Source of the DNA: Gluconacetobacter tumulisoli
GTDB taxonomy: Bacteria > Pseudomonadota > Alphaproteobacteria > Acetobacterales > Acetobacteraceae
Assembly: GCF_014174155.1 (NCBI RefSeq)
Contig: NZ_JABEQM010000001.1
Span: forward strand, 186,001-250,000
Direction: 5' to 3'
DNA length: 64,000 nt
In this document: positions 1 through 64,000 of the stretch, piece by piece
Position numbering within the stretch: the first letter of the stretch is position 1
Layout of the letters: every line of letters starts with the position of its first letter
Notes under the pieces: generated by a model
What the model was told of the DNA's origin: nothing
What the model saw: only the letters and a program-made list of their open reading frames with translations
Databases searched by the model: none
Made by a program: the position numbers and the translations under genes

Positions 1-2238
1 CTTCAGGGTGATCTTCACCGCGCCGCCCTTGACCAGCCGGCCGAACAGCAATTCCTCGGCCAGCGGCTTCTTGATGTGCTCCTGGATCACGCGGCCCAGC
101 GGCCGTGCGCCATAGAGGCGGTCGTATCCGCGCTCGGCCAGCCATTCCTTCGCGGCCGACGAGATCTCGATCGTGACGTTGCGGTCGGCCAATTGCGCTT
201 CCAGCTGGAAGACGAATTTCTCGACCACGCGACCCACGATCTCGGGCGTCAGGTTGGCGAACGGAATGACCGCATCCAGGCGGTTGCGGAATTCCGGCGT
301 GAAGATCCGCTTGATCGCCTCCTCGTCCTCGCCCTCGCGGGAATCGCGGGCGAAGCCGATGGCCTCCTTGTTCAGGTCCGCGGCGCCCGCGTTAGTGGTC
401 ATGATCAGCACCACATTGCGGAAATCCACGGTCTTGCCGTTGTGGTCGGTCAGGCGGCCATGGTCCATGACCTGCAGCAGGACGTTATAGAGGTCGGGAT
501 GTGCCTTCTCGATCTCGTCCAGCAGCAGGACGGCATGCGGATGCTGGTCGATGGCGTCGGTCAGCAGCCCACCCTGGTCGAAGCCGACATAGCCCGGCGG
601 CGCGCCGATCAGGCGGGAAATCGAATGCCGTTCCATATATTCGGACATGTCGAAGCGGACCAGCTCGATGCCCAGCGTCTTGGCCAGCTGCTTGGCGACC
701 TCGGTCTTGCCAACCCCGGTGGGACCGGAGAACAGATAGTTGCCGATCGGCTTCTCGGGATCGCGCAACCCGGCACGCGACAGCTTGATGGCCGCCGTCA
801 GGGCTTCGATCGCCCGGTTCTGGCCGTAGACCATGCCCTTCAGATCGCGCTCCAGCGTCCGCAGCGTCTCCTTGTCGTCGGACGACACGCTCTTGGGCGG
901 GATGCGGGCGATCTTGGCGACGATGTCCTCGACATCCTTCAGGGTCACGGTCTTGCGGCGCCGGTTCTCGGGCACCAGCATCCGCGATGCCCCGACCTCG
1001 TCGATCACGTCGATCGCCTTGTCGGGCAATTTGCGATCATGGATGTATTTGGCCGCCAGTTCCACCGCGCCGCGAATGGCTTCCTCGGTATAGCGGACCT
1101 TGTGGTGGCGTTCGTAATTGCCTTTCAGGCCACGCAGGATCTTGACCGCGTCCTCCAGCGTCGGCTCGGCCACGTCGATCTTCTGGAACCGCCGGACCAG
1201 CGCGCGGTCCTTCTCGAAATGCTGGCGGTATTCCTTGTAGGTCGTCGAGCCGATGCAGCGCAGCGTGCCCGCCGCCAAGGCCGGTTTCAGCAGGTTCGAG
1301 GCATCCATCGCCCCGCCCGAGGTGGCGCCGGCGCCGATCACGGTATGGATCTCGTCGATGAAGAGGATGCTGCCCGGATTGTTGTCCAGTTCGGTCACGA
1401 CGGCTTTCAGCCGTTCCTCGAAATCGCCGCGATAGCGGGTGCCGGCCAGCAGCGCGCCCATGTCCAGCGAATAGATCGTGGATTTCAGCAGGACTTCGGG
1501 CACGTCGCCCTCGACGATGCGCTTGGCCAGGCCCTCGGCGATCGCCGTCTTGCCCACGCCGGGATCGCCGACATAAAGCGGGTTGTTCTTGGTGCGGCGG
1601 CACAGGATCTGGATCGTGCGCTCGATTTCGGAATCCCGGCCGATCAGCGGATCGATCTTCCCGTCCTCGGCCTTGCGGTTCAAATTGGTGCAATAGGCCG
1701 TCAGCGCATCCTGGTTCTTCTGGCTGCTCTTGCCGCGTTCCTCGCGCTCGCCTTCCGGGCTTTCGGGCGCGCTGCCGGAAACGGGGCGCCGCGTCGAGCG
1801 GTCGGGCGCCTTCGCGATCCCGTGCGAGATGAAGTTGACGGCGTCCAGCCGGGTCATGTCCTGCAGTTGCAGGAAATAGACGGCGTGGCTCTCACGCTCG
1901 GCGAACAGGGCAACCAGTACGTTGGAGCCCGTGACCTCGTCCCGGCCGGTCGATTGGACGTGGATCGCCGCGCGCTGGATCACGCGCTGGAACGCCGCCG
2001 TGGGCTTGGGATCGACCGTCCGGTCGGACGCCAGCCCCGCAAGATCCTTGTCCAGAAATTCCGTCAGGTCGGACCGCAGCTTGTCCAGATCGACGCCGCA
2101 GGCGCGGAAGACCGTGACCGCGTCGCTGTCATCGACCAGCGCCAGCAGCAGATGTTCCAGCGTCGCATATTCGTGTCTGCGTTCCCCGGCGAGGGTCAGG
2201 GCACGATGAAGCGTCTGTTCGAGATTGCGTGACAACAT
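1..2238 (-). CDS. clpA: ATP-dependent Clp protease ATP-binding subunit ClpA (3' end cut by window edge)
   Basis: ClpA is the AAA+ unfoldase that feeds substrates, including N-degron proteins handed over by ClpS, into the ClpP peptidase. The reading frame stays open to base 1, giving about 746 residues. That is close to the usual 750-775, so only a few dozen C-terminal residues should be missing. It starts [14 protein letters not shown], a typical ClpA N-domain, after a good Shine-Dalgarno (AAGGAG). The first Walker A (GDPGVGKT) lies near residue 223 and the second (GPTGVGKT) near residue 501, as expected for the D1 and D2 modules. A charged Ser/Glu/Arg linker sits between the N-domain and D1. 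clpS is 167 bp upstream on the same strand, the usual order. Identification is secure. Confidence 0.97.
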
Positions 2239-2405
2239 GCCAGGACGCTCCTTTTCCAAAAACGGGCGGGGGGCCCGGGTAAGGCTACCGGAAAATCAGG
2301 ACCATATTTGGTGTGTTTCGATCGGAAAGCCAGTGGAAAGAAAAATAATTCGCCCGTCCATGCGCTGGGGACGCGCGTCGTCGCCCGGGGCGGGATTCCC
2401 CGGGT

Positions 2406-2840
2406 TCAGTCCTTCTCGATCGTGCATTGCAGCGGATGCTGGTTCTGCCGGGCGAGGTCCATTACCTGCGTGACCTTGGTTTCCGCGACCTCGTAGGTGA
2501 AGACGCCGCAGACGCCCACGCCGCGCTTGTGGACATGCAGCATGATGTCGGTCGCCTCCTCCCGCGATTTCTGGAAAAAACGTTCCAGGACATGAACGAC
2601 GAACTCCATCGGCGTGTAGTCGTCGTTCAGCATCAGGACCTTGTACATCGCGGGCTTGCGCGTCTGCGGGCGGGTCCGCACCACGACGCCGATGGTGGGC
2701 GAATCCGGATTGTCGGACTGTCCGTCCTGGTCGTTGCCGCCGCGCCGTGCCGGGTTGTTGCCGCCATGGGCATGATGAGGGTGTTCGGACATGCGGGCGT
2801 CGGTTCCAGGAGACCCGGCGAGGGGAAATGCAACAGCCAT
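2406..2840 (-). CDS. clpS: ATP-dependent Clp protease adaptor protein ClpS
   Basis: ClpS binds proteins with destabilising N-terminal residues and delivers them to ClpA. The core fold is clear: the segment [17 protein letters not shown] carries the Asn-Asp-Asp of the N-degron pocket, and the C-terminal part has the conserved HKRGVGVCG and FTYEVAETK elements. The N-terminal extension is rich in His, Asn and Asp, as is common in this mobile region. The start is uncertain. An in-frame ATG at 2792 (MSEHPHH) would give 128 aa and may be the true start, because neither candidate has a strong ribosome binding site. It is likely transcribed with clpA downstream, with 167 bp between them. Confidence 0.95.
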
Positions 2841-3074
2841 GTTGATACCATATTGGAAAGGCGTGTCGGGTTGAAAGGGCAGGGGGCCAAATTAAGCATG
2901 TTTTGCGGGCCGGAGCGGATCAAAATGGCGGGTGTCTCCGCATCGAAGACCGCCGTCGCATGCATGGGTCATCGGCCTGCCGGACGAAAATGCAGCATTT
3001 TCTTTCTGTTATCGTTGTTTCCTCTGGACGGGTTCCGAATATTGCCCATAAAGTCGGCGGATGATGCGGATCCG

Positions 3075-4232
3075 GTGACGGGGGAACGGGTGGTGGCCGA
3101 CTGCTCTAGGGTGCTCGAGAAGCAGGGCTGGTTCGCCCGTTTGCGCCAGATCGCGTTCCTGCCGCACCGGCGGCGGGCCGTCCGCCTGTCGCTCGGCCTC
3201 TCGGCGGGCTGGGTCGCCGCGATGGCGGGGTTCGCGCCCCAGGCCCGCGCCCAGTATGTCGGACAGCTGAGCTCGATCGTCATGGATGCCCGTACGGGGG
3301 CCGTCCTGTCCCAGAGCAACCCTGACCTTCAGCGTTATCCGGCCAGTCTGACCAAGCTGATGACGCTCTACCTGGCTTTCAAGGGCCTGCGGGCCGGCCA
3401 GGTCTCGCTGGATCAAACGGTGCCTGTCTCGGCCCATGCCGCCTCGATGGAACCGTCCAAGCTGGGGCTGGTGCCTGGCAGTTACCTGACCGTCGAGCAG
3501 GCGGTGCTGGGGCTGGTCACGAAATCGGCCAATGACGCGGCCTGTGCGCTGGGTGAATTGCTGGGGGGCGGGGACGAGGTCCGCTTCGCCGACATGATGA
3601 CCCGTCAGGCGCATGCCCTGGGCATGACCAACACGACCTTCCGCAACGCATCCGGCCTGCCGAACGCGGAACAGGTGACGTCGGCCCGCGACCTGGCGAT
3701 CCTGACCCGGCAGATCATTGCCGAATTCCCTGAATATTATCATTATTTTGCAGTGCCGGCCTTCTATTTCCATGGCCGGCAGGTGCCCAACCATGACCCG
3801 ATGCTGCGGGTCTATCCCGGTGCGGACGGGCTGAAGACCGGCTACACCGCCGATGCCGGGCGCAATCTGGTGACGTCGGCCATTCGCGAGAATGTCCGAC
3901 TGATCGGCGTGGTGCTGGGTGCGCGGACGAACCCGCAGCGCAGCGCGGTGATGGCCAGCCTGCTGGATGACGGTTTCCATCAGGAAGGCGTCGCTGACGT
4001 GCCGCGCGTCATGGTCCTGGCACGCGGGCGGACCCGCCACGGCCGGGCGGCGATCATGCTGGCCGCGGCGTCGCGTTCGGCCGGTGCCGGGCCCGAACAG
4101 CTGGCCGAACTGCCGGTGGCCTCGCGTCGCCACACGTCGTTGCGGCATGGGCATGCCCACCTTCCGGCCCATGTGCACATGGTCTCCGCAGGGCATGCCG
4201 TTCACCGCCATCGTGGCGCCAACCACGGCTGA
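3075..4232 (+). CDS. Secreted D-alanyl-D-alanine carboxypeptidase (penicillin-binding protein, S11 family) with His-rich tail
   Basis: This is a serine D,D-carboxypeptidase that trims the terminal D-Ala from peptidoglycan stem peptides in the periplasm. The three active-site motifs are present: SLTK at about residues 91-94 (nucleophile Ser91), SAN at 151-153 and KTG at 254-256. A basic N-terminus followed by a hydrophobic stretch ending at ARAQ (about residues 34-60) is a long but credible signal peptide. No in-frame ATG gives a sensible start. GTG at 3075 is used here, but GTG at 3090 is preceded by a better GGGGGAA ribosome binding site. The C-terminus lacks the usual amphipathic membrane anchor and ends in a tail of about 40 residues crowded with His. 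The frame continues open upstream but without a plausible start. Confidence 0.88.
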   Translation: MTGERVVADCSRVLEKQGWFARLRQIAFLPHRRRAVRLSLGLSAGWVAAMAGFAPQARAQYVGQLSSIVMDARTGAVLSQSNPDLQRYPASLTKLMTLYLAFKGLRAGQVSLDQTVPVSAHAASMEPSKLGLVPGSYLTVEQAVLGLVTKSANDAACALGELLGGGDEVRFADMMTRQAHALGMTNTTFRNASGLPNAEQVTSARDLAILTRQIIAEFPEYYHYFAVPAFYFHGRQVPNHDPMLRVYPGADGLKTGYTADAGRNLVTSAIRENVRLIGVVLGARTNPQRSAVMASLLDDGFHQEGVADVPRVMVLARGRTRHGRAAIMLAAASRSAGAGPEQLAELPVASRRHTSLRHGHAHLPAHVHMVSAGHAVHRHRGANHG

Positions 4233-4354
4233 CCGGCCGGCCTGAAAACCGCACTCAGCGGGGCATCGCCCTTGCCTTGATCGAACGACCCGCGCATTTA
4301 TCCCCATGATGATGCCGTTCCGGCGGCTGGATGGGATAGCGAGAGGGCATCGAC

Positions 4355-5164
4355 ATGGACGGCGATACGGACGCAAGGCGGGTTATTCTTCATACGCCAG
4401 AGGATTTCGTCGGCATGCGCGCGGCGGGCCAGCTTGCGGCCCGGACGCTGGACATGATCGTGCCCCACGTCACGGCCGGGGTCACGACCGAGGCCCTGGA
4501 CCGCCTGATCCACGATTTCATGCTTGACCACGGTGCGACGCCGGCCACGCTGGGCTATCGCGGCTATCCGAAATCCAGTTGCATTTCCCTCAACCATGTC
4601 GTCTGCCACGGCATTCCGGGCGAGCGGCAGTTGCAGGACGGCGATATCCTGAACATCGACGTCACCGTGATCCTGGATGGCTGGTTCGGTGATACCAGCC
4701 GCATGTACACGGTCGGCGCGGTGCCCCGGAAGGCCGAGAAGCTGATCGACGTGACGTACGACGCCCTGATGCTGGGGATCAAGCAGGTCCGTCCCGGCAA
4801 GACGCTGGGGGATGTCGGGCATGCGATCCAGACTTATGCCGAATCCCATCGTTTCTCGGTCGTGCGGGATTTCTGCGGCCACGGCATCGGCCGGACATTC
4901 CACGCCGCGCCGAACGTGCTGCATTACGGGCGGCCCGGGCAGGGCCTGGTGCTGCGGCCGGGCATGTTCTTCACCATCGAACCCATGCTGAATGGCGGGC
5001 GCCCGGACGTGAAGGTGCTGGATGACGGCTGGACCGCCGTCACGCGCGACCGTTCGCTGTCGGCCCAGTTCGAGCACATGCTGGGCGTCACCGAGGACGG
5101 GTGCGAGATCTTCACGTTCTCGCCGGCCGGTCTCGACCGGCCGCCCTACGATACGGCCCGGTGA
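4355..5164 (+). CDS. map: Type I methionine aminopeptidase
   Basis: The enzyme removes the initiator Met from nascent proteins. At 269 aa it matches the usual bacterial length. All five metal ligands are visible in their standard contexts: Asp102 and Asp113 (IDVTVILDGWFGD), His176 (CGHGIGR), Glu209 (FTIEPM) and Glu240 (QFEHM). The substrate-binding His85 is in CHGIPG. These positions are offset by five from the classical E. coli numbering. The start ATG follows a short AT-poor leader with GAGAGGG about 9 nt upstream. The next gene on the same strand, ggt, begins 58 bp downstream. Confidence 0.96.
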   Translation: MDGDTDARRVILHTPEDFVGMRAAGQLAARTLDMIVPHVTAGVTTEALDRLIHDFMLDHGATPATLGYRGYPKSSCISLNHVVCHGIPGERQLQDGDILNIDVTVILDGWFGDTSRMYTVGAVPRKAEKLIDVTYDALMLGIKQVRPGKTLGDVGHAIQTYAESHRFSVVRDFCGHGIGRTFHAAPNVLHYGRPGQGLVLRPGMFFTIEPMLNGGRPDVKVLDDGWTAVTRDRSLSAQFEHMLGVTEDGCEIFTFSPAGLDRPPYDTAR

Positions 5165-5222
5165 CGGCCGCGCCTGTCCTGCGTACACGCGCCTGCGCAC
5201 ACATCCACAGATCGAAGGGACC

Positions 5223-7031
5223 ATGATGCGGTATTCCATCCTGCGACGGCGCCTGGCCGCGTGCATGCTGGCGGGTTCGATGCTGGCCGGCATGATTTTG
5301 CCCGCCATGGCGGCATCGGTGCCCCCGTCGGCGCCTGCGCCGCAGGGCGATGCCCTGACCTTCGGTGGCGGGCCGGTCGCGCTGGGCCCGCTGGCGCCCG
5401 CCGCCGGGCAGCATGGCATGGTCGTATCGGCGCAGCATCTGGCGTCGGAGGCCGGGGCACGGATCCTGGCGCAGGGCGGCAACGCGGTGGATGCGGCGGT
5501 GGCGGTGGCGTACGCACTGGCCGTCGTCTATCCGGCGGCGGGAAATATCGGCGGGGGCGGGTTCATGACCCTGCGCACGCCAGATGGCCGGACGCAATTC
5601 GTCGATTTCCGCGAACATGCGCCGCTGGCCGCGACTGCCACCATGTTCCAGGATGCGAAGGGCAATGTGATTCCGGGCCTGTCGATCACCGGCTGGAAGG
5701 CCGTGGGCGTGCCCGGTACCGTCGCGGGGATGGACCTGGTGCTGCATCGCTGGGGGCGGCTGTCGCGCCAGCAGGTCATGGCGCCGGCCATCGCCCTGGC
5801 GCGGGACGGTTTCGTCCTGGCCGACGGCGACATCCAGTTGCTGAATACCTCGACCGCCGATTTCGCGCGTGACGCCGAGGCCCGGAAGATCTTCCTGCGG
5901 CCGGACGGCACGCCGCTGATGGCCGGCGACCGGCTGGTGCAGGCCAATCTGGCCCGGACCTTGTCGCTGATCGCGCGGGACGGCGCCGATGCGTTCTATC
6001 GCGGGCCGATCGCCGACGAGATCGTGCGGGCCGGCCGGGCAGGGGGCGCCATTCTGCAGGTGGAGGATTTCCGCAAATATGCCCCGCGCGTCATGGCGCC
6101 GCTGACCTGTTCCTATCGCGGCTATCGCATCGATACCGCCCCGCCGCCCAGCGGCGGCGGCGTCGCGCTGTGCGAGATCCTGAACATCCTGTCGGGCTAC
6201 GACATGCGTGGGCTCGGGCTGCATACCGCCCCCGCGGTCCAGCGGGAGGTCGAGGCCATGCGCCATGCGTATGCCGACCGCCAGGACCTGGGCGATCCGG
6301 CCTTCGTCCATAATCCGGTCCGGCATCTGATCGATCCGGCTTACGCCGTGCAGGTGCGCGACGCGATTCCGACCGACCGCGCGGTGGCGTCCGACTCGCT
6401 GCGTCCGGGCATGGCGCAGCCGGAAAAGCACGAGACGACCCAGTTTTCGGTCATGGACAACAAAGGACTGGCGGTGTCGGTGACCTATACGCTGAACGGC
6501 TGGTTCGGCGCCAAGGTCCTGGGCGGCGGCACCGGCATCTTCATGAACGACGAGATGGACGATTTCTCGTCCCGTCCCGGCGTGCCCAACATGTTCGGCA
6601 TCGTCGGCAGCCGCGCGAACGAGATCGCCCCCGGCAAGACGCCGCTGTCGTCCATGTCGCCCACGATCCTGTCGCGCAATGGCAAGGTGGTCATGGTGAT
6701 CGGCAGCCCGGGCGGGTCGCGGATTCCCACGATCGTCCTGTCGGCGATCCTGGGCGTGGTCGATTACGGGCTGGACATCCAGCAGGCGGTCGACCTGCCG
6801 CGCATCCACGAACAATGGCAGCCTTCGCATGTCGAGGTGGAGCAGGGCGCCTTGACAGCCGAGGTCGCCCGGACCCTGACGCAGGAAGGCTATGAGATCG
6901 CGCCCCACGCCCCCTGGGGACTGGCCGAGGGCATCCTGGTCGGGGGGCCGCGCCTCGGCGAACGGGGGACGGCGCGTTATTATGGCGGCTTCGACCGCCG
7001 CCATGCCGGCGGTGCCGCGGTCGGCGAATAA
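5223..7031 (+). CDS. ggt: Periplasmic gamma-glutamyltransferase
   Basis: The enzyme hydrolyses glutathione and other gamma-glutamyl compounds, or transfers the glutamyl group, in the periplasm. It is made as a precursor that cleaves itself into large and small subunits. Cleavage and catalysis use the first Thr of a TTQFSVMD segment (Thr405), equivalent to TTHYSVVD in the E. coli protein. The glycine-rich GSPGGSRIPT loop follows near residue 500. A signal peptide is evident (basic start, hydrophobic core, cleavage near PAMAA). Tandem ATGs open the gene; the first is chosen. The protein is 602 aa, normal for the family. It converges on nudC, with a palindromic repeat between the two stops. Confidence 0.95.
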   Translation: MMRYSILRRRLAACMLAGSMLAGMILPAMAASVPPSAPAPQGDALTFGGGPVALGPLAPAAGQHGMVVSAQHLASEAGARILAQGGNAVDAAVAVAYALAVVYPAAGNIGGGGFMTLRTPDGRTQFVDFREHAPLAATATMFQDAKGNVIPGLSITGWKAVGVPGTVAGMDLVLHRWGRLSRQQVMAPAIALARDGFVLADGDIQLLNTSTADFARDAEARKIFLRPDGTPLMAGDRLVQANLARTLSLIARDGADAFYRGPIADEIVRAGRAGGAILQVEDFRKYAPRVMAPLTCSYRGYRIDTAPPPSGGGVALCEILNILSGYDMRGLGLHTAPAVQREVEAMRHAYADRQDLGDPAFVHNPVRHLIDPAYAVQVRDAIPTDRAVASDSLRPGMAQPEKHETTQFSVMDNKGLAVSVTYTLNGWFGAKVLGGGTGIFMNDEMDDFSSRPGVPNMFGIVGSRANEIAPGKTPLSSMSPTILSRNGKVVMVIGSPGGSRIPTIVLSAILGVVDYGLDIQQAVDLPRIHEQWQPSHVEVEQGALTAEVARTLTQEGYEIAPHAPWGLAEGILVGGPRLGERGTARYYGGFDRRHAGGAAVGE

Positions 7032-7070
7032 TCCGGTGCCGCGTCAGGTAGGGCTGTTCGGCGGTGCGTT

Positions 7071-7118
7071 CAGGGCCCTGCCCTGAAACCCGCCAAAGGG
7101 CATTGCCCTCTGGAAACC
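7071..7118 (+). repeat. Dispersed palindromic repeat, copy 1 (between convergent ggt and nudC)
   Basis: This 48-nt stretch contains two short inverted repeats, the second being CAAAGGGC-att-GCCCTCTG followed by GAAACC. A closely similar sequence in the opposite orientation lies at 19299-19347, directly after the M16 peptidase stop. Both copies sit at gene 3' ends, which suggests a REP-like or terminator-like element. Only two copies are in the window, so the family status is inferred. Confidence 0.6.
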
Positions 7119-7166
7119 GGTCGGCCGGTCCATGATCGATTCCGGCCGGAAGGGTTGGTCCCCTTT

Positions 7167-8123
7167 TCAGGGGCTGCTCAACCAGTCTTCTATCATCCTT
7201 CGCGCGATGGTCGTGGATGCCGGCAGGGTGAAGCCCAGGGCGACGTGGTTGCGGATGTCGTCCCGGGTCAGCCATCGGGCCTCGACGATTTCCTCGGGAT
7301 CCAGCCGGAGTGTATCGTCGGCGCCGATGGCGACGGCGGTGAAGGCCAGCATCAACGTGCCGGGATAGGGCCAGGGCTGGGATGAGTGATAGCGGATGTG
7401 TCCGACCTGGATGCCCGTTTCCTCCAGCACCTCGCGCGCGACGGCTTCCTCGGGCGTTTCGCCGGGTTCGACGAAGCCGGCCAGCGCCGACAGCGTGCGG
7501 CTGTCGGGGCCGAAGCGGACGCCGCGCGCCAGAAGGACCCGGTCCTGCCGCCGCACCAGCATGATGACCACCGGATCGGTACGGGGGAAATGCAGGTGGC
7601 TGGAATCGGCCGTGCAGACCAGGCGATGCCCGGCCTGGTCCGGCCGGTTGGGCGCGCCGCAGACGCCGCAGAAGCGCGTGGCATTGCGCCAGTGCACGAG
7701 GCCCCGCGCCTGGGCCAGGATGGCCGCCTGGTCCGGCGGCAGCAGGCTGGCCAGCGGGCGCAGTTCCATGAATCGGCCCCGGGCCCGGGGAAACAGCAGT
7801 TCGGGCTGGTCCATCAGGCTGAGATCCAGGGCGAAGAGCGGGCGTTCGTCCAGGTAGCCCAGGAACGTCCAGTCCGCCGCTTCCAGGATTTCGGGTGTCA
7901 TCAGCGTATCGCGCCGGGTGGGCAGTTCGATCCGCGCCCGGTCGTCGGCTTCCCGGACGATCAGATGCAGCCCGCGCCAGCAGGGCAGGAACAGCGTGGT
8001 GGCCTTGAGGAGATAGAACGCGATTCGCGCCGCGTCCGCGCGGTCGTGCGCGGCACGGTCGAGGGGACTGCCGGAATAGAAGTTCCCACCTTTGAGGGGG
8101 GGCGCATATGGGGTGGTGCTCAT
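7167..8123 (-). CDS. nudC: NAD(+)/NADH diphosphatase, NudC-type NUDIX hydrolase
   Basis: NudC hydrolyses NADH or NAD to the mononucleotides and can remove NAD caps from RNA. The NUDIX box begins GFVEPGETPEEAVAREV at about residue 216. It is followed by SQPWPYPGT, the NADH-specificity signature of this family (usually SQPWPFPxS). The zinc-ribbon region has CGVC (152-155) and one further Cys at 170, but the expected fourth Cys is missing and two His occur nearby instead. The ATG at 8123 is chosen because AAGAGG lies 6 nt upstream; a GTG at 8147 would add eight residues but has no ribosome binding site. The product is 318 aa. The gene is convergent with ggt. Confidence 0.93.
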   Translation of the reverse strand: MSTTPYAPPLKGGNFYSGSPLDRAAHDRADAARIAFYLLKATTLFLPCWRGLHLIVREADDRARIELPTRRDTLMTPEILEAADWTFLGYLDERPLFALDLSLMDQPELLFPRARGRFMELRPLASLLPPDQAAILAQARGLVHWRNATRFCGVCGAPNRPDQAGHRLVCTADSSHLHFPRTDPVVIMLVRRQDRVLLARGVRFGPDSRTLSALAGFVEPGETPEEAVAREVLEETGIQVGHIRYHSSQPWPYPGTLMLAFTAVAIGADDTLRLDPEEIVEARWLTRDDIRNHVALGFTLPASTTIARRMIEDWLSSP

Positions 8124-8188
8124 GGCGTGCCTCTTTTCCCTGTCCACCCTCTTGTGCCCGACACCCGGTTGCGTGTTAAGAAGGCGCC

Positions 8189-8284
8189 GGGAGACCGGCT
8201 GTGGACGGGCGCCTTGCCAACCCGGTCAGGTCCGGAAGGAAGCAGCCGCAGTGAGTTTCGCCCGGGTCATCAGTCCGGTCTCCC
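8189..8284 (+). ncRNA. ffs: Signal recognition particle RNA, small bacterial type (4.5S)
   Basis: The highly conserved apical core GGTCAGGTCCGGAAGGAAGC, which binds Ffh, lies at 8224-8243. The ends form a perfect 10-bp stem: GGGAGACCGG at 8189-8198 pairs with CCGGTCTCCC at 8275-8284. This gives a rod-like RNA of about 96 nt, the usual size. It lies 70 bp before dnaX, the position it occupies in many alphaproteobacteria. Confidence 0.95.
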
Positions 8285-8354
8285 ACCCCGGGAAACATAT
8301 CCCCGATCGCGCCGCCGCCCCGGGCCTGGCGCCGACATCTACCCGGAAGCATCG

Positions 8355-10412
8355 ATGATTGTTTCGTCGGACCAGGATCGCGCCGACGCGGACGATCTGC
8401 CCGTGCCGTCGCCCGATGACGGCCCCGGCCTGTTCGGTGACGCGCCTGCTGCCCCTTCCGCGTCGATTGCGCCGGCATCCGTCCCCTATCGGGTGCTGGC
8501 ACGCAAATACCGGCCGACCACGCTGGATGACCTGATCGGTCAGGATTCGACGGTACGGATCCTGCGCAATGCCTTCGCCCTGGGGCGCGTTGCGCATGCG
8601 TTCATGCTGACGGGCGTGCGCGGGGTAGGCAAGACGACGACGGCGCGGATCATTGCCCGGGCCCTGAACTGCGTCGGGCCGGACGGCACGGGCGGCCCGA
8701 CCGCCGATCCATGCGGGGTCTGCGCGAATTGCGTCGCGATCCTGGCCGACCGCCACCCCGACGTGCTGGAAATGGACGCGGCGTCGCGCACCGGTGTCGA
8801 CGATGTGCGCGAAATCATCGAGGCGACGCGCTTCCGACCCATGCAGGGACGGATGAAGGTCTTCATCATCGATGAGGTCCATATGCTGTCGCGCAACGCC
8901 TTCAATGCGTTGCTCAAGACGCTGGAGGAACCGCCGGCGCAGGTGACCTTCGTCTTCGCCACCACCGAATTGCGCAAGGTGCCGGTGACCGTCCTGTCGC
9001 GGTGCCAGAGATTCGACCTGCGCCGCGTGCCGCAGACCGACCTGGCCGCCCATTTCGGCCGCATCGCCCAGGCCGAAGGTGCGCTGTGCGCGCCCGACGC
9101 GCTGGCGCTGATCGCGCGCGCGGCGGACGGTTCGGTGCGTGACGGCCTGTCGCTGCTGGACCAGGCCATCGCGCAGGGCGCGCATACCCGGGACGCGGAC
9201 GGCGCCCCCGTCCGGATCGAGGCCGATCTGGTCAGCGACATGCTGGGTCTGGCCGACCGGGGACGGGTGTTCGACCTGCTGGAGGCCGTGCTGGTCGGCC
9301 AGCCCGACCGGGCCCTGGCGATTACCGACGAGGCCCATGCCCGGGGTGCAGACCTGGGCGTCATGCTGGGCGACGTGCTGGAACTGGTCCATACGGTGTC
9401 GCGCCTGAAGGCGCTGCCGGCGCTGCGGCACAGTCGCGAACTGCCGGAGGCCGAGCGCGAGCGTGGCGGCGCGCTGGCGGACCGCCTGTCCGTACCGGTG
9501 CTGGGGCGGACGTGGCAGATGCTGCTGAAGGGCCTGTCGGAAATCGAAATGGCGCCGGACCGGCGCGAAGCCGCCGAAATGATCCTGATCCGCCTGTGCT
9601 ACGTGGCCGACCTGCCGCCGCCGGGCGAACTGGTGCGCCGCCTGGCCGGCAAGGACGGCCCAGCCCCCGATGCGACCGTCCCGGCGGCGTACGGAGCGCC
9701 CGCTGCGGCGGGGGGATCCCCGGTCACTGCGGCGGGGACGGGCGTGGCCGGGGGCGGCGGACACCACGCCGGCGGGATGCCCGTCACGGCCCATGGCGGA
9801 TTGCGGATGGTCGCCAACGGCGGCGTGCGCGTGGCCGACCTGTCGCCGGCCGACCCCCAGGCCCTGGTCGTGCCGGAGCACGAATCGGAGCACGAGCCCG
9901 AGCCGGAGAGCCGGTCCGAGCCGTCCCCCCCGGCGCTGGCGACGTGGCGCGAGGTCGTGGCGTTCGTCTCGGGCAAGGATGCGATGCTGCATGGCCATCT
10001 GCGCCATTCCACGCATCTGGTCGCCTTCGCGCCGCCGCGGATCGACCTTCGGGTGGACCGGGCCGGGTTGCCGGGCCTGACCCGCCGGCTGGAGACCCTG
10101 CTGCGGCGCGAGACGGAGACGATCTGGGAGGTCCGGTCCTCGACCGAGCAGGGCGAGCCGACCCTGGCGGAGCAGGGGGCGGAGATCATCCAGTTCCACC
10201 GTGCGGCGGCCGAGGCCCATCCGCTGGTGCGGGCTATTTTCGCGCGCTTTCCCGATGCCCGCCTGGGGGCCGTGACCGATCATTCCCTTGACGATTACGG
10301 CCTGCCCCCCGAAGAGGCGGCATCTGCCATGCTGGCGCCGGATCTGGAATTCGCGCCCCTCGACGCCGACCTGGTGGATGAAGATGATCTCGACATGAAC
10401 GACGACAGGTGA
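8355..10412 (+). CDS. dnaX: DNA polymerase III subunits gamma and tau
   Basis: This is the clamp-loader ATPase of the replisome. Residues 1-43 form a low-complexity Asp/Pro/Ala leader. The AAA+ module then shows Walker [10 protein letters not shown] (87-95), a zinc module with Cys106 and CGVCANC (120-126), Walker B IIDEVH (171-176) and an SRC arginine-finger motif. A Pro/Gly/Glu-rich linker (about residues 430-530) precedes the tau C-terminal domain. The product is 685 aa. The ATG at 8355 is used. No A-rich slippery site for making gamma by frameshifting was seen. The gene is followed after 13 bp by ybaB and then recR, the standard recombination/replication cluster. Confidence 0.96.
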
Positions 10413-10425
10413 GGAGACGACACCG

Positions 10426-10749
10426 ATGAAGAATCTAGCCGGCCTGATGAAGCAGGCGACCCAGATGCAGGCCCGCATGGAGGAAATGCAGACCACGCTG
10501 GAAGGGATGACGATCGAAGGCAGCGCGGGCGCCGGCATGGTCAACGTCACCCTGAACGGCAAGGGCGACCTCAAGGCGGTGAAGATCGACCCCAAGCTGG
10601 CCGATCCCTCGGAAATGGAAATGCTGCAGGACCTGCTGGTCGCCGCCTGCGCCGACGCGCGCAAGCAACTGGACGAGCGTGCGGCCGAGGAAATGAAGAA
10701 GGTCACCGGCGGCATGAACCTGCCGGCGGGCCTGAAATTTCCGTTCTGA
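10426..10749 (+). CDS. YbaB/EbfC-family nucleoid-associated protein
   Basis: This small dimeric DNA-binding protein (107 aa) helps organise the nucleoid. It begins with the typical [20 protein letters not shown] helix and has the central [17 protein letters not shown] strand region and an acidic C-terminal helix. GAGGAGAC about 8 nt upstream is a strong ribosome binding site. Its place between dnaX and recR is the classic context for this family. Confidence 0.96.
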
Positions 10750-10782
10750 TCCCACGGCGCGGCGGGGCATAGGGGCGGCGCG

Positions 10783-11376
10783 ATGGGCGGCACGGATATC
10801 GAACGGCTGATCGCGCTGCTGGCGCGGCTGCCGGGTCTGGGTCCGCGTTCGGCCCGTCGCGCGGCGCTGGCCCTGCTGCGGCAGCCCCAGACCCGCATGC
10901 TGCCGCTGGCGCAGGCGATGGAGCAGGCGGCGCGCGCGGTGAAGACGTGTGCGACCTGCGGCAATCTGGACACGCGCGACCCCTGCGGCATCTGCGCCGA
11001 TCCGGCGCGCGATCGCGGGCTGGTCTGCGTCGTCGAGACGGTGGGCGACCTCTGGGCGCTGGAGCGTGCGGGCGTGCATCGCGGCGTCTATCAGGTGCTG
11101 GGCGGCACGCTGTCGGCGCTGGCGGGGCTGGGGCCGGAGGATTTGAATGTCGGCCCGCTGTTCGCCCGGCTGGAGCAGGGCGGCGTGCGGGAAATCATCC
11201 TGGCCCTGGGCGCCACGGTCGAGGGAGCGACGACCAGCCACTGGCTGCAGGACCGCCTGGCGCGGTTCGACGTGCCCGTCAGCCGCGTCGGGCAGGGCGT
11301 GCCGATGGGTGGCGCGCTGGACGTCCTGGATGACGGCACGCTGGCGGCGGCGCTGCTGGCGCGCCGGCCGGCCTGA
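10783..11376 (+). CDS. recR: Recombination mediator protein RecR
   Basis: RecR works with RecF and RecO to load RecA at gaps and breaks. It has 197 aa, the usual length. A helix-hairpin-helix spans about residues 8-34 (LPGLGPRSARRAAL). The zinc finger uses Cys56, Cys59, Cys68 and Cys71 (CATC...CGIC). A Toprim domain follows from about residue 79 (VCVVETVGDLWALER). The C-terminal segment GVPMGGALDVLDDGTL is characteristic. The next gene begins 7 bp after the stop. Confidence 0.96.
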   Translation: MGGTDIERLIALLARLPGLGPRSARRAALALLRQPQTRMLPLAQAMEQAARAVKTCATCGNLDTRDPCGICADPARDRGLVCVVETVGDLWALERAGVHRGVYQVLGGTLSALAGLGPEDLNVGPLFARLEQGGVREIILALGATVEGATTSHWLQDRLARFDVPVSRVGQGVPMGGALDVLDDGTLAAALLARRPA

Positions 11377-11383
11377 AAGACAC

Positions 11384-12175
11384 ATGAGCATGTGGCCCAT
11401 TCCCCCTTCCATTCCCCGGGTGGCGTTCGTGACCGGCGGGGCGATCCGGCTGGGCCGCGCGATGGCGCTGGCGCTGGCGGATGCCGGATTTTCCGTCGTC
11501 ATCCATTATCGTTCGGCCGAGGACGAGGCGCGACGGACGGTGGCCGACATCGCGGCGCGCGGGGTGGGCGCCGTCATGCTGCGCGCGGACCTGTCGCGCG
11601 AGGCCGAGGTGACGCCCCTGCTGGCGCGGGCGGCCGAGTCGCTGGGGCCGGTCGGGGTGCTGGTGAACAATGCCAGCACGTTCGAGCGCGATGAATGGGA
11701 CGATGCGACCCGGGCCGGCTGGGACGCGCATCTGGAGCCCAACCTGCGCGCGCCCTTCGTCCTGATGCAGGATTTCGCCCGCCACCTGCCCGAGGGCGCG
11801 GAGGGCATGGTGCTGAACATGCTGGACGAGCGCGTCTGGTCGCTGACGCCGCATTTCGTCAGCTATACCGTGTCGAAATCGGCATTGTGGACCCTGACGC
11901 GCAGCATGGCGCTGGCGCTGGCGCCGCGGCGGATCCGCGTGAACGCGATCGGGCCGGGCCCGGCGCTGCCCAGCCCGCGCCAGTCGGCCGAGCAGTTCGC
12001 CCGGCAATGCGCGTCGGTGCCGCTGGGCGTTGGCACCTCGCCGGACGAGGTCGCGCGGGCGGCGCTGGCGCTGCTGTGCCTGCCGTCGGTGACGGGACAG
12101 ATGCTCGCCCTGGATGGCGGGCAACACATGCAATGGTCGCCGGCCCTGCGTCCCGGCCTGGCCCCCGAGGAATAA
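11384..12175 (+). CDS. Short-chain dehydrogenase/reductase, probable pteridine (dihydromonapterin/dihydrofolate) reductase
   Basis: This is an NAD(P)-dependent SDR of 263 aa. The cofactor motif is TGGAIRLG (17-24), where the Arg-Leu-Gly form is typical of pteridine reductases such as PTR1 and FolM. NNAS follows at 95-98. The catalytic pair is Tyr161 and Lys165 (YTVSK). The usual catalytic Ser is absent. Instead Asp148 (NMLDERVW) sits exactly 13 residues before the Tyr, as in the Asp-Tyr-Lys triad of PTR1. folB, a folate or tetrahydromonapterin pathway gene, starts 11 bp downstream, which supports a role in reducing pterins or dihydrofolate. The exact substrate cannot be read from sequence. 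The ATG at 11384 is used; the frame is open further upstream but inside recR. Confidence 0.85.
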   Translation: MSMWPIPPSIPRVAFVTGGAIRLGRAMALALADAGFSVVIHYRSAEDEARRTVADIAARGVGAVMLRADLSREAEVTPLLARAAESLGPVGVLVNNASTFERDEWDDATRAGWDAHLEPNLRAPFVLMQDFARHLPEGAEGMVLNMLDERVWSLTPHFVSYTVSKSALWTLTRSMALALAPRRIRVNAIGPGPALPSPRQSAEQFARQCASVPLGVGTSPDEVARAALALLCLPSVTGQMLALDGGQHMQWSPALRPGLAPEE

Positions 12176-12186
12176 GACATACCGCA

Positions 12187-12588
12187 ATGGCCATCTTTCC
12201 CGCCTGGCCGGAGCAGCCGCCGCTGCGCCGCGTCTTCCTCAAGGACATGGTGCTCGACGCCAATATCGGCATCTATCCGCACGAACAGGGCGTGACCCAG
12301 CGGATCCGGGTCAACATCTCGTTCGGAGTCGCCGACGAACCTGGCCTGGCGGTCGGACGCGATGATCTGAGCCGTACCGTCTCGTACGAACGCATCGTGC
12401 TGATGGTGCGCCGGATCATTGCCGAGGGCCATGTCCGCCTGGTCGAGACGCTGGCCGAACGGATCGCCATCGGCGTCCTGGCCGACGATCGGGTGGCGGT
12501 CGTGCGCGTGCGTGTCGAGAAGCTCGATATCTTCGACGATCTGGACGCGGTGGGGGTGGAGATCGAACGGCGGCGGCCGGTGCCGTGA
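12187..12588 (+). CDS. folB: Dihydroneopterin aldolase
   Basis: FolB converts dihydroneopterin to hydroxymethyl-dihydropterin in folate synthesis. The protein is 133 aa. Its LKDMVLDANIGIYPHEQ segment matches the start of the family, and VETLAERIA carries the conserved catalytic-region helix. VRVEKLDIFDDLDAVGVEI resembles the C-terminal strand where a Lys is conserved. It follows the pteridine-reductase-like SDR by 11 bp. Its TGA overlaps the GTG start of the next gene (GTGA), so the three genes probably form an operon. Confidence 0.93.
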   Translation: MAIFPAWPEQPPLRRVFLKDMVLDANIGIYPHEQGVTQRIRVNISFGVADEPGLAVGRDDLSRTVSYERIVLMVRRIIAEGHVRLVETLAERIAIGVLADDRVAVVRVRVEKLDIFDDLDAVGVEIERRRPVP

Positions 12589-13475
12589 CGGCGGCGATCC
12601 TGCTGGGTCTTTCCGCCGCACTGTTCTACGGCACCGGGGATTTTCTCGCCGGCTTCGCCAGCCGGGCGATCGGCGTCCTGCGCATGATGTTCTGGAGCCA
12701 GGTCACCGTGTCGGTGGGCATGGCCGCCGCGATGTGCGTGGCGGGCCTGGGGGCGTGGCGGCCCGTCTATGGCGCGGGCTGGGCGGTCTGGGGATGGGCG
12801 ATCGGCTCCACCTTCCTGATCCTGGGGGCGTCGGGCCTGTATTTCCGGGCGTTGCAGGTGGGCCGCTTTTCGGTCGTGACGCCGGTCATGGCCTGCTACG
12901 GAATCGTGGCGGCGCTGTGCGCGGCCGCATTGGGCGAACCCCTTCGGGCGTCGGTGCTGCCGGGGGTGATCCTGGCCATCGCCGGCGGCGTCGTGTCCTC
13001 GATTCCGCCAGCGGGGGCGGGGGGCGACGACCCGGGCGCGACAGTCGCCAGGGGAGGTGGCGAGGGGGTCTGGCTGGCCGCGCTGTCGGCCTGTTTCTAT
13101 GGCGCCGGGTTCTGCGTGCAGGGGCGCTTCGTGACCCCGTACCTGGGGGCACTGGGGACCGTGTGGGCGTTCTATACCGTCGGGATGGTCGTCCTGCTGG
13201 CGGTCGCGCTGCTGATGCGGGGCGACATCACCTTTCCGGGACAGCATTACGGCGCCGTCACCGCGCTGACCGGCCTGCTGTCGGGACTGGCCTACCTGTC
13301 GCTGTCGGTCGCCGCCGGTCTGGGCAGCATCGCCCTGCCGACCGTGCTGTCGTCGCTGACCAGCATGGTAACCGTCCTGCAGGCGCGCCTGATCATCCGC
13401 GAACCGGTGGCGACGCACCAATGGCTAGGAATGGTCGGGGTCCTGGTCGGGCTGGCGGTACTGAACCTGGGATAG
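12585..13475 (+). CDS. EamA/DMT-superfamily membrane transporter
   Basis: This integral membrane protein of 296 aa has about ten hydrophobic segments and two internally similar halves. The first half contains GASGLYFRALQVGRFSVVTPV and the second a matching stretch near SLTSMVTVLQARLI, as in the drug/metabolite transporter superfamily. The substrate is unknown. The GTG start overlaps the folB stop by 4 nt, so it is translationally coupled to folB. That might suggest a pterin- or folate-related cargo, but this is only inference from context. It converges on the FYDLN-acid gene 73 bp away. Confidence 0.85.
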   Translation: MTAAILLGLSAALFYGTGDFLAGFASRAIGVLRMMFWSQVTVSVGMAAAMCVAGLGAWRPVYGAGWAVWGWAIGSTFLILGASGLYFRALQVGRFSVVTPVMACYGIVAALCAAALGEPLRASVLPGVILAIAGGVVSSIPPAGAGGDDPGATVARGGGEGVWLAALSACFYGAGFCVQGRFVTPYLGALGTVWAFYTVGMVVLLAVALLMRGDITFPGQHYGAVTALTGLLSGLAYLSLSVAAGLGSIALPTVLSSLTSMVTVLQARLIIREPVATHQWLGMVGVLVGLAVLNLG

Positions 13476-13548
13476 GATGCGGCCGCGCCCGGCGCGCGGC
13501 CGACCGCGTCACGTCCCGCCGCCCCGATGAGGCCGGCGGGGCAGGCGG

Positions 13549-13875
13549 TCAGTTGTCGTTCTCGTCGTTGTCCGTGCTGACGTCGATGTCGGCGCTGATC
13601 TCGTCGTCATCGTCATCGAGGTCGGAGGTATCCTCCATCACGTCGTCTTCGCCATCGGCGTCGTCGGCGTCGAGATCGACGGCCGTATCGGCATCATCGT
13701 CCTTCGGCTTGACCGGGGCCACTGCGGCCGCGTCGGGGGCGCGGCGGATGCGCGGCACGTCCGCAGGCTGCTCGGTGCCGCATTTGGGGCAGACGACCGG
13801 GTTTTTGTTCAGATCGTAGAAACGGGCGCTGCAGGAAACACAGACGCGCTTGGTGCCGAGATTAGGCTGGGCCAT
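13549..13875 (-). CDS. FYDLN-acid family protein (TIGR02300)
   Basis: This small soluble protein of 108 aa has no assigned function. An N-terminal zinc-ribbon-like part has CVSC and CPKC with the eponymous FYDLNK between them. The C-terminal half is extremely acidic, with long runs of Asp and Glu. The family is typical of alphaproteobacteria and is commonly encoded divergently from aroA, as here. The ATG at 13875 (MAQPNLGTKRVC) is chosen over an upstream in-frame start because it matches the family N-terminus. Confidence 0.93.
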   Translation of the reverse strand: MAQPNLGTKRVCVSCSARFYDLNKNPVVCPKCGTEQPADVPRIRRAPDAAAVAPVKPKDDDADTAVDLDADDADGEDDVMEDTSDLDDDDDEISADIDVSTDNDENDN

Positions 13876-14059
13876 CTTGAACCTGTCGATCCTGATATTG
13901 TTGGACAAAAAATGCGACGGAGAGCGGCACAAGGCGCAGCCCCATGCCAGCTTGCGGACCGGCTGTCAAACCATGATCGTTCCCGGCCTGTCGCTTTGCG
14001 TTTTTTTTGTCGCGCCGGCAATTGACTTCACCGCCAACAATCCGGAAGTGGATGCCCCT

Positions 14060-15409
14060 ATGGATACCGTGCATGCTCCTTCCCCGCGCCCGCTGAGCGT
14101 CCACGCGCCGGCCGCCCCCCTTTCCGGATCCGTCACGGTTCCGGGCGACAAGTCGATCAGCCATCGTGCGCTGATGTTCGCGGCGCTGGCGCGCGGCGAG
14201 ACGCATATTTCCGGCCTGCTGGAAGGCGAGGACGTGCTGCGCACCGCCGATGCGATGCGGGCGCTGGGCGCCGTCGTGCTGCGCACCGGTCCGGGCGCGT
14301 GGCACGTGACGGGTCGTGGCATCGGCCAGCTGCAGGAACCGGCGGATGTTCTGGACATGGGCAATTCCGGCACGGCGGCGCGCCTGCTGTCCGGCATCCT
14401 GGCCAGCCACGGCATCTTTTCGGTGATGACCGGCGACGCCAGCCTGCGCGGCCGCCCGATGAAGCGCGTGACGGACCCGCTGGCGGCCACCGGCGCGGCC
14501 TTCCTGTCGCGGGCGGGCGGACGGCTGCCGCTGGCGATCCGGGGCGTCGCCGACCCTGCGCCGCTGTCCTACCGCCTGCCGGTCGCCTCGGCCCAGGTGA
14601 AATCGGCCGTGCTGCTGGCCGGGCTGAACGCCGTGGGCACGACCCGGGTGGAAGAGCCGGTGGCGACCCGCGACCATACCGAAAACATGCTGCGTCATTT
14701 CGGCGCCCATGTGACGGTGGAGCCGCTGGGCGCCGGTGGCCGCACCATCACGCTGGCCGGCCGGCCGGACCTGGTGGCGCGGGACGTGGTGGTGCCGGGC
14801 GATCCGTCCTCGGCCGCGTTCGTCCTGGTCGCGGCCCTGCTGGTGCCGGGATCGGCGGTCACGGTGCGCGGCGTCGGGCTGAACCCGCTGCGCACCGGCC
14901 TGTTCACCACCCTGCGCGAGATGGGGGCCGACCTGCGCCTGTCGAACGAGCGCATCGAGGGCGGCGAACCGGTGGGCGACCTGACCGCGATTGCCGGCCC
15001 GCTGCATGGGGTGGACGTTCCGGCCGACCGCGCGCCTTCGATGATCGACGAGTATCCGGTCCTGGCAGTTGCCGCCGCCCATGCCACCGGTCCATCCCGC
15101 TTCCGGGGGCTGGAGGAACTGCGCGTCAAGGAAAGCGACCGCCTGTCCGCCACCGTGGCGCTGCTGGAGCGCAACGGCGTGGCGGTCCAGGTCGTGGGCG
15201 ACGACATGATCGTCACCGGCACCGGCGGCGCGATTCCCGGCGGCGGTGTGGTCGAGACCCGCATGGACCACCGCCTGGCCATGAGCGCCACCGTCCTGGG
15301 CCTGGTCGCGTCCGCGCCGGTGGACGTGGACGACACGGCCTTCATCGATACCAGCTTTCCTGGCTTTATCGACCTGATGAACGGGATCGGTGCGGGTCTT
15401 GCGCCATGA
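14060..15409 (+). CDS. aroA: 3-phosphoshikimate 1-carboxyvinyltransferase (EPSP synthase)
   Basis: AroA joins shikimate 3-phosphate and phosphoenolpyruvate in the chorismate pathway. The product is 449 aa. The N-terminal signature GDKSISHR lies at 29-36, the PEP-binding GNSGTAARL near residue 101, and the RVKESDRL signature of the second domain near 357. The segment GNSGTAAR followed downstream by an Ala-rich loop resembles class II enzymes, but this needs alignment. ATG at 14060 is used, with GGAAG about 12 nt upstream. The TGA overlaps the ATG of cmk, so the two are coupled. Confidence 0.96.
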   Translation: MDTVHAPSPRPLSVHAPAAPLSGSVTVPGDKSISHRALMFAALARGETHISGLLEGEDVLRTADAMRALGAVVLRTGPGAWHVTGRGIGQLQEPADVLDMGNSGTAARLLSGILASHGIFSVMTGDASLRGRPMKRVTDPLAATGAAFLSRAGGRLPLAIRGVADPAPLSYRLPVASAQVKSAVLLAGLNAVGTTRVEEPVATRDHTENMLRHFGAHVTVEPLGAGGRTITLAGRPDLVARDVVVPGDPSSAAFVLVAALLVPGSAVTVRGVGLNPLRTGLFTTLREMGADLRLSNERIEGGEPVGDLTAIAGPLHGVDVPADRAPSMIDEYPVLAVAAAHATGPSRFRGLEELRVKESDRLSATVALLERNGVAVQVVGDDMIVTGTGGAIPGGGVVETRMDHRLAMSATVLGLVASAPVDVDDTAFIDTSFPGFIDLMNGIGAGLAP

Positions 15410-16062
15410 AGAAGGCGCTGGTCATCGCCATAGACGGCCCGGCGGCCGCCGGAAAAGGGACTCTGGCGCGGCGCCTGGCGGCGGCGCTGGACCTGCCTTA
15501 CCTGGACACCGGATTGCTGTATCGCGCGGTCGGGCGGCGCATGGTCGATGCCGGACTGGACCCGGCGACCCATCCGGCCGACGAGCAGGCGCGGCGGATC
15601 ATGCTGGCGGACCTGGAGCGCGACGACCTGCGCGTGCCCGAAATCGATCGGGCCGCCAGCCTGGTCGCGGCCCAGAAGGCGGTGCGGGCGATTCTGGTGG
15701 ATACCCAGCGTAATTTCGCCGTCGCCCGCGGCGGGGTGCTGGACGGGCGGGATATCGGCACCGTCATCTTCCCCGACGCGACGGTCAAGCTGTTCATCAC
15801 GGCATCGGCCGAGGCGCGGGCGCGCCGGCGCTGGGAACAGATGGCGCCCGACCCCGATGTGCCGGACCGCGCGGCCCGCATCGCCGAGGTCGCGGCGCAG
15901 CTCCAGGCCCGCGACGATGCCGATGCCAGCCGTGCCGTCGCCCCGCTGCGGGCGGCCGATGACGCGGTGTGGATCGATACCGACGACATGACCGCCGACG
16001 AGGTCCTGGACGAGGCCCTGCGGATCGTCCGCCGGCGGACGGAAGACCTCAAGACGGGTTGA
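15406..16062 (+). CDS. cmk: Cytidylate kinase
   Basis: Cmk phosphorylates CMP and dCMP. It has 218 aa. The P-loop GPAAAGKGT occupies 10-18 and is followed by YLDTGLLYR, the CMP-binding region. VLDGRDIGTVIFPDA is the conserved NMP-binding segment. ARARRRWEQM is the lid region and LQARDDADASR the C-terminal CMP-recognition loop. The ATG overlaps the aroA stop (ATGA). aroA-cmk-rpsA is a conserved order, and rpsA follows after 248 bp. Confidence 0.95.
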   Translation: MKKALVIAIDGPAAAGKGTLARRLAAALDLPYLDTGLLYRAVGRRMVDAGLDPATHPADEQARRIMLADLERDDLRVPEIDRAASLVAAQKAVRAILVDTQRNFAVARGGVLDGRDIGTVIFPDATVKLFITASAEARARRRWEQMAPDPDVPDRAARIAEVAAQLQARDDADASRAVAPLRAADDAVWIDTDDMTADEVLDEALRIVRRRTEDLKTG

Positions 16063-16310
16063 TCGGTTTTCCGGCGGAAAGGGCCGCGCGACGGCCGGTT
16101 TCTGTTGACAGGCCGGGGGTTGAGGGTGTCTGTGCGAGTCCACGCGCCGGAACCCGGCAATGGGGTTGGCGCGTGGTCTGCATCGGCCGTCAGGCATGCC
16201 GCGACACGGGTCGCGGATAGAGCCGGGCAAGTCGTTCCGTCCACAGTCGGCGGCGCGCAAGACTTGCGGTGTTCCGCCAGGCGGGACCCGATACGGGATT
16301 TACGGTACAT

Positions 16311-18026
16311 ATGGCTTCAGCCACCTTACAATCCACCACCGATCATTTCGGCGGCGAGGATTTCGCGACCCTTCTGGACGAGACCCTGGGCCGCGACACC
16401 GCGTTCGACGGTTCGGTCGTCACCGGCCGAGTCGTCCGCCTGACCGACGAATTCGCCATCGTCGATGTCGGCCTCAAGAGCGAAGGGCGCGTGGCGCTCA
16501 AGGAATTCGGCCTGCCGGGCGTGACCCCGGACGTCAAGCCGGGCGACGTGATCGAGCTGTTCGTCGAGCGCTATGAGGACCGTGACGGTTCGATCGTGCT
16601 GTCGCGCGAGAAGGCGCGGCGCGAGGAAGCCTGGACGAACCTGGAAAAGGCGTTCGAAGGCAACCAGCGCGTCAATGGGACGATCTACGGCCGCGTGAAG
16701 GGTGGATTCACCGTCGATCTGGGCGGCGCCATGGCGTTCCTGCCGGGCAGCCAGGTCGATATCCGTCCGGTCCGCGACGTCACCCCGCTGATGGGCGTGC
16801 CGCAGCCGTTCCAGATCCTGAAGATGGACCGCGCCCGCGGCAACATCGTCGTGTCGCGTCGCGCCGTCCTCGAAGAGACGCGCGCCGAGCAGCGCAGCGA
16901 GCTGATCCAGGGCCTGAAGGAAGGCATGATCCTCGACGGCGTGGTCAAGAACATCACCGATTACGGTGCGTTCGTCGACCTGGGCGGCGTCGACGGCCTG
17001 CTGCATGTCACCGACATCGCCTGGAAGCGCATCAACCACCCGTCCGAGGCCCTGCAGATCGGCCAGCCGGTCCGCGTGCAGGTCATCCGCTTCAACCCGG
17101 ATACGCAGCGCATCTCGCTGGGCATGAAGCAGCTCGAGGCCGATCCGTGGGAGAACGTGGCGATCAAGTATCCGCCGGGTGCCCGCTATTCCGGCCGCGT
17201 CACCAACATCACCGACTACGGCGCGTTCGTCGAGCTGGAGCCGGGGGTCGAGGGCCTGGTGCACGTCTCCGAGATGTCCTGGACGAAGAAGAACGTCCAT
17301 CCGGGCAAGATCGTCGCGACCTCGCAGGAAGTCGACGTCATGGTCCTGGATGTGGACAGCGCGAAGCGCCGCATCTCGCTGGGCCTGAAGCAGGTGCAGC
17401 GCAACCCGTGGGAGCTGTTCGCCGAGGAGCACAAGATCGGCTCCACGGTCGAGGGCGAGATCCGCAACATCACCGAGTTCGGGCTGTTCGTCGGCCTGTC
17501 CGCGGACATCGACGGCATGGTCCACATGTCCGACCTGTCCTGGGACGAGGTGGGCGAGGTCGCCATGACCCATTACGAGAAGGGTCAGGTCGTCCAGGCC
17601 AAGGTGCTGGATGTCGACGTCGAGAAAGAGCGTATCTCGCTGGGCATCAAGCAGCTGCATGAAGATCCGGCCGCCGACGCCCTGGGCAAGGTGCAGAAGG
17701 GTGCGGTCGTGACCTGCATCGTGACCGCCGTCCAGTCGAACGGCATCGAGGTCAAGGTCGATGACGTCCTGACGGGCTTCATCCGCCGGGCCGAGCTGGC
17801 GCGCGACAAGGCCGACCAGCGTCCGGAGCGTTTCGCGGTTGGCGAGCGCGTCGATGCGAAGATCGTCTCGGTCGATCGCGCGGCCCGCAAGCTGGCGCTG
17901 ACGATCCGCGGCCGTGAGGTCGAGGAAGACAAGCAGGCGATCAACGAGTACGGCTCGTCCGACAGCGGCGCCTCGCTGGGCGACATTCTGGGTGCGGCGA
18001 TCCGTCGTCGCAACGCAGAAGGCTGA
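16311..18026 (+). CDS. rpsA: 30S ribosomal protein S1
   Basis: S1 binds mRNA upstream of start codons and helps load structured messages on the 30S subunit. The protein has 571 aa and six S1-type OB domains. The first (from about residue 30) and second are the divergent ribosome-binding ones. Domains 3-5 carry nearly identical NITDYGAFV or NITEFGLFV segments, and the sixth is degenerate. MASATLQSTTDHFGGEDF is chosen as the start because the family begins near here. The 248-bp gap after cmk contains a TTGACA at 16105-16110 without a convincing -10 hexamer. A strong terminator follows the stop. ihfB, a common downstream neighbour of rpsA, is absent. Confidence 0.97.
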   Translation: MASATLQSTTDHFGGEDFATLLDETLGRDTAFDGSVVTGRVVRLTDEFAIVDVGLKSEGRVALKEFGLPGVTPDVKPGDVIELFVERYEDRDGSIVLSREKARREEAWTNLEKAFEGNQRVNGTIYGRVKGGFTVDLGGAMAFLPGSQVDIRPVRDVTPLMGVPQPFQILKMDRARGNIVVSRRAVLEETRAEQRSELIQGLKEGMILDGVVKNITDYGAFVDLGGVDGLLHVTDIAWKRINHPSEALQIGQPVRVQVIRFNPDTQRISLGMKQLEADPWENVAIKYPPGARYSGRVTNITDYGAFVELEPGVEGLVHVSEMSWTKKNVHPGKIVATSQEVDVMVLDVDSAKRRISLGLKQVQRNPWELFAEEHKIGSTVEGEIRNITEFGLFVGLSADIDGMVHMSDLSWDEVGEVAMTHYEKGQVVQAKVLDVDVEKERISLGIKQLHEDPAADALGKVQKGAVVTCIVTAVQSNGIEVKVDDVLTGFIRRAELARDKADQRPERFAVGERVDAKIVSVDRAARKLALTIRGREVEEDKQAINEYGSSDSGASLGDILGAAIRRRNAEG

Positions 18027-18047
18027 TCGTCCTTCGCGGACAGGAAG

Positions 18048-18080
18048 GGGCGGTGCCGGGTTCGGCACCGCCCTTTTTTT
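18048..18080 (+). terminator. Rho-independent terminator of rpsA
   Basis: GGGCGGTGCCG at 18048-18058 pairs perfectly with CGGCACCGCCC at 18063-18073 around a GGTT loop. Seven T residues follow at 18074-18080. It lies 22 bp after the rpsA stop, and is the clearest intrinsic terminator in the window. Confidence 0.95.
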
Positions 18081-18137
18081 GTCCGCTGTTCGAGTCGTGA
18101 CGGGGCCGGTCGTGACGAAGCCGGCGACCTGTTCCGA

Positions 18138-19094
18138 TCAGCGGGGGCCGCCCGGCGAGGCGCTGGCCACCAGGCAGCGTGCGAATGCATCCGCGTCGGC
18201 GGGGCGGTAGGCCCGCGCGTAATCGATCTGCATGGCCGTCGGATTGGGGGTCTTGTCGATCGGCCACCCCGAACCGAGCGCCAGATTGACCAGGAACATG
18301 AAGGGCAGCCGATGTTGCGGGGGCGTCGGCGTCCGCCAGAATTCCTTGTGGTCGAGATAGAAGCTGATCCAGCGTGGGGTGACCAGCGTGCCGTAGGTGT
18401 GGAAATCATCGACCAGCGAATGGGCCGGCACGCTGTTCAACTGCGCGGCCCCGCCCTGGGGTTCGGAGGAGTGTCCGGGCCAGACATGCACCGTCGAATG
18501 AAATGCGTCGGTGAACTGGCCATAATATTCGATGGTATCGACCTCGACAGTCGGGCGCATCCAGTTCTGCGGCACGTTTTCATTCAGCCAGATCCCGACC
18601 CATGTGCCCGGCCCGGGGGGGAATTTGGCACGGGTCTCGAAATACCCGTACATGGTCGAGAAGCCGTGGCCGTCCCGGTCCGCCGACGCCAGCAGGCCCG
18701 ATGACCAGTGCCCCTCAGCATCCTTGCGCGCGGTGATGGACAGGATTCCGTCATGGACCGAAAAGGCCGAGCCCGGGCCGGGGTCGGTGAAGCGCGCGTC
18801 CCCGAAATCGCCGGCCCAGGGCGTATGCGTGATCCAGCGCGCGGCGCCCAATATCCATGCCGACAGGTTCAGTTCATCGAATTCATCGTCGAAGACCGGT
18901 GTCGCACCGCATAGCCGCCGTTCCGCCATCGTCGGGGTGGCATGGGCCGGGGGGACGGAAGGCGCCAGGGCGGCAAGACCCATGACGGGAAGCGCAATCC
19001 TGGAGCAGATCACGGCGAGGCCGAGAACCCGGCCATGTGTCCTTGGGGCCGTGTTCGTACGATCGCAGGACGCCCCGGGATGACATTCGCGCAC
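18138..19094 (-). CDS. Secreted glycoside hydrolase family 16 protein (beta-glucanase-like)
   Basis: This probably cleaves a beta-glucan or related polysaccharide outside the cytoplasm. The catalytic signature E-x-D-x-x-E of GH16 is present as EVDTIE at 184-189, followed by YYGQ. The jelly-roll core runs from about residue 67 (PVFDDEFDELN) to 300, and SSGLLAS and YGYFETRAKFP are typical flanking motifs. An N-terminal hydrophobic stretch ending near AHA (residues 20-52) is a long signal peptide. The GTG start at 19094 is supported by GAGGGG about 6 nt upstream. The product is 318 aa. Substrate specificity cannot be read. It sits tail-to-tail with rpsA. Confidence 0.88.
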   Translation of the reverse strand: MRECHPGASCDRTNTAPRTHGRVLGLAVICSRIALPVMGLAALAPSVPPAHATPTMAERRLCGATPVFDDEFDELNLSAWILGAARWITHTPWAGDFGDARFTDPGPGSAFSVHDGILSITARKDAEGHWSSGLLASADRDGHGFSTMYGYFETRAKFPPGPGTWVGIWLNENVPQNWMRPTVEVDTIEYYGQFTDAFHSTVHVWPGHSSEPQGGAAQLNSVPAHSLVDDFHTYGTLVTPRWISFYLDHKEFWRTPTPPQHRLPFMFLVNLALGSGWPIDKTPNPTAMQIDYARAYRPADADAFARCLVASASPGGPR

Positions 19095-19239
19095 GGCGTC
19101 CCCTCTCTGAGTCGGTTCGAGGCATGCGTGCGGGTCGCGATCCGGTCGCGTCGCATGTCCGGAAAACCTAACTCCGGGCGCGCCGCCGGGTTCCGCGTGC
19201 GGCGCTGCAGGCTACAGGGACAGGAGGACCGGGCTGTGC

Positions 19240-19280
19240 CCGGATCCGGCAAGGAGGACTGAGGCCCTTGCCGGATCCGG
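19240..19280. repeat. Perfect 15-bp inverted repeat
   Basis: CCGGATCCGGCAAGG (19240-19254) and its exact reverse complement (19266-19280) flank an 11-nt loop. Each arm itself contains the palindrome CCGGATCCGG. It lies in the 258-bp gap between the start of the GH16 gene and the end of the M16 peptidase gene. It could be a hairpin terminator without a T-tract, a protein-binding site or a remnant of a mobile element; nothing visible decides this. Confidence 0.75.
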
Positions 19281-19298
19281 TCGTTTATGAAGTCCTGA

Positions 19299-19347
19299 GT
19301 TTCCAAAGGGCTTCGCCCTTTGATGGGTCAAAGGCAAAGCCCTTGCC
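19299..19347 (-). repeat. Dispersed palindromic repeat, copy 2 (after the M16 peptidase gene)
   Basis: Read on the minus strand this matches the repeat at 7071-7118 along almost its full length, with differences clustered in loops and as paired changes within stems. The second stem is CAAAGGGC-gaa-GCCCTTTG followed by GAAAC. It starts six bases after the stop of the leftward M16 peptidase gene, as expected for a transcription- or mRNA-end element. Confidence 0.6.
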
Positions 19348-19352
19348 TTCAC

Positions 19353-22064
19353 TCAGTGGGCCGGTCCCTTGACGATTTCCGCCAGGTCCCGGGGGCGGAT
19401 CCACGTGCGGAAGGCTGCCTGCACCGCCGCCGCCGTCATGCCGTAATAGGCCCGCGCGGCGCGGTCCGGGGTATCCAGCGGCAGCCCCAGATCGACCAGA
19501 TGCAGGTCTTCGGCGGCGATCGAATCCAGGCTGGCGCGCTGCAGCGGCAGGCCGCGCAGCAGCGACGCCTTGGCCAGGGTCAGTTCGTCGTCCGAGACCG
19601 GGCTGTTCTGCATTGCCGCGACATCGTGGACGGCGGCATCCCGCGCCTTGCCGACCTTGTCCGGGGCGGCGCCGAACGAAATGCTGTATCCGCCCCGGTT
19701 CCGCGACCATGAGAAATGGCTGCTGACTGAATAGACATAGCCCGTCCGGACCCGCAGATCGCGGTACAGGCGTGACGAGAAGCCGTCGCCCAGGACCTCG
19801 TTGCCCACCGTCAGGGCGAAATGGTCCGGATGCGCCGCCGTCAGGCCCAGGCTTTCGGCCAGCATGGCGGTGTCCTGCACGCTGGTGCGGTCGGGCACCT
19901 GGGTGCGCGACGCGCGGCTGTCGGGGCGTGCCGGCAGGTCGACGGCCGGTGTCGCGCCGCCGGCGGCCGTCCAGGCGCCGAAATCCCGGTCCACGACCGC
20001 CTGCGCGCGTTCGGGGGTGATGTCGCCCGCGACCACGATGGTGGTCAGGTCGGGGCGATAGGCCCCCGCATAGAACGCCCGCACGTCGGCCAGGGTCAGG
20101 CGCATGATCTTCTGCGGGTCGGGCTGGCGGAGGGTAGGATCGTGCGGCGGCGACACCGCCGCCTTGACCGCCCGCCCGAACAGGTAGCCGGGGGTTCGCA
20201 ACGTGCCGGCGAATGCCTGGGCGGTCTGCATGCGCACGACCTGGAAGGCGCGATCGGGGAAGGCGGGATGCAGTTCGTTATCCGCCAGCAACTGCATGCC
20301 GCGCTCGAAATCCGGGGTCAGCACGGCGAGGCCGAAGCTGGGGCCGGCGCTTTCGGTGGCGGCGATGTCGTCCAGCGCCTTCTGGAACGCCAGTCGGTCC
20401 AGGGTGCGGGTGCCGTAGGTGAACAGATCCTCGGTGATCGCGGCGATGCCTTCCTGCCCGGCCGGTTCCTGCATGTCGGCGTTCTGCCGCACCATGCCGT
20501 AGACATTCACGGTGTGGCCGACATGGGCCGGCTGGACGATCAGGTGCAGTCCATTGGGGTAGGTGAAGACCGAAGGCGGCGTCGTGGACGGGGGCAGGGA
20601 CAGGCTGGTCAGCGCCGCCCGCGCCCAATCGGGCAGGGGCACCGGATGGTCGGGGGTCGCGGCGAATGATTCCGATCCGCCGAAGCCCTTGCCGGCCACC
20701 GGCTTGCCCGACTCCTCGGGCGTCAGCAGCGCGGTGACCGCCTCGCCGGGGTCCAGGATCTGGCGGGCCAGACGGTTGACGTCGGCCAGAGTCACCCCGT
20801 TCAGCGCGGCGGCCAGATCGTCGGGCGAATTCAGCCCCATGACCGCCAGGGCCTGGGACCAGTTTTCGGCGAGGCCGCTGATGCTGTTGGCGGAAAAGCC
20901 CAGTTGCGCCAGTTCCTTGCGCCGCGCGGCCTCGACCAGATCCGCCGGCACGCCCTTGTCGCGGATGGTGGCCAGGATCGCGTTGACCTCGTGCAGCAGC
21001 GGGGTGGGATCCTGTTCCTTGGGGAAGGCGGCGACGGCGATGCCGATTCCGGCGTCGGCCTTGGGGGCGAATTCGAAGCCCGCGAACAGGGCCTTGCCCG
21101 ACGGCACCAGGTCGTACAGCGCCCCGCGCTGGCTGGACAGCACGTCGGACAGGATCTGGGCGGCCGCGTAATCGCGCGATGTCAGGCCGGGCATGCGCCA
21201 CGCGACGGTGATCAGCCCGACGGGATAGTCGGTGGGGAAATGCAGGGTCTGTGCCGCAACCGGACCGGGCCGGACCGGCGTGCGCTCGGGCAGCGCGCGG
21301 CGCGGAATCCCGCCGAAGGCGGTGCGGACCTGATCGATGGCGCGATCGGGATCGACGTCGCCGGTGATGATCAGGATCGCGTTGTTCGGCGCGTACCATT
21401 TTTCGTAGAATCCGCGCAGCAGGGCGGCATCCGTCCTGTCGAAGGACGGACGGGTGCCCAGCGCGTCCTGCTCGTACGGCGTGCCGGCGAACAGGATGGA
21501 TTGCAGGCGCGACAGGTACTGGTAGCTGGGGCTGGACAGGTCGCGCGCGACCTCCTGCTCGATCGCGCCGCGTTCCTTGTCCCAATCGGCCGCATCCAGG
21601 GTCAGTCCCTGCATCCGCAGCGCCTCGATATGCAGGATCACGCCCAGGTCGTCGGCGGGAGCGGTGTAGAAATACTGGGTGACGTTCTCGGTCGTGTCGG
21701 CGTTGTAGCTGCCGCCCAGCCGCGCGCCGATGGCTGCCAGCTGGTCCTTGTCCAGGCCCTGGCTGCCACGGAACATCATGTGTTCCAGTGCGTGGGCAGT
21801 GCCGGGAAAGCCTTTCGGGGCGGCGCTGGACCCCACCAGGTAGTTGATCTCGGTCGTGACCACGGGGGCCAGCCGGTCGCGCACCACCACCACCCGCAGA
21901 CCGTTGGACAGCGTCGCGCGCACCGGCGCCTCCGCGTGCGGCGTCTCCTGCGCCGGCGGCGGCGTGGCGGCGCCGGTGTGCGGCATTGTATCCGCGCGGG
22001 CCGGAACGACGGCCAGCAGGGCGAGGGAGAGGCTGAGGGCGGTGGTGGTCAGGCGGGCGGTCAT
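19353..22064 (-). CDS. Secreted M16-family zinc metallopeptidase (two M16 repeats)
   Basis: The protein has 903 aa and a clear signal peptide cleaved near ARAD (residue 24). The first M16 unit holds the inverted zinc motif HALEH (91-95) with the third ligand Glu171 (EQEVARD), exactly 76 residues after His95 as in pitrilysin-type enzymes. The second unit (from about residue 490) lacks the motif, as is usual for the inactive half. It probably degrades peptides in the periplasm. Homologues often occur as pairs of active and inactive genes; here both are in one chain. It is divergent from the serine hydrolase gene, 147 bp away. Confidence 0.93.
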   Translation of the reverse strand: MTARLTTTALSLSLALLAVVPARADTMPHTGAATPPPAQETPHAEAPVRATLSNGLRVVVVRDRLAPVVTTEINYLVGSSAAPKGFPGTAHALEHMMFRGSQGLDKDQLAAIGARLGGSYNADTTENVTQYFYTAPADDLGVILHIEALRMQGLTLDAADWDKERGAIEQEVARDLSSPSYQYLSRLQSILFAGTPYEQDALGTRPSFDRTDAALLRGFYEKWYAPNNAILIITGDVDPDRAIDQVRTAFGGIPRRALPERTPVRPGPVAAQTLHFPTDYPVGLITVAWRMPGLTSRDYAAAQILSDVLSSQRGALYDLVPSGKALFAGFEFAPKADAGIGIAVAAFPKEQDPTPLLHEVNAILATIRDKGVPADLVEAARRKELAQLGFSANSISGLAENWSQALAVMGLNSPDDLAAALNGVTLADVNRLARQILDPGEAVTALLTPEESGKPVAGKGFGGSESFAATPDHPVPLPDWARAALTSLSLPPSTTPPSVFTYPNGLHLIVQPAHVGHTVNVYGMVRQNADMQEPAGQEGIAAITEDLFTYGTRTLDRLAFQKALDDIAATESAGPSFGLAVLTPDFERGMQLLADNELHPAFPDRAFQVVRMQTAQAFAGTLRTPGYLFGRAVKAAVSPPHDPTLRQPDPQKIMRLTLADVRAFYAGAYRPDLTTIVVAGDITPERAQAVVDRDFGAWTAAGGATPAVDLPARPDSRASRTQVPDRTSVQDTAMLAESLGLTAAHPDHFALTVGNEVLGDGFSSRLYRDLRVRTGYVYSVSSHFSWSRNRGGYSISFGAAPDKVGKARDAAVHDVAAMQNSPVSDDELTLAKASLLRGLPLQRASLDSIAAEDLHLVDLGLPLDTPDRAARAYYGMTAAAVQAAFRTWIRPRDLAEIVKGPAH

Positions 22065-22211
22065 GATCGCGTGGGAACTCCTGATGACTGCGACAGCCTA
22101 GAGAAGGCCGGGCATCCTGGAAACCGCGCACAGATTTCGGGAACATGTCCTCTTGTTCATGGCGGGCGATGGCGGTTGACTGCTTCCGAACAGCAATAAA
22201 GGGGGACGCCG

Positions 22212-23381
22212 ATGTCCGGGACCATGCCGATCGAGGGAATGGTGGAACGGGTCGAACAGGTCGTGCAGGGCGCGGTGGCGCGGGGCAGGCTGGTCGGGGC
22301 GGTCGTCCTGGTGGCGGTGGACGGCGCGGTCGTCGTGCGCTACGCCGCCGGTCTTGCGGACCGCGAAGCCGATGTCCCGATGCGCGCCGACGCCCTGATG
22401 CGCCTGGCCTCGCTGACCAAGCCGGTGGTCACGGCGCTGGCGCTGGCGCTGGCGGAACGGGGGCGGCTGGAACTGGGTGACCCGGTGACGCGCTTCCTGC
22501 CCGATTTCCGGCCGGCCGGCCCCGACGGTATCGTGCCGGTCATCAGTCTGCATCATCTGCTGACCCATATGGCGGGCCTGTCCTACGGCTTTGCCTTCCC
22601 GCGCGACGACAACCCGTATGCCCAGGCCGGGATATCGGACGGGATTGCCGAGCCGGGCATGACGCTGGCCGAGAATCTGGCCCGCCTGTCGGCGGTGCCC
22701 CTGGTGTTCGCGCCCGGGCAGGGATGGCAATATTCCCTGGCGCTGGACGTCATGGGCGGCGTGCTGGAACGCGCAGGCGATGCGCCTCTGCCTGAACTGG
22801 TGCAGCGGTATATCGGCGATCCGCTGGGCTGGACGGAAACCGGCTTCACCGTATCCGGGCCCGGCGTGCTGACCGGGGCCTATGCCGACGGCCGTCCGGC
22901 CCCGATCGCCATGGGGGAACGCTACGTCATGCCGCGTCTGCTGTCCGACGGCCGTACCAGCGAAATCGTGTTCGCGCCCGACCGGGTGCTGGATCCGGAC
23001 TCCTACCCGTCGGGCGGAGCCGGCATGGTCGGCACCGCCGACGAGTTCCTGCGCTTTCTGGAGGCCCTGCGGACGGGCGGTGGCCCGATCCTGTCGCCGG
23101 ACAGTGCGGCCGCCTTCGGGCGGAACGCGATCGGCGACGTGTCGATGGGCCCGATGAACGTGGGCATGCGCTTCGGCCTCGGCGCGGCCGTGGTGGACGA
23201 TCCGGAACGGGTGCGGACGCCGGTTTCGCGTGGGGGATTTACCTGGGGCGGCGTCTACGGCCACCAGTGGATCGTCGATCCCGCCCGGGGCACGACGATC
23301 GTGATGATGAGCAATACGGCCCTGGCCGGAATGGCCGGCCCCTATTGCGACGCGGTTCGGAACGCGGTCTACGGCGTCTAG
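22212..23381 (+). CDS. Serine hydrolase of the beta-lactamase/EstB family
   Basis: This is a class C beta-lactamase-like serine hydrolase, 389 aa, without a visible signal peptide, so probably cytoplasmic. The nucleophile motif is SLTK at 67-70, the second-motif Tyr is Tyr174 (QYSLALD), and a third-motif-like GGVYGH lies near the C-terminus in place of KTG. This pattern fits esterases such as EstB and other 6-aminohexanoate-dimer-hydrolase relatives more than true beta-lactamases. GGGGGAC lies 4-10 nt upstream of the ATG. The substrate is unknown. Confidence 0.85.
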   Translation: MSGTMPIEGMVERVEQVVQGAVARGRLVGAVVLVAVDGAVVVRYAAGLADREADVPMRADALMRLASLTKPVVTALALALAERGRLELGDPVTRFLPDFRPAGPDGIVPVISLHHLLTHMAGLSYGFAFPRDDNPYAQAGISDGIAEPGMTLAENLARLSAVPLVFAPGQGWQYSLALDVMGGVLERAGDAPLPELVQRYIGDPLGWTETGFTVSGPGVLTGAYADGRPAPIAMGERYVMPRLLSDGRTSEIVFAPDRVLDPDSYPSGGAGMVGTADEFLRFLEALRTGGGPILSPDSAAAFGRNAIGDVSMGPMNVGMRFGLGAAVVDDPERVRTPVSRGGFTWGGVYGHQWIVDPARGTTIVMMSNTALAGMAGPYCDAVRNAVYGV

Positions 23382-23611
23382 CGCACTGATTCGCAATAGG
23401 AGACTCCCTCGCGCCGGTCGGCGGTCGCCTTTTCCTTCAGCGTCGGGTCGCATTTCAGGATTTCTCGATCGCCTCGCCGCATTCGTGCTTGCCCAGTTTT
23501 GTGACGCCCCGGTGGGATCGGGTGCGCCGGGCTCCTTTTTCCCATTGGATTGCCGGCACAATGGGCCGGCGGCCTGCCTGCCGCATGCAGGAGGTGCGGG
23601 ACGCTGAGTTG

Positions 23612-23639
23612 TTGAGAATGAGATTGCGAACCGTTATCA
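23612..23639 (+). promoter_or_regulatory. Candidate promoter with overlapping Fur-type site upstream of bfd
   Basis: TTGAGA at 23612-23617 and TTATCA at 23634-23639 are spaced by 16 nt, resembling -35 and -10 hexamers. The same stretch contains GAGAAT and, downstream, GTTATC, partial matches to the GATAAT hexamers of Fur boxes. It is unusually A/T-rich for this genome and ends 39 bp before the bfd ATG. Iron-dependent control of bfd is common in other bacteria; here it is inferred. Confidence 0.45.
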
Positions 23640-23678
23640 GCTGTGCTTCAAGAGAGCGGCACGGAAATGGGACGCACC

Positions 23679-23915
23679 ATGTTTGTCTGTTCTTGCAACT
23701 TGCTGACTGACCGGGATGTGGAAACGGCGGTGGATGGCGGCGCCACCCGTCCCCGGGATATTTACGCGTCGAAGGGATGCCGGGCGCAATGTGGGAATTG
23801 CGTGCCGGGCGTGCTGTGCCTGCTGCGCCGGGCGCTTCAGGCCCGTGAGGGCGGACTGGCGGGCGCGATGGGCCTGGGCGAGGGCATGGCCCTGGATGGC
23901 GCGGCCGCGGGCTAG
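23679..23915 (+). CDS. bfd: Bacterioferritin-associated ferredoxin
   Basis: Bfd is a [2Fe-2S] protein that donates electrons to bacterioferritin so that stored iron can be released. Starting at the ATG at 23679, the four cluster ligands fall at Cys4, Cys6, Cys38 and Cys41, the same numbering as in E. coli Bfd, which decides the start. An ATG at 23667 and a GTG at 23643 are alternatives. The product is 78 aa, slightly longer than the 64-aa E. coli form, with an Ala/Gly-rich tail. No bacterioferritin gene is adjacent. An A/T-rich promoter with a possible Fur site lies just upstream. Confidence 0.92.
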   Translation: MFVCSCNLLTDRDVETAVDGGATRPRDIYASKGCRAQCGNCVPGVLCLLRRALQAREGGLAGAMGLGEGMALDGAAAG

Positions 23916-23977
23916 GCCTGCCGTAATATCGTCGCGCCGTGAAAAGGGATGCGGTCGCGGTACGGGCTTGATACAAG

Positions 23978-24505
23978 ATGCGCATGTCTCTTGGTGATCG
24001 CGTCAACCGGTTCGATGCCTGGCTGCTGGACCGGGTCTTTCAACCCTTCGCCGACCGCCTGCCGGAACGGCTGTCGGCGCTGGCGCTGGGTATGAGTTTC
24101 CAGTTCGGGGCGATCATGCTGTCGGCGGCGTCGATCGTGGCCATGATCGTGATCGGCCACATGTCCCTCAGCGACGCCATGTTCAACGTGCTGGTCTGGT
24201 GCCTGGGGCTGGCGTTCTATACGGGCATCAACCGGGTCAGGCCGATGGTCCGGCCGGGGCACCTCAATCCGCTGCGCATCATGCTGGCCGGGATGCGGCC
24301 GCTTTCGATCCCGTTCGCGTTCTATGCGCTGTACCAGGGCGCGACGGCCCCGCCGCATTTCGAAATCGCGCTGTGGTTCAATTCCCTGGCCAACATCATC
24401 TTCGTCGCCGGGATCTACCTGATTTCATGCGAGGTGCGGCCGCCGGGCCATCGGCAGACCGCCCGCGCGGGCTTTGGCCGTCTGCAAGGCGAAACCGGCC
24501 TCTAG
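23978..24505 (+). CDS. Hypothetical membrane protein
   Basis: I do not recognise this 175-aa protein. It has a short amphipathic cytoplasmic-type N-terminus (about residues 1-38) and four hydrophobic stretches near residues 40-62, 66-84, 108-122 and 133-150, consistent with a small integral membrane protein. Arg- and Pro-rich segments link them. There are no catalytic motifs. It follows bfd by 62 bp on the same strand. Codon use is like its neighbours, so it is a credible gene. Confidence 0.7.
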   Translation: MRMSLGDRVNRFDAWLLDRVFQPFADRLPERLSALALGMSFQFGAIMLSAASIVAMIVIGHMSLSDAMFNVLVWCLGLAFYTGINRVRPMVRPGHLNPLRIMLAGMRPLSIPFAFYALYQGATAPPHFEIALWFNSLANIIFVAGIYLISCEVRPPGHRQTARAGFGRLQGETGL

Positions 24506-24572
24506 GGCCGCTCGCGCACGAGCGCCCATATTTCACAAGCAGGCTCTCATATCCTGGCGGCCTGCTGGCCGG

Positions 24573-24743
24573 TCAGAAATCGATGCAGCGTCCCTTGACG
24601 GTCCAGTCGCCATAGCGCGTCGGCCGCTCTTCCTTGGGACCGCCGTATTCCTGGGCCTCCTTGGGGGGCTCGGGGGGCTTGCCCGTCGTCTCGGCCGTGG
24701 TTTCGTCCGCCGGCTTGTCGGTATGGGTGTCTGTGCTGCTCAT
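24573..24743 (-). CDS. DUF1674 small protein (SDHAF4-like succinate dehydrogenase assembly factor family)
   Basis: This 56-aa protein has a Thr/Glu/Pro/Lys-rich N-terminal half and ends in the conserved family motif RYGDWTVKGRCIDF. Eukaryotic members (SDHAF4) help assemble succinate dehydrogenase by binding the flavoprotein subunit; the bacterial role is inferred by homology. The start is MSSTDTHTDK at 24743, which fits the family; the frame is open upstream but with non-family sequence. It lies downstream of the ccm cluster on the same strand, 124 bp after the zinc-ribbon gene. Confidence 0.9.
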   Translation of the reverse strand: MSSTDTHTDKPADETTAETTGKPPEPPKEAQEYGGPKEERPTRYGDWTVKGRCIDF

Positions 24744-24867
24744 GCGCGCAGTGTTGACCGGCTGGCCCCGGCGGGCAAGCGAGGACCGGACCGGGGAACA
24801 GGAGTGTGATCGGGCCCTGGTGGATCCGGGCCATACCGACCTGTCCTGCCAGCAGCAGTTACGTCCG

Positions 24868-25161
24868 TCACGGCTTGGGCGGCGGCATCCATCGATCGCT
24901 GGAATGACGCGCATGGGCGACGAAGAAGCCCATCAGGGCGCCGATCGCCGCCGCCACCACGGCCAGCGTCAGGCCGGCGCCGACCACCATGATCGCGGCC
25001 GGGCCCGCGACCAGGCCGATCCCCGTGGTCGTCAGGCTTTCCCGGCGCGTCGGGCCATATTGCCGTTCCGCCCCGCATCCGGGACAGATTTCGGCCGTGC
25101 GGCGAATGGTCTGCCGGCAGAACGGGCATTGTTCGACGCTGTTGGGGATGGGTTCCATCAT
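24868..25161 (-). CDS. Small zinc-ribbon membrane protein
   Basis: This 97-aa protein is of unknown function. A double-Cys zinc ribbon near the N-terminus (CPFC at 12-15 and CPGC at 26-29) is followed by a Gly/Ala-rich hydrophobic region (about residues 46-82) that could form one long or two short membrane spans, and a short polar tail. It starts with tandem ATGs 7 bp after the ccmI stop, so it is probably the last gene of the ccm transcript. Any role in cytochrome maturation is guilt by association only. Confidence 0.75.
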   Translation of the reverse strand: MMEPIPNSVEQCPFCRQTIRRTAEICPGCGAERQYGPTRRESLTTTGIGLVAGPAAIMVVGAGLTLAVVAAAIGALMGFFVAHARHSSDRWMPPPKP

Positions 25162-25168
25162 GGGCGGC

Positions 25169-25888
25169 CTACTGGTGCTCGGATTGGGCGATGCGCTGTT
25201 CGGCCGCCATGCGCCAGGGCGCGTCCGCCGGCGCCGCGTCCAGGGCGCGGCGGTACAACGCTGCGGTCTCGGGGGTGACCCGACCATCGGCGAGCGTCTG
25301 GGCTTCCGCCGTGCGGGCCGCGATCTCCGGATCGAAATGGATGTCGATGGCCTGGCGCCATGCGGCGGCCGCGTCGGCGTAATGAGCGCGCGCGGCCTCG
25401 GCCTGGCCCAGCAGCAGGTAGCCGCGGAACCGGTTCGGATCGTCGGCCGGCATGTGGGCCAGGCCGGCGCGCAACTGTGCCAGCAATGCGTCGCTCCGAT
25501 GATCCTGCTTGCGAATTTCCGCCAGGCGGGGGGCCAGGGGCTGGGCCGGCAGCGACGGATGGCCGCAGGCCAGATACAGCCCCAGGGCCGAGAGCGGGAC
25601 CAGCAGCAGCGCGCCGGCCACGATGGGACCGGCAATGCGCCGTCCGGCGCCACGGGCCTCGGCCGCGTCGGTGGCCAGCAGGCGGCGCTGGATTTCAAGC
25701 GCGGCGCCCGCATGCTCGGTCTGCGCGATCAGCCCGTCCTGCATGTCGCGGTCCAGTTCCGCCAGCCGGGCGCGGTGCAGGATCAGCGCGGCCTCGCGCT
25801 CGTCGCGCAGGCGCGCCGTGCGCCGGAAGGCGGCGATCGAGGGCAGCAGCGCAAGCGTACTGAGCAGGAAGAAGCCAATCCAGATCAT
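25169..25888 (-). CDS. ccmI: Cytochrome c-type biogenesis protein CcmI (CycH)
   Basis: CcmI is the apocytochrome chaperone of the System I maturation pathway. The 239-aa protein has an N-terminal membrane helix (IGFFLLSTLALLPSIAAF), a cytoplasmic-type helical segment (EREAALILHRARLAELDRD, typical of the CcmI N-domain), a second membrane helix near residues 85-107, and a periplasmic region with TPR-like helices (GYLLLGQAEAARAHYADAAAAW). It is shorter than the longest CcmI proteins. It lies 79 bp downstream of ccmH. Confidence 0.9.
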   Translation of the reverse strand: MIWIGFFLLSTLALLPSIAAFRRTARLRDEREAALILHRARLAELDRDMQDGLIAQTEHAGAALEIQRRLLATDAAEARGAGRRIAGPIVAGALLLVPLSALGLYLACGHPSLPAQPLAPRLAEIRKQDHRSDALLAQLRAGLAHMPADDPNRFRGYLLLGQAEAARAHYADAAAAWRQAIDIHFDPEIAARTAEAQTLADGRVTPETAALYRRALDAAPADAPWRMAAEQRIAQSEHQ

Positions 25889-25967
25889 CTCGGTCCCAGA
25901 ATCAGTTCGATGGGGGGCGCGACCGGATGCCCCGATCGCGCCCTGGCATGCGTTTTCAAGTGGACGG

Positions 25968-26459
25968 TCAGCGCGGTCGGGTCAGGTCGGACAGGCGAGC
26001 GCGCTCGGCGTCGGTCAACGGAACCGGAGTGGCGGGGCGGCTGCGCCGGAAGGACAGGAACGCCGCCCCCGCGCCCACCAGCAATGCCAGGACCGGCATG
26101 ATCCACAGCAGCAGCGTGCCGGCCGTCAACGGCGGGCGCAGCCGTATGAAATTGCCGTAGCGCCCGACCATCCAGTCCATGATCTGCCGGTCGGACTCGC
26201 CCTTGGCCACATGTTCGCGCACCACGTGGCGCAGGTCGCGGGCCAGGTCGGCGCCGCTGTCCTCGATCGATTCGTTCTGGCAGACCAGGCAGCGCAGCTG
26301 CGCCCCGATGGCCTCGGCCCGGGCTTCCTGCCGGGGGTCGGGCAGCATTTCCGCCGGATCGTCCACCGCCGCCGCCGCCAGCGGGGACAGGCCGGCCAGC
26401 ACCGCGAGGACGAAGAGGAGGCGGGTGAGGACGGATCGGCGCGCGGCAGGGGGCGTCAT
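25968..26459 (-). CDS. ccmH: Cytochrome c-type biogenesis protein CcmH (CycL)
   Basis: CcmH is a membrane-anchored periplasmic thiol oxidoreductase that reduces the apocytochrome haem-binding motif. The family signature LRCLVCQN is present with redox Cys57 and Cys60. A signal peptide (residues 1-31) and a C-terminal membrane helix (about 112-135) frame the domain. The product is 163 aa. Its ATG overlaps the ccmG stop by 4 nt. Confidence 0.95.
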   Translation of the reverse strand: MTPPAARRSVLTRLLFVLAVLAGLSPLAAAAVDDPAEMLPDPRQEARAEAIGAQLRCLVCQNESIEDSGADLARDLRHVVREHVAKGESDRQIMDWMVGRYGNFIRLRPPLTAGTLLLWIMPVLALLVGAGAAFLSFRRSRPATPVPLTDAERARLSDLTRPR

Positions 26460-27037
26460 CGTGCCAGGCTCGCGGCCAGGGGCAGCAGCGTGTCGCGGAT
26501 GGTCTCGTCGCCCAGGGGGGCGGCGGTGTGCCAGCGAATGATGCCCCCCGGCCCGACCAGGAAGGATTCCGGCACGCCCGACACGCCCCAGTCGATCGCG
26601 GTCAGGCCGGGCAGGTCGCTGGCGATGCGGGCATAAGGGTTGCCGGCGCGCCGGACGAAGCCCGCCGCGTTCCCAGGCTTGTCCTTGTAGGCGATGCCCC
26701 AGATCGGCAGCCGGTCCTTCAGCGCGTTCAAAACCGGCATCTCGGCGACGCAGGGGATGCACCATGACGCGAAGAAATTCACCAGTACCGGCCGCGTCAG
26801 CGCGCGCAGGTCGGCGGCGCCGAACCCCTGGCCGGGCGCCTGGTCCGGTAGGGTGAAATCGGGGACGGGACGGTCGAGCGCCGGGGCATGGATGTCATGC
26901 GGGTCGAACGAGCCCTGCGTCATGCCCGACAGCATGCGCCAGAATCCCACCCCCGCCGCGCCGGCGATGACCAGGGGGGCCGCCATCAGCACGCGGCGGC
27001 GGGTGAGGGAGGTGGAGGAGGAGACCGTATCGTTCAT
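26456..27037 (-). CDS. ccmG: Thiol:disulfide interchange protein CcmG (DsbE)
   Basis: CcmG is a membrane-tethered thioredoxin-like protein that keeps apocytochrome Cys residues reduced for haem attachment. The active site is WCIPC (92-96) after VLVNFFAS, and the conserved cis-Pro region appears in GVSGVPESFLV. The N-terminus contains LTRRRVLMAAPLVIAG, a hydrophobic anchor led by three Arg. The product is 193 aa. Both ends overlap neighbours by 4 nt (ccmF upstream, ccmH downstream), so it is tightly coupled. Confidence 0.95.
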   Translation of the reverse strand: MNDTVSSSTSLTRRRVLMAAPLVIAGAAGVGFWRMLSGMTQGSFDPHDIHAPALDRPVPDFTLPDQAPGQGFGAADLRALTRPVLVNFFASWCIPCVAEMPVLNALKDRLPIWGIAYKDKPGNAAGFVRRAGNPYARIASDLPGLTAIDWGVSGVPESFLVGPGGIIRWHTAAPLGDETIRDTLLPLAASLAR

Positions 27038-29013
27038 CGTGCGGCCACCAGTCCGGCCAGGCGGGCCCGGCGGGGCGCGCCGACACGCATGCGCCGGTCG
27101 GACAGCGACAATGCCCCGCCCATCGCCATGATCAGGCCGCCCAGCCACATCCATGGCGCCAACGGGTTGTAATGCAGGCGCAGGACATAGGTCGGATCGG
27201 CGTTCGTGCCGTGCCGGTCACCCAGCACGCCATACAGGTCGGAGAGCAGGTTGGTGTGGATCGCGACCTCGGTCGTGGTCTGGTTCTGGCTGGCGAAGGT
27301 CCGCTTGGACGGGTGCAGCACCGTGACCAGGCGGCCGTCGTGCCGGACCTCGATCGTTGCGACCAGGGATGTGTAGTTCGGGCCGGGGGCGGCGTGAACG
27401 TCGGTCAGGGTCCAGGCGTCGCCCGCCAGCATCTCGGTCTGCCCGACGCGGACCTCCACGATCTTGTGGGACGCCTGCGACATCGCGGCCAGCCCCAGTA
27501 CGCTGACGCCCACGCCCGCATGCGCCAGAGCGGCGCCCAGCGCCGCGCGCGGCAGCAGGCGCGCACGCTGCAGGCTCTGGCCCAGCGGCAGGCGGAACAG
27601 GCGGATGCGTTCGGCGATGTCGGCGGCGCTGCTGGCGATGACCCACACGGCGAACGTCGCGGCCAGCAGCGGCAGGATGTCGCGGATGCGCCAGGCCGCC
27701 AGGACGAACGTCGCCGCCGTCAGGATGCCCGCCCACCACAGGCGGCGCAGCACCGGCCAGAATTGCGCGCGTTTCCACGGCATCATCGGCCCGAACCCCA
27801 TGAAGGCCAGCAGCGGAATGGCCAGCGGGGCGGCGGTGGCGTCGAAGAACGGCTTGCCGACCGAAATCGTCCTGCCGAACAGCAGCGACATGAAGGGCGG
27901 ATACATCGTCCCCGTCAGCACCACCGCGCAGATCGAGCAGAGCAGGATGTTGTTGAGCACCAGCAGCCCTTCGCGCGACACCGGGGCGAACATACCGCCC
28001 GCGGTCAGCGCCGGCGCGCGGATGGCGAACAGAAGCAGCGACCCGCCGATGACCAGTGCCAGCAGGCCCAGGATGAACACGCCGCGCGCCGGGTCGTTGG
28101 CGAAGGCATGCACGGAATTGAGGATGCCCGAGCGCACCAGGAACGTGCCCGACAGCGAGAAGGAGAACGTGCCGATCGCCAGCAGGACGGTCCAGATCTT
28201 CAGTGCCTCGCGCTTTTCGACCACGATGGCCGAATGGACCAGCGCCGTGCCCGTCAGCCACGGGATCAGCGACGCGTTTTCCACCGGATCCCAGAACCAG
28301 TACCCGCCCCAGCCCAGCACATAGTACGACCACCACGACCCCAGCGCGATGCCGCAGGTCAGGAAGCACCAGGCCGCGACCGCCCAGGGGCGGACCCACC
28401 GGCCCCAGGCCGCGTCGACGCGGCCCTCGATCAACGCGGCGATGGCGAAGGCGAACGGCACGGCGAAGCCGACGTAGCCGGTGTAGAGAATGGGCGGATG
28501 GAATGCGAGGCCCGGGTCCTGCAGCAGCGGGTTCATGCCCTGGCCGTCCAGCGGTGCGGGCCACACCCGGTCGAACGGATTCGAGGTCGTAAGGCAGAAC
28601 AGCAGGAAGCCCGCCGACACCCCGCCCAGCACCGCGATGACCCGTGCCCGCAGGGCGGACGGCAGGTTGCGGCCGAACAGCGCCACCGCCCCGCCGCAGA
28701 TCCCCAGGATCAGCGCCCACAGCAGGATCGAGCCCTCGTGGTTACCCCAGACCCCGGTGATCTTGTACAGCAGCGGCTTGGCGACCGCACTGTTGGCCGC
28801 CACGTTCTGGACCGAGAAATCGTCGCTGATCGCGGCATTGACCAGGCAGGCGAACGACGCCAGCAACGCCAGCAACTGCCCCACCGCCAGGGCGGGGGCC
28901 ATCGCCATCAGGCGCGGATCGCGCCGCTGCGCCCCGATCAACGGCAGGACGGCCTGCGCGCCCGCCAGGCAGCAGGCCAGGGCCAGCGCGAAATTTCCGA
29001 GTTCGGGGCTCAT
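27034..29013 (-). CDS. ccmF: Haem lyase subunit CcmF
   Basis: CcmF forms the cytochrome c synthetase with CcmH and CcmI. It is a large multi-spanning protein (659 aa) with the tryptophan-rich WWD-type signature in WGGYWFWDPVENASL near residue 236, which binds haem. Conserved WGNHEGS and the many hydrophobic helices are typical. The ATG at 29013 is preferred because GGAAG lies 9 nt upstream; a GTG at 29019 sits directly against the ccmE stop and is too close to that ribosome binding site. Confidence 0.95.
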   Translation of the reverse strand: MSPELGNFALALACCLAGAQAVLPLIGAQRRDPRLMAMAPALAVGQLLALLASFACLVNAAISDDFSVQNVAANSAVAKPLLYKITGVWGNHEGSILLWALILGICGGAVALFGRNLPSALRARVIAVLGGVSAGFLLFCLTTSNPFDRVWPAPLDGQGMNPLLQDPGLAFHPPILYTGYVGFAVPFAFAIAALIEGRVDAAWGRWVRPWAVAAWCFLTCGIALGSWWSYYVLGWGGYWFWDPVENASLIPWLTGTALVHSAIVVEKREALKIWTVLLAIGTFSFSLSGTFLVRSGILNSVHAFANDPARGVFILGLLALVIGGSLLLFAIRAPALTAGGMFAPVSREGLLVLNNILLCSICAVVLTGTMYPPFMSLLFGRTISVGKPFFDATAAPLAIPLLAFMGFGPMMPWKRAQFWPVLRRLWWAGILTAATFVLAAWRIRDILPLLAATFAVWVIASSAADIAERIRLFRLPLGQSLQRARLLPRAALGAALAHAGVGVSVLGLAAMSQASHKIVEVRVGQTEMLAGDAWTLTDVHAAPGPNYTSLVATIEVRHDGRLVTVLHPSKRTFASQNQTTTEVAIHTNLLSDLYGVLGDRHGTNADPTYVLRLHYNPLAPWMWLGGLIMAMGGALSLSDRRMRVGAPRRARLAGLVAAR

Positions 29014-29019
29014 GTTCAC

Positions 29020-29556
29020 TCAGCTTCCATGCTGCTGCTGGGGGCCGGCCGCGTCCTTGCGGGCGTTGCGGACGGTCATCGTGTCCCAGCTTGCCGCGTC
29101 GGGGGCCTTGCCGTAGCGCGGATCCCACTTGCCGCTGCGGCGCAGGGCCTCGGCGACTTCCTTGGGCATGTAGGTTTCGTCGTGCTTGGCCAGGACCTCG
29201 GACGCGCGGAAGGCGCCGTCGGGGCTGGCGGTGCCGATGGCGACGACGCTCTGCCCCTCGCGGAACAGGTCGGGCAGGATGCCTTCGTAGCGGACGGTCA
29301 CCGCGGCCTGCCCGTCGGTGACGTCGAACAGCGCGACCGGCGTGTCCCCGACCGTCTGCCGGCGGACCGAACCCGCGACCACCATGCCGCCCAGACGGAC
29401 CGTCCGGTCCGGCGCGGGGGGCTTCGCGCGGATCTGCGACGGCGCCATGAAGAAGACGATGTTGGACGAAAAGGCGCTGAGGGTCAGCGCCGTTGCCGAG
29501 CCCAGGCCGATCAGGCAGGCGCAGGCCAGCCACAGCCGCCGTGACTTGCGGGTCAT
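29020..29556 (-). CDS. ccmE: Haem chaperone CcmE
   Basis: CcmE carries haem covalently in the periplasm and passes it to CcmF. The haem-binding motif HDETYMP is present, with the covalent ligand His125 and Tyr129. One N-terminal membrane helix (about residues 8-33) anchors the OB-fold domain. The product is 178 aa. Its ATG overlaps the ccmD stop by 4 nt. Confidence 0.96.
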   Translation of the reverse strand: MTRKSRRLWLACACLIGLGSATALTLSAFSSNIVFFMAPSQIRAKPPAPDRTVRLGGMVVAGSVRRQTVGDTPVALFDVTDGQAAVTVRYEGILPDLFREGQSVVAIGTASPDGAFRASEVLAKHDETYMPKEVAEALRRSGKWDPRYGKAPDAASWDTMTVRNARKDAAGPQQQHGS

Positions 29557-29708
29557 CGTTCCGTCCCCCGGCCGGTCCGGGCCGGACGGTCGATCGTGGC
29601 CAGGCGCGCGCGGGCCCGGCGCAGCCGCAGGGCGGCGTTCGTCCCGAGCAGGACGGCCAGGCTGATGGTCATGCCGTAGGCGGCGGCGATGTAGGGCAGA
29701 TGGGTCAT
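29553..29708 (-). CDS. ccmD: Haem exporter accessory protein CcmD
   Basis: CcmD is a very small (51 aa) single-span membrane protein that helps release holo-CcmE. One hydrophobic helix (IAAAYGMTISLAVLLGT) is followed by a strongly basic tail (LRLRRARARL), which is the family pattern. It overlaps both ccmC and ccmE by 4 nt. Confidence 0.9.
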   Translation of the reverse strand: MTHLPYIAAAYGMTISLAVLLGTNAALRLRRARARLATIDRPARTGRGTER

Positions 29709-30523
29709 GCGACCGCCCCGTCCGGAACATCCCTGCCGTGGGCGTCCCCGGCGACCGTACCGCCGCGTCCGCGTCGCGCCGACAGGGCCGCGCGGATGCG
29801 GCTTTCCATCACCGCCGCGCGCAGGCGCGCCACCACGATGGCGGCGAAGCCCAGCGTAAAGCCCAGCGTGCAGACCAGCAGCGGCCATAGCATGGCCGTG
29901 GACATGGTCGGCGCGCCGGTCAGGGTGATGCTGTCCGGCTGGTGCAGGGTATTCCACCATTGCACGCTGAACTTGATGATCGGCAGGTCGATCGCGCCGG
30001 CCAGGCCCAGGATGGCGGCGGCGCGATAGCCGCGCTGCGGCTCGTCGAACGCGCGGATTAGCGCGATATGGCCCAGATACAGGAAGAACAGCACCAGGAC
30101 CGAGGTCAGGCGCGCGTCCCATACCCACCATGTCCCCCACATCGGCTTGCCCCACAGCGAGCCGGTGGCCAGGCAGACGGCGGTGATGGCCGCGCCCACC
30201 GGCCCGATTTCCACCGCCGCCAGATCGGCCAGGGGGTGGCGCCATACCAGCGACAGCAGCGAGCACACCGCGAGACCCGCGTAGCCGGACGAGGCCAGCC
30301 ATGCGGCAGGCACATGGACGTACATGATCCGCACGCTGTCGCCCTGCTGCCAGTCGGCAGGGGAGAAGAAGAGGCCCCATATGATGCCGGTGACCGACAA
30401 CATCAGCGCCGGCCATGTCAGCCAGGGTTGCAGGCGCGCGCCCAGCCGCAGGAAGCGCCCGGGATTGGCGTAGCGGTGAAAGAATGTGCCCGTGCGTGCG
30501 ACGAGACTATGGGTAGCGTTCAA
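29705..30523 (-). CDS. ccmC: Haem exporter permease CcmC
   Basis: CcmC loads haem onto CcmE. The six-helix protein (272 aa) has the WWD-domain signature WGTWWVWDARL at 129-139. His70 (MYVHVP) and His187-region residues may be the axial haem ligands of the family. A TTG start codon is used because the frame has no ATG or GTG between the upstream stop and the conserved FFHRYANPGRFLRL segment; GGAA lies a few bases upstream. The C-terminal 35 residues are Gly/Arg-rich and longer than usual. No ccmA or ccmB precedes it: the next gene is divergent, 180 bp away. Confidence 0.93.
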   Translation of the reverse strand: MNATHSLVARTGTFFHRYANPGRFLRLGARLQPWLTWPALMLSVTGIIWGLFFSPADWQQGDSVRIMYVHVPAAWLASSGYAGLAVCSLLSLVWRHPLADLAAVEIGPVGAAITAVCLATGSLWGKPMWGTWWVWDARLTSVLVLFFLYLGHIALIRAFDEPQRGYRAAAILGLAGAIDLPIIKFSVQWWNTLHQPDSITLTGAPTMSTAMLWPLLVCTLGFTLGFAAIVVARLRAAVMESRIRAALSARRGRGGTVAGDAHGRDVPDGAVA

Positions 30524-30703
30524 GACGGTTCCGATCCCTCCGCGTCGGGCGGAAGGCTCCTGGCAAATGCGTCGTCGGGCGACGGAAGGGCGATCCGCTT
30601 TCCGCTCCTACACTATCATGCGAAGAAAGGCACGGCCTCTGCTGATCATGGCAGATTGTTCACCCGGCGGACCCGCCGGTCATTCTGGACGAGGGTGTTC
30701 TTC

Positions 30704-30997
30704 ATGCTTTTCGCGATCATCTGCACGGACAAGCCGGGCGCGCTGGACACGCGGCTTGCCACACGAGCGCAGCACCTGGCCTATCTTGCGGCCTATCAGG
30801 ACCGGATCGTGCAGGCCGGCCCGCTGCTGAACCTGGAGGGGCGTCCCTGCGGCAGCCTGCTGCTGGTGGACGTGACGGATCGCGCGGCGGCCGAGGGGTT
30901 CGCCGCCAGCGATCCCTATGCCCGCGCCGACGTGTTCGAAAGCGTCGTGATCCGGGCCTATCGCCCGGTGTTCCGAGACGGCGCGCTGGTGGAATAG
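30704..30997 (+). CDS. YciI-family protein
   Basis: This 97-aa protein has the dimeric alpha/beta ferredoxin-like fold of the YciI family. Hallmarks are the opening FAIICTDKPGAL, a conserved R-x-x-H (RAQHLAYL) and the ASDPYARADVFESVVI segment containing the family Asp-Pro. Its biochemical role is unclear. The ATG at 30704 is used. The EVE-domain gene follows after 5 bp, so the two are probably co-transcribed. Confidence 0.88.
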   Translation: MLFAIICTDKPGALDTRLATRAQHLAYLAAYQDRIVQAGPLLNLEGRPCGSLLLVDVTDRAAAEGFAASDPYARADVFESVVIRAYRPVFRDGALVE

Positions 30998-31002
30998 GGG
31001 GA

Positions 31003-31419
31003 ATGGCGTACTGGCTGGTGAAGTCCGAACCCGACGCGTTTTCCTGGGACGAGCAGGTGGCCCACGGGGTCGAACCCTGGACGGGCGTGCGCAACCATCA
31101 GGCGAAGCGCAACATGATGGCCATGAAATGCGGCGACCTGGCGTTCTTCTACCATTCGAACATCGGCAAGGAGATCGTGGGCGTGGTCGAAATCGTCCGC
31201 GAGGCCTATTCCGATCCCACGGCCGAGTCCGGGGGCTGGATCTGCGTCGACGTGCGCACGGTGGGGCCGATGCCCCGTCCCGTGACCCTGGCGACGATCA
31301 AGGCCGACCCGGCGCTGGCCGACCTGGCCCTGGTGCGGCAGTCGCGGCTGTCGGTCGTGCCGGTTTCAGACGCGCACTGGGCGCATCTGTGCCGGATGGG
31401 CGAGTGGGAGCGGCGATGA
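31003..31419 (+). CDS. EVE domain protein
   Basis: The EVE fold is related to PUA and YTH domains and recognises modified bases in nucleic acids. The protein has 138 aa and starts MAYWLVKSEPDAFSWDE, the typical family opening (eukaryotic THYN1-like). WTGVRNHQAKRNM and GDLAFFYHSN form the binding-pocket region. The physiological ligand is unknown. It is coupled to the YciI-family gene upstream. Confidence 0.93.
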   Translation: MAYWLVKSEPDAFSWDEQVAHGVEPWTGVRNHQAKRNMMAMKCGDLAFFYHSNIGKEIVGVVEIVREAYSDPTAESGGWICVDVRTVGPMPRPVTLATIKADPALADLALVRQSRLSVVPVSDAHWAHLCRMGEWERR

Positions 31420-31445
31420 AAGAAATCGCCGTCCCCTGACGCAGG

Positions 31446-31952
31446 TCAGGGCTGCCCGGCCGCGCCTTCGGCGCCGGTTGCGTCCCATCCACGGCCGGAC
31501 TGCCCCGCGTAGGTCGAATAGGTGAACGCGGCGTTATAGGGCGGCACCACCGGAGCGTTGAACTTGACCGGCACGCCGAAGACGCTGACATGCGACGGGA
31601 TGGAATTGGGCTCCCGCGGGGTCTGCCGGGCCTCGATCGACGGCAGGCCGGCGCCGCCGACAGCCGTGACGGCGGGGCTGTAGGCCTGGACGCTCACGTC
31701 CTCGTCCTGCACGACCTGGTAGCCGTCGGGCGGCGGCGGGGCCGTCGGGTTGTCCGGGTCTTCCGCCGCGGCGGGGGCCGGCGTGGCGGGGCCGAGGAGG
31801 GAATGGGTCGGAGCCGACAGCGCGTCACGCGCCGGTCGTGCGGCATGCGGTGCGGCGGCGGCCCCTCCGGCCAGCATGGTCATGGAGAGCAGCGCGCCGG
31901 CCGCCAGATGGGTCGTCCGTCCGGGAAGCCGTGCGGCAATCAATGCGTCCAT
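31446..31952 (-). CDS. Hypothetical secreted Pro/Ala-rich protein
   Basis: I do not recognise this protein. It has 168 aa. The start at 31952 (MDALIAARLPGRTTHLAAG) is supported by AAGGAG 8 nt upstream. A signal peptide ends near AAAAPHA. The mature part opens with a low-complexity Pro/Ala/Asp stretch and continues with a Val/Ser/Pro-rich region without Cys or catalytic motifs. It is probably periplasmic or exported. It faces the EVE gene tail-to-tail. Confidence 0.65.
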   Translation of the reverse strand: MDALIAARLPGRTTHLAAGALLSMTMLAGGAAAAPHAARPARDALSAPTHSLLGPATPAPAAAEDPDNPTAPPPPDGYQVVQDEDVSVQAYSPAVTAVGGAGLPSIEARQTPREPNSIPSHVSVFGVPVKFNAPVVPPYNAAFTYSTYAGQSGRGWDATGAEGAAGQP

Positions 31953-32245
31953 CGGGGTTCTCCTTGCGTTCGGCCTTATGGAAGGGCGGTCGCATCGCCG
32001 GGTCAACGCGCCCTGTCTTCACGGCAGGACTGCGTCAGCCGGGAGGAGCCACCCCGGAGCCATCGGCCGCCGCACACACATGGCGGCCCTGCATTTCGAC
32101 CATATACGGCGTGGCGATGAATTGGCGTGAGGGGTAATATGATGGAAAACACGGGTTCCGTTCCGATTGACGGAGAATTGTGTATCCGGCGCCACGCTGC
32201 CCGACCGGGCCGGTGTGGCCGGCGGACTGGCGGGAGGGCATGGGA

Positions 32246-33076
32246 ATGACCACACGAACCGGGGCCGAACTGGCCCCCCTGGTGCTGGACGCGCCGGCAA
32301 TTGCCGAGTTGCAGCGTGCTCTTGAACAGGTCGAATCGGGACGCGGGGTGCTGGTGCGGCTGGCCGACCTGATGGGCGGCGCGGTCGGACAGGCGGCGCG
32401 GCTGGGCCTGCGGGGCATCGGCATGGCGCCGGGGCTGGAGGCCAAGCTGAAAGGCATTGCGGAAACGGCGGTGTCACGTGCGTTCGACGTGGCGATCGTG
32501 GGCATGCGCGCGCCGGACGACATGGCGATCGCCCACACGCCGCCGCCGCCCTGGCGCGGGCCGGCGGTGCAGGCCGCCGTGACCCTGTCCGGCGCGGTAG
32601 GCGGATTCGCGGGGCTGGTCGGGCTGGTCCCCGATATCGGTTTCACCACGCTGACGATCATGCGCGAGATCGCGCGTATCGCCCGCGACGAAGGCGAGGA
32701 CCTGTCGACGCCCGAGGCGCGCCGGGCATGCCTGGAAGTCTTCGCCTTGCGCGCCTTTCCCGTCGGTGCGACCGACGATGAAAGCGAGTTGGGCTATTTC
32801 TCGGCGCGGGCGCTGCTGCGTGGCCGGCCGGTCGTCATGCTGATTTCCGAGGTCGCGTCGCATTACGGCCTGGGTCTGTCGCGCAAGCTGGCGCTGCAGA
32901 TGATGCCGGTCGCCGGCGCGCTGTGCGGGGCATCGCTGAATGCGGCGTTCCTGGCCCATTACCGCGCGCTGGCTCGGGCGCATTTCACCATCCGCCGGCT
33001 GGAGCGCGAGCATGGGCCGGAGGTTCGCCGCACCGCCGAATCGCTGCGCGCCGGGCTGGTGAACCCGGCGTTCTGA
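32246..33076 (+). CDS. EcsC family protein
   Basis: This 276-aa protein belongs to the EcsC family, whose function is not established in Gram-negative bacteria. Features are a central Gly/Ala-rich hydrophobic stretch (AVGGFAGLVGLVPDIGFTTL), followed by IMREIARIARDEGEDLSTPEAR and LEVFALRAF, all characteristic of the family. ATG at 32246 is chosen because GGGAGG is 8 nt upstream; an ATG six bases earlier is too close to it. A frame extension upstream to 32180 lacks a ribosome binding site. Confidence 0.85.
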   Translation: MTTRTGAELAPLVLDAPAIAELQRALEQVESGRGVLVRLADLMGGAVGQAARLGLRGIGMAPGLEAKLKGIAETAVSRAFDVAIVGMRAPDDMAIAHTPPPPWRGPAVQAAVTLSGAVGGFAGLVGLVPDIGFTTLTIMREIARIARDEGEDLSTPEARRACLEVFALRAFPVGATDDESELGYFSARALLRGRPVVMLISEVASHYGLGLSRKLALQMMPVAGALCGASLNAAFLAHYRALARAHFTIRRLEREHGPEVRRTAESLRAGLVNPAF

Positions 33077-33101
33077 TCCGTCGGTGCGTCCCGATGCGGG
33101 G

Positions 33102-33272
33102 TCAGTCCTCGGGACGCAGCAGGAGCCGGAGCGAGACGAATGCGCCGGCGCCCACATAGAACAGGCAGAGGATCTGCGCCGTCCTGGCGTAATGGGGGGC
33201 GGCGAGGGCGGTCAGAACCGCCAGCAGGCACCCGCCCAGACAGGCCAGCAGGAAGGTGATGCGCGACGGCAT
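33102..33272 (-). CDS. Small two-helix membrane protein
   Basis: This 56-aa reading frame starts with ATG at 33272 (MPSRITFLLACLGGCLLAVL) and stops at 33102. It has two hydrophobic segments, residues 6-25 and about 33-47, separated by a short polar turn, and a basic/acidic tail. Codon use (strong G/C at third positions) resembles its neighbours. It begins 13 bp after the stop of the 2-hydroxyacid dehydrogenase gene on the same strand, so it is likely the second gene of that transcript. The function is unknown. Confidence 0.65.
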   Translation of the reverse strand: MPSRITFLLACLGGCLLAVLTALAAPHYARTAQILCLFYVGAGAFVSLRLLLRPED

Positions 33273-33285
33273 GGCGGGCCTCCGG

Positions 33286-34260
33286 TCAGGCTGGGACGGG
33301 GGTAACGGCCGGCCGGCCGGACAGGACCGCGTCGATATTGTCCAGCGCCAGCATGCCCATGTCGGTTCGCGTCTCGATCGTGGCGCTGCCCATGTGCGGG
33401 GTCAGGAATACGTTCGGCAGGTCCAGGAAGCGCGGGTCGGGATGGGGTTCGTTGCGGTAGACGTCCAGGCCGGCGGCGGCCAGATGGCCGTCCGTCAGCG
33501 CCGCGATCAGCGCGTCCTCATCCACCAGATTGCCGCGGGCCGCGTTGACGAAGATCGCCCCCTGCGGCAGCAGGGCCAGCGTTTCAGCGGTGATGACGGG
33601 CGGCGCGCTGGCGCTGCCGGGCATGTGCAGGCTGAGGATATCGCACTGCGGCAGCATCTCGCGGATCTCGGCGAAATAGGTCGCGCCCTCCTCCAGTTCC
33701 GGCGCCAGGCGGCGGCGGTTGGAATACAGGATCTTCATGTCGAATCCGCGGGCGCGCCGGGCGACCGCCCGGCCGATCCGCCCCATGCCGATGATGCCCA
33801 GCGTCTTGCCGGTCACGCGGACGCCCAGCATTTCCTCCATCCCCAGGGCCCGGCCCCAGCCCGCGCGCATCAGCGACAGGTACTCGGCCCCCCGGCGTGC
33901 CGCCGTCAGGATCAGCATGATCGCCAGGTCGGCGTTGCAATCGGTCAGGACGTCGGGCGTATAGGTCAGTGAGAGGCCCCGCGCGGCAATGGCCGGCCCG
34001 TCCAGATGGTCAGTGCCGACGCTGACGGTGGCGATGACGCGCACGCTGTCGGGCAGGGCGGCGACGGTCGCCGCCGAGACCGGGGTGCTGCTGGTCACCA
34101 TGACCGCATGCGGCCGGAAATCCTGCGCCAGGGCGACCAGTTCGTCGGATGTCAGCTTGTGGTCCGGCGCGGGCGGGGCATCGAAATCCCGTTCGATTCG
34201 CCGGGCGACGTTTGTGGGCATGCGCTGGCTGTAGATCAGGCGGGGACGCGTGTCGGGCAT
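33286..34260 (-). CDS. D-isomer-specific 2-hydroxyacid dehydrogenase (glyoxylate/hydroxypyruvate reductase-like)
   Basis: This 324-aa enzyme reduces 2-oxoacids such as glyoxylate or hydroxypyruvate. The Rossmann motif GIIGMGRIG spans 155-163. Catalytic residues are Arg242 (NAARGNLVDE), Glu271 (RNEPHPDP) and His289 (LTPHMGSAT). After the second beta strand comes SNRRR (180-184), basic residues that usually favour NADPH over NADH. It resembles GyaR/GhrB-type glyoxylate reductases, but the substrate cannot be fixed from sequence. It is divergent from aat. Confidence 0.92.
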   Translation of the reverse strand: MPDTRPRLIYSQRMPTNVARRIERDFDAPPAPDHKLTSDELVALAQDFRPHAVMVTSSTPVSAATVAALPDSVRVIATVSVGTDHLDGPAIAARGLSLTYTPDVLTDCNADLAIMLILTAARRGAEYLSLMRAGWGRALGMEEMLGVRVTGKTLGIIGMGRIGRAVARRARGFDMKILYSNRRRLAPELEEGATYFAEIREMLPQCDILSLHMPGSASAPPVITAETLALLPQGAIFVNAARGNLVDEDALIAALTDGHLAAAGLDVYRNEPHPDPRFLDLPNVFLTPHMGSATIETRTDMGMLALDNIDAVLSGRPAVTPVPA

Positions 34261-34407
34261 TGGGAACCTCTTTGACAGATGCGGTTTATCTCGCTCCTGT
34301 ATCAGGATCGGATTATTGGCGAAGTGTGTCCAGCGGTCACGGCGTCACGATCATGGGCATTGGGGGGCGCCGCGACGCGGAACTCCGGGGGAGATGGCAC
34401 GCGAACC

Positions 34408-35142
34408 ATGGGCAAGCGCGACGCATCCAGGATCACGCCCGAGATGATGGTCCGGGCCTATTCCATCGGCCTGTTCCCCATGGCGCCCGATGCCGGCGCC
34501 ACGCAGCTGGACTGGTACGATCCAGACATGCGCGGCATCCTGCCGCTGGACGGGTTCCATGTGGCGCGCCGGCTGTTGCGGACCGTGTTGTCCGATTCAT
34601 TCACGATCGTGGCGGACCGCGATTTCGGCGCCACGATACGTGCCTGCGCCGCCCCTGCGCCGGGGCGGGAAAAGACCTGGATCAACGAGGAGATCGTTCG
34701 CCTGTTTTGCGACCTGCACGCCATGGGCTATGCCCACAGCGTGGAAAGCTGGCGGGACGGCGAACTGGTGGGCGGACTGTACGGCGTGGCGATCGGCGGG
34801 GCGTTCTTCGGCGAAAGCATGTTCAGCCGTTGCCGGGACGCGTCGAAGGTGGCGCTGGTGGCGCTGGTGGCGCGGCTGCGGGTGGGGGGGTACACCCTGT
34901 TGGATACGCAGTTCGGGACGGAACATCTTGCGCGATTCGGCGGGATCGAAATCCCGTCCTGGCGTTACAAGCAACGACTGGCCCAGGCCTTGGCGCATCC
35001 GGCGGCATGGCCGGACGACGACCAGGCCGCCGCCATCCGGCAGGAGATCGTGCAAATGCGCGCGGACGGGCGGGGTGACGGCGGGGCGGGGCCAGCCGGA
35101 CCAGACAGAATCGATCGGATCAAAAAGGGAGCACGACCATGA
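34408..35142 (+). CDS. aat: Leucyl/phenylalanyl-tRNA--protein transferase
   Basis: Aat adds Leu or Phe to proteins with N-terminal Lys or Arg, creating N-degrons that ClpS and ClpAP recognise. The product is 244 aa. Conserved elements are YSIGLFPMA near the start, WYDPDMRGILPLD, SVESWRDGELVGGLYGVAIG, FFGESMFS and LLDTQFGTEHLARFGG. ATG at 34408 (MGKRDASRITPEMM) is chosen because conservation starts here; the longer frame from 34279 has unrelated sequence. The stop overlaps the start of the next gene by 4 nt. clpA and clpS, the other N-degron genes, are about 32 kb away at the left end. Confidence 0.95.
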   Translation: MGKRDASRITPEMMVRAYSIGLFPMAPDAGATQLDWYDPDMRGILPLDGFHVARRLLRTVLSDSFTIVADRDFGATIRACAAPAPGREKTWINEEIVRLFCDLHAMGYAHSVESWRDGELVGGLYGVAIGGAFFGESMFSRCRDASKVALVALVARLRVGGYTLLDTQFGTEHLARFGGIEIPSWRYKQRLAQALAHPAAWPDDDQAAAIRQEIVQMRADGRGDGGAGPAGPDRIDRIKKGARP

Positions 35143-35852
35143 CCGTTCCATCGACGGGCCGCCGCCGGCCGATATCGGGGCTGGCGATCGCGACGCTGGC
35201 GAGTTCGGGGCTGGCGTTCGCGGCCGCGATGGGGGGGACGACCCTGCCGGCCCACGCCCAGGGGGTCGGCGACGCCGTCACGCATCCGCCGCTGGCGCCC
35301 ACGCGCGACGTGCAGGTCGAGTACAGCGTGCAGCCCGAGGGCGCGCCCGCGCCCAAGACCGTGCAGGCTTGGTTCACCTCCAATGGCGGCATGATGCGAA
35401 TCGACAGCCCCGAGGGCGAGGGGTCCACGATCCTGGATCGCGCGGCGCGGCAGGTGACGATCGTCCTGAACAAACAGAAGGTCTATACCCGGCTCGACGC
35501 GCAGTACGGCATTCGCAACCCGTTCCTGCTGGACCTGTCGATGCAGTTCACGCGCAAGGGCGCGGCGCAGGTGGCCAGCGTGCCCTGCACGGAATGGGGC
35601 GTGGTGTCGGGCCGCGGATCGGCCACCGCGTGCGTGACCGATGACGGCGTGATCCTGCGAGAGGACGGCGTGGACGGCGACGGCATGAAGGGGCGCCTGG
35701 AGGCGACGAAAGTCGTCTATGGCCCGATCGCCTCGGCGATCTTCCAGCCGCCTGCGGATTACCAGCAGGTGACGCGCCATCGCGTCGCGCCATCGCGTGC
35801 GATCGGCGGCGGCCAGGTGGTGACCGGCGGCATGGCGCATTCGGGCGAATGA
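35139..35852 (+). CDS. Secreted protein of unknown function, paralogue A
   Basis: A 237-aa exported protein with a signal peptide ending near AHAQG (residue 42). The mature part resembles single-domain periplasmic proteins of DUF4412 type. It begins with a beta strand (DVQVEYSVQ) and contains SPEGEGSTILDRAARQVTIVL, a central Pro-Cys (VPCTEWG) and CVTDDGVILREDG. The same order of elements recurs in the next gene, so the two are tandem paralogues. Its ATG overlaps the aat stop (ATGA), and its own stop overlaps the next start, so all three are translationally coupled. The two Cys could form a disulfide. Confidence 0.75.
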   Translation: MTVPSTGRRRPISGLAIATLASSGLAFAAAMGGTTLPAHAQGVGDAVTHPPLAPTRDVQVEYSVQPEGAPAPKTVQAWFTSNGGMMRIDSPEGEGSTILDRAARQVTIVLNKQKVYTRLDAQYGIRNPFLLDLSMQFTRKGAAQVASVPCTEWGVVSGRGSATACVTDDGVILREDGVDGDGMKGRLEATKVVYGPIASAIFQPPADYQQVTRHRVAPSRAIGGGQVVTGGMAHSGE

Positions 35853-36436
35853 CCGCATTCGTTCGCCCCCCCCTGGCGGGGGTGCTGGCCGGCATGCTGG
35901 TCATGGCACCCGTGGCGTCGCGCGCGGCCGACGACGCGCCCTTCGTCACGCCGCAGCACGATGTCGACGTGACCTATGCCATCGCCTCGCCCGATCCGTC
36001 GCGGCCGCAGTTTCGCCAGCGCATGCGCTGGTCCGGGGAGCAGCAACGCCAGCGTGTCGATCCCGAGGGGTCGTCGACATTCATGATCACGGATTACCGC
36101 AAGCGCCTGCTGACGGTCGTGGACATGGCCCATCGGGCGCGTACGACCATCCCGGCGCCGGGGCCGGCGCTGACGACGCCCGGCCAGCGGGCCACGGGCG
36201 TATGGGCGAGGGGACCGTCGATGACCGTGGCGGGGCAGCCCTGCATCGTCTGGCACACCACCGATACCGACGGACGGGCCAGCGACGTCTGCTATACCGA
36301 CGACGGGGTCATGCTGCAGGTCGTCCAGAACGGCCGTGTCCTGGTCCAGGCCGACAGCCTGTCGCGGAGCGCGCAGCCCGACCCGGTTTTCGCCATTCCC
36401 GACGGACTGGCCGAGGTACGGGCAGCCCATCCATAG
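35849..36436 (+). CDS. Secreted protein of unknown function, paralogue B
   Basis: A 195-aa exported protein with signal peptide cleavage near SRAAD (residue 27). It shares with its upstream neighbour the opening strand (DVDVTYAIA), a DPEGSSTFMITDYRKRLLTVV segment, Pro-Cys followed by Trp (QPCIVWH), CYTDDGVMLQVV and a closing IFQPP/FAIPDG-like strand, with low overall identity. It is therefore a diverged duplicate. It lies at the end of the aat unit, with a 4-nt overlap at its start. The function is not known. Confidence 0.75.
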   Translation: MTAFVRPPLAGVLAGMLVMAPVASRAADDAPFVTPQHDVDVTYAIASPDPSRPQFRQRMRWSGEQQRQRVDPEGSSTFMITDYRKRLLTVVDMAHRARTTIPAPGPALTTPGQRATGVWARGPSMTVAGQPCIVWHTTDTDGRASDVCYTDDGVMLQVVQNGRVLVQADSLSRSAQPDPVFAIPDGLAEVRAAHP

Positions 36437-36806
36437 AGGCTGCTTGAGAGCCTGCCTGCAGATGCGCCCCGAGGCGATTCGACGCGTGATTTCTGCGCTC
36501 GGTGCTCGAAAACCTGCGTCGGCCGTGGCTGCGGGATCGTTCTGGCCTGGCGGCCCATATTGTCAGGCAGGCACATCAAGCGGCCCCGTGGAGGCAGGTT
36601 TGAAATTCGCCCTGTGGTGCGATCCTGAGCGGAATTTGGACCAGGGAACGCGGATCTGACGGTCCCATGGCGCATCGAAATGTTTTGTGACCGGAAAAAG
36701 GCGGATCCGCCCGCAAATCGCCATGTCGGTCGTGTCTGCTTGCTGGTGAAGCGGGGATCGGTGGGGTCCGGACGGGCCAGTCCCCGCGCAGCAAGAGGAT
36801 TCGAAC
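36437..36806. other. Intergenic region of 370 bp without a recognisable gene
   Basis: I see no credible gene here. Frames are open in places on both strands but without a good start, ribosome binding site or family resemblance. The stretch 36601-36710 is more A/T-rich than its surroundings, and 36795-36800 (AAGAGG) is the ribosome binding site of the next gene. It probably holds the promoter of that gene. A dispersed repeat or decayed mobile element cannot be excluded without a genome-wide comparison. Confidence 0.5.
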
Positions 36807-37163
36807 ATGCGGAACATGCGCAAGATGGTACGTTTCCTGCTGGTGGTTCCGGTCGTGGCCGGGGGCCTTGCGGCGGCGTCGCCCGCGGCTCATGCGGAGT
36901 GGCGGGACCATGGCGGGTGGCGCGATCATGGATGGCATGATCGCGGGTGGCATGGCGGCGGCGGCCGCGGATGGGGCGGCCCGGGTCCGGGCTATTATCA
37001 CCGGGGCTACGGTCCCGGCGGCGCCTTTGTCGGCGGCCTGGTCGGCGGTGCGCTGATCGGGGCGGCCGGCGTGGCGATCGCGCAGCAGGCCTATGCCCCC
37101 CCGCCGCCGCCTCCACCTCCGGTTTATGGCGCGCCGTATGGATACGCCTATCCGGGCTACTGA
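36807..37163 (+). CDS. Secreted Gly/His/Pro-rich protein with glycine-zipper segment
   Basis: This 118-aa exported protein has a signal peptide ending near AHAEW (residue 31). The mature part starts with repeated Trp-Arg/His-Asp-His-Gly units rich in Trp, His and Gly, continues with a Gly-rich Tyr segment, then a glycine-zipper hydrophobic stretch (FVGGLVGGALIGAAGVAIA) and ends in a Pro run and Tyr/Gly/Pro tail. Such proteins are usually envelope-associated; the function is unknown and metal binding by the His-rich part is speculation. AAGAGG 8 nt upstream supports the start. Confidence 0.75.
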   Translation: MRNMRKMVRFLLVVPVVAGGLAAASPAAHAEWRDHGGWRDHGWHDRGWHGGGGRGWGGPGPGYYHRGYGPGGAFVGGLVGGALIGAAGVAIAQQAYAPPPPPPPPVYGAPYGYAYPGY

Positions 37164-37198
37164 TTCCCGAGGGTTCCCGAGGGCCGCGCGGGCCGGGG

Positions 37199-37684
37199 TC
37201 ACGCGGCCCCGGCCGCCGTCATGACCTCGGCGACATGGCCGGGGACCTTGACGTTGCGCCAGGCCCGGATCAGCCGGCCTTGCGCGTCGATCAGGAAGGT
37301 GGCGCGCTCGATACCCATATAGGTGCGGCCATACAGGGATTTCTCGCCCCAGACGCCATAGGCCTCGGTCACCGCGCCGGTGGTGTCGGAGGCCAGGGGA
37401 AAATCCAGGCCCTGGGCGTCGGCGAATTTCTCGATCGCCTTCATCGCATCGCGCGATACGCCGATGACGGGGATCCCGGTGGATCCCAGGGCGTTCAATG
37501 CCTCCTGGAAGCCGCATGCCTCGGTAGTGCAGCCCGGCGTGCTGGCCTTGGGATAGAAATACAGGATGAACGGTCGCCCGCGCATGCCGGCCAGGCTGAC
37601 ATGCCGGTTCCGGCTGGCCGGCATGTCGAAATCCGGTACCGGCGCGCCGGGGGCGGGAAAGATCGGGAGTGCGGTGTCCGGCAT
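37199..37684 (-). CDS. bcp: Thioredoxin-dependent thiol peroxidase, Bcp/PrxQ type
   Basis: This 161-aa peroxiredoxin reduces hydrogen peroxide and organic hydroperoxides. The peroxidatic Cys is in PKASTPGCTTEAC; the second Cys five residues later is the resolving Cys typical of the PrxQ/Bcp class. FILYFYPKA and the later YGVWGEKSLYGRTYMG segment are family marks. It is 33 bp downstream of the glnE stop-side region on the same strand, after glnE. Confidence 0.93.
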   Translation of the reverse strand: MPDTALPIFPAPGAPVPDFDMPASRNRHVSLAGMRGRPFILYFYPKASTPGCTTEACGFQEALNALGSTGIPVIGVSRDAMKAIEKFADAQGLDFPLASDTTGAVTEAYGVWGEKSLYGRTYMGIERATFLIDAQGRLIRAWRNVKVPGHVAEVMTAAGAA

Positions 37685-37717
37685 GCGTGTTCTCCGTCAA
37701 AGGCGGGGCCGGATCGT

Positions 37718-40700
37718 TCAGATCGGGCCGATCAGGTGGGTGAAGGCCGCCCGTACCGCCTGGGCCCGTCGATCCATCAGGTCCAGCGCGGCGTCCACCG
37801 TTCCGGCCCCGACCTCCCGCAGCAGGATCTCCGCCGTGGCGGGGGAGATCGCGGCGACCGGGTCGGCGGGCAGACGCGGCCCGAAGAGGATTCTTAGCAT
37901 GCTCTGCACCGACCGCCAGTCATGATCGGCCTGTTCCAGCAGGCGTGCGTGGGCCGGGTACAGGTCGCCGTGCCGAGCAAGGCGCCGCAGCGCCACCCGC
38001 GTGGACGGATCGCGTGCGACGGCGGTGCCGGCGACCAGTTGCAGGGCCTGCGCGATGAATTCGACATCCGTCAAGCCGCCGGGCCGGCGTCGGATATCCC
38101 ACGGACCGGTGGAGGGAAGATCCCGCGCCAGGCGTTCGCGCATCGCCCGCGCGTCCTCCAGGATCGTCCTGCGGGCCCTGGCCGTTCGGGCCTGGCCGTC
38201 CAGCGCGACGCCGATGGCCGTCCGCAGGGTACGGACCAGGGCGGGCGGTCCGGCCACCACGCGCGCGCGGGTCAGGGCCATGCGTTCCCAGGTCCAGGCA
38301 CTTTCGGCATGATAGCGCCGGAACGCGGCCAGCGAGACCGCCACCGGCCCCTTCGAACCCGACGGTCGCAGGCGCATGTCGACCTCATACAACGGCCCTT
38401 CCGGCCCCGGGGCGGTCAATGCCCCGATGAAGGCATGCGCCAGCCGCACGAAATACGGCCCCACCGCCAGCGGACGCGGCGGCAGGCCGCCGTCCGCGGG
38501 CGCCCCGCGCCGGGGCAGGACGCTTTCGCCAACCCCTTCCGGATGGTCGAAGACCAGCATCAGATCCAGGTCCGATCCCGGCATCATCTCGCGCGATCCT
38601 GCCTTGCCCAGCGCCATGACCGCCATGGCCCCGCCGGGCACGCGCCCATGGCGCCGCCGGTGTTCGGCCGTCACGGTCTTCAGCAGGCCACGAATGACGG
38701 CGTCGGCCATGCCGGTGCGCGCCAGGCTGGCCCGGTCGACGTCCATCCGCCCTTCCAGCCGTGCGCTGGACAGGCGGAATTCCTCGCCCCGCACCAGGCC
38801 GCGCAGGATGGGCAGCACCTGTTCGGTCGAGGTGGCGCGGGCGACGTGCTGCCGCACCAGCTGGGGGGCGGGCACGTCCTCGGCCTCATCCTGGGCGTCG
38901 GTCGCGGTGTCCAGCAGGCCGTCCAGTGCCGCCGGTGTTTCGGCCAGATGGTCCGCCAGGAAGGGCGATCCGTCCAGGATGGTCGCGATCCGGTCGATCA
39001 ATGCCGGATTGCGTTCCAGCAGCGACAGGAACTGCACGCCCGCCCATTGCCGGGCCAGCATGGCGTCGAACCGCCGCAGGCAGGTCAGCGGGTCGCGCCG
39101 CTGGCCGAACCGGGTCAGCAGGGCCGGCAACAGCCGCCGCAGCAGGATGCGTGCGCGGTCGGAACGCAGGGCCCGCAGGCGATTGCCGCTCCATCGTTGC
39201 AGCAGGGCCTGGGCTGGGGGGATGTCGGCCGGGACGAAGCCGGCCGCCGCCAGATGGTCGGCCAGGTCCTCGGCCTCGGGATCGACCGAGGGGCCGGGGC
39301 CGCCGGGTTCGGCGAACTGGCGTTCGAAGATCCGGCGCGAATCCTGCATGATCGGCAGCATCATGGCCGCCAGCGCCCGGCCGCCCTTTTCCTCCATGAA
39401 GGTGGCGAAGGCGTTGAAGGAGTCGCGCGTCGCCGGCAGGCGGTGGGTCTGGTGGTCGGCCTGCATCTGCAGCCGGTGTTCCGCCCGGCGCAGCATGCGA
39501 TAGGTCCGCGCCAGGCTCTCGCCCTCGGCGCGGGGCAGCAGGCCCGTCCGCACCAGCCGCCGCAGGGCGCCCAGCGTGGTGGGGTCGCGCAATTCGGGTT
39601 TGCGTCCGCCCCAGACCAGCTGCAGCGCCTGGGCCACGAACTCCACTTCCCGGATGCCGCCCTGGCCCAGCTTCAGGTCGTGATCCAGCAGCCAGTCGCG
39701 GGCCTGTCCGGGGTCGTGGACCGTTCGGTCCGTCAGCTGCGACAGGCCGGCGCGGCCGGCGTTGCGGTGGCGGTCGATCCGCGCCTTCATGTCGTGCAGG
39801 TCGTCGATGACCACGAAATCGAGGTGGCGGCGCCAGACGAAGGGATGGATTGCGCGCAGGAAGCGCCGGCCGGCGGCGATGTCGCCGGCAACGGGCCGGG
39901 CCTTGGTCATCGCCGCGCGTTCCCAGGTCTGGCCCAGGCTTTCATAATAGGCGATGCCCGCGGGGAAGGGGATGGCCGGCGGCGTCGCCGAAGGGTCCGG
40001 ACGCAGGCGCAGGTCGGTGCGAAAGACGTAGCCGTCGGCATCGCGCGCTTCCATCAGGCCGACAAGATCGCTAGTCATGCGGATGAAGATCCGGCGCAGA
40101 TCCTCGTGCCCGGGATGACAGTCCGGATCGTACAGGACGATCAGGTCGATATCCGAGGAGTAGTTCAGTTCCCGCGCGCCGAGCTTTCCCATCGCCAGGA
40201 GGACGAAGCCGCTGCCGCGCGCGGGGCGATTGGGGTCCCGCAGGACGATCTGTCCCGTATCATGCGCCGAGCGCAGCAGATGCCTGACGGCGGCATCCAG
40301 CGCGCTCTCCGCGAGGCGGCTGAGGGACAACGTCACCTGTTCCAGCGTCCACAGGCCGCCGATATCCGCCAGTGCGATCGCCAGCGCGGCCTGGCGCTTG
40401 GCCGCGCGCATCGTTGCGGCGATGTCGGCGCGGCTGTCGCGCGGCGTCAGGGACGCCAGGCGGTCCAGGATGGCGGCCATCGCGCGGTCCGGCCCGTCGG
40501 CCAGCAGGCGGGCGAACGGTTCGGGATCGCGCCGGACCAGGCCGGCCAGGTACGGGCTGTTGCCGCCCAGCGCCGCCAGCAGGCGGTCAACCCCCGCCGC
40601 GGCAAGCAGCTCGGGATCCAGGCCGTGTTCCACCCAGATTTCGCGCACGTCCTCCAGCAGCAGCGCGGCGCCGCGGGCGTCGGCGGGCTCGGGCCAGGGG

Positions 40701-40744
40701 CGATCCGTCCAGGGCGGGGCAGGGGGCGTCGTCGGCTGGGGCAT
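37718..40744 (-). CDS. glnE: Bifunctional glutamine synthetase adenylyltransferase/deadenylase
   Basis: GlnE adds AMP to glutamine synthetase when nitrogen is plentiful and removes it when nitrogen is scarce, under PII control. The protein has 1008 aa, normal for the family. Two nucleotidyltransferase domains are seen: the deadenylase half has SSDIDLIVLYD near residue 195, and the adenylylase half GSDLDLMLVFD near residue 724. Each is followed by a helical regulatory domain, and FVAQALQLVWG / FIAQALQLVAG repeat in the two halves. It is divergent from the YhdP-like gene, with 65 bp between. Confidence 0.96.
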   Translation of the reverse strand: MPQPTTPPAPPWTDRPWPEPADARGAALLLEDVREIWVEHGLDPELLAAAGVDRLLAALGGNSPYLAGLVRRDPEPFARLLADGPDRAMAAILDRLASLTPRDSRADIAATMRAAKRQAALAIALADIGGLWTLEQVTLSLSRLAESALDAAVRHLLRSAHDTGQIVLRDPNRPARGSGFVLLAMGKLGARELNYSSDIDLIVLYDPDCHPGHEDLRRIFIRMTSDLVGLMEARDADGYVFRTDLRLRPDPSATPPAIPFPAGIAYYESLGQTWERAAMTKARPVAGDIAAGRRFLRAIHPFVWRRHLDFVVIDDLHDMKARIDRHRNAGRAGLSQLTDRTVHDPGQARDWLLDHDLKLGQGGIREVEFVAQALQLVWGGRKPELRDPTTLGALRRLVRTGLLPRAEGESLARTYRMLRRAEHRLQMQADHQTHRLPATRDSFNAFATFMEEKGGRALAAMMLPIMQDSRRIFERQFAEPGGPGPSVDPEAEDLADHLAAAGFVPADIPPAQALLQRWSGNRLRALRSDRARILLRRLLPALLTRFGQRRDPLTCLRRFDAMLARQWAGVQFLSLLERNPALIDRIATILDGSPFLADHLAETPAALDGLLDTATDAQDEAEDVPAPQLVRQHVARATSTEQVLPILRGLVRGEEFRLSSARLEGRMDVDRASLARTGMADAVIRGLLKTVTAEHRRRHGRVPGGAMAVMALGKAGSREMMPGSDLDLMLVFDHPEGVGESVLPRRGAPADGGLPPRPLAVGPYFVRLAHAFIGALTAPGPEGPLYEVDMRLRPSGSKGPVAVSLAAFRRYHAESAWTWERMALTRARVVAGPPALVRTLRTAIGVALDGQARTARARRTILEDARAMRERLARDLPSTGPWDIRRRPGGLTDVEFIAQALQLVAGTAVARDPSTRVALRRLARHGDLYPAHARLLEQADHDWRSVQSMLRILFGPRLPADPVAAISPATAEILLREVGAGTVDAALDLMDRRAQAVRAAFTHLIGPI

Positions 40745-40809
40745 GATCCGTTTTCGGGCTTGGCGGGGGGCGCGGCGTCCGCCGCGTGCGGCGGCGCACC
40801 GTGGACGGC

Positions 40810-43800
40810 ATGACGGCCCCGGGTCAAGGCGCCGCCCCCGAAGGGGGGGACGGCGGCGGTCGCGGGCGGGAAACGCGGCGGCTTCGGCGTATCCTGCCGA
40901 TCGTGGCGGGGGCGGTTGCCGTACCCGTCGTGGGACTTGTCGTCCTGGGGCTGCGCCTGTCCATGGGACCGGTGGATGTCACGCCGCTGGTCCGGCTGGC
41001 CCTGCCGGCGACGATCGTGCCCGGCGGCGCGGGACGTCCGGCGGCGGCCCGGCTGGAGGCAGGACGGGTGCGGATCGGGTGGGACGTCCTGCATCGGGGA
41101 CTGGTCGCGCCGGTCGACATCCAGGCCGATGGCCTGCGCCTGCTGCGGGCCGACGGGGTCGTGGCCGACCGGATCGGGTCCATGCGGGTGGTACTGGCCG
41201 GCGCGCCCCTGCTCCATGGTCGGATCGCGCTGCTGACGATGGATTTGTCCTCGGTTCGCCTGGCGCTGCGTCGGGGGGCGGGCGGGGCGATCGCGCTGGA
41301 TCTGGGGTCGGCGACGCCGCCGGATGACGGCGCGTCCGGCTTTCCGGTGGATCCGATGCAGATCCGGCGCCTGACGATCGCGGACGGGGCGGTCACGCTG
41401 GCGGACGCACGCTCGGCCGCCCGCTGGCGGCTGGAGGGCATTGGGGCGGATGTGCGGACGGAATGGGTCGCGGGCCATCTGGGCCTGACCGGCCGGGCCG
41501 TCCTCGCCCTGTCGGGACCGGGTATGCCCGGGCAGGACATGCGCGGCGTGGTGCGGGCGGAAGGGCGGCGCGACGGCGGGGGGATCGGCTGGCATGTTTC
41601 GGCGACGCCCGTCACCCTGTCCGCGTTCGCGGCCTTCGCGCCGGCGCTGTCGGCCGTCGACCTGCCGCTGGGCCTGGATGGAACGGTGCATCTGCTGGCC
41701 GACGGGCCGGGCATGGCGATGCGCCCCGGTGCCGCCGACCTGAGTCTCGATGCCGGGGCCGGACATATCGACAGCGGCGGGGATGGCCACCTGCTGGTGG
41801 ACAGCGGACATGCGCATCTGTCCGCCACATTCGGACCGTCGCATGCCGGGGCCTTCCTGGCCGGGCCGGCGACGGTGCGCCTCGACAATCTGGTGGCACA
41901 GCTGCGTGCCTCCGACCATCCGGACCTGCCGGCCAGCGGTCCGGTGCTGCGGGCCGACGGCGTGCTGGACGCAGCGTCCCTGACCGGGGCGGGGGCGGTC
42001 CGGATCACGCTTTCGGCCGGGATTCCGGCGCTGGATTTCGCGACCCTCGGCGATTACTGGCCGGCCGGGGCGGCGAAGGGCGCGCGGCTGTGGGTAACGC
42101 GCAACATCACGCGCGGCGCGGCATCCGACCTGCATGTTTCGATCGGGCTGCAGGGACGTGCCGGCTGGCGCGGGATGCGCCTGGTCTCGCTGGGCGGGGG
42201 GGTGACCGGATCGGGGATGGACCTGCACTGGCTGCGTCCGATCCCGCCGGTGCACGGCCTTGATGCCCATCTGACGTTCGACGGGCCGGATTCGCTGTCG
42301 ATCGCCTTCGACCACGGGGTCCAGCTGGTGGACCGCACCGGCCGGAACGTCGATGCGACCGGCACCGGCCGCGTCGAGGTCGGACCCGGCCACATGCGTA
42401 TCGACGGCCTGCTGGTAAAGGACCAGATCGGCGATATCTCCACGACCCTGCGCGGCAATGCGCGCGACGTCCTGGCCCTGCTGGCCGAACCGCGGCTGCA
42501 TCTGCTGTCGCGTCATCCGCTGGGCTTCAGCCAGCCGTCGGGGCAGGCCCGGATCGGGCTGCATCTCGCCCTGCCGCTGACGGCCCATGTCAAGGTGGCC
42601 GAGATCAGGCTGGACGCCCATGCCGACCTGACCCACGTTCATCTGGGCAAGGTCGTGCTGGGACGCGGGCTGGATGATGGACGGCTGGCCATCGACGCGA
42701 CGACCGAAGGACTGTCCCTGCGGGGCAATGCGCGGCTGGGCGGCGTGCCCGCGACGATTGCCTACAGCATGGATTTTCGGACCGGGCCCGTGGTCCGCAC
42801 GACCGAAAGCGCACGGGTGCAGGCCCATATCACGCCCGAGGATGCGGCCCGCACCGGCCTGTCCCTGGGGCAGCGTTTCGACGGCAGTGCCGATCTGGAC
42901 GTTGCGTACGACCGCTTCCCCGGCGGCGCGGGACAGATCGACCTGAACCTGAACCTGGACGACGCCGCCCTGACCATCCCGGTGTGGCGCAAGGCCCGGG
43001 GACAGGCCGCGCAGGCGTCGGTGCGGCTCGGCCTCGAGCAGGCGCGTCTTTCGTCGATCGAAGCCATCCATGCGACGGGGCCGGACCTGTCGGTCGAGGG
43101 ACGGGCGAACGTGACCAACGGACAGGCAAGCCGCCTGGTGTTGCGGGGATTCCGCGTCGGTCGGTCGCGGGGCGACGCCACCGTGGGCATTCCCGCCGGG
43201 CCGCGCGACCCGATTAGGGTCGCGATCCATGCGCCGGTGCTGGATCTTTCGCCGCTGCTGGCGTCCGACCCGGCGACCTCGAAAGGCGCGCCCCCTGCCG
43301 GCTATCACATGCCCGAGGCGGCGTCGGGGCGGGTCCATGGCCCGCCGGGCCGCGGCTGGGTGATCGATGCCGAGGCCCGTACCCTCTATTACAGTCGCGA
43401 TGCCGCCCTTCAGGGCGTCCGGACGCATCTGGAGGATAACGGCGTCCGCCTGACGCGAATGCGCTTCTCGATGGCCGGCCCGTCGCCGGCCACGGCGATC
43501 CTGACGCCCGAGGCCGACGGCCGGCATCTGTGGGCCAGCGTGCAGGACCTGGGCCAGATCATGCACCAGATCGGCCTGACGGGGCGGTTCAGCGGCGGCC
43601 GGACGGTCCTGACGGGAGTATTCGACGACCGGCAGCCGACGGCGCCGTTTTCTGGCACGCTGACGATGGACCCCATCATGATGCGCGAGGCGCCGGACGC
43701 GGTGCGGCTGGCGAACAATGCCTCGATCTATGGCTGGATGCAGGCGCCGCGCGCGCCGGGCTTCCTGGTCGACCGGGTGTCGCTGCCGCTGACGTTTCGC

Positions 43801-44100
43801 GATGGCACGCTGTCCATTCATGACGGCCTGGCCGGCAATGCGTCGCTGGGCGTCACGCTGCAGGGGGCGGTGGACCTCGACCGCGGACGGCTGGACCTGA
43901 AGGGAACGATCGTGCCAGCCTTCGCGGTGAACGCCATTCCGGGCCACCTGCCCGGCGTGGGGCGGTTGCTCAGTCCCGAGAAGGGCGGCGGGCTGCTGGC
44001 GGCGACCTTCGTGGTCAGCGGCGCGATGAACGAGCCCGCGCTGCACGTCAATCCGTTCTCGGTCTTCCTGCCGGGCGTGCTGCGGCGGCTGGTGGAATAG
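40810..44100 (+). CDS. Large AsmA/YhdP-like membrane-anchored protein (DUF3971 type)
   Basis: This 1096-aa protein has a cytoplasmic basic N-terminus and one membrane helix (about residues 28-51), followed by a very long periplasmic region rich in beta strands, as in YhdP, TamB and other bridge-like lipid transport proteins. Typical YhdP-like segments are the repeated strand-turn patterns and the C-terminal DLKGTIVPAFAVNAIPGHLPGVGRLL with a following GLLAATFVVSGAMNEPALHVNP. By analogy it may move phospholipids to the outer membrane. The ATG at 40810 is chosen; a GTG at 40786 would add eight residues. Confidence 0.85.
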   Translation: MTAPGQGAAPEGGDGGGRGRETRRLRRILPIVAGAVAVPVVGLVVLGLRLSMGPVDVTPLVRLALPATIVPGGAGRPAAARLEAGRVRIGWDVLHRGLVAPVDIQADGLRLLRADGVVADRIGSMRVVLAGAPLLHGRIALLTMDLSSVRLALRRGAGGAIALDLGSATPPDDGASGFPVDPMQIRRLTIADGAVTLADARSAARWRLEGIGADVRTEWVAGHLGLTGRAVLALSGPGMPGQDMRGVVRAEGRRDGGGIGWHVSATPVTLSAFAAFAPALSAVDLPLGLDGTVHLLADGPGMAMRPGAADLSLDAGAGHIDSGGDGHLLVDSGHAHLSATFGPSHAGAFLAGPATVRLDNLVAQLRASDHPDLPASGPVLRADGVLDAASLTGAGAVRITLSAGIPALDFATLGDYWPAGAAKGARLWVTRNITRGAASDLHVSIGLQGRAGWRGMRLVSLGGGVTGSGMDLHWLRPIPPVHGLDAHLTFDGPDSLSIAFDHGVQLVDRTGRNVDATGTGRVEVGPGHMRIDGLLVKDQIGDISTTLRGNARDVLALLAEPRLHLLSRHPLGFSQPSGQARIGLHLALPLTAHVKVAEIRLDAHADLTHVHLGKVVLGRGLDDGRLAIDATTEGLSLRGNARLGGVPATIAYSMDFRTGPVVRTTESARVQAHITPEDAARTGLSLGQRFDGSADLDVAYDRFPGGAGQIDLNLNLDDAALTIPVWRKARGQAAQASVRLGLEQARLSSIEAIHATGPDLSVEGRANVTNGQASRLVLRGFRVGRSRGDATVGIPAGPRDPIRVAIHAPVLDLSPLLASDPATSKGAPPAGYHMPEAASGRVHGPPGRGWVIDAEARTLYYSRDAALQGVRTHLEDNGVRLTRMRFSMAGPSPATAILTPEADGRHLWASVQDLGQIMHQIGLTGRFSGGRTVLTGVFDDRQPTAPFSGTLTMDPIMMREAPDAVRLANNASIYGWMQAPRAPGFLVDRVSLPLTFRDGTLSIHDGLAGNASLGVTLQGAVDLDRGRLDLKGTIVPAFAVNAIPGHLPGVGRLLSPEKGGGLLAATFVVSGAMNEPALHVNPFSVFLPGVLRRLVE

Positions 44101-44148
44101 AACAGTCCGTGGACGGGCCGGGGACAGGCGACGATGTGGTTGCTGGTG

Positions 44149-45339
44149 CTATCCCGCGATGGCCTGTCCCGGGGCGGGGAAAAAGGCCGAAGCCGGGCCA
44201 GGTTCCACCTCCTGGCCGTCCGGGATGGTGGGGTCCTTCGCGGGCGGCCCTTCCACGCGGTTGCGGCCCAGGCGCTTGGCGCGATAGAGGGCCCAGTCGG
44301 CGAGCGCCATCTGGTCGCCGAGCGGCAGGTCTGCGGCGGCCGGGGCGGCGAGGCCGACGCTGACGGTGGCCTGGATGTCGTGGGAGCGGGAGGTTTCGGC
44401 GAAGGCCGCACGCACGCGTTCGCCGTGGGCGCGCAATTCCCCCGCAGAAAGGCCGCTGGCGGCGGCGGCGAATTCCTCGCCGCCGATCCGGCCGAAGATC
44501 ACCTCCTTCCCTAGAAGGGTCGTGGCGACGCGGCTGAAATGCCGGATGACGAGGTCGCCGGAGGCATGTCCGAACGTATCGTTGATATGTTTGAAATGAT
44601 CGATATCGAACAGCAGGAGGCCGCGTCGCGGCAGGGCTTCGGCCGCCTGCCAGAAGCCCCGGCGGTTCATCACGCCTGTCATTTCATCCTGGAGCGCCAT
44701 GCTTCGCGCCTGCAGGACGGCGCGTTCGGTGACCAGTATCAGCAGGAGGCTGGGCCACAGGACGACGTAGCATATCATTTCGAACGGGATGATCGTCGTC
44801 GCGAGGGGTTGCCAGCCCGCCAGTCCGGGCAGGGCCGTCAGCGCGGCGCGGACCGCGCAGCACACGACATGAAGGCTGCTGATGACGATAAGCGCCTGGT
44901 GCGATTTCGCTTCCCGCGGAACCCGCAGCAACTGGCAGAGCGGAAGGAACACGAGCACGCCGACCAGCGCCATCGCGGTTTCGACGCGCAGGTCGAACGA
45001 CCGGCGGAACGGAGCGGCCAGGCACAGCACAAGCCACAGCACCGTCGGCGCCGCGAGCCGCCAGCGGGAAACCGGATGGCCATACAGTCGCATGACTGCC
45101 TGCCAGAACAGTGCGAGCGCCAGCAGGACGAGGCCGTTTCCAACCGGAACGGCAATGCATTCGGGGACCGGAGGGCGCATGATCACCAGGGGCAGGCCGA
45201 TGCCGCCGATCAATGTCCCCAGGCTGAGCAGGTGCAAGGCGGGTTCAGGATGATAGCGGCGCACCACGCCGCCCAGAAAGGTGATGAGGAGACAGAGAAG
45301 TGCTATGGTCGGTCCCGGAGGAAGCGAGGCGTAGGGCAT
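44149..45339 (-). CDS. Membrane-bound diguanylate cyclase (GGDEF domain)
   Basis: This enzyme makes cyclic di-GMP. The 396-aa protein has about six or seven hydrophobic helices in residues 8-205 forming a membrane sensor region. The GGDEF domain follows from about residue 215: the metal-binding Asp245 is in FDIDHFKHIND, and the active-site motif is GGEEF at 286-290, a functional variant. The RxxD inhibitory site expected just upstream is absent (EVIFGRIGGEEF), so product feedback inhibition is unlikely. It is the last gene of the leftward dctA-kgtP-VOC run but appears to have its own A/T-rich promoter. Confidence 0.92.
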   Translation of the reverse strand: MPYASLPPGPTIALLCLLITFLGGVVRRYHPEPALHLLSLGTLIGGIGLPLVIMRPPVPECIAVPVGNGLVLLALALFWQAVMRLYGHPVSRWRLAAPTVLWLVLCLAAPFRRSFDLRVETAMALVGVLVFLPLCQLLRVPREAKSHQALIVISSLHVVCCAVRAALTALPGLAGWQPLATTIIPFEMICYVVLWPSLLLILVTERAVLQARSMALQDEMTGVMNRRGFWQAAEALPRRGLLLFDIDHFKHINDTFGHASGDLVIRHFSRVATTLLGKEVIFGRIGGEEFAAAASGLSAGELRAHGERVRAAFAETSRSHDIQATVSVGLAAPAAADLPLGDQMALADWALYRAKRLGRNRVEGPPAKDPTIPDGQEVEPGPASAFFPAPGQAIAG

Positions 45340-45362
45340 GCGGCAGATATCCGGACCGTTGG

Positions 45363-45374
45363 TATAATATTATA
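45363..45374 (-). promoter_or_regulatory. Candidate -10 element of the diguanylate cyclase gene
   Basis: TATAATATTATA is a perfect 12-bp palindrome, very A/T-rich for this genome, centred about 29 bp before the diguanylate cyclase ATG on the minus strand. It contains a consensus TATAAT. No good -35 hexamer was found at the expected spacing, so the promoter call is tentative. Confidence 0.4.
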
Positions 45375-45400
45375 GCCAGCAGGCGTCGTCGGCCCAGGGT

Positions 45401-45793
45401 TCAGCGCGGGCGACGGCGCGTCGGCCAGCCAACGCGGACCAGCGTTCCGTCCGGATCCGAAATGGCGAATTCATACATTCCCCACGGCTTGTCCTCCGGT
45501 CCGGCGCCGATCAGCTCGGTCCGGAACGCGGCGCATAGTTCATCGACATTTTCGGCGTGAAGATACAGTCCGAACGGATTCCTGCCGGGAACCAGCCAGC
45601 CCTCCACCGCATCGGTCAGATGCAGAAACCCGCCGCCGCCGTTGGACAGCAGGCGATAGCTGTCGGGTTGCGGGGATGAGGCGGGGCCGACATCCGAACG
45701 AACGAAGCCCAGCCGCCTGTAAAAACCCTCGGACGCGTCCAGGTCGTTGCACGGCAGGATGGCGATCAGGAGGCCGGGGGGCGGATTGCTCAT
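45401..45793 (-). CDS. VOC-family (glyoxalase/bleomycin resistance-like) protein
   Basis: A 130-aa protein with two beta-alpha-beta-beta-beta modules of the vicinal oxygen chelate superfamily. The first starts LLIAILPCNDLDASEGFYRR; the second contains FGLYLHAENVDELCAAF and ends with FAISDPDGTLVRVGWP, the usual C-terminal signature. Bleomycin-binding members are dimeric and non-enzymatic; others are lyases or dioxygenases, and this one cannot be assigned. It lies between the KgtP-like permease and the diguanylate cyclase gene. Confidence 0.88.
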   Translation of the reverse strand: MSNPPPGLLIAILPCNDLDASEGFYRRLGFVRSDVGPASSPQPDSYRLLSNGGGGFLHLTDAVEGWLVPGRNPFGLYLHAENVDELCAAFRTELIGAGPEDKPWGMYEFAISDPDGTLVRVGWPTRRRPR

Positions 45794-45860
45794 GTTCGGG
45801 CTCCTTTTGGTCCTCGTCGGGGTGGGTTTCTCCGATCGGCGCGCGCCCGGCCCGTCCGGT

Positions 45861-47177
45861 TCAGGCCGTGGCCTCCGCCTCGATCCGTGTCCGGCTGTCC
45901 AGCAGGAACAGGACCGTCAGCAGCGAGCACAGCGCGCAGGCCGATACATACCAGTAGAACCACTCTTCATGCCCCGCCTGCTTGCACCAGAGGGCGACAT
46001 ATTCGGCCGTTCCCCCGAACAGCGAGACGGTCAGGGCATAGGGAAAGGCGACGCCCAGCGCGCGGACGCGGGTGGGGAACTGTTCGGCCTTCACCACGGC
46101 ATTGATCGAGGTGTAAGTCGACACCGCCATCAGCGCCAGCGTGACCAGGGCGAAGGCCGGCAGGATGCCGCGGGCGCCCGACAGGGCATGCATCAGCGGC
46201 ACCGTGCCGAACGTGCCCAGCACCCCGAACGCGATCAGCAACGCCCGGCGCCCCACCCGGTCGGACAGCGCGCCGAATGCCGGCTGCGCCAGCGCGAAGA
46301 CCAGCAGCGCGGTGGCGGACACCAGGGTCGATTGCTCCCGCGACAGGCCGACCGTGTTGACCAGGTACTTCTGCATGTAGATCGTGTAGGTGTAGAACGA
46401 TACCGTACCGCCCAGGGTCAGGCCACAGACCGTCAGGATCTCTCGCCGGTAGCGCGACAGGACCCTCAGGCCGCCTTTTTCGCCCGATGCGCGGGCGTGG
46501 GTGAATTGCTCGCTCTCATGCATCGACCGGCGGAACCAGAAGACCGATACCGACAGCAGGGCGCCGATGCCGAACGGCACGCGCCAGCCCCAGTCGCCGA
46601 TCTGGGCCGGCGTCAGCAGCACGAACTGCATGACCAGCAGGACGACCAGCGCCACGAGCTGCCCCATGACCAGCGTCACGTACTGGAAGCTGGAATAGAA
46701 GCCGCGATGGGCGGCCGGCGCGACCTCGGACAGGTAGGTCGCACTGGCGCCGTATTCTCCGCCCAGGCTCAACCCCTGGATCAGGCGCGCCACGACCAGG
46801 ACGATCGGGGCGGCGACCCCGATCCGGTCGTAGTCCGGGCAGACGACGATCATCGCCGATCCCGCGCACATCGTCAGGATGGATACGCTCAACGCCGTGC
46901 GCCGGCCGTAACGGTCGGCCAGGATGCCCATCAGCCACCCGCCGATCGGCCGCATCAGGAACCCGACGGCGAAGATCGCGGCGGTGTTCAGCAGCTGCGC
47001 CGTCATGTCGCCCCTGGGGAAGAAGGCCCGGGCGAAATACAGCGAAAAGGCCGAATAGACGTACCAGTCGTAATACTCGATCAGATTGCCCGACGATCCC
47101 GCCACGATGCCGCGCAGGCGCTGCGCCGTCGTCATCGGAAGGGCGCCGGAAGGACTGGGCGTCTGGGCTGAATCCAT
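45861..47177 (-). CDS. MFS transporter, metabolite:H+ symporter family (alpha-ketoglutarate permease KgtP-like)
   Basis: This 438-aa permease has twelve predicted helices. The metabolite:proton symporter signatures are SSGNLIEYYDWYVYSAFS near the start, the loop 2-3 motif GILADRYGRRTALS, and RLIQGLSLGGEYGASATYL in helix 4. The whole pattern is closest to 2-oxoglutarate or similar dicarboxylate symporters (KgtP, ShiA relatives). It lies 108 bp downstream of dctA on the same strand, which supports organic acid uptake. The exact substrate is inferred. Confidence 0.88.
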   Translation of the reverse strand: MDSAQTPSPSGALPMTTAQRLRGIVAGSSGNLIEYYDWYVYSAFSLYFARAFFPRGDMTAQLLNTAAIFAVGFLMRPIGGWLMGILADRYGRRTALSVSILTMCAGSAMIVVCPDYDRIGVAAPIVLVVARLIQGLSLGGEYGASATYLSEVAPAAHRGFYSSFQYVTLVMGQLVALVVLLVMQFVLLTPAQIGDWGWRVPFGIGALLSVSVFWFRRSMHESEQFTHARASGEKGGLRVLSRYRREILTVCGLTLGGTVSFYTYTIYMQKYLVNTVGLSREQSTLVSATALLVFALAQPAFGALSDRVGRRALLIAFGVLGTFGTVPLMHALSGARGILPAFALVTLALMAVSTYTSINAVVKAEQFPTRVRALGVAFPYALTVSLFGGTAEYVALWCKQAGHEEWFYWYVSACALCSLLTVLFLLDSRTRIEAEATA

Positions 47178-47285
47178 GAGTACGGTCCGTCTGGGGGCGA
47201 TGGGGCGTAAGGCGGCACAGTGTCGTGAAGCGGCGCCGCCGACAGGAACCCTGGCGCGCGGGATGGGGCGATTTCGTTCCGGGTA

Positions 47286-48653
47286 TCAGACGGATGCGGT
47301 CCGTGTCGACCGTGTCGTCCCGGCGTCCGCCGGCGAGGCGAGGGGGGCGGATAGCGAAAGGGACGCGTCGGGATGGCCCGACAGCGCGAGGGCGAGCTTC
47401 TGCCCGTCCAGCTCGTTTTCCCATCGCGCCAGGACGATGGCGGCCACGGCGTTGCCCACGATGTTCGTCAGCGACCGGCATTCGGACATGAAGCGGTCCA
47501 CCCCCAGGATCAGCGCCATGCCGCCGACCGGCACGTCGGGCACGACGGCCAGCGTTGCCGCCAGGGTGATGAATCCCGCACCGGTGACGCCCGCGGCGCC
47601 CTTGGAACTGATCATCGCCACCAGCAGCAGCGCGACCTGCTGCCCCAGTCCCAGATGCACGCCCGTCGCCTGCGCGATGAACAGGGCCGCGAGCGACATG
47701 TAGATGTTGGTGCCGTCCAGATTGAAGGAATACCCCATCGGCACGACCAGCCCCACGACGGAAGGGGCGCATCCCGCGGTCTCCAGCTTCGACATCAGGG
47801 TCGGCAGGGCGGACTCCGACGAACTGGTGCCCAGCACGATCAGCAGTTCCTCGCGCAGGTAGGCCAGCAGCCGCAGGATCCTGAATCCGTTATAGCGCGC
47901 AACGGCGCCCAGGATCACCAGGACGAACAATGCCGACGTCGCGTAGAACGTGCCCACCAGCAGGGCCAGGTTGATCACCGAACCGATGCCGAACCGCCCG
48001 ATGGTGAACGCCATGGCGCCGAAGGCCCCGATCGGGGCGGCCAGCATCACCAGCCGGACAACGCCGAAGACCAGTTCGGTCAGCTGGCGGAACAGGTCCA
48101 GCACGGCCTGGCCCCGCGCGCCCATGCGCGACAGGCTGATGCTGAACAGGATGGCGATCAGCAGGACCTGGAGGATCTCGCCCGAGGTGAAGGCGCTGAC
48201 CGTCGTGTCGGGAATGATGTGCAGCACGAACAGGCTGAAGGAATGATCGTGTGCCTTCGCCGCGTAATCCGCGACCGCGCGGGTGTCCAGCGATGCCGGG
48301 TCGACATGCAGGCTGGCCCCGGGCCGGACGACATTGGCCACGACCATGCCGACTACCAGCGCCAGGGTGGAGAAGGCCAGGAAATACAGCATCGCCTTGC
48401 CCGCCAGGCGCCCGGCCTTGCCCAGGTCCGCCAGGCCCGCGACGCCCGTCACCACGGTCAGGAAGATGACCGGCGAGATCACCATCTTGACCAGCCGGAT
48501 GAACCCGTCGCCCAGCGGCTTCATCTCCGCGCCCGTCGCGGGCCAGAAATGGCCCAGCAGGATTCCGGCCACCACACCGACGATCACCTGGACATACAGG
48601 CTGCGATAAAGGGGCGTCTTCGGAACGTCGTCCGGCGTGGAGGACAGGCGCAT
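47286..48653 (-). CDS. dctA: C4-dicarboxylate:cation symporter DctA
   Basis: DctA imports succinate, fumarate and malate with protons or sodium. The 455-aa protein belongs to the DAACS/glutamate transporter fold: eight helices and two re-entrant loops, with the serine-rich loop [15 protein letters not shown] (residues near 280) and the substrate-binding [34 protein letters not shown] is the DctA-type helix 8 signature. The ATG at 48653 fits the family. It is divergent from rmuC and leads the leftward gene run. Confidence 0.95.
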
Positions 48654-48870
48654 GGCGGTGGTCTTTCCCTGTGACGGTCCTGTCGTCCCGCCCGGTCGGC
48701 CCCGGGCGGGGCGGCGGTCCGCGCGTGCCTTTCGGCCGTCCCGCGGCGCGGATGCGCCCTGCATAGCATCGCGCGGCGGGTTGCCAAAGTGCGGGGGACG
48801 GACTTTACCCGCCCGGGTATCCGCGTCATGGACTGACGGCGAATCACACCTGCGGGAGAAGGGGAAGGCA

Positions 48871-50235
48871 ATGCCCGACGCGTTCGGATCGGGGGCGGGC
48901 GGGCTGGAGCTGGGGTTGCTGGTCCTGGTCGCCGCCGTGGTGCTGTCGGCAGCGGTGCTGTTGCGTCGTCGCGGCAGCGGCGGCGGTGCGGGGAGCGAGG
49001 GCGACCTGCTGGCGCGGCTGTACGTCATGCTGGAACGCGAGGGTGCGGCCCGCACGGCCGACAGCGAGGCCCTGCGTGCGCGCCTGACGGACATCGAGCG
49101 CGTGCTGGCCGCGCGGCTGGAGCAGGGGCGGATGGAGATGGCGGACCGGCTGGGCGCGATCGCGCAGTCGGTCGGCCGCGAGCTGGCCGAAGCCCGGGTC
49201 GGCCAGGCCGAAGCCCTGCGCGACATGGCCGAGGCCAGTGCCCGCCAGACCGAGGCGATCCGCGCCGCCGTCGACGAACGCTTGCACGAGGCTGTGGAGC
49301 GCCAGATGCAGACCTCGTTCCAGCGGGTGCTGGAACAGTTCGGCGCGATGCAGAAGGCGATGGGCGAGGTTACCGCGATGACGGCGCAGATCGGCGACCT
49401 CAAGCGCCTGTTTTCCAACGTCAAGACGCGCGGCGGCTGGGGCGAGGCGCAGTTGCGCGCCATTCTGGACGACGTGCTGCCGGCAGGAGCCTACACGGCG
49501 AATTGCCGCCTGCGCGAGGGCAGCGCCGAGATGGTGGAATTCGCGGTGCGCATGCCGGTCAAGGCCGCGACGCCGCCGGTGCTGGCCATCGATTCGAAAT
49601 TCCCGACCGAGGCGTACGAGCGCCTGCTGGACGCCGTCGACCGCGTGGATCCCGAGGCCGAGCGCGCCGCCCGTCGTGCCTTGGACACCACGCTGCGGAT
49701 CGAGGCGCGCAAGATCGCGTCGAAATATATCGTCCCGCCGGTGACGGTGGAATTCGCAGTATTGTACCTGCCCACCGACGGCCTGTATGCCGAGGTGGCG
49801 CGCAGCCCCGGGCTGCTGGACGAAATCGGGCGGACCTGCCGGGTGATCGTCATGGGGCCGGGGCTGCTGCCGGCCATGCTGCGGACGATCCATCTGGGAT
49901 ATGTTACCATGGCGCTGGAGGAACGCACCGACGGCATTGCCCGCCTGCTGGGCGCGACCCGCCAGGAGATGCTCAAGATGGACGGCGTGCTGGAAAAGCT
50001 GGCGCGCAATGCGTCGACCATGTCCTCCTCGATCGACGAGGCCCGGCGCAGGACGCGGGTAGTGGCCCGGCAACTGCGCGGCCTGGACGGTGTCGAGGCG
50101 ATATCGGAGGACACCGCCGTGTCCGACGGAGCGTCGGATGAAACTGGCGACAACCCGGCCGACGGCCCTGTCGCCCCGCCCGCAGGCGGATCCGGCGAAC
50201 CGCGCCGATGGGCGGATGGCGCGCCGGGGCGGTGA
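48871..50235 (+). CDS. rmuC: DNA recombination protein RmuC
   Basis: RmuC is a predicted nuclease-like protein linked to limiting inversion and rearrangement at short repeats. The 454-aa product has an N-terminal membrane helix (residues 12-32), then a long coiled-coil stretch (about 60-170) and the RmuC core domain with the conserved [28 protein letters not shown] and IASKYIVPP segments. A low-complexity Asp/Gly/Pro tail ends it. AAGGGGAAGGC precedes the ATG. Confidence 0.93.
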
Positions 50236-50271
50236 AACGGAATTTAATGGCGGATGAAAGGGGGTGGGGCC

Positions 50272-51057
50272 ATGTCTGTGCGGACCATGAACGCGTCTTC
50301 CAGGTCAGATCAGGACATTGCCGGCAAGGAGCCGGGCGGCAGGGAGCCTTCAGGCCGGGACACCGGCGGCAAGGCGTCCCGGCCCCGCGTCCTGCTTGTG
50401 GAGGATGACGGCAAGATCGCGCAGGAAGTCGCCGAGGAACTGGAAAGCCGCGGTTTCCGCGTCCGGCACGCGGCGACCGGGCCGGAAGGCCTGTCCATTG
50501 GCGTCACGGGGGGCTTCGACGTGATGATCGTCGACCGCATGCTGCCCGAACTGGATGGCCTGACCCTGATCGAGACCTTGCGAGGCCGGCAGGTCGCGAC
50601 CCCCGTCCTGGTCCTGTCGGCCCTGTCGGCCGTCGACGACCGGGTCAGCGGGCTGAAAGCCGGCGGCGACGACTACCTGACCAAGCCCTTCGCGATGGAG
50701 GAACTGGCCGCCCGGCTGGAGGCGCTGATGCGCCGGCCGAACAACACGCGCGAGACGATGCTGCGCGTGGGCCCGCTGGCCATGGACCTGATCGAACGCA
50801 CGGTGACCCGCGACGGGACCGAGATCGACCTGCTGCCGCGCGAATTCCGGTTGCTGGAATATCTCATGCGGCGGCCGAACCAGGTGCTGACGCGCAACAT
50901 GCTGCTGGAGGATGTGTGGAATTACCGCTTTATCCCCCAGACCAACCTGGTGGACGTGCATATCGGCAAGCTGCGCCGCAAGATCGATGAGGCCGGCGGG
51001 CCGCCGCTGATCCAGAGTATCCGCGGCACGGGGTTCATGCTGCGTGCTCCTGAGTGA
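50272..51057 (+). CDS. OmpR-family response regulator
   Basis: A two-component transcription regulator of 261 aa. The receiver domain (about 38-150) has the acidic pocket EDD (44-46), phosphoacceptor Asp88 (IVDRMLP) and conserved Lys138 (LTKPF). The C-terminal winged helix (about 165-261) has REFRLLEYLMR and VDVHIGKLRRKID, typical of OmpR/PhoB output domains. An N-terminal extension of about 37 Gly/Ser/Asp-rich residues precedes the receiver. ATG at 50272 has a GGGGGTGGGG ribosome binding site. The kinase gene starts inside its 3' end, so they are coupled; the RND efflux operon follows. Confidence 0.93.
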   Translation: MSVRTMNASSRSDQDIAGKEPGGREPSGRDTGGKASRPRVLLVEDDGKIAQEVAEELESRGFRVRHAATGPEGLSIGVTGGFDVMIVDRMLPELDGLTLIETLRGRQVATPVLVLSALSAVDDRVSGLKAGGDDYLTKPFAMEELAARLEALMRRPNNTRETMLRVGPLAMDLIERTVTRDGTEIDLLPREFRLLEYLMRRPNQVLTRNMLLEDVWNYRFIPQTNLVDVHIGKLRRKIDEAGGPPLIQSIRGTGFMLRAPE

Positions 51058-52456
51058 GTTGTTTCGGACCGCGACCTTCCGCCTGACGCTGGCGGTGGTC
51101 GCGGCCATGATCGGCACGGCGGCGCTGCAGTTCTCGCTGGGCTACAGCCAGACCAAGACGTTCGAATTTCGTCGCTCGGACGCCCTGCTGCACCGCGAGG
51201 CCGACCTGCTGTCGCATGAAAACGCGCAGGATCTGGAACACAAGATTCGCGAACGCGCGACCGACGATCTGCGCGTCGTGATCAATGAGGCCGGGCTGTT
51301 CGACATGGCGCATCGTTATGTCGCCGGCGACCTGCGTGTCTGGCCGGACGGCCTGATCGCCGACGGGCGGGTGCGCGAGCTGACGGTCTGGCCGACCGAG
51401 GACGCCCCCTACGTCCTGCGGATCCTGGCCATTCCGGTCGAAGGCGGGCGGATCCTGGTGCTGGCGCGCGGGCTGCACATGCTGGACGAATGGCGGTTGA
51501 TGATGCGGCATTCGCTGCTGGTGTCGATCGTGCCGACGGTGCTGTTCGCCCTGATGACCGGCATCGTGCTCAGCCACAGGGCGCTGGCGCGGGTCACGGT
51601 GATGCACGAGGCGATCGACCGGATCATGGAGGGCGACCTGCACGAACGCCTGCCGTCGGGGCGCGGGCGCGACGAGATGCAGCGGCTGGCCGGCAGCGTG
51701 AACCGCATGCTCGACCGATTGGAACATCTGATGGACGAAATCCGCGATGTCGGGAACGACATCGCGCACGATCTGCGCACGCCGCTGGCGCGCGTGCGCG
51801 CGCGGCTGGACCGTGCGCTGGGCGACCGTGCGCTGGGCGACGCGCTGTCGGCCGACGATCTGCGATCGGTCGTCGGGCGGGCGATCGACGACCTCGACCA
51901 ATGCTTCTCGATCATAACAGCCCTGCTGAGAATAGGGGAGATCGAGAACGCCCGTCGCCGCGTCGGTTTCGCGGTCGTCGACCTGAACGAGATCGCAGCC
52001 GATATCGTCGACCTCTACGAACCGATTGCCGAGGCCAAGCAGATCCGCCTCGACCTCCTGCCCTCCACGGGGCCCGTTCCGGTCTATGGCGACCGGGACC
52101 TGCTGATCGAGGTCCTGGCCAACCTGATTGATAACGCGATCAAATTTACCGATCCGGGGGGCGAGGTCACGCTGGGCATGGTACGACAGGGCGACGGGGC
52201 GCGGCTGGAGGTCGCGGACACCGGCATCGGCATCATCCCGGAGGAACGTCAGGCGGTGCTCAACCGGTTCTATCGCTCGGACAAGAGCCGGCACGTGCCG
52301 GGCAGTGGCCTGGGCCTCAGTCTTGTCTCGGCCATCCTGCGCCTGCACAATGCTTCCCTGACGATATCGGAGACCCGGAAGCAGGATGCTCGTCCGGGCG
52401 CGCTGTTCGGGGTGGTCTTTCCGCCGTCTCCACCGACGGTTTCCGCCTCGGCCTGA
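51044..52456 (+). CDS. Membrane sensor histidine kinase (HAMP, HisKA, HATPase)
   Basis: The cognate sensor kinase, 470 aa. Two membrane helices (about 11-32 and 157-177) flank a periplasmic sensor of about 125 residues. A HAMP domain (about 178-230) leads to the dimerisation domain with the phosphorylated His242 in DIAHDLRTPL. The ATP-binding domain has N (NLIDNAIKF), G1 (DTGIGI) and G2 (GSGLGLSLV) boxes. The GTG start overlaps the regulator gene by 14 nt. A perfect tandem 15-nt duplication (51812-51841) repeats Arg-Ala-Leu-Gly-Asp in the helix after the phosphorylation site. This pair is the likely regulator of the downstream pump. Confidence 0.93.
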   Translation: MLLSELFRTATFRLTLAVVAAMIGTAALQFSLGYSQTKTFEFRRSDALLHREADLLSHENAQDLEHKIRERATDDLRVVINEAGLFDMAHRYVAGDLRVWPDGLIADGRVRELTVWPTEDAPYVLRILAIPVEGGRILVLARGLHMLDEWRLMMRHSLLVSIVPTVLFALMTGIVLSHRALARVTVMHEAIDRIMEGDLHERLPSGRGRDEMQRLAGSVNRMLDRLEHLMDEIRDVGNDIAHDLRTPLARVRARLDRALGDRALGDALSADDLRSVVGRAIDDLDQCFSIITALLRIGEIENARRRVGFAVVDLNEIAADIVDLYEPIAEAKQIRLDLLPSTGPVPVYGDRDLLIEVLANLIDNAIKFTDPGGEVTLGMVRQGDGARLEVADTGIGIIPEERQAVLNRFYRSDKSRHVPGSGLGLSLVSAILRLHNASLTISETRKQDARPGALFGVVFPPSPPTVSASA

Positions 52457-52676
52457 CCGGGCGGACAGGAGCGCCGGACGCAGGACCGCCGCAGTTCAGG
52501 GGCGGTTTCTAAATGGAAATTTCATTGGCTTGTCTCGCGGGCGTGATAACGAGGCCGCCGAAGACGCGGGGGAGATCGAGGATGCACACATGCGGACAGC
52601 CGGGCCCGGTCCCGACATGCACCGGGGTGCTGGCCTTCTCGGGGGGCGCATGCACGCGTGAGGGTTCGTCCCGCGC

Positions 52677-55600
52677 ATGAATTCCATCGTCGTCACCGCC
52701 CTCAAGCGGCCCTACACCTTCGTCGTCCTGTCGATCCTGATCGTGGTCTTCGGCGTCCGGTCCATGGTCCAGACGCCCACCGACGTCTTTCCCAGCATCC
52801 GGATCCCGGTCGTCGCGATCGTGTGGGGCTATACCGGCCTGATGCCCGAGGACATGTCCGGCCGCGTGGTCTATTATTACGAGCGCGCGCTGACCGCCAC
52901 GGTCAACAATATCGAGCATATCGAGAGCCAGTCCTATTACGGGCGCGGCATCGTCAAGGTGTTCTTCCAGCCCGGCACCGACACATCGGTCGCGCAGACG
53001 CAGATCACATCGGTCTCGCAGACGGTGATCAAGCAGATGCCGGCCGGCATGACGCCACCGCTGATCCTGACCTACAACGCGTCCTCGGTGCCGGTCCTCA
53101 CGCTCCAGGTCTCGTCGGATTCGATGACGGCGTCGCAGATCTACGACATGTCGTCCAACCTGATCCGCCCGGCCCTGGTTTCGGTCGCAGGGGCCGCGAT
53201 TCCCAATCCGTATGGCGGCCAGCCGGGCAATATCATGGTCGACCTCGACCAGGCGAAGCTGCTGGCCCACGGCTTGTCGGCCACCGACGTGGGCGCCGCC
53301 CTGGGCCGGCAGAACATCGTGCTGCCGGCCGGCGACCAGCAGATCGGTGCCTTCGACTTCATGGTGCAGACGAACGCGACCCCGCGCGAGATCGCGGCGT
53401 TCAACAGCATCCCCGTCAAGCAGGACGGCAATTCGGTCGTATATCTGCGTGACGTCGCCTGGGTGCATCCGGGGGGGCCGCCGCAGACGAACATGGTTCT
53501 GGTCAAGGGACACCAGGCCGTGCTGATCGTCATCATGAAGAGCGGCGACGCCTCCACGCTGTCGGTCGTCAGCGGGGTCAAGGCCCTGCTGCCCTCGATC
53601 GTCCAGACGCTGCCGTCTGGGGTGCATATCCGGATCCTGAACGATGCCTCCACCTTCGTGAAGGAGGCGGTGCGCGACGTGGTGCAGGAAATGGGCACGG
53701 CCGCCCTGCTGACCAGTCTGGTGGTGCTGCTGTTCCTGGGCTCGTGGCGTTCGACGATCATCATCGCGACGTCGATCCCGCTGGCGATGCTGTGCTCGGT
53801 GATCGGGCTGGGCTGGGCTGGGCAGACGATCAACGTCATGACCCTGGGCGGCCTGGCGCTGGCGGTCGGCATCCTGGTCGACGACGCCACCGTCATGATC
53901 GAGAATATCGACGCCCATCTGGAAATGGAGAAGGACCTGGAAACCGCGATCATCGACGCGGCGAACCAGATCGTGATCCCGACCTTCGTGTCGACGCTGT
54001 GCATCTGTATCGTCTGGATGCCGCTGTTCCAGTTGACCGGCGTCGCGGGCTGGCTGTTCATGCCGATGGCCGAGGCCATCATCTTCGCCATGATCGCGTC
54101 CTTCATCCTGTCGCGTACCCTGGTGCCGACCATGGCGAAATACATGCTGGCGGCCCAGGTGGCGGCCCATGCCGAGGCGCATGCGGCCGACCGGCCGCGC
54201 GGGTTCTTCGGTCGCTTCCAGCAAGGGTTCGAGCGGCGTTTCACCGCGTTCCGTAACGGCTATCGCGACCTGCTGACGTATCTGGTGGCGACGCGGGGGC
54301 GCTTCATTCCGGTCTTCCTGGTCTGCGCCGTCGCCTCGATGGGACTGATCTTCTTCGTCGGGCAGGATTTCTTCCCCGAAATCAATTCGAACACGCTGGC
54401 GATCCACATGCGGGCGCGCCTGGGCACCAAGCTGAACGAGGCCGGCAAGATCTCGATGCTGGTCAACCAGGACATCTCGCGCCTGCTGCCGGGCCAGGTC
54501 GATGACATCGTGTCCAATTGCGGCCTGCCGTTCAGCGGCCTGAACCAGGCCTTCATTCCCACCCCCACCGTCGGCACGCAGGATTGCGACCTGACAGTGA
54601 CCCTGAAGAATGACGAATCGCCGGTCGCGGAATATCGCGGCATCCTGCGGCGCGGGCTGGCCGACCATTTCCCGGGAACCGAAATCACCTTCATGCCCGC
54701 CGATCTGACGGCGAAGATCCTGAATTTCGGTCTTCCCTCGCCGATCGACGTGCAGGTGTCCGGTCGTAACCTTGTGGATAATTTCGCCTTCGCCCAGCAT
54801 CTGGCGGCGCGGCTGCGCCACGTGACGGGCATCGCCGACGTCTCGGTGCAGGAGCCGATGAACACGCCGACCCTGCGGGTGAACGCACGGCGAACCTACG
54901 CGCTGGGCACCGGCCTGACCGAATCCGACATCGCCAACAACGCGCTGGCCACCCTGTCGGGCAGCGGCCAGGTCTCGCCCACCTACTGGCTGGATCCGGC
55001 GACCGGGGTGTCGCATCTGGTCGATATCCAGACGCCGCTGCAATTCCTGCAGACGATGAACGACCTGGAGACGATCCCCATCGATCGCGGCGACGGCAAC
55101 CCCAAGAGCGTCCCGCCCCAGATCCTGGGCGGCCTCAGCGACATCGTGCAGACCGGCACGCCGGGCGAGGTGGCGCACTACAACATCATGCCGGTCTTCA
55201 ACATCTATGCGGCCAACGAGGGCCTCGACCTGGGCGCCGTCTCGCGCGAGGTCAATCGCGTGGTCGCCGCGGCCCGCCACGACCTGCCGCAGGGGTCCAG
55301 CCTGGTGGTGCGGGGCCAGGCGGTGACGATGAACGACGCCTACATGCAGCTGGGCCTGGGCCTGGCGATGTCGGTGCTGCTGGTCTACCTGATCATCGTC
55401 GTGAATTTTCAGTCCTGGCTGGACCCGTTCATCATCATCACCGCGCTGCCGGGGGCCCTGGCTGGCATCGCCTGGTCGCTGTTCCTGACGCATACGACGC
55501 TTTCGGTGCCGGCGCTGACCGGGGCGATCATGTGCATGGGCACGGCGACCGCGAATTCGATCCTTGTCGTGTCCTTCGCTCGTGAACGGATGGACGTGCA

Positions 55601-55847
55601 TGGCGACGCCATCCGCGCCGCGATCGAGGCGGGATATGAACGTATCCGGCCGGTGCTGATGACAGCCTCGGCGATGATCATCGGCATGCTGCCGATGTCC
55701 CTCAGCAATTCACAGAACGCGCCGCTCGGGCGCGCCGTGATGGGCGGCCTGGCGGTCGCGACGGTCGCGACGCTCCTGTTCGTGCCGTGCGTCTTTGCCC
55801 TGCTGCATTCCCGAAAACACCGTACCGCCGAAGGAGAACGTGCATGA
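52677..55847 (+). CDS. RND efflux transporter inner-membrane subunit (HAE1-like)
   Basis: This 1056-aa protein is a proton-driven pump with twelve membrane helices and two large periplasmic loops. TM4 has the proton-relay pair Asp402-Asp403 (VGILVDDATVMIEN). In TM10, however, the position of the essential Lys940 of AcrB is occupied by Ala959 (MGTATANSILVVSF), although the following Asn960 is kept. GSWRSTIIIATSIPLAMLCS is a typical TM segment. The order pump, fusion protein, outer-membrane factor is the reverse of the common arrangement. The stop overlaps the next ATG by 4 nt. The substrate is unknown. Confidence 0.93.
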   Translation: MNSIVVTALKRPYTFVVLSILIVVFGVRSMVQTPTDVFPSIRIPVVAIVWGYTGLMPEDMSGRVVYYYERALTATVNNIEHIESQSYYGRGIVKVFFQPGTDTSVAQTQITSVSQTVIKQMPAGMTPPLILTYNASSVPVLTLQVSSDSMTASQIYDMSSNLIRPALVSVAGAAIPNPYGGQPGNIMVDLDQAKLLAHGLSATDVGAALGRQNIVLPAGDQQIGAFDFMVQTNATPREIAAFNSIPVKQDGNSVVYLRDVAWVHPGGPPQTNMVLVKGHQAVLIVIMKSGDASTLSVVSGVKALLPSIVQTLPSGVHIRILNDASTFVKEAVRDVVQEMGTAALLTSLVVLLFLGSWRSTIIIATSIPLAMLCSVIGLGWAGQTINVMTLGGLALAVGILVDDATVMIENIDAHLEMEKDLETAIIDAANQIVIPTFVSTLCICIVWMPLFQLTGVAGWLFMPMAEAIIFAMIASFILSRTLVPTMAKYMLAAQVAAHAEAHAADRPRGFFGRFQQGFERRFTAFRNGYRDLLTYLVATRGRFIPVFLVCAVASMGLIFFVGQDFFPEINSNTLAIHMRARLGTKLNEAGKISMLVNQDISRLLPGQVDDIVSNCGLPFSGLNQAFIPTPTVGTQDCDLTVTLKNDESPVAEYRGILRRGLADHFPGTEITFMPADLTAKILNFGLPSPIDVQVSGRNLVDNFAFAQHLAARLRHVTGIADVSVQEPMNTPTLRVNARRTYALGTGLTESDIANNALATLSGSGQVSPTYWLDPATGVSHLVDIQTPLQFLQTMNDLETIPIDRGDGNPKSVPPQILGGLSDIVQTGTPGEVAHYNIMPVFNIYAANEGLDLGAVSREVNRVVAAARHDLPQGSSLVVRGQAVTMNDAYMQLGLGLAMSVLLVYLIIVVNFQSWLDPFIIITALPGALAGIAWSLFLTHTTLSVPALTGAIMCMGTATANSILVVSFARERMDVHGDAIRAAIEAGYERIRPVLMTASAMIIGMLPMSLSNSQNAPLGRAVMGGLAVATVATLLFVPCVFALLHSRKHRTAEGERA

Positions 55848-57127
55848 GCGGCGTAGGACAGGCCCGCGGGCGCGGAATATCGGGGCGCGGGAAGCTCCTG
55901 GCCGGGGTCGGCGTCGTCATCCTCCTGGCCGTCGTGGGCGGCGGGATCCTGGAGCGCCGGCTGCATGTCGCCGCGCTGCACCGCGAGACCGAGGACGCCG
56001 CCATCCCGCGCGTGCAACTGATCTCGCCCAGCCACGGGCCCAGCGTCCGGACGCTGGACCTGCCGGGCAATGTCTCGGCCTGGTACCAGGCGCCGATTTA
56101 TGCCCAGGTCTCGGGCTATGTGCGGATGTGGTACAAGGATATCGGCGCGGTGGTGAAGGCCGGCGACGTGCTGGCCTCGATCGACACGCCCGGGGTGGAT
56201 GCGCAGTATGCGGCGTCCAAGGCCAATTTCGACGTGGCCATGGCGCGCTACAAGCTGGCGCAGATCACCGCCCGCCGCTGGAAGGCCCTGCAGGGCACCC
56301 AGGCGGTCTCGCAGCAGGAAGTGGATGTCCAGGCTGCCAATGCCGAGGCCGAGCAGGCGCAGGTCGAGGCCGCGCGGCACGAGGTCTCGCGCTATGCCGC
56401 GCTGATCGGCTTCAAGCAGATCGTGGCGCCGTTCGACGGCGTGGTGACATCGCGCCTGGCCGATGTCGGCGATTATGTGAACGCGGGTGGCGGCGACGTA
56501 TCGTCGCGCGGCACCGCCACCGAGCTGTTCAGCGTGGCCGACGTGCACCGGATGCGCATATTCGTCTCGGTGCCGCAGGATTATGCCGACATCCTCAGCC
56601 CGAAGCTGGCGGCGGACGTGACGGTACCGCAATATCCGGGCCGCGTCTTCAAGGCGCAGTTCCTGGCGACCGCCAGCGCCTTCAACCTCAGCACCCGCAC
56701 CGTCACCACCGAACTGACGGTGGACAACGACCAGCGCGAGCTGTGGCCAGATTCTTACGCCACCGTCCATTTCCGCGCGCCGGGCGATCCGTCCATCCTG
56801 ATCGTGCCGGAAGGCGCGCTGATCTTCCGCGCGCAGGGCATGCAGGTGGCGCTGGTGGACGAGCATAACCGCATCCGCCTGCGCAACGTCGTCGTCGGCA
56901 CCAACCTGGGCACCAGCGTGCAGATCCGTGGCGGGCTGAAGGCGACGGACAGGATCGTGAACAACCCGTCCGCCGGCCTGCTGGAAGGGCAGGAGGTCAA
57001 GGTGGTGGATCCGACGCCGGGCTACAGCGCGCCGTCGGATGCGGCGCCGTCGGCCCCCCGGAACGAGGACACGCGGGCCATGCCCGCCGGGGAAGACGGG
57101 TCGGAGGAGGCAGGGGCGCGGCAATGA
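55844..57127 (+). CDS. RND efflux periplasmic adaptor (membrane fusion protein)
   Basis: The 427-aa adaptor links the pump to the outer-membrane channel. It has an N-terminal membrane helix (about residues 20-38), a lipoyl-like/barrel-sandwich segment (APIYAQVSGYVRMWYKDIGAVV), a helical hairpin (about 125-180), the second lipoyl half (APFDGVVTSRLADVGDYV), a beta-barrel and a membrane-proximal domain. Its C-terminus is a Pro/Ser/Glu-rich tail. The ATG at 55844 overlaps the pump gene stop, and its own stop overlaps the next start by 4 nt. Confidence 0.93.
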   Translation: MSGVGQARGRGISGRGKLLAGVGVVILLAVVGGGILERRLHVAALHRETEDAAIPRVQLISPSHGPSVRTLDLPGNVSAWYQAPIYAQVSGYVRMWYKDIGAVVKAGDVLASIDTPGVDAQYAASKANFDVAMARYKLAQITARRWKALQGTQAVSQQEVDVQAANAEAEQAQVEAARHEVSRYAALIGFKQIVAPFDGVVTSRLADVGDYVNAGGGDVSSRGTATELFSVADVHRMRIFVSVPQDYADILSPKLAADVTVPQYPGRVFKAQFLATASAFNLSTRTVTTELTVDNDQRELWPDSYATVHFRAPGDPSILIVPEGALIFRAQGMQVALVDEHNRIRLRNVVVGTNLGTSVQIRGGLKATDRIVNNPSAGLLEGQEVKVVDPTPGYSAPSDAAPSAPRNEDTRAMPAGEDGSEEAGARQ

Positions 57128-58749
57128 CCAGGTCCGCCCTTTCCCGCGCCGCCCCCCGGCGCGCGTCCCCCCGTCGTGCGTGGCTGCGTGTCCCCCTCCT
57201 GGCGTTGCTGGGCGGCCTCGCATCCTGCGACATGGCGCCGGCCTATCATCCGGCGCACCTGCTGCTCCCCGACGATTGGAAGGGCGATGGCATCATGCGG
57301 TTCGCGGCGCCCCAGGATGCCGCGCTGCGTGGCGACTGGTGGACCGCGTTCAACGATCCGGTGCTGAACCGGCTGGAAGAGCAGGCGAATCGCACCAATC
57401 CGGATCTGCAGGTCGCGGCCGAAACATTCACCCAGGCCCGCGACATGGCGGCGGAGGCCCGGGCCGGCCTGTATCCGCAGGTCACCGGCCAGGCGGCCAT
57501 GAGCAAGAACAAGGGCTCGGACCATCGCCTGTGGCGTGGCGCCGGTTCGACCGGCCCGGTCTACATGTCGTCCGAGCAATATGGCGGCACCGCGTCGTGG
57601 GAGCCGGATTTCTGGTCCTCGATCCGCAACCAGGTGCGGATGCGGCGGCAGTCGGCGCAGGAGCGCGCCGCGGACTACGCGCTGATGCGGCTGAGCCTCG
57701 ATGCGGAACTGGCGACCGACTACATGGCGCTGCGCGGGCTGGATGCACAGGATACGGTCTATCGCGATTCGATTCGCACGTACCAATTGGCGGTGCAGAT
57801 CACGCGGTTACGCCAGGCCGGCGCGATCGCGGCCGGTCTCGACGTCTCGCGGGCGCAGAATCAGCTTTACGCCACCCAGGCGCAGGAAACCGACCTGCAG
57901 GCGCGACGCGCGGTACTGGAACATGCCATTGCCGTGCTGGTGAACGTCTCGCCCTCCGCCTTTCACATCGAACCCGTGGCCGCCCTGAATCTCCCCGATA
58001 TCGTCATACCGGTCGGGGTGCCCTCCACCCTGCTGGAGCGGCGCCCCGACGTTGCGGGCGCCGAGCGGGAGATGGCGCAGGCCAACCGGGCGATCGGCGT
58101 ATCGCGGGCGGCCTTCTATCCGCACGTCACCTTCAACGCCATGACCGGCTTCATGGATAACGGCTTCTCGCTCGCCGACCTGTCCAACAGCATGTACAGC
58201 TACGCCGCCCAGGCGGTGATGCCCCTGTTCCAGGGCGGCCTGCGCCGGGCGGAGCTACAGCGGACCTGGTCGCAGTATCGCCAGGCCGAGGATAATTATC
58301 GCGCCGTCGTGCTGTCCGCCTTTCAGGATGTCGAGGACGGGCTGACCCTGACCGGCCGCCTGCGGGTCGAACAGCAGCAGCAGGAGGGCGCCGTGAAGGC
58401 CGCCCTGCGCACCCAGAACATGACCATGACGCTTTATACGGGCGGGCTGACCAATTACCTGGACGTGGTGGTGGCGCAGATCGCCGCCCTGACCGCGCGG
58501 ATTTCCGAGGTTCAGGTGGAAACCCGGCGGCTGCAGGCCAATGTGACCCTGATCCGGGCGCTGGGGGGCGGCTGGTCGCGCAGCCAGTTGCCGGATTCGA
58601 AATCGATCATGCCGTTCGCGCCGCTGCAATATGACGGGCTGCGGACGCCCAAATCGGTCGGCGGCATCGCGGTGGGCACGAGTCCGGAACAGTCCGACCT
58701 GACCGGCACGGGTCTGCGCGGGCCGGGCTTGACACCGCCGGGCAAATAG
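57124..58749 (+). CDS. RND efflux outer-membrane lipoprotein (NodT/OprM family)
   Basis: The outer-membrane channel of the tripartite pump, 541 aa. The N-terminus is basic (RRAWLRVPLLALLGGLASC), ending in a lipobox with acylated Cys35. Two OEP (outer membrane efflux protein) repeats follow, with DWWTAFNDPVLNRLEEQA near the start, LLERRPDVAGAEREMAQAN and LFQGGLRRAELQ in the middle. A Pro/Gly-rich tail ends it. It is coupled to the adaptor gene by a 4-nt overlap; rplK follows 108 bp after its stop. Confidence 0.93.
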   Translation: MTRSALSRAAPRRASPRRAWLRVPLLALLGGLASCDMAPAYHPAHLLLPDDWKGDGIMRFAAPQDAALRGDWWTAFNDPVLNRLEEQANRTNPDLQVAAETFTQARDMAAEARAGLYPQVTGQAAMSKNKGSDHRLWRGAGSTGPVYMSSEQYGGTASWEPDFWSSIRNQVRMRRQSAQERAADYALMRLSLDAELATDYMALRGLDAQDTVYRDSIRTYQLAVQITRLRQAGAIAAGLDVSRAQNQLYATQAQETDLQARRAVLEHAIAVLVNVSPSAFHIEPVAALNLPDIVIPVGVPSTLLERRPDVAGAEREMAQANRAIGVSRAAFYPHVTFNAMTGFMDNGFSLADLSNSMYSYAAQAVMPLFQGGLRRAELQRTWSQYRQAEDNYRAVVLSAFQDVEDGLTLTGRLRVEQQQQEGAVKAALRTQNMTMTLYTGGLTNYLDVVVAQIAALTARISEVQVETRRLQANVTLIRALGGGWSRSQLPDSKSIMPFAPLQYDGLRTPKSVGGIAVGTSPEQSDLTGTGLRGPGLTPPGK

Positions 58750-58857
58750 GGTTAGGGACCCGCCTCCTACGGAACGCGGGAGACCGCTGCCGCTGCCCCC
58801 GGGCGGCGGGCGGCCGCCTGAACCGCGGTCCGGGTAACACAGTCAGGAGACCCGGAT

Positions 58858-59292
58858 ATGGCCAAGAAGATCGTTGGCTACATCAAGTTGCAAATTCCCG
58901 CCGGCAAGGCGAATCCGTCCCCGCCGGTCGGTCCGGCGCTGGGTCAGCGCGGCCTGAACATCATGCAGTTCTGCAAGGAGTTCAATGCCAAGACCCAGGG
59001 TCTGGAACCCGGCATGCCGATCCCGGTGGTCATCACTGCGTTCGCCGACCGGACGTTCACGTTCATCACGAAGACCCCGCCGAACACCTACTTCCTCATG
59101 AAGGCCGCCAACATCAAGAAGGGCAGCTCGACCGTGGGCAAGTCCGCCGCTGTCGGCAGCGTCACGATGGCGCAGCTGCGCGAGATCGCGGAACAGAAGA
59201 AGCAGGACATGAATGCCAACGATCTGGATGGGGCCGTGCGTATGCTGATCGGTTCCGCCCGGGCGATGGGCCTTACGGTGGTGGAGGGCTGA
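58858..59292 (+). CDS. rplK: 50S ribosomal protein L11
   Basis: L11 forms part of the GTPase-associated centre with 23S rRNA. The 144-aa protein begins [20 protein letters not shown] and has the [22 protein letters not shown] signature of the N-terminal domain. AGGAGAC 6 nt upstream is a good ribosome binding site. The 108-bp leader contains GACCGC/GCGGTC (58782-58787 with 58825-58830), a possible stem that may belong to the L1 autoregulation site seen in other bacteria. secE and nusG, the usual upstream genes, are absent here. Confidence 0.97.
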
Positions 59293-59296
59293 TTCC

Positions 59297-59992
59297 ATGG
59301 CGAAGAACAAGCGTCTGGCCGCCGTGCGCGCCACGATCGATCGTAACAAGCAGTATGGCCTGGACGAGGCCATCGGCCTGGTGAAGCAGGGCGCGACCGC
59401 CAAGTTCGACGAGACGATCGAGATCTCGCTGAACCTGGGCATCGACCCGCGTCATGCCGACCAGATGGTTCGCGGCCTGCTGTCCCTGCCGAACGGCACG
59501 GGCAAGACCCTGCGCGTGGGCGTGTTCGCCCGCGGCGCGAAGGCCGAGGAAGCGCTGGCCGCCGGTGCCGACGTCGTCGGCGCAGAGGACCTGGCCGAAA
59601 AGGTGCAGGCCGGTGAAATCGCGTTCGATCGCTGCATCGCGACCCCGGACATGATGGCCCTGGTCGGCCGCCTGGGTAAGATCCTCGGTCCGCGCGGGCT
59701 GATGCCGAACCCCAAGCTCGGCACCGTGACCATGGACGTGAAGGGTGCCGTGACGGCTGCCAAGTCGGGTCAGGTCGAGTACCGCGCCGAAAAGGCCGGC
59801 ATCATCCATGCCGGCATCGGCAAGGCGTCCTTCGGCGACGACAAGCTGGCCGAGAACATCCGCGCGTTCGTCGATGCGGTGCAGAAGGCCAAGCCGTCGG
59901 GCGCCAAGGGCACCTATCTGCGCAAGGCCGCCCTGTCCTCCACCATGGGGGCGGGTATCCGCGTCGACGTGTCCGCCTTCTCGGCGGGCTGA
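59297..59992 (+). CDS. rplA: 50S ribosomal protein L1
   Basis: L1 binds 23S rRNA at the L1 stalk and represses translation of its own operon. The protein has 231 aa. [17 protein letters not shown] is the family signature, and the C-terminus ends [11 protein letters not shown]. The ATG follows rplK by 4 bp, so the two are co-translated. After its stop there is a 308-bp leader before rplJ. Confidence 0.97.
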
Positions 59993-60300
59993 TCGCGCCA
60001 GAGATGACGCCGCGTCCCCAGGGGCGCGGCGGACAGGAGGCGGGGCGCCGTTCCCATCGGGGAGGGGCGACCCGGTCTTCCGAACCTGTCCATGACCGGA
60101 TGTGGCGCATGCCTTGATGGCCCCCGCGGGGGCCGCACACGGAAGACGGGGATTGCCGGATTGGGGCGGATCATCCGCCCGCACTGGTTGTTCCGTTGCA
60201 AAGGACAGGCGAACCGGAAGGGCGGCCCTGGTGGCCGGGCCTTCCTTGGGTAAACCCGGCCTGCCAGGCCATGTCTGGCGGGCCACGACGGAGACGGGAA
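59993..60300 (+). promoter_or_regulatory. Structured rplJ leader (probable L10 autoregulatory leader)
   Basis: No gene is seen in this 308-bp gap. It is rich in hairpins: a palindrome at 60119-60134 (GGCCCCCGCGGGGGCC), GGGCGGA/TCCGCCC at 60164-60170 and 60174-60180 with a 3-nt loop, and a 10-bp stem with one G-T pair at 60258-60267 and 60275-60284, ending 16 nt before the rplJ start. CTTGGGTAAACCCGG precedes the last stem. An L10(L12)4-binding leader at this location is well known in other bacteria; assignment here is by position and structure. Confidence 0.55.
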
Positions 60301-60819
60301 TTGGACCGTACGGAGAAGCGGGAGTTTGTTGCCTCCCTCGCGGCCGTGTTCGCCGATACGTCCATGGTCGTTGTCACCCGCAATGACGGGCTGACGGTGG
60401 CTGATGCGACGGAATTGCGGCGGCGTGTGCGTGCGGCTGGAGCGACTTACAAGGTCGCGAAGAACCGGCTGGCCAACCTCGCCCTGGCAGGGACCCGATT
60501 CGAAGGCATCTCGCCGCTGCTGAAGGGGCCGACCGCATTGTCGTGGTCGGCGGATCCTGTGGCCGTGGCCAAGGTGCTTGTCGAGTTCGCCAAGACCAAC
60601 GAAAAGCTTGTCGTGCTCGGTGGAGCGCTCGGACCCCAGACACTGAATGTGGATGGGATCAAGGCGCTGGCCGAGCTGCCGTCCCTGGATACGCTCCGGG
60701 CGCAGCTGGTGGGGCTCATCTCCACGCCGGCCACGCGCATCGCGGGTGTCCTCCAGGCGCCGGCCGGACAGCTTGCGCGGGTTTTCGGGGCCTACGCCAA
60801 GAAGGACGAGGCTGCCTGA
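60301..60819 (+). CDS. rplJ: 50S ribosomal protein L10 (TTG start)
   Basis: L10 anchors L7/L12 dimers on the ribosome stalk. The 172-aa protein should begin with the conserved [13 protein letters not shown] segment. This is reached only from the TTG at 60301; the in-frame ATG/GTG candidates upstream (as far as 60196) lie within the structured leader and add non-family sequence. GGAGACGGG precedes the TTG. The C-terminal helix ([17 protein letters not shown]) is the L12 binding site. An unusual start codon for a highly expressed gene, which may be part of its control. Confidence 0.93.
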
Positions 60820-60920
60820 GCCATTTGCGTTCCGCAGGCGCGGAACGATGAAATTCGCACAGTCTCGTGAAATCGGGATTGTGTTGCGCCAATCAGTGTA
60901 TAAATTAGGAAGACCGAATC

Positions 60921-61292
60921 ATGGCCGATCTGACCAAACTCGTTGACGAGCTGTCCGCCCTCACCGTTCTCGAGGCCGCCGAGCTCTCCAAGCTGCTCGA
61001 AGAGAAGTGGGGCGTTTCCGCCGCCGCTCCGGTTGCAGTTGCCGCCGCGCCGGCCGCTGCCGCTGCCCCGGTGGAAGAGCAGACCGAATTCACCGTGGTC
61101 CTCGCGAAGGCCGGTGACAAGAAGATCAACGTCATCAAGGAAATCCGCACCATCACCGGCCTGGGCCTGAAGGAAGCCAAGGATCTGGTCGAAGGCGCGC
61201 CGAAGACCGTGAAGGAAGGCGTCACCAAGGACGAAGCCGAGAAGATCAAGAAGGTTCTTGAAGACAACGGCGCGTCCGTCGAAGTGAAGTAA
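60921..61292 (+). CDS. rplL: 50S ribosomal protein L7/L12
   Basis: L7/L12 is the acidic multimeric stalk protein that recruits translation GTPases. The 123-aa protein has the N-terminal dimerisation domain, an Ala/Pro-rich hinge ([17 protein letters not shown]) and the C-terminal domain with [25 protein letters not shown] precedes the ATG. The 101-bp gap after rplJ contains a CGTTCCG/CGGAACG hairpin and, at 60899-60904, TATAAA, possibly a weak internal promoter. Confidence 0.97.
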
Positions 61293-61347
61293 TCTGCGGG
61301 TTGCCGGCGGTTCCCTGCGGGCCGTCGCTCCTGATCTAACCGAGCGA

Positions 61348-61481
61348 GGGCGGGACACCTGATGGTTCCCGCCCCCTTGGCCGTTCTGGCGCCCTGACCG
61401 TGAGGTCTCGGGCGCCTTTGGCGGTAGAGGACCCATCCTTCGGGGGTGGGTAGGTTGCAGGGCCGCTGCCGGCCCGCAACC
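61348..61481 (+). promoter_or_regulatory. Cluster of three strong hairpins between rplL and rpoB
   Basis: The 286-bp gap holds three stems in series: GGGCGGGA/TCCCGCCC at 61348-61355 and 61367-61374; ACCCATCC with TTCG loop and GGGGTGGGT at 61431-61451; and GGTTGC-A-GGGCC / GGCCC-GCAACC at 61453-61481, an 11-bp stem with one bulged A. None is followed by a T-run, so simple termination is unlikely. E. coli has a partial terminator and RNase III site here; equivalent function is inferred. Confidence 0.55.
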
Positions 61482-61578
61482 GCACACGGCGGTATTTGAT
61501 GGCCCGTTTCCGGTCGCCGCGGCGTTTGCCGCAGGGCGCGGGGATTTGGGGCCGTTGGGGATGGGGGCAGGATAGACG

Positions 61579-64000
<2,422 letters not shown>

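Follow-up and report, generated by a model that had tools for sequence, protein, structure and literature searches.

A PruA/FolM-type pteridine reductase gene beside folB as the most likely candidate for a FolA stand-in in Gluconacetobacter tumulisoli

According to the passages of a 2007 study that deal with the problem, many bacteria, most of them ThyX users, are without a recognisable dihydrofolate reductase, and it was then still to be identified which gene serves the remaining dihydrofolate reduction (PMC1971073). The same passages, together with sections of a 2026 review, give TGX3RXG as the motif of pteridine reductases (PMC1971073; PMC13259868). The motif is found in PTR1 and PTR2 of trypanosomatids, of which PTR1 also reduces fully oxidised pterins (PMC1971073). 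In the sections of the review that treat the bacterial enzymes, PruA of Agrobacterium tumefaciens is described as reducing dihydropterins, not oxidised pterins, with dihydrofolate being no effective substrate; the homologue from B. abortus resembles it in substrate profile, and the P. aeruginosa homologue has its highest activity with dihydrofolate (PMC13259868). The FolM proteins of E. coli and P. aeruginosa are pteridine-reductase SDRs too, set apart from PruA in those sections. For the Brucella FolM structures 5tgd and 5bt9, the structure paper states the substrates as not known. TmpR, a further pteridine-reductase SDR, carries the NCBIfam name bifunctional dihydropteridine/dihydrofolate reductase.

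The window analysed here, a 64,000-nucleotide stretch of a Gluconacetobacter tumulisoli contig, contains an SDR gene whose protein NCBI labels only as "SDR family oxidoreductase". The features relevant to the present analysis, in window coordinates, are as follows.

10783..11376, + strand: gene that we take to be recR-like, 7 bp upstream of the SDR gene
11384..12175, + strand: predicted PruA/FolM-type pteridine reductase (SDR, PRK09134), 263 aa; ATG at 11384, stop at 12173-12175
11432..11455, + strand: cofactor motif TGGAIRLG, residues 17-24; with Arg22 it fits the pteridine reductase signature TGX3RXG
11825..11827, + strand: Asp148 codon, 13 residues before Tyr161
11864..11878, + strand: Tyr161-x3-Lys165 codons
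12128..12172, + strand: residues 249-263, the C-terminal tail, which lacks the D[V/I] motif seen in the Brucella enzyme
12187..12588, + strand: folB, dihydroneopterin aldolase, 133 aa; ATG at 12187

Judging by its sequence, the window SDR is a further member of an already known pterin reductase family. The protein scores 352.9 bits against PRK09134 (NCBIfam), above the cut-off of 281; Brucella FolM (5tgd, residues 23-267) scores 439.2 bits in the same model, and the homologue on Sinorhizobium meliloti pSymB scores 389.1 bits. The score lies below the cut-off of TIGR02685, the Leishmania PTR1 model (111.7 bits; cut-off 321.7), and far below those of the TmpR model (138.7 bits; 325) and of PRK09135 (164.7 bits; 288). 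The closest solved structures, both by sequence and by fold, are those of Brucella FolM (5tgd and 5bt9; 45% identity), which shares with the window SDR the PRK09134 family, the fold, the TGX3RXG motif and the Asp-Tyr-Lys residues. The AlphaFold model used for the fold search has a pLDDT of 87.9, with residues 249-257 and 259-263 below 50; in that search PTR1 of T. brucei ranks 21 (31% identity) and PTR2 of T. cruzi ranks 40 (36%), amid many SDRs. PruA of A. tumefaciens presumably belongs to PRK09134 as well, given its grouping with the Brucella enzyme in the review sections (PMC13259868). The preliminary description had proposed a pterin or dihydrofolate reductase; support for assignment to a pterin reductase family comes from the PRK09134 model, from the closest solved structures and from the signature. 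At the family level, the protein can be predicted with very high confidence to be an NADPH-dependent dihydropterin reductase of the PruA/FolM group; we regard its family membership as close to certain.

The observations from which that proposal had started are borne out in full: TGGAIRLG replaces the usual SDR motif, with Arg22 in a place that Gly usually takes in SDRs; Asp148 stands 13 residues before Tyr161, with Lys165 also present; and folB begins 11 bp downstream of the SDR stop codon. The spacing presumably matches that of the Asp-Tyr-Lys triad of PTR1, and on motif and spacing Asp148 would be the counterpart of the PTR1 catalytic Asp. The signature is rare within the genome and highly conserved across homologues. 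A search of the organism's own genome with the SDR protein gave 28 matches, 27 of which were recovered as ORFs, including the query. The other 26 recovered proteins have Y-x3-K without exception (26/26) and mostly Ser at position -13 from Tyr (20/26), with Asp at -13 in none of them (0/26); within the first 50 residues, G-x3-R-x-G occurs in the query alone among the 27. Across 92 aligned homologues of the class, which represent 92 of the 93 matched genomes, the organism's own among them (a fragment in G002 and a second copy in G071 were left out), Asp148 and Tyr161 are each present in 92/92, Lys165 in 90/92 and Arg22 in 91/91, one further row being gapped. Analogously, the best 80 of 139 relatives in a named collection all have TG-x3-R-x-G (80/80, S or A allowed at the first two positions), and 79/80 have D-x12-Y-x3-K. 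The Arg and Asp signature of this SDR is more than chance.

The pairing with folB is likewise conserved. Among the same best 80 of 139 relatives, the closest named loci being those of Gluconacetobacter azotocaptans and G. johannae (96%), folB lies close downstream of the SDR on the same strand at 76/80. Within the class, 54 of 81 genomes having both SDR and folB carry them adjacent (under 600 bp between matches), on one strand and in the order SDR-folB; in another 7 the two are arranged differently but no more than 3 kb apart, and the remaining 20 have them at greater distances or on separate contigs. Given this conserved order and the gap of 11 bp, SDR and folB are probably co-transcribed.

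The search of the organism's own genome (99.91% complete) for folate genes gave no match for folA, on a search limited to PF00186 that was positive in 8 or 9 of the 14 genomes used as controls. It likewise gave no match for thyA and one match each for thyX, the SDR (E<=1e-50) and folB. By the same folA search, 0/120 genomes of the Acetobacteraceae had a match, 104 of the 120 having a completeness of 90% or more and a contamination of 5% or less. The Gluconacetobacter studied here appears to be without the usual enzyme for active folate. In a sample of 142 genomes of the class, folA was matched in 49, the SDR in 93 (81 over the curated cut-off), folB in 97, thyX in 88, thyA in 42 and phhA in 28; thyX without folA or thyA characterises 81/142 genomes, and folA plus thyA without thyX 40/142. 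As a side observation, thyA follows folA (41/49 genomes with folA vs 1/93 without), and thyX opposes it (7/49 vs 81/93).

ThyX, unlike ThyA, makes no dihydrofolate. Since no FolA was found and ThyX makes no dihydrofolate, a small flux from dihydrofolate to tetrahydrofolate would suffice, and the most likely stand-in for FolA would be the PruA/FolM-type SDR beside folB. In the proposed mechanism, the site formed by Arg22 and Asp-Tyr-Lys would, like that of PTR1, convert the ring of 7,8-dihydropterins to its tetrahydro form, FolB would supply or share the pterin pool, and the SDR would provide the small flux to tetrahydrofolate besides reducing free dihydropterins. A role in dihydrofolate reduction is plausible because folA and thyA are without a match, thyX is present and phhA was not found. 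The presence of the SDR in 50/57 folA-less folB genomes of the class, its place next to folB in most relatives and the succession of thyX, SDR and folB in one genome of the family (G026) add to the case. In our opinion the probability of this role is about even or slightly better; it is reached by elimination, with genome content for it and the assays of reviewed homologues against it.

The suggestion in the preliminary description that the SDR may stand in for FolA fares unevenly: the absence of folA and thyA matches and the presence of thyX favour it; against it, relatives with folA commonly have this SDR too, and homologues are reported in the review to use dihydrofolate poorly. Among the 97 class genomes with folB, the SDR (presence threshold E<=1e-50) occurs in 50/57 without folA vs 31/40 with folA (Fisher p 0.27). 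On the best tree of 92 SDRs, which is weakly supported (8/89 inner branches starred), the SDRs of folA-bearing and folA-lacking genomes interleave; the folA state changes 17 times, of which the starred branches force 3. The idea that the SDR was acquired to replace FolA was rejected, since its presence does not significantly depend on folA and the folA states interleave on the tree.

The 7 folA-less folB genomes without a strong SDR match were searched again at E<=1e-15. One (G048) has, where a contig ends, half an SDR that includes the Arg motif; the copy in another (G129) is divergent, reading TGGGRRLG and having D-x12-Y-x3-K. The signature is absent from the matches examined in G130, G133, G032 and G019; of these, G130 and G133 are nearly complete, folA-less genomes with folB in which no SDR of PruA/FolM type was seen, and they count against the stand-in role. 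In G084 there is a 394-residue frame (L215:319-1500, - strand) in which an SDR-like part without Y-x3-K, with adh_short under its cut-off, is joined to a FolB domain (PF02152, E 1e-18); in appearance it is a fusion of the neighbouring genes SDR and folB. A further 25/142 class genomes have neither folA, SDR nor folB.

Phenylalanine hydroxylase, encoded by phhA, is the classic user of tetrahydromonapterin, and its distribution bears on a competing explanation to which we assign a substantial probability, though one short of even: that the SDR is a PruA-like reductase of dihydromonapterin or dihydroneopterin, making tetrahydropterins for cofactor use or signalling, while another, unrecognised enzyme reduces dihydrofolate. 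The SDR shares its NCBIfam family with Brucella FolM, is conserved alike in folA-bearing genomes, and, in the assays that the review sections report for PruA, free dihydropterins are favoured (PMC13259868). The order of the genes is no argument against such a reductase: the aldolase interconverts dihydroneopterin and dihydromonapterin, as stated in the relevant passage of PMC1971073, so that adjacency to folB fits dihydromonapterin reduction equally. Moreover, phhA is commoner with the SDR (25/93 class genomes vs 3/49 without; p 0.003, kinship not corrected), a difference that within the 97 folB genomes stands at 23/81 vs 1/16 (p 0.11). On the other hand, phhA is unmatched in 68/93 SDR genomes, in 104/120 genomes of the family (16/120 have it) and in the organism's own genome, where known tetrahydropterin users were not found. 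This explanation also leaves the dihydrofolate step without a gene. Of two PF00174 matches in the own genome, the stretch of one was examined and shows no PruR-DcpA pair. This match, a weak one, is to a 170-residue, PruR-sized protein (L224:1321-1833, contig C3), which adjoins genes that by eye resemble those for molybdate transport; no DcpA-like neighbour is seen in the stretch. Reduction of dihydrofolate and of dihydropterins by the one enzyme may also go together: 16 sampled genomes have phhA and the SDR without folA.

It is, by our estimate, very improbable that the substrate of the SDR is an unrelated carbonyl compound and its position near folB a matter of chance. The SDR superfamily is broad, and the NCBI label would accommodate such an activity; the retention of Arg and Asp in the 92 aligned homologues and the adjacency to folB in the class and among the relatives argue against it.

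To return to the possible role of the window SDR in dihydrofolate reduction, a potential structural correlate lies outside the catalytic site. The idea that catalytic residues mark the folA-less members was rejected, those columns showing no difference with folA. Instead, 757 column-residue tests against folA singled out the C-terminal tail. D[VILMAF] near the C-terminus is found in 20/31 folA-bearing vs 7/55 folA-lacking rows, 6 rows with short or cut tails having been dropped; only 1 of the latter 7 comes from a genome with phhA. The motif is present in Brucella FolM, in the S. meliloti homologue and at 2/80 related loci, and is absent from the window SDR: 5tgd ends in ...WETPDIAGITE, the window SDR in ...WSPALRPGLAPEE. 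When folA was simulated on a tree from whose construction the tail had been excluded (3998 of 4000 simulations entered the result), the family-wise p was 0.03 for the combined tail trait, a trait defined post hoc, and 0.08 and 0.10 for its two single columns; an earlier simulation, without correction for multiple tests, gave 0/2000 either way. A test on independent pairs has no power, only 3 being available from the starred branches. The active-site pocket of PTR1 is closed by the C-terminus of the neighbouring subunit. By analogy, it is possible that the tail is linked with substrate choice; the association of tail and folA is a lead only.

The absence of FolA may also bear on a known phenotype. 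In the portions of PMC8744987 reporting disk tests, 97.4% of Acetobacter and Komagataeibacter strains were resistant to trimethoprim whichever of the three media was used; efflux is the cause that the authors suggest, and they avoid the word "intrinsic" in view of one strain's sensitivity on one medium. The words folA and dfr are absent from the main text. Such resistance fits the absence of the FolA target, which, because folA was matched in 0/120 genomes of the family, is a simpler account than efflux. Searches of the open-licence literature found nothing joining trimethoprim, thyX, folA and Alphaproteobacteria, nothing joining dihydrofolate reductase, thyX, FolM and alphaproteobacteria, and nothing relevant-looking for TmpR.

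A broader scheme can be outlined, which we think unlikely to hold as a whole: PRK09134 SDRs would be split by job, being the essential dihydrofolate reductase in FolA-less ThyX lineages; loss of the D[V/I] tail, which may extend into the active site of an adjacent subunit as the C-terminus does in PTR1, would have opened the pocket to the folate tail; and the missing FolA would explain the trimethoprim resistance of acetic acid bacteria. One enzyme family could close much of the missing-dihydrofolate-reductase gap, because 81/142 class genomes have thyX without a folA or thyA match.

Several minor features of the gene surroundings deserve mention. Homologues of genes that we take to be dnaX, ybaB and recR stand upstream of the SDR at 49/80 loci (best 80 of 139). 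On S. meliloti pSymB (L225), the PRK09134 SDR gene adjoins uvrC, pgsA, moaD and moaE, with no folB annotated in the 7.7 kb around it. Among the matches listed in a plasmid search, the best (55%) is on a Tistrella mobilis megaplasmid, in a record without annotation. In the window, a gene at 12585-13475, by eye of EamA type (transporter), overlaps the folB stop codon; it may be a recent insertion, because only two of the 80 related loci (L029 and L065) show such a gene in their flanks. In the flanks of the 80 loci (up to 5 kb) no thyX was found. In a relative from the Acetobacteraceae with a 2.5-Mb genome (G026), by contrast, one strand carries thyX, SDR and folB in succession (L109, G026:C1:308800-312300), and thyX ends some 350 bp ahead of the SDR frame.
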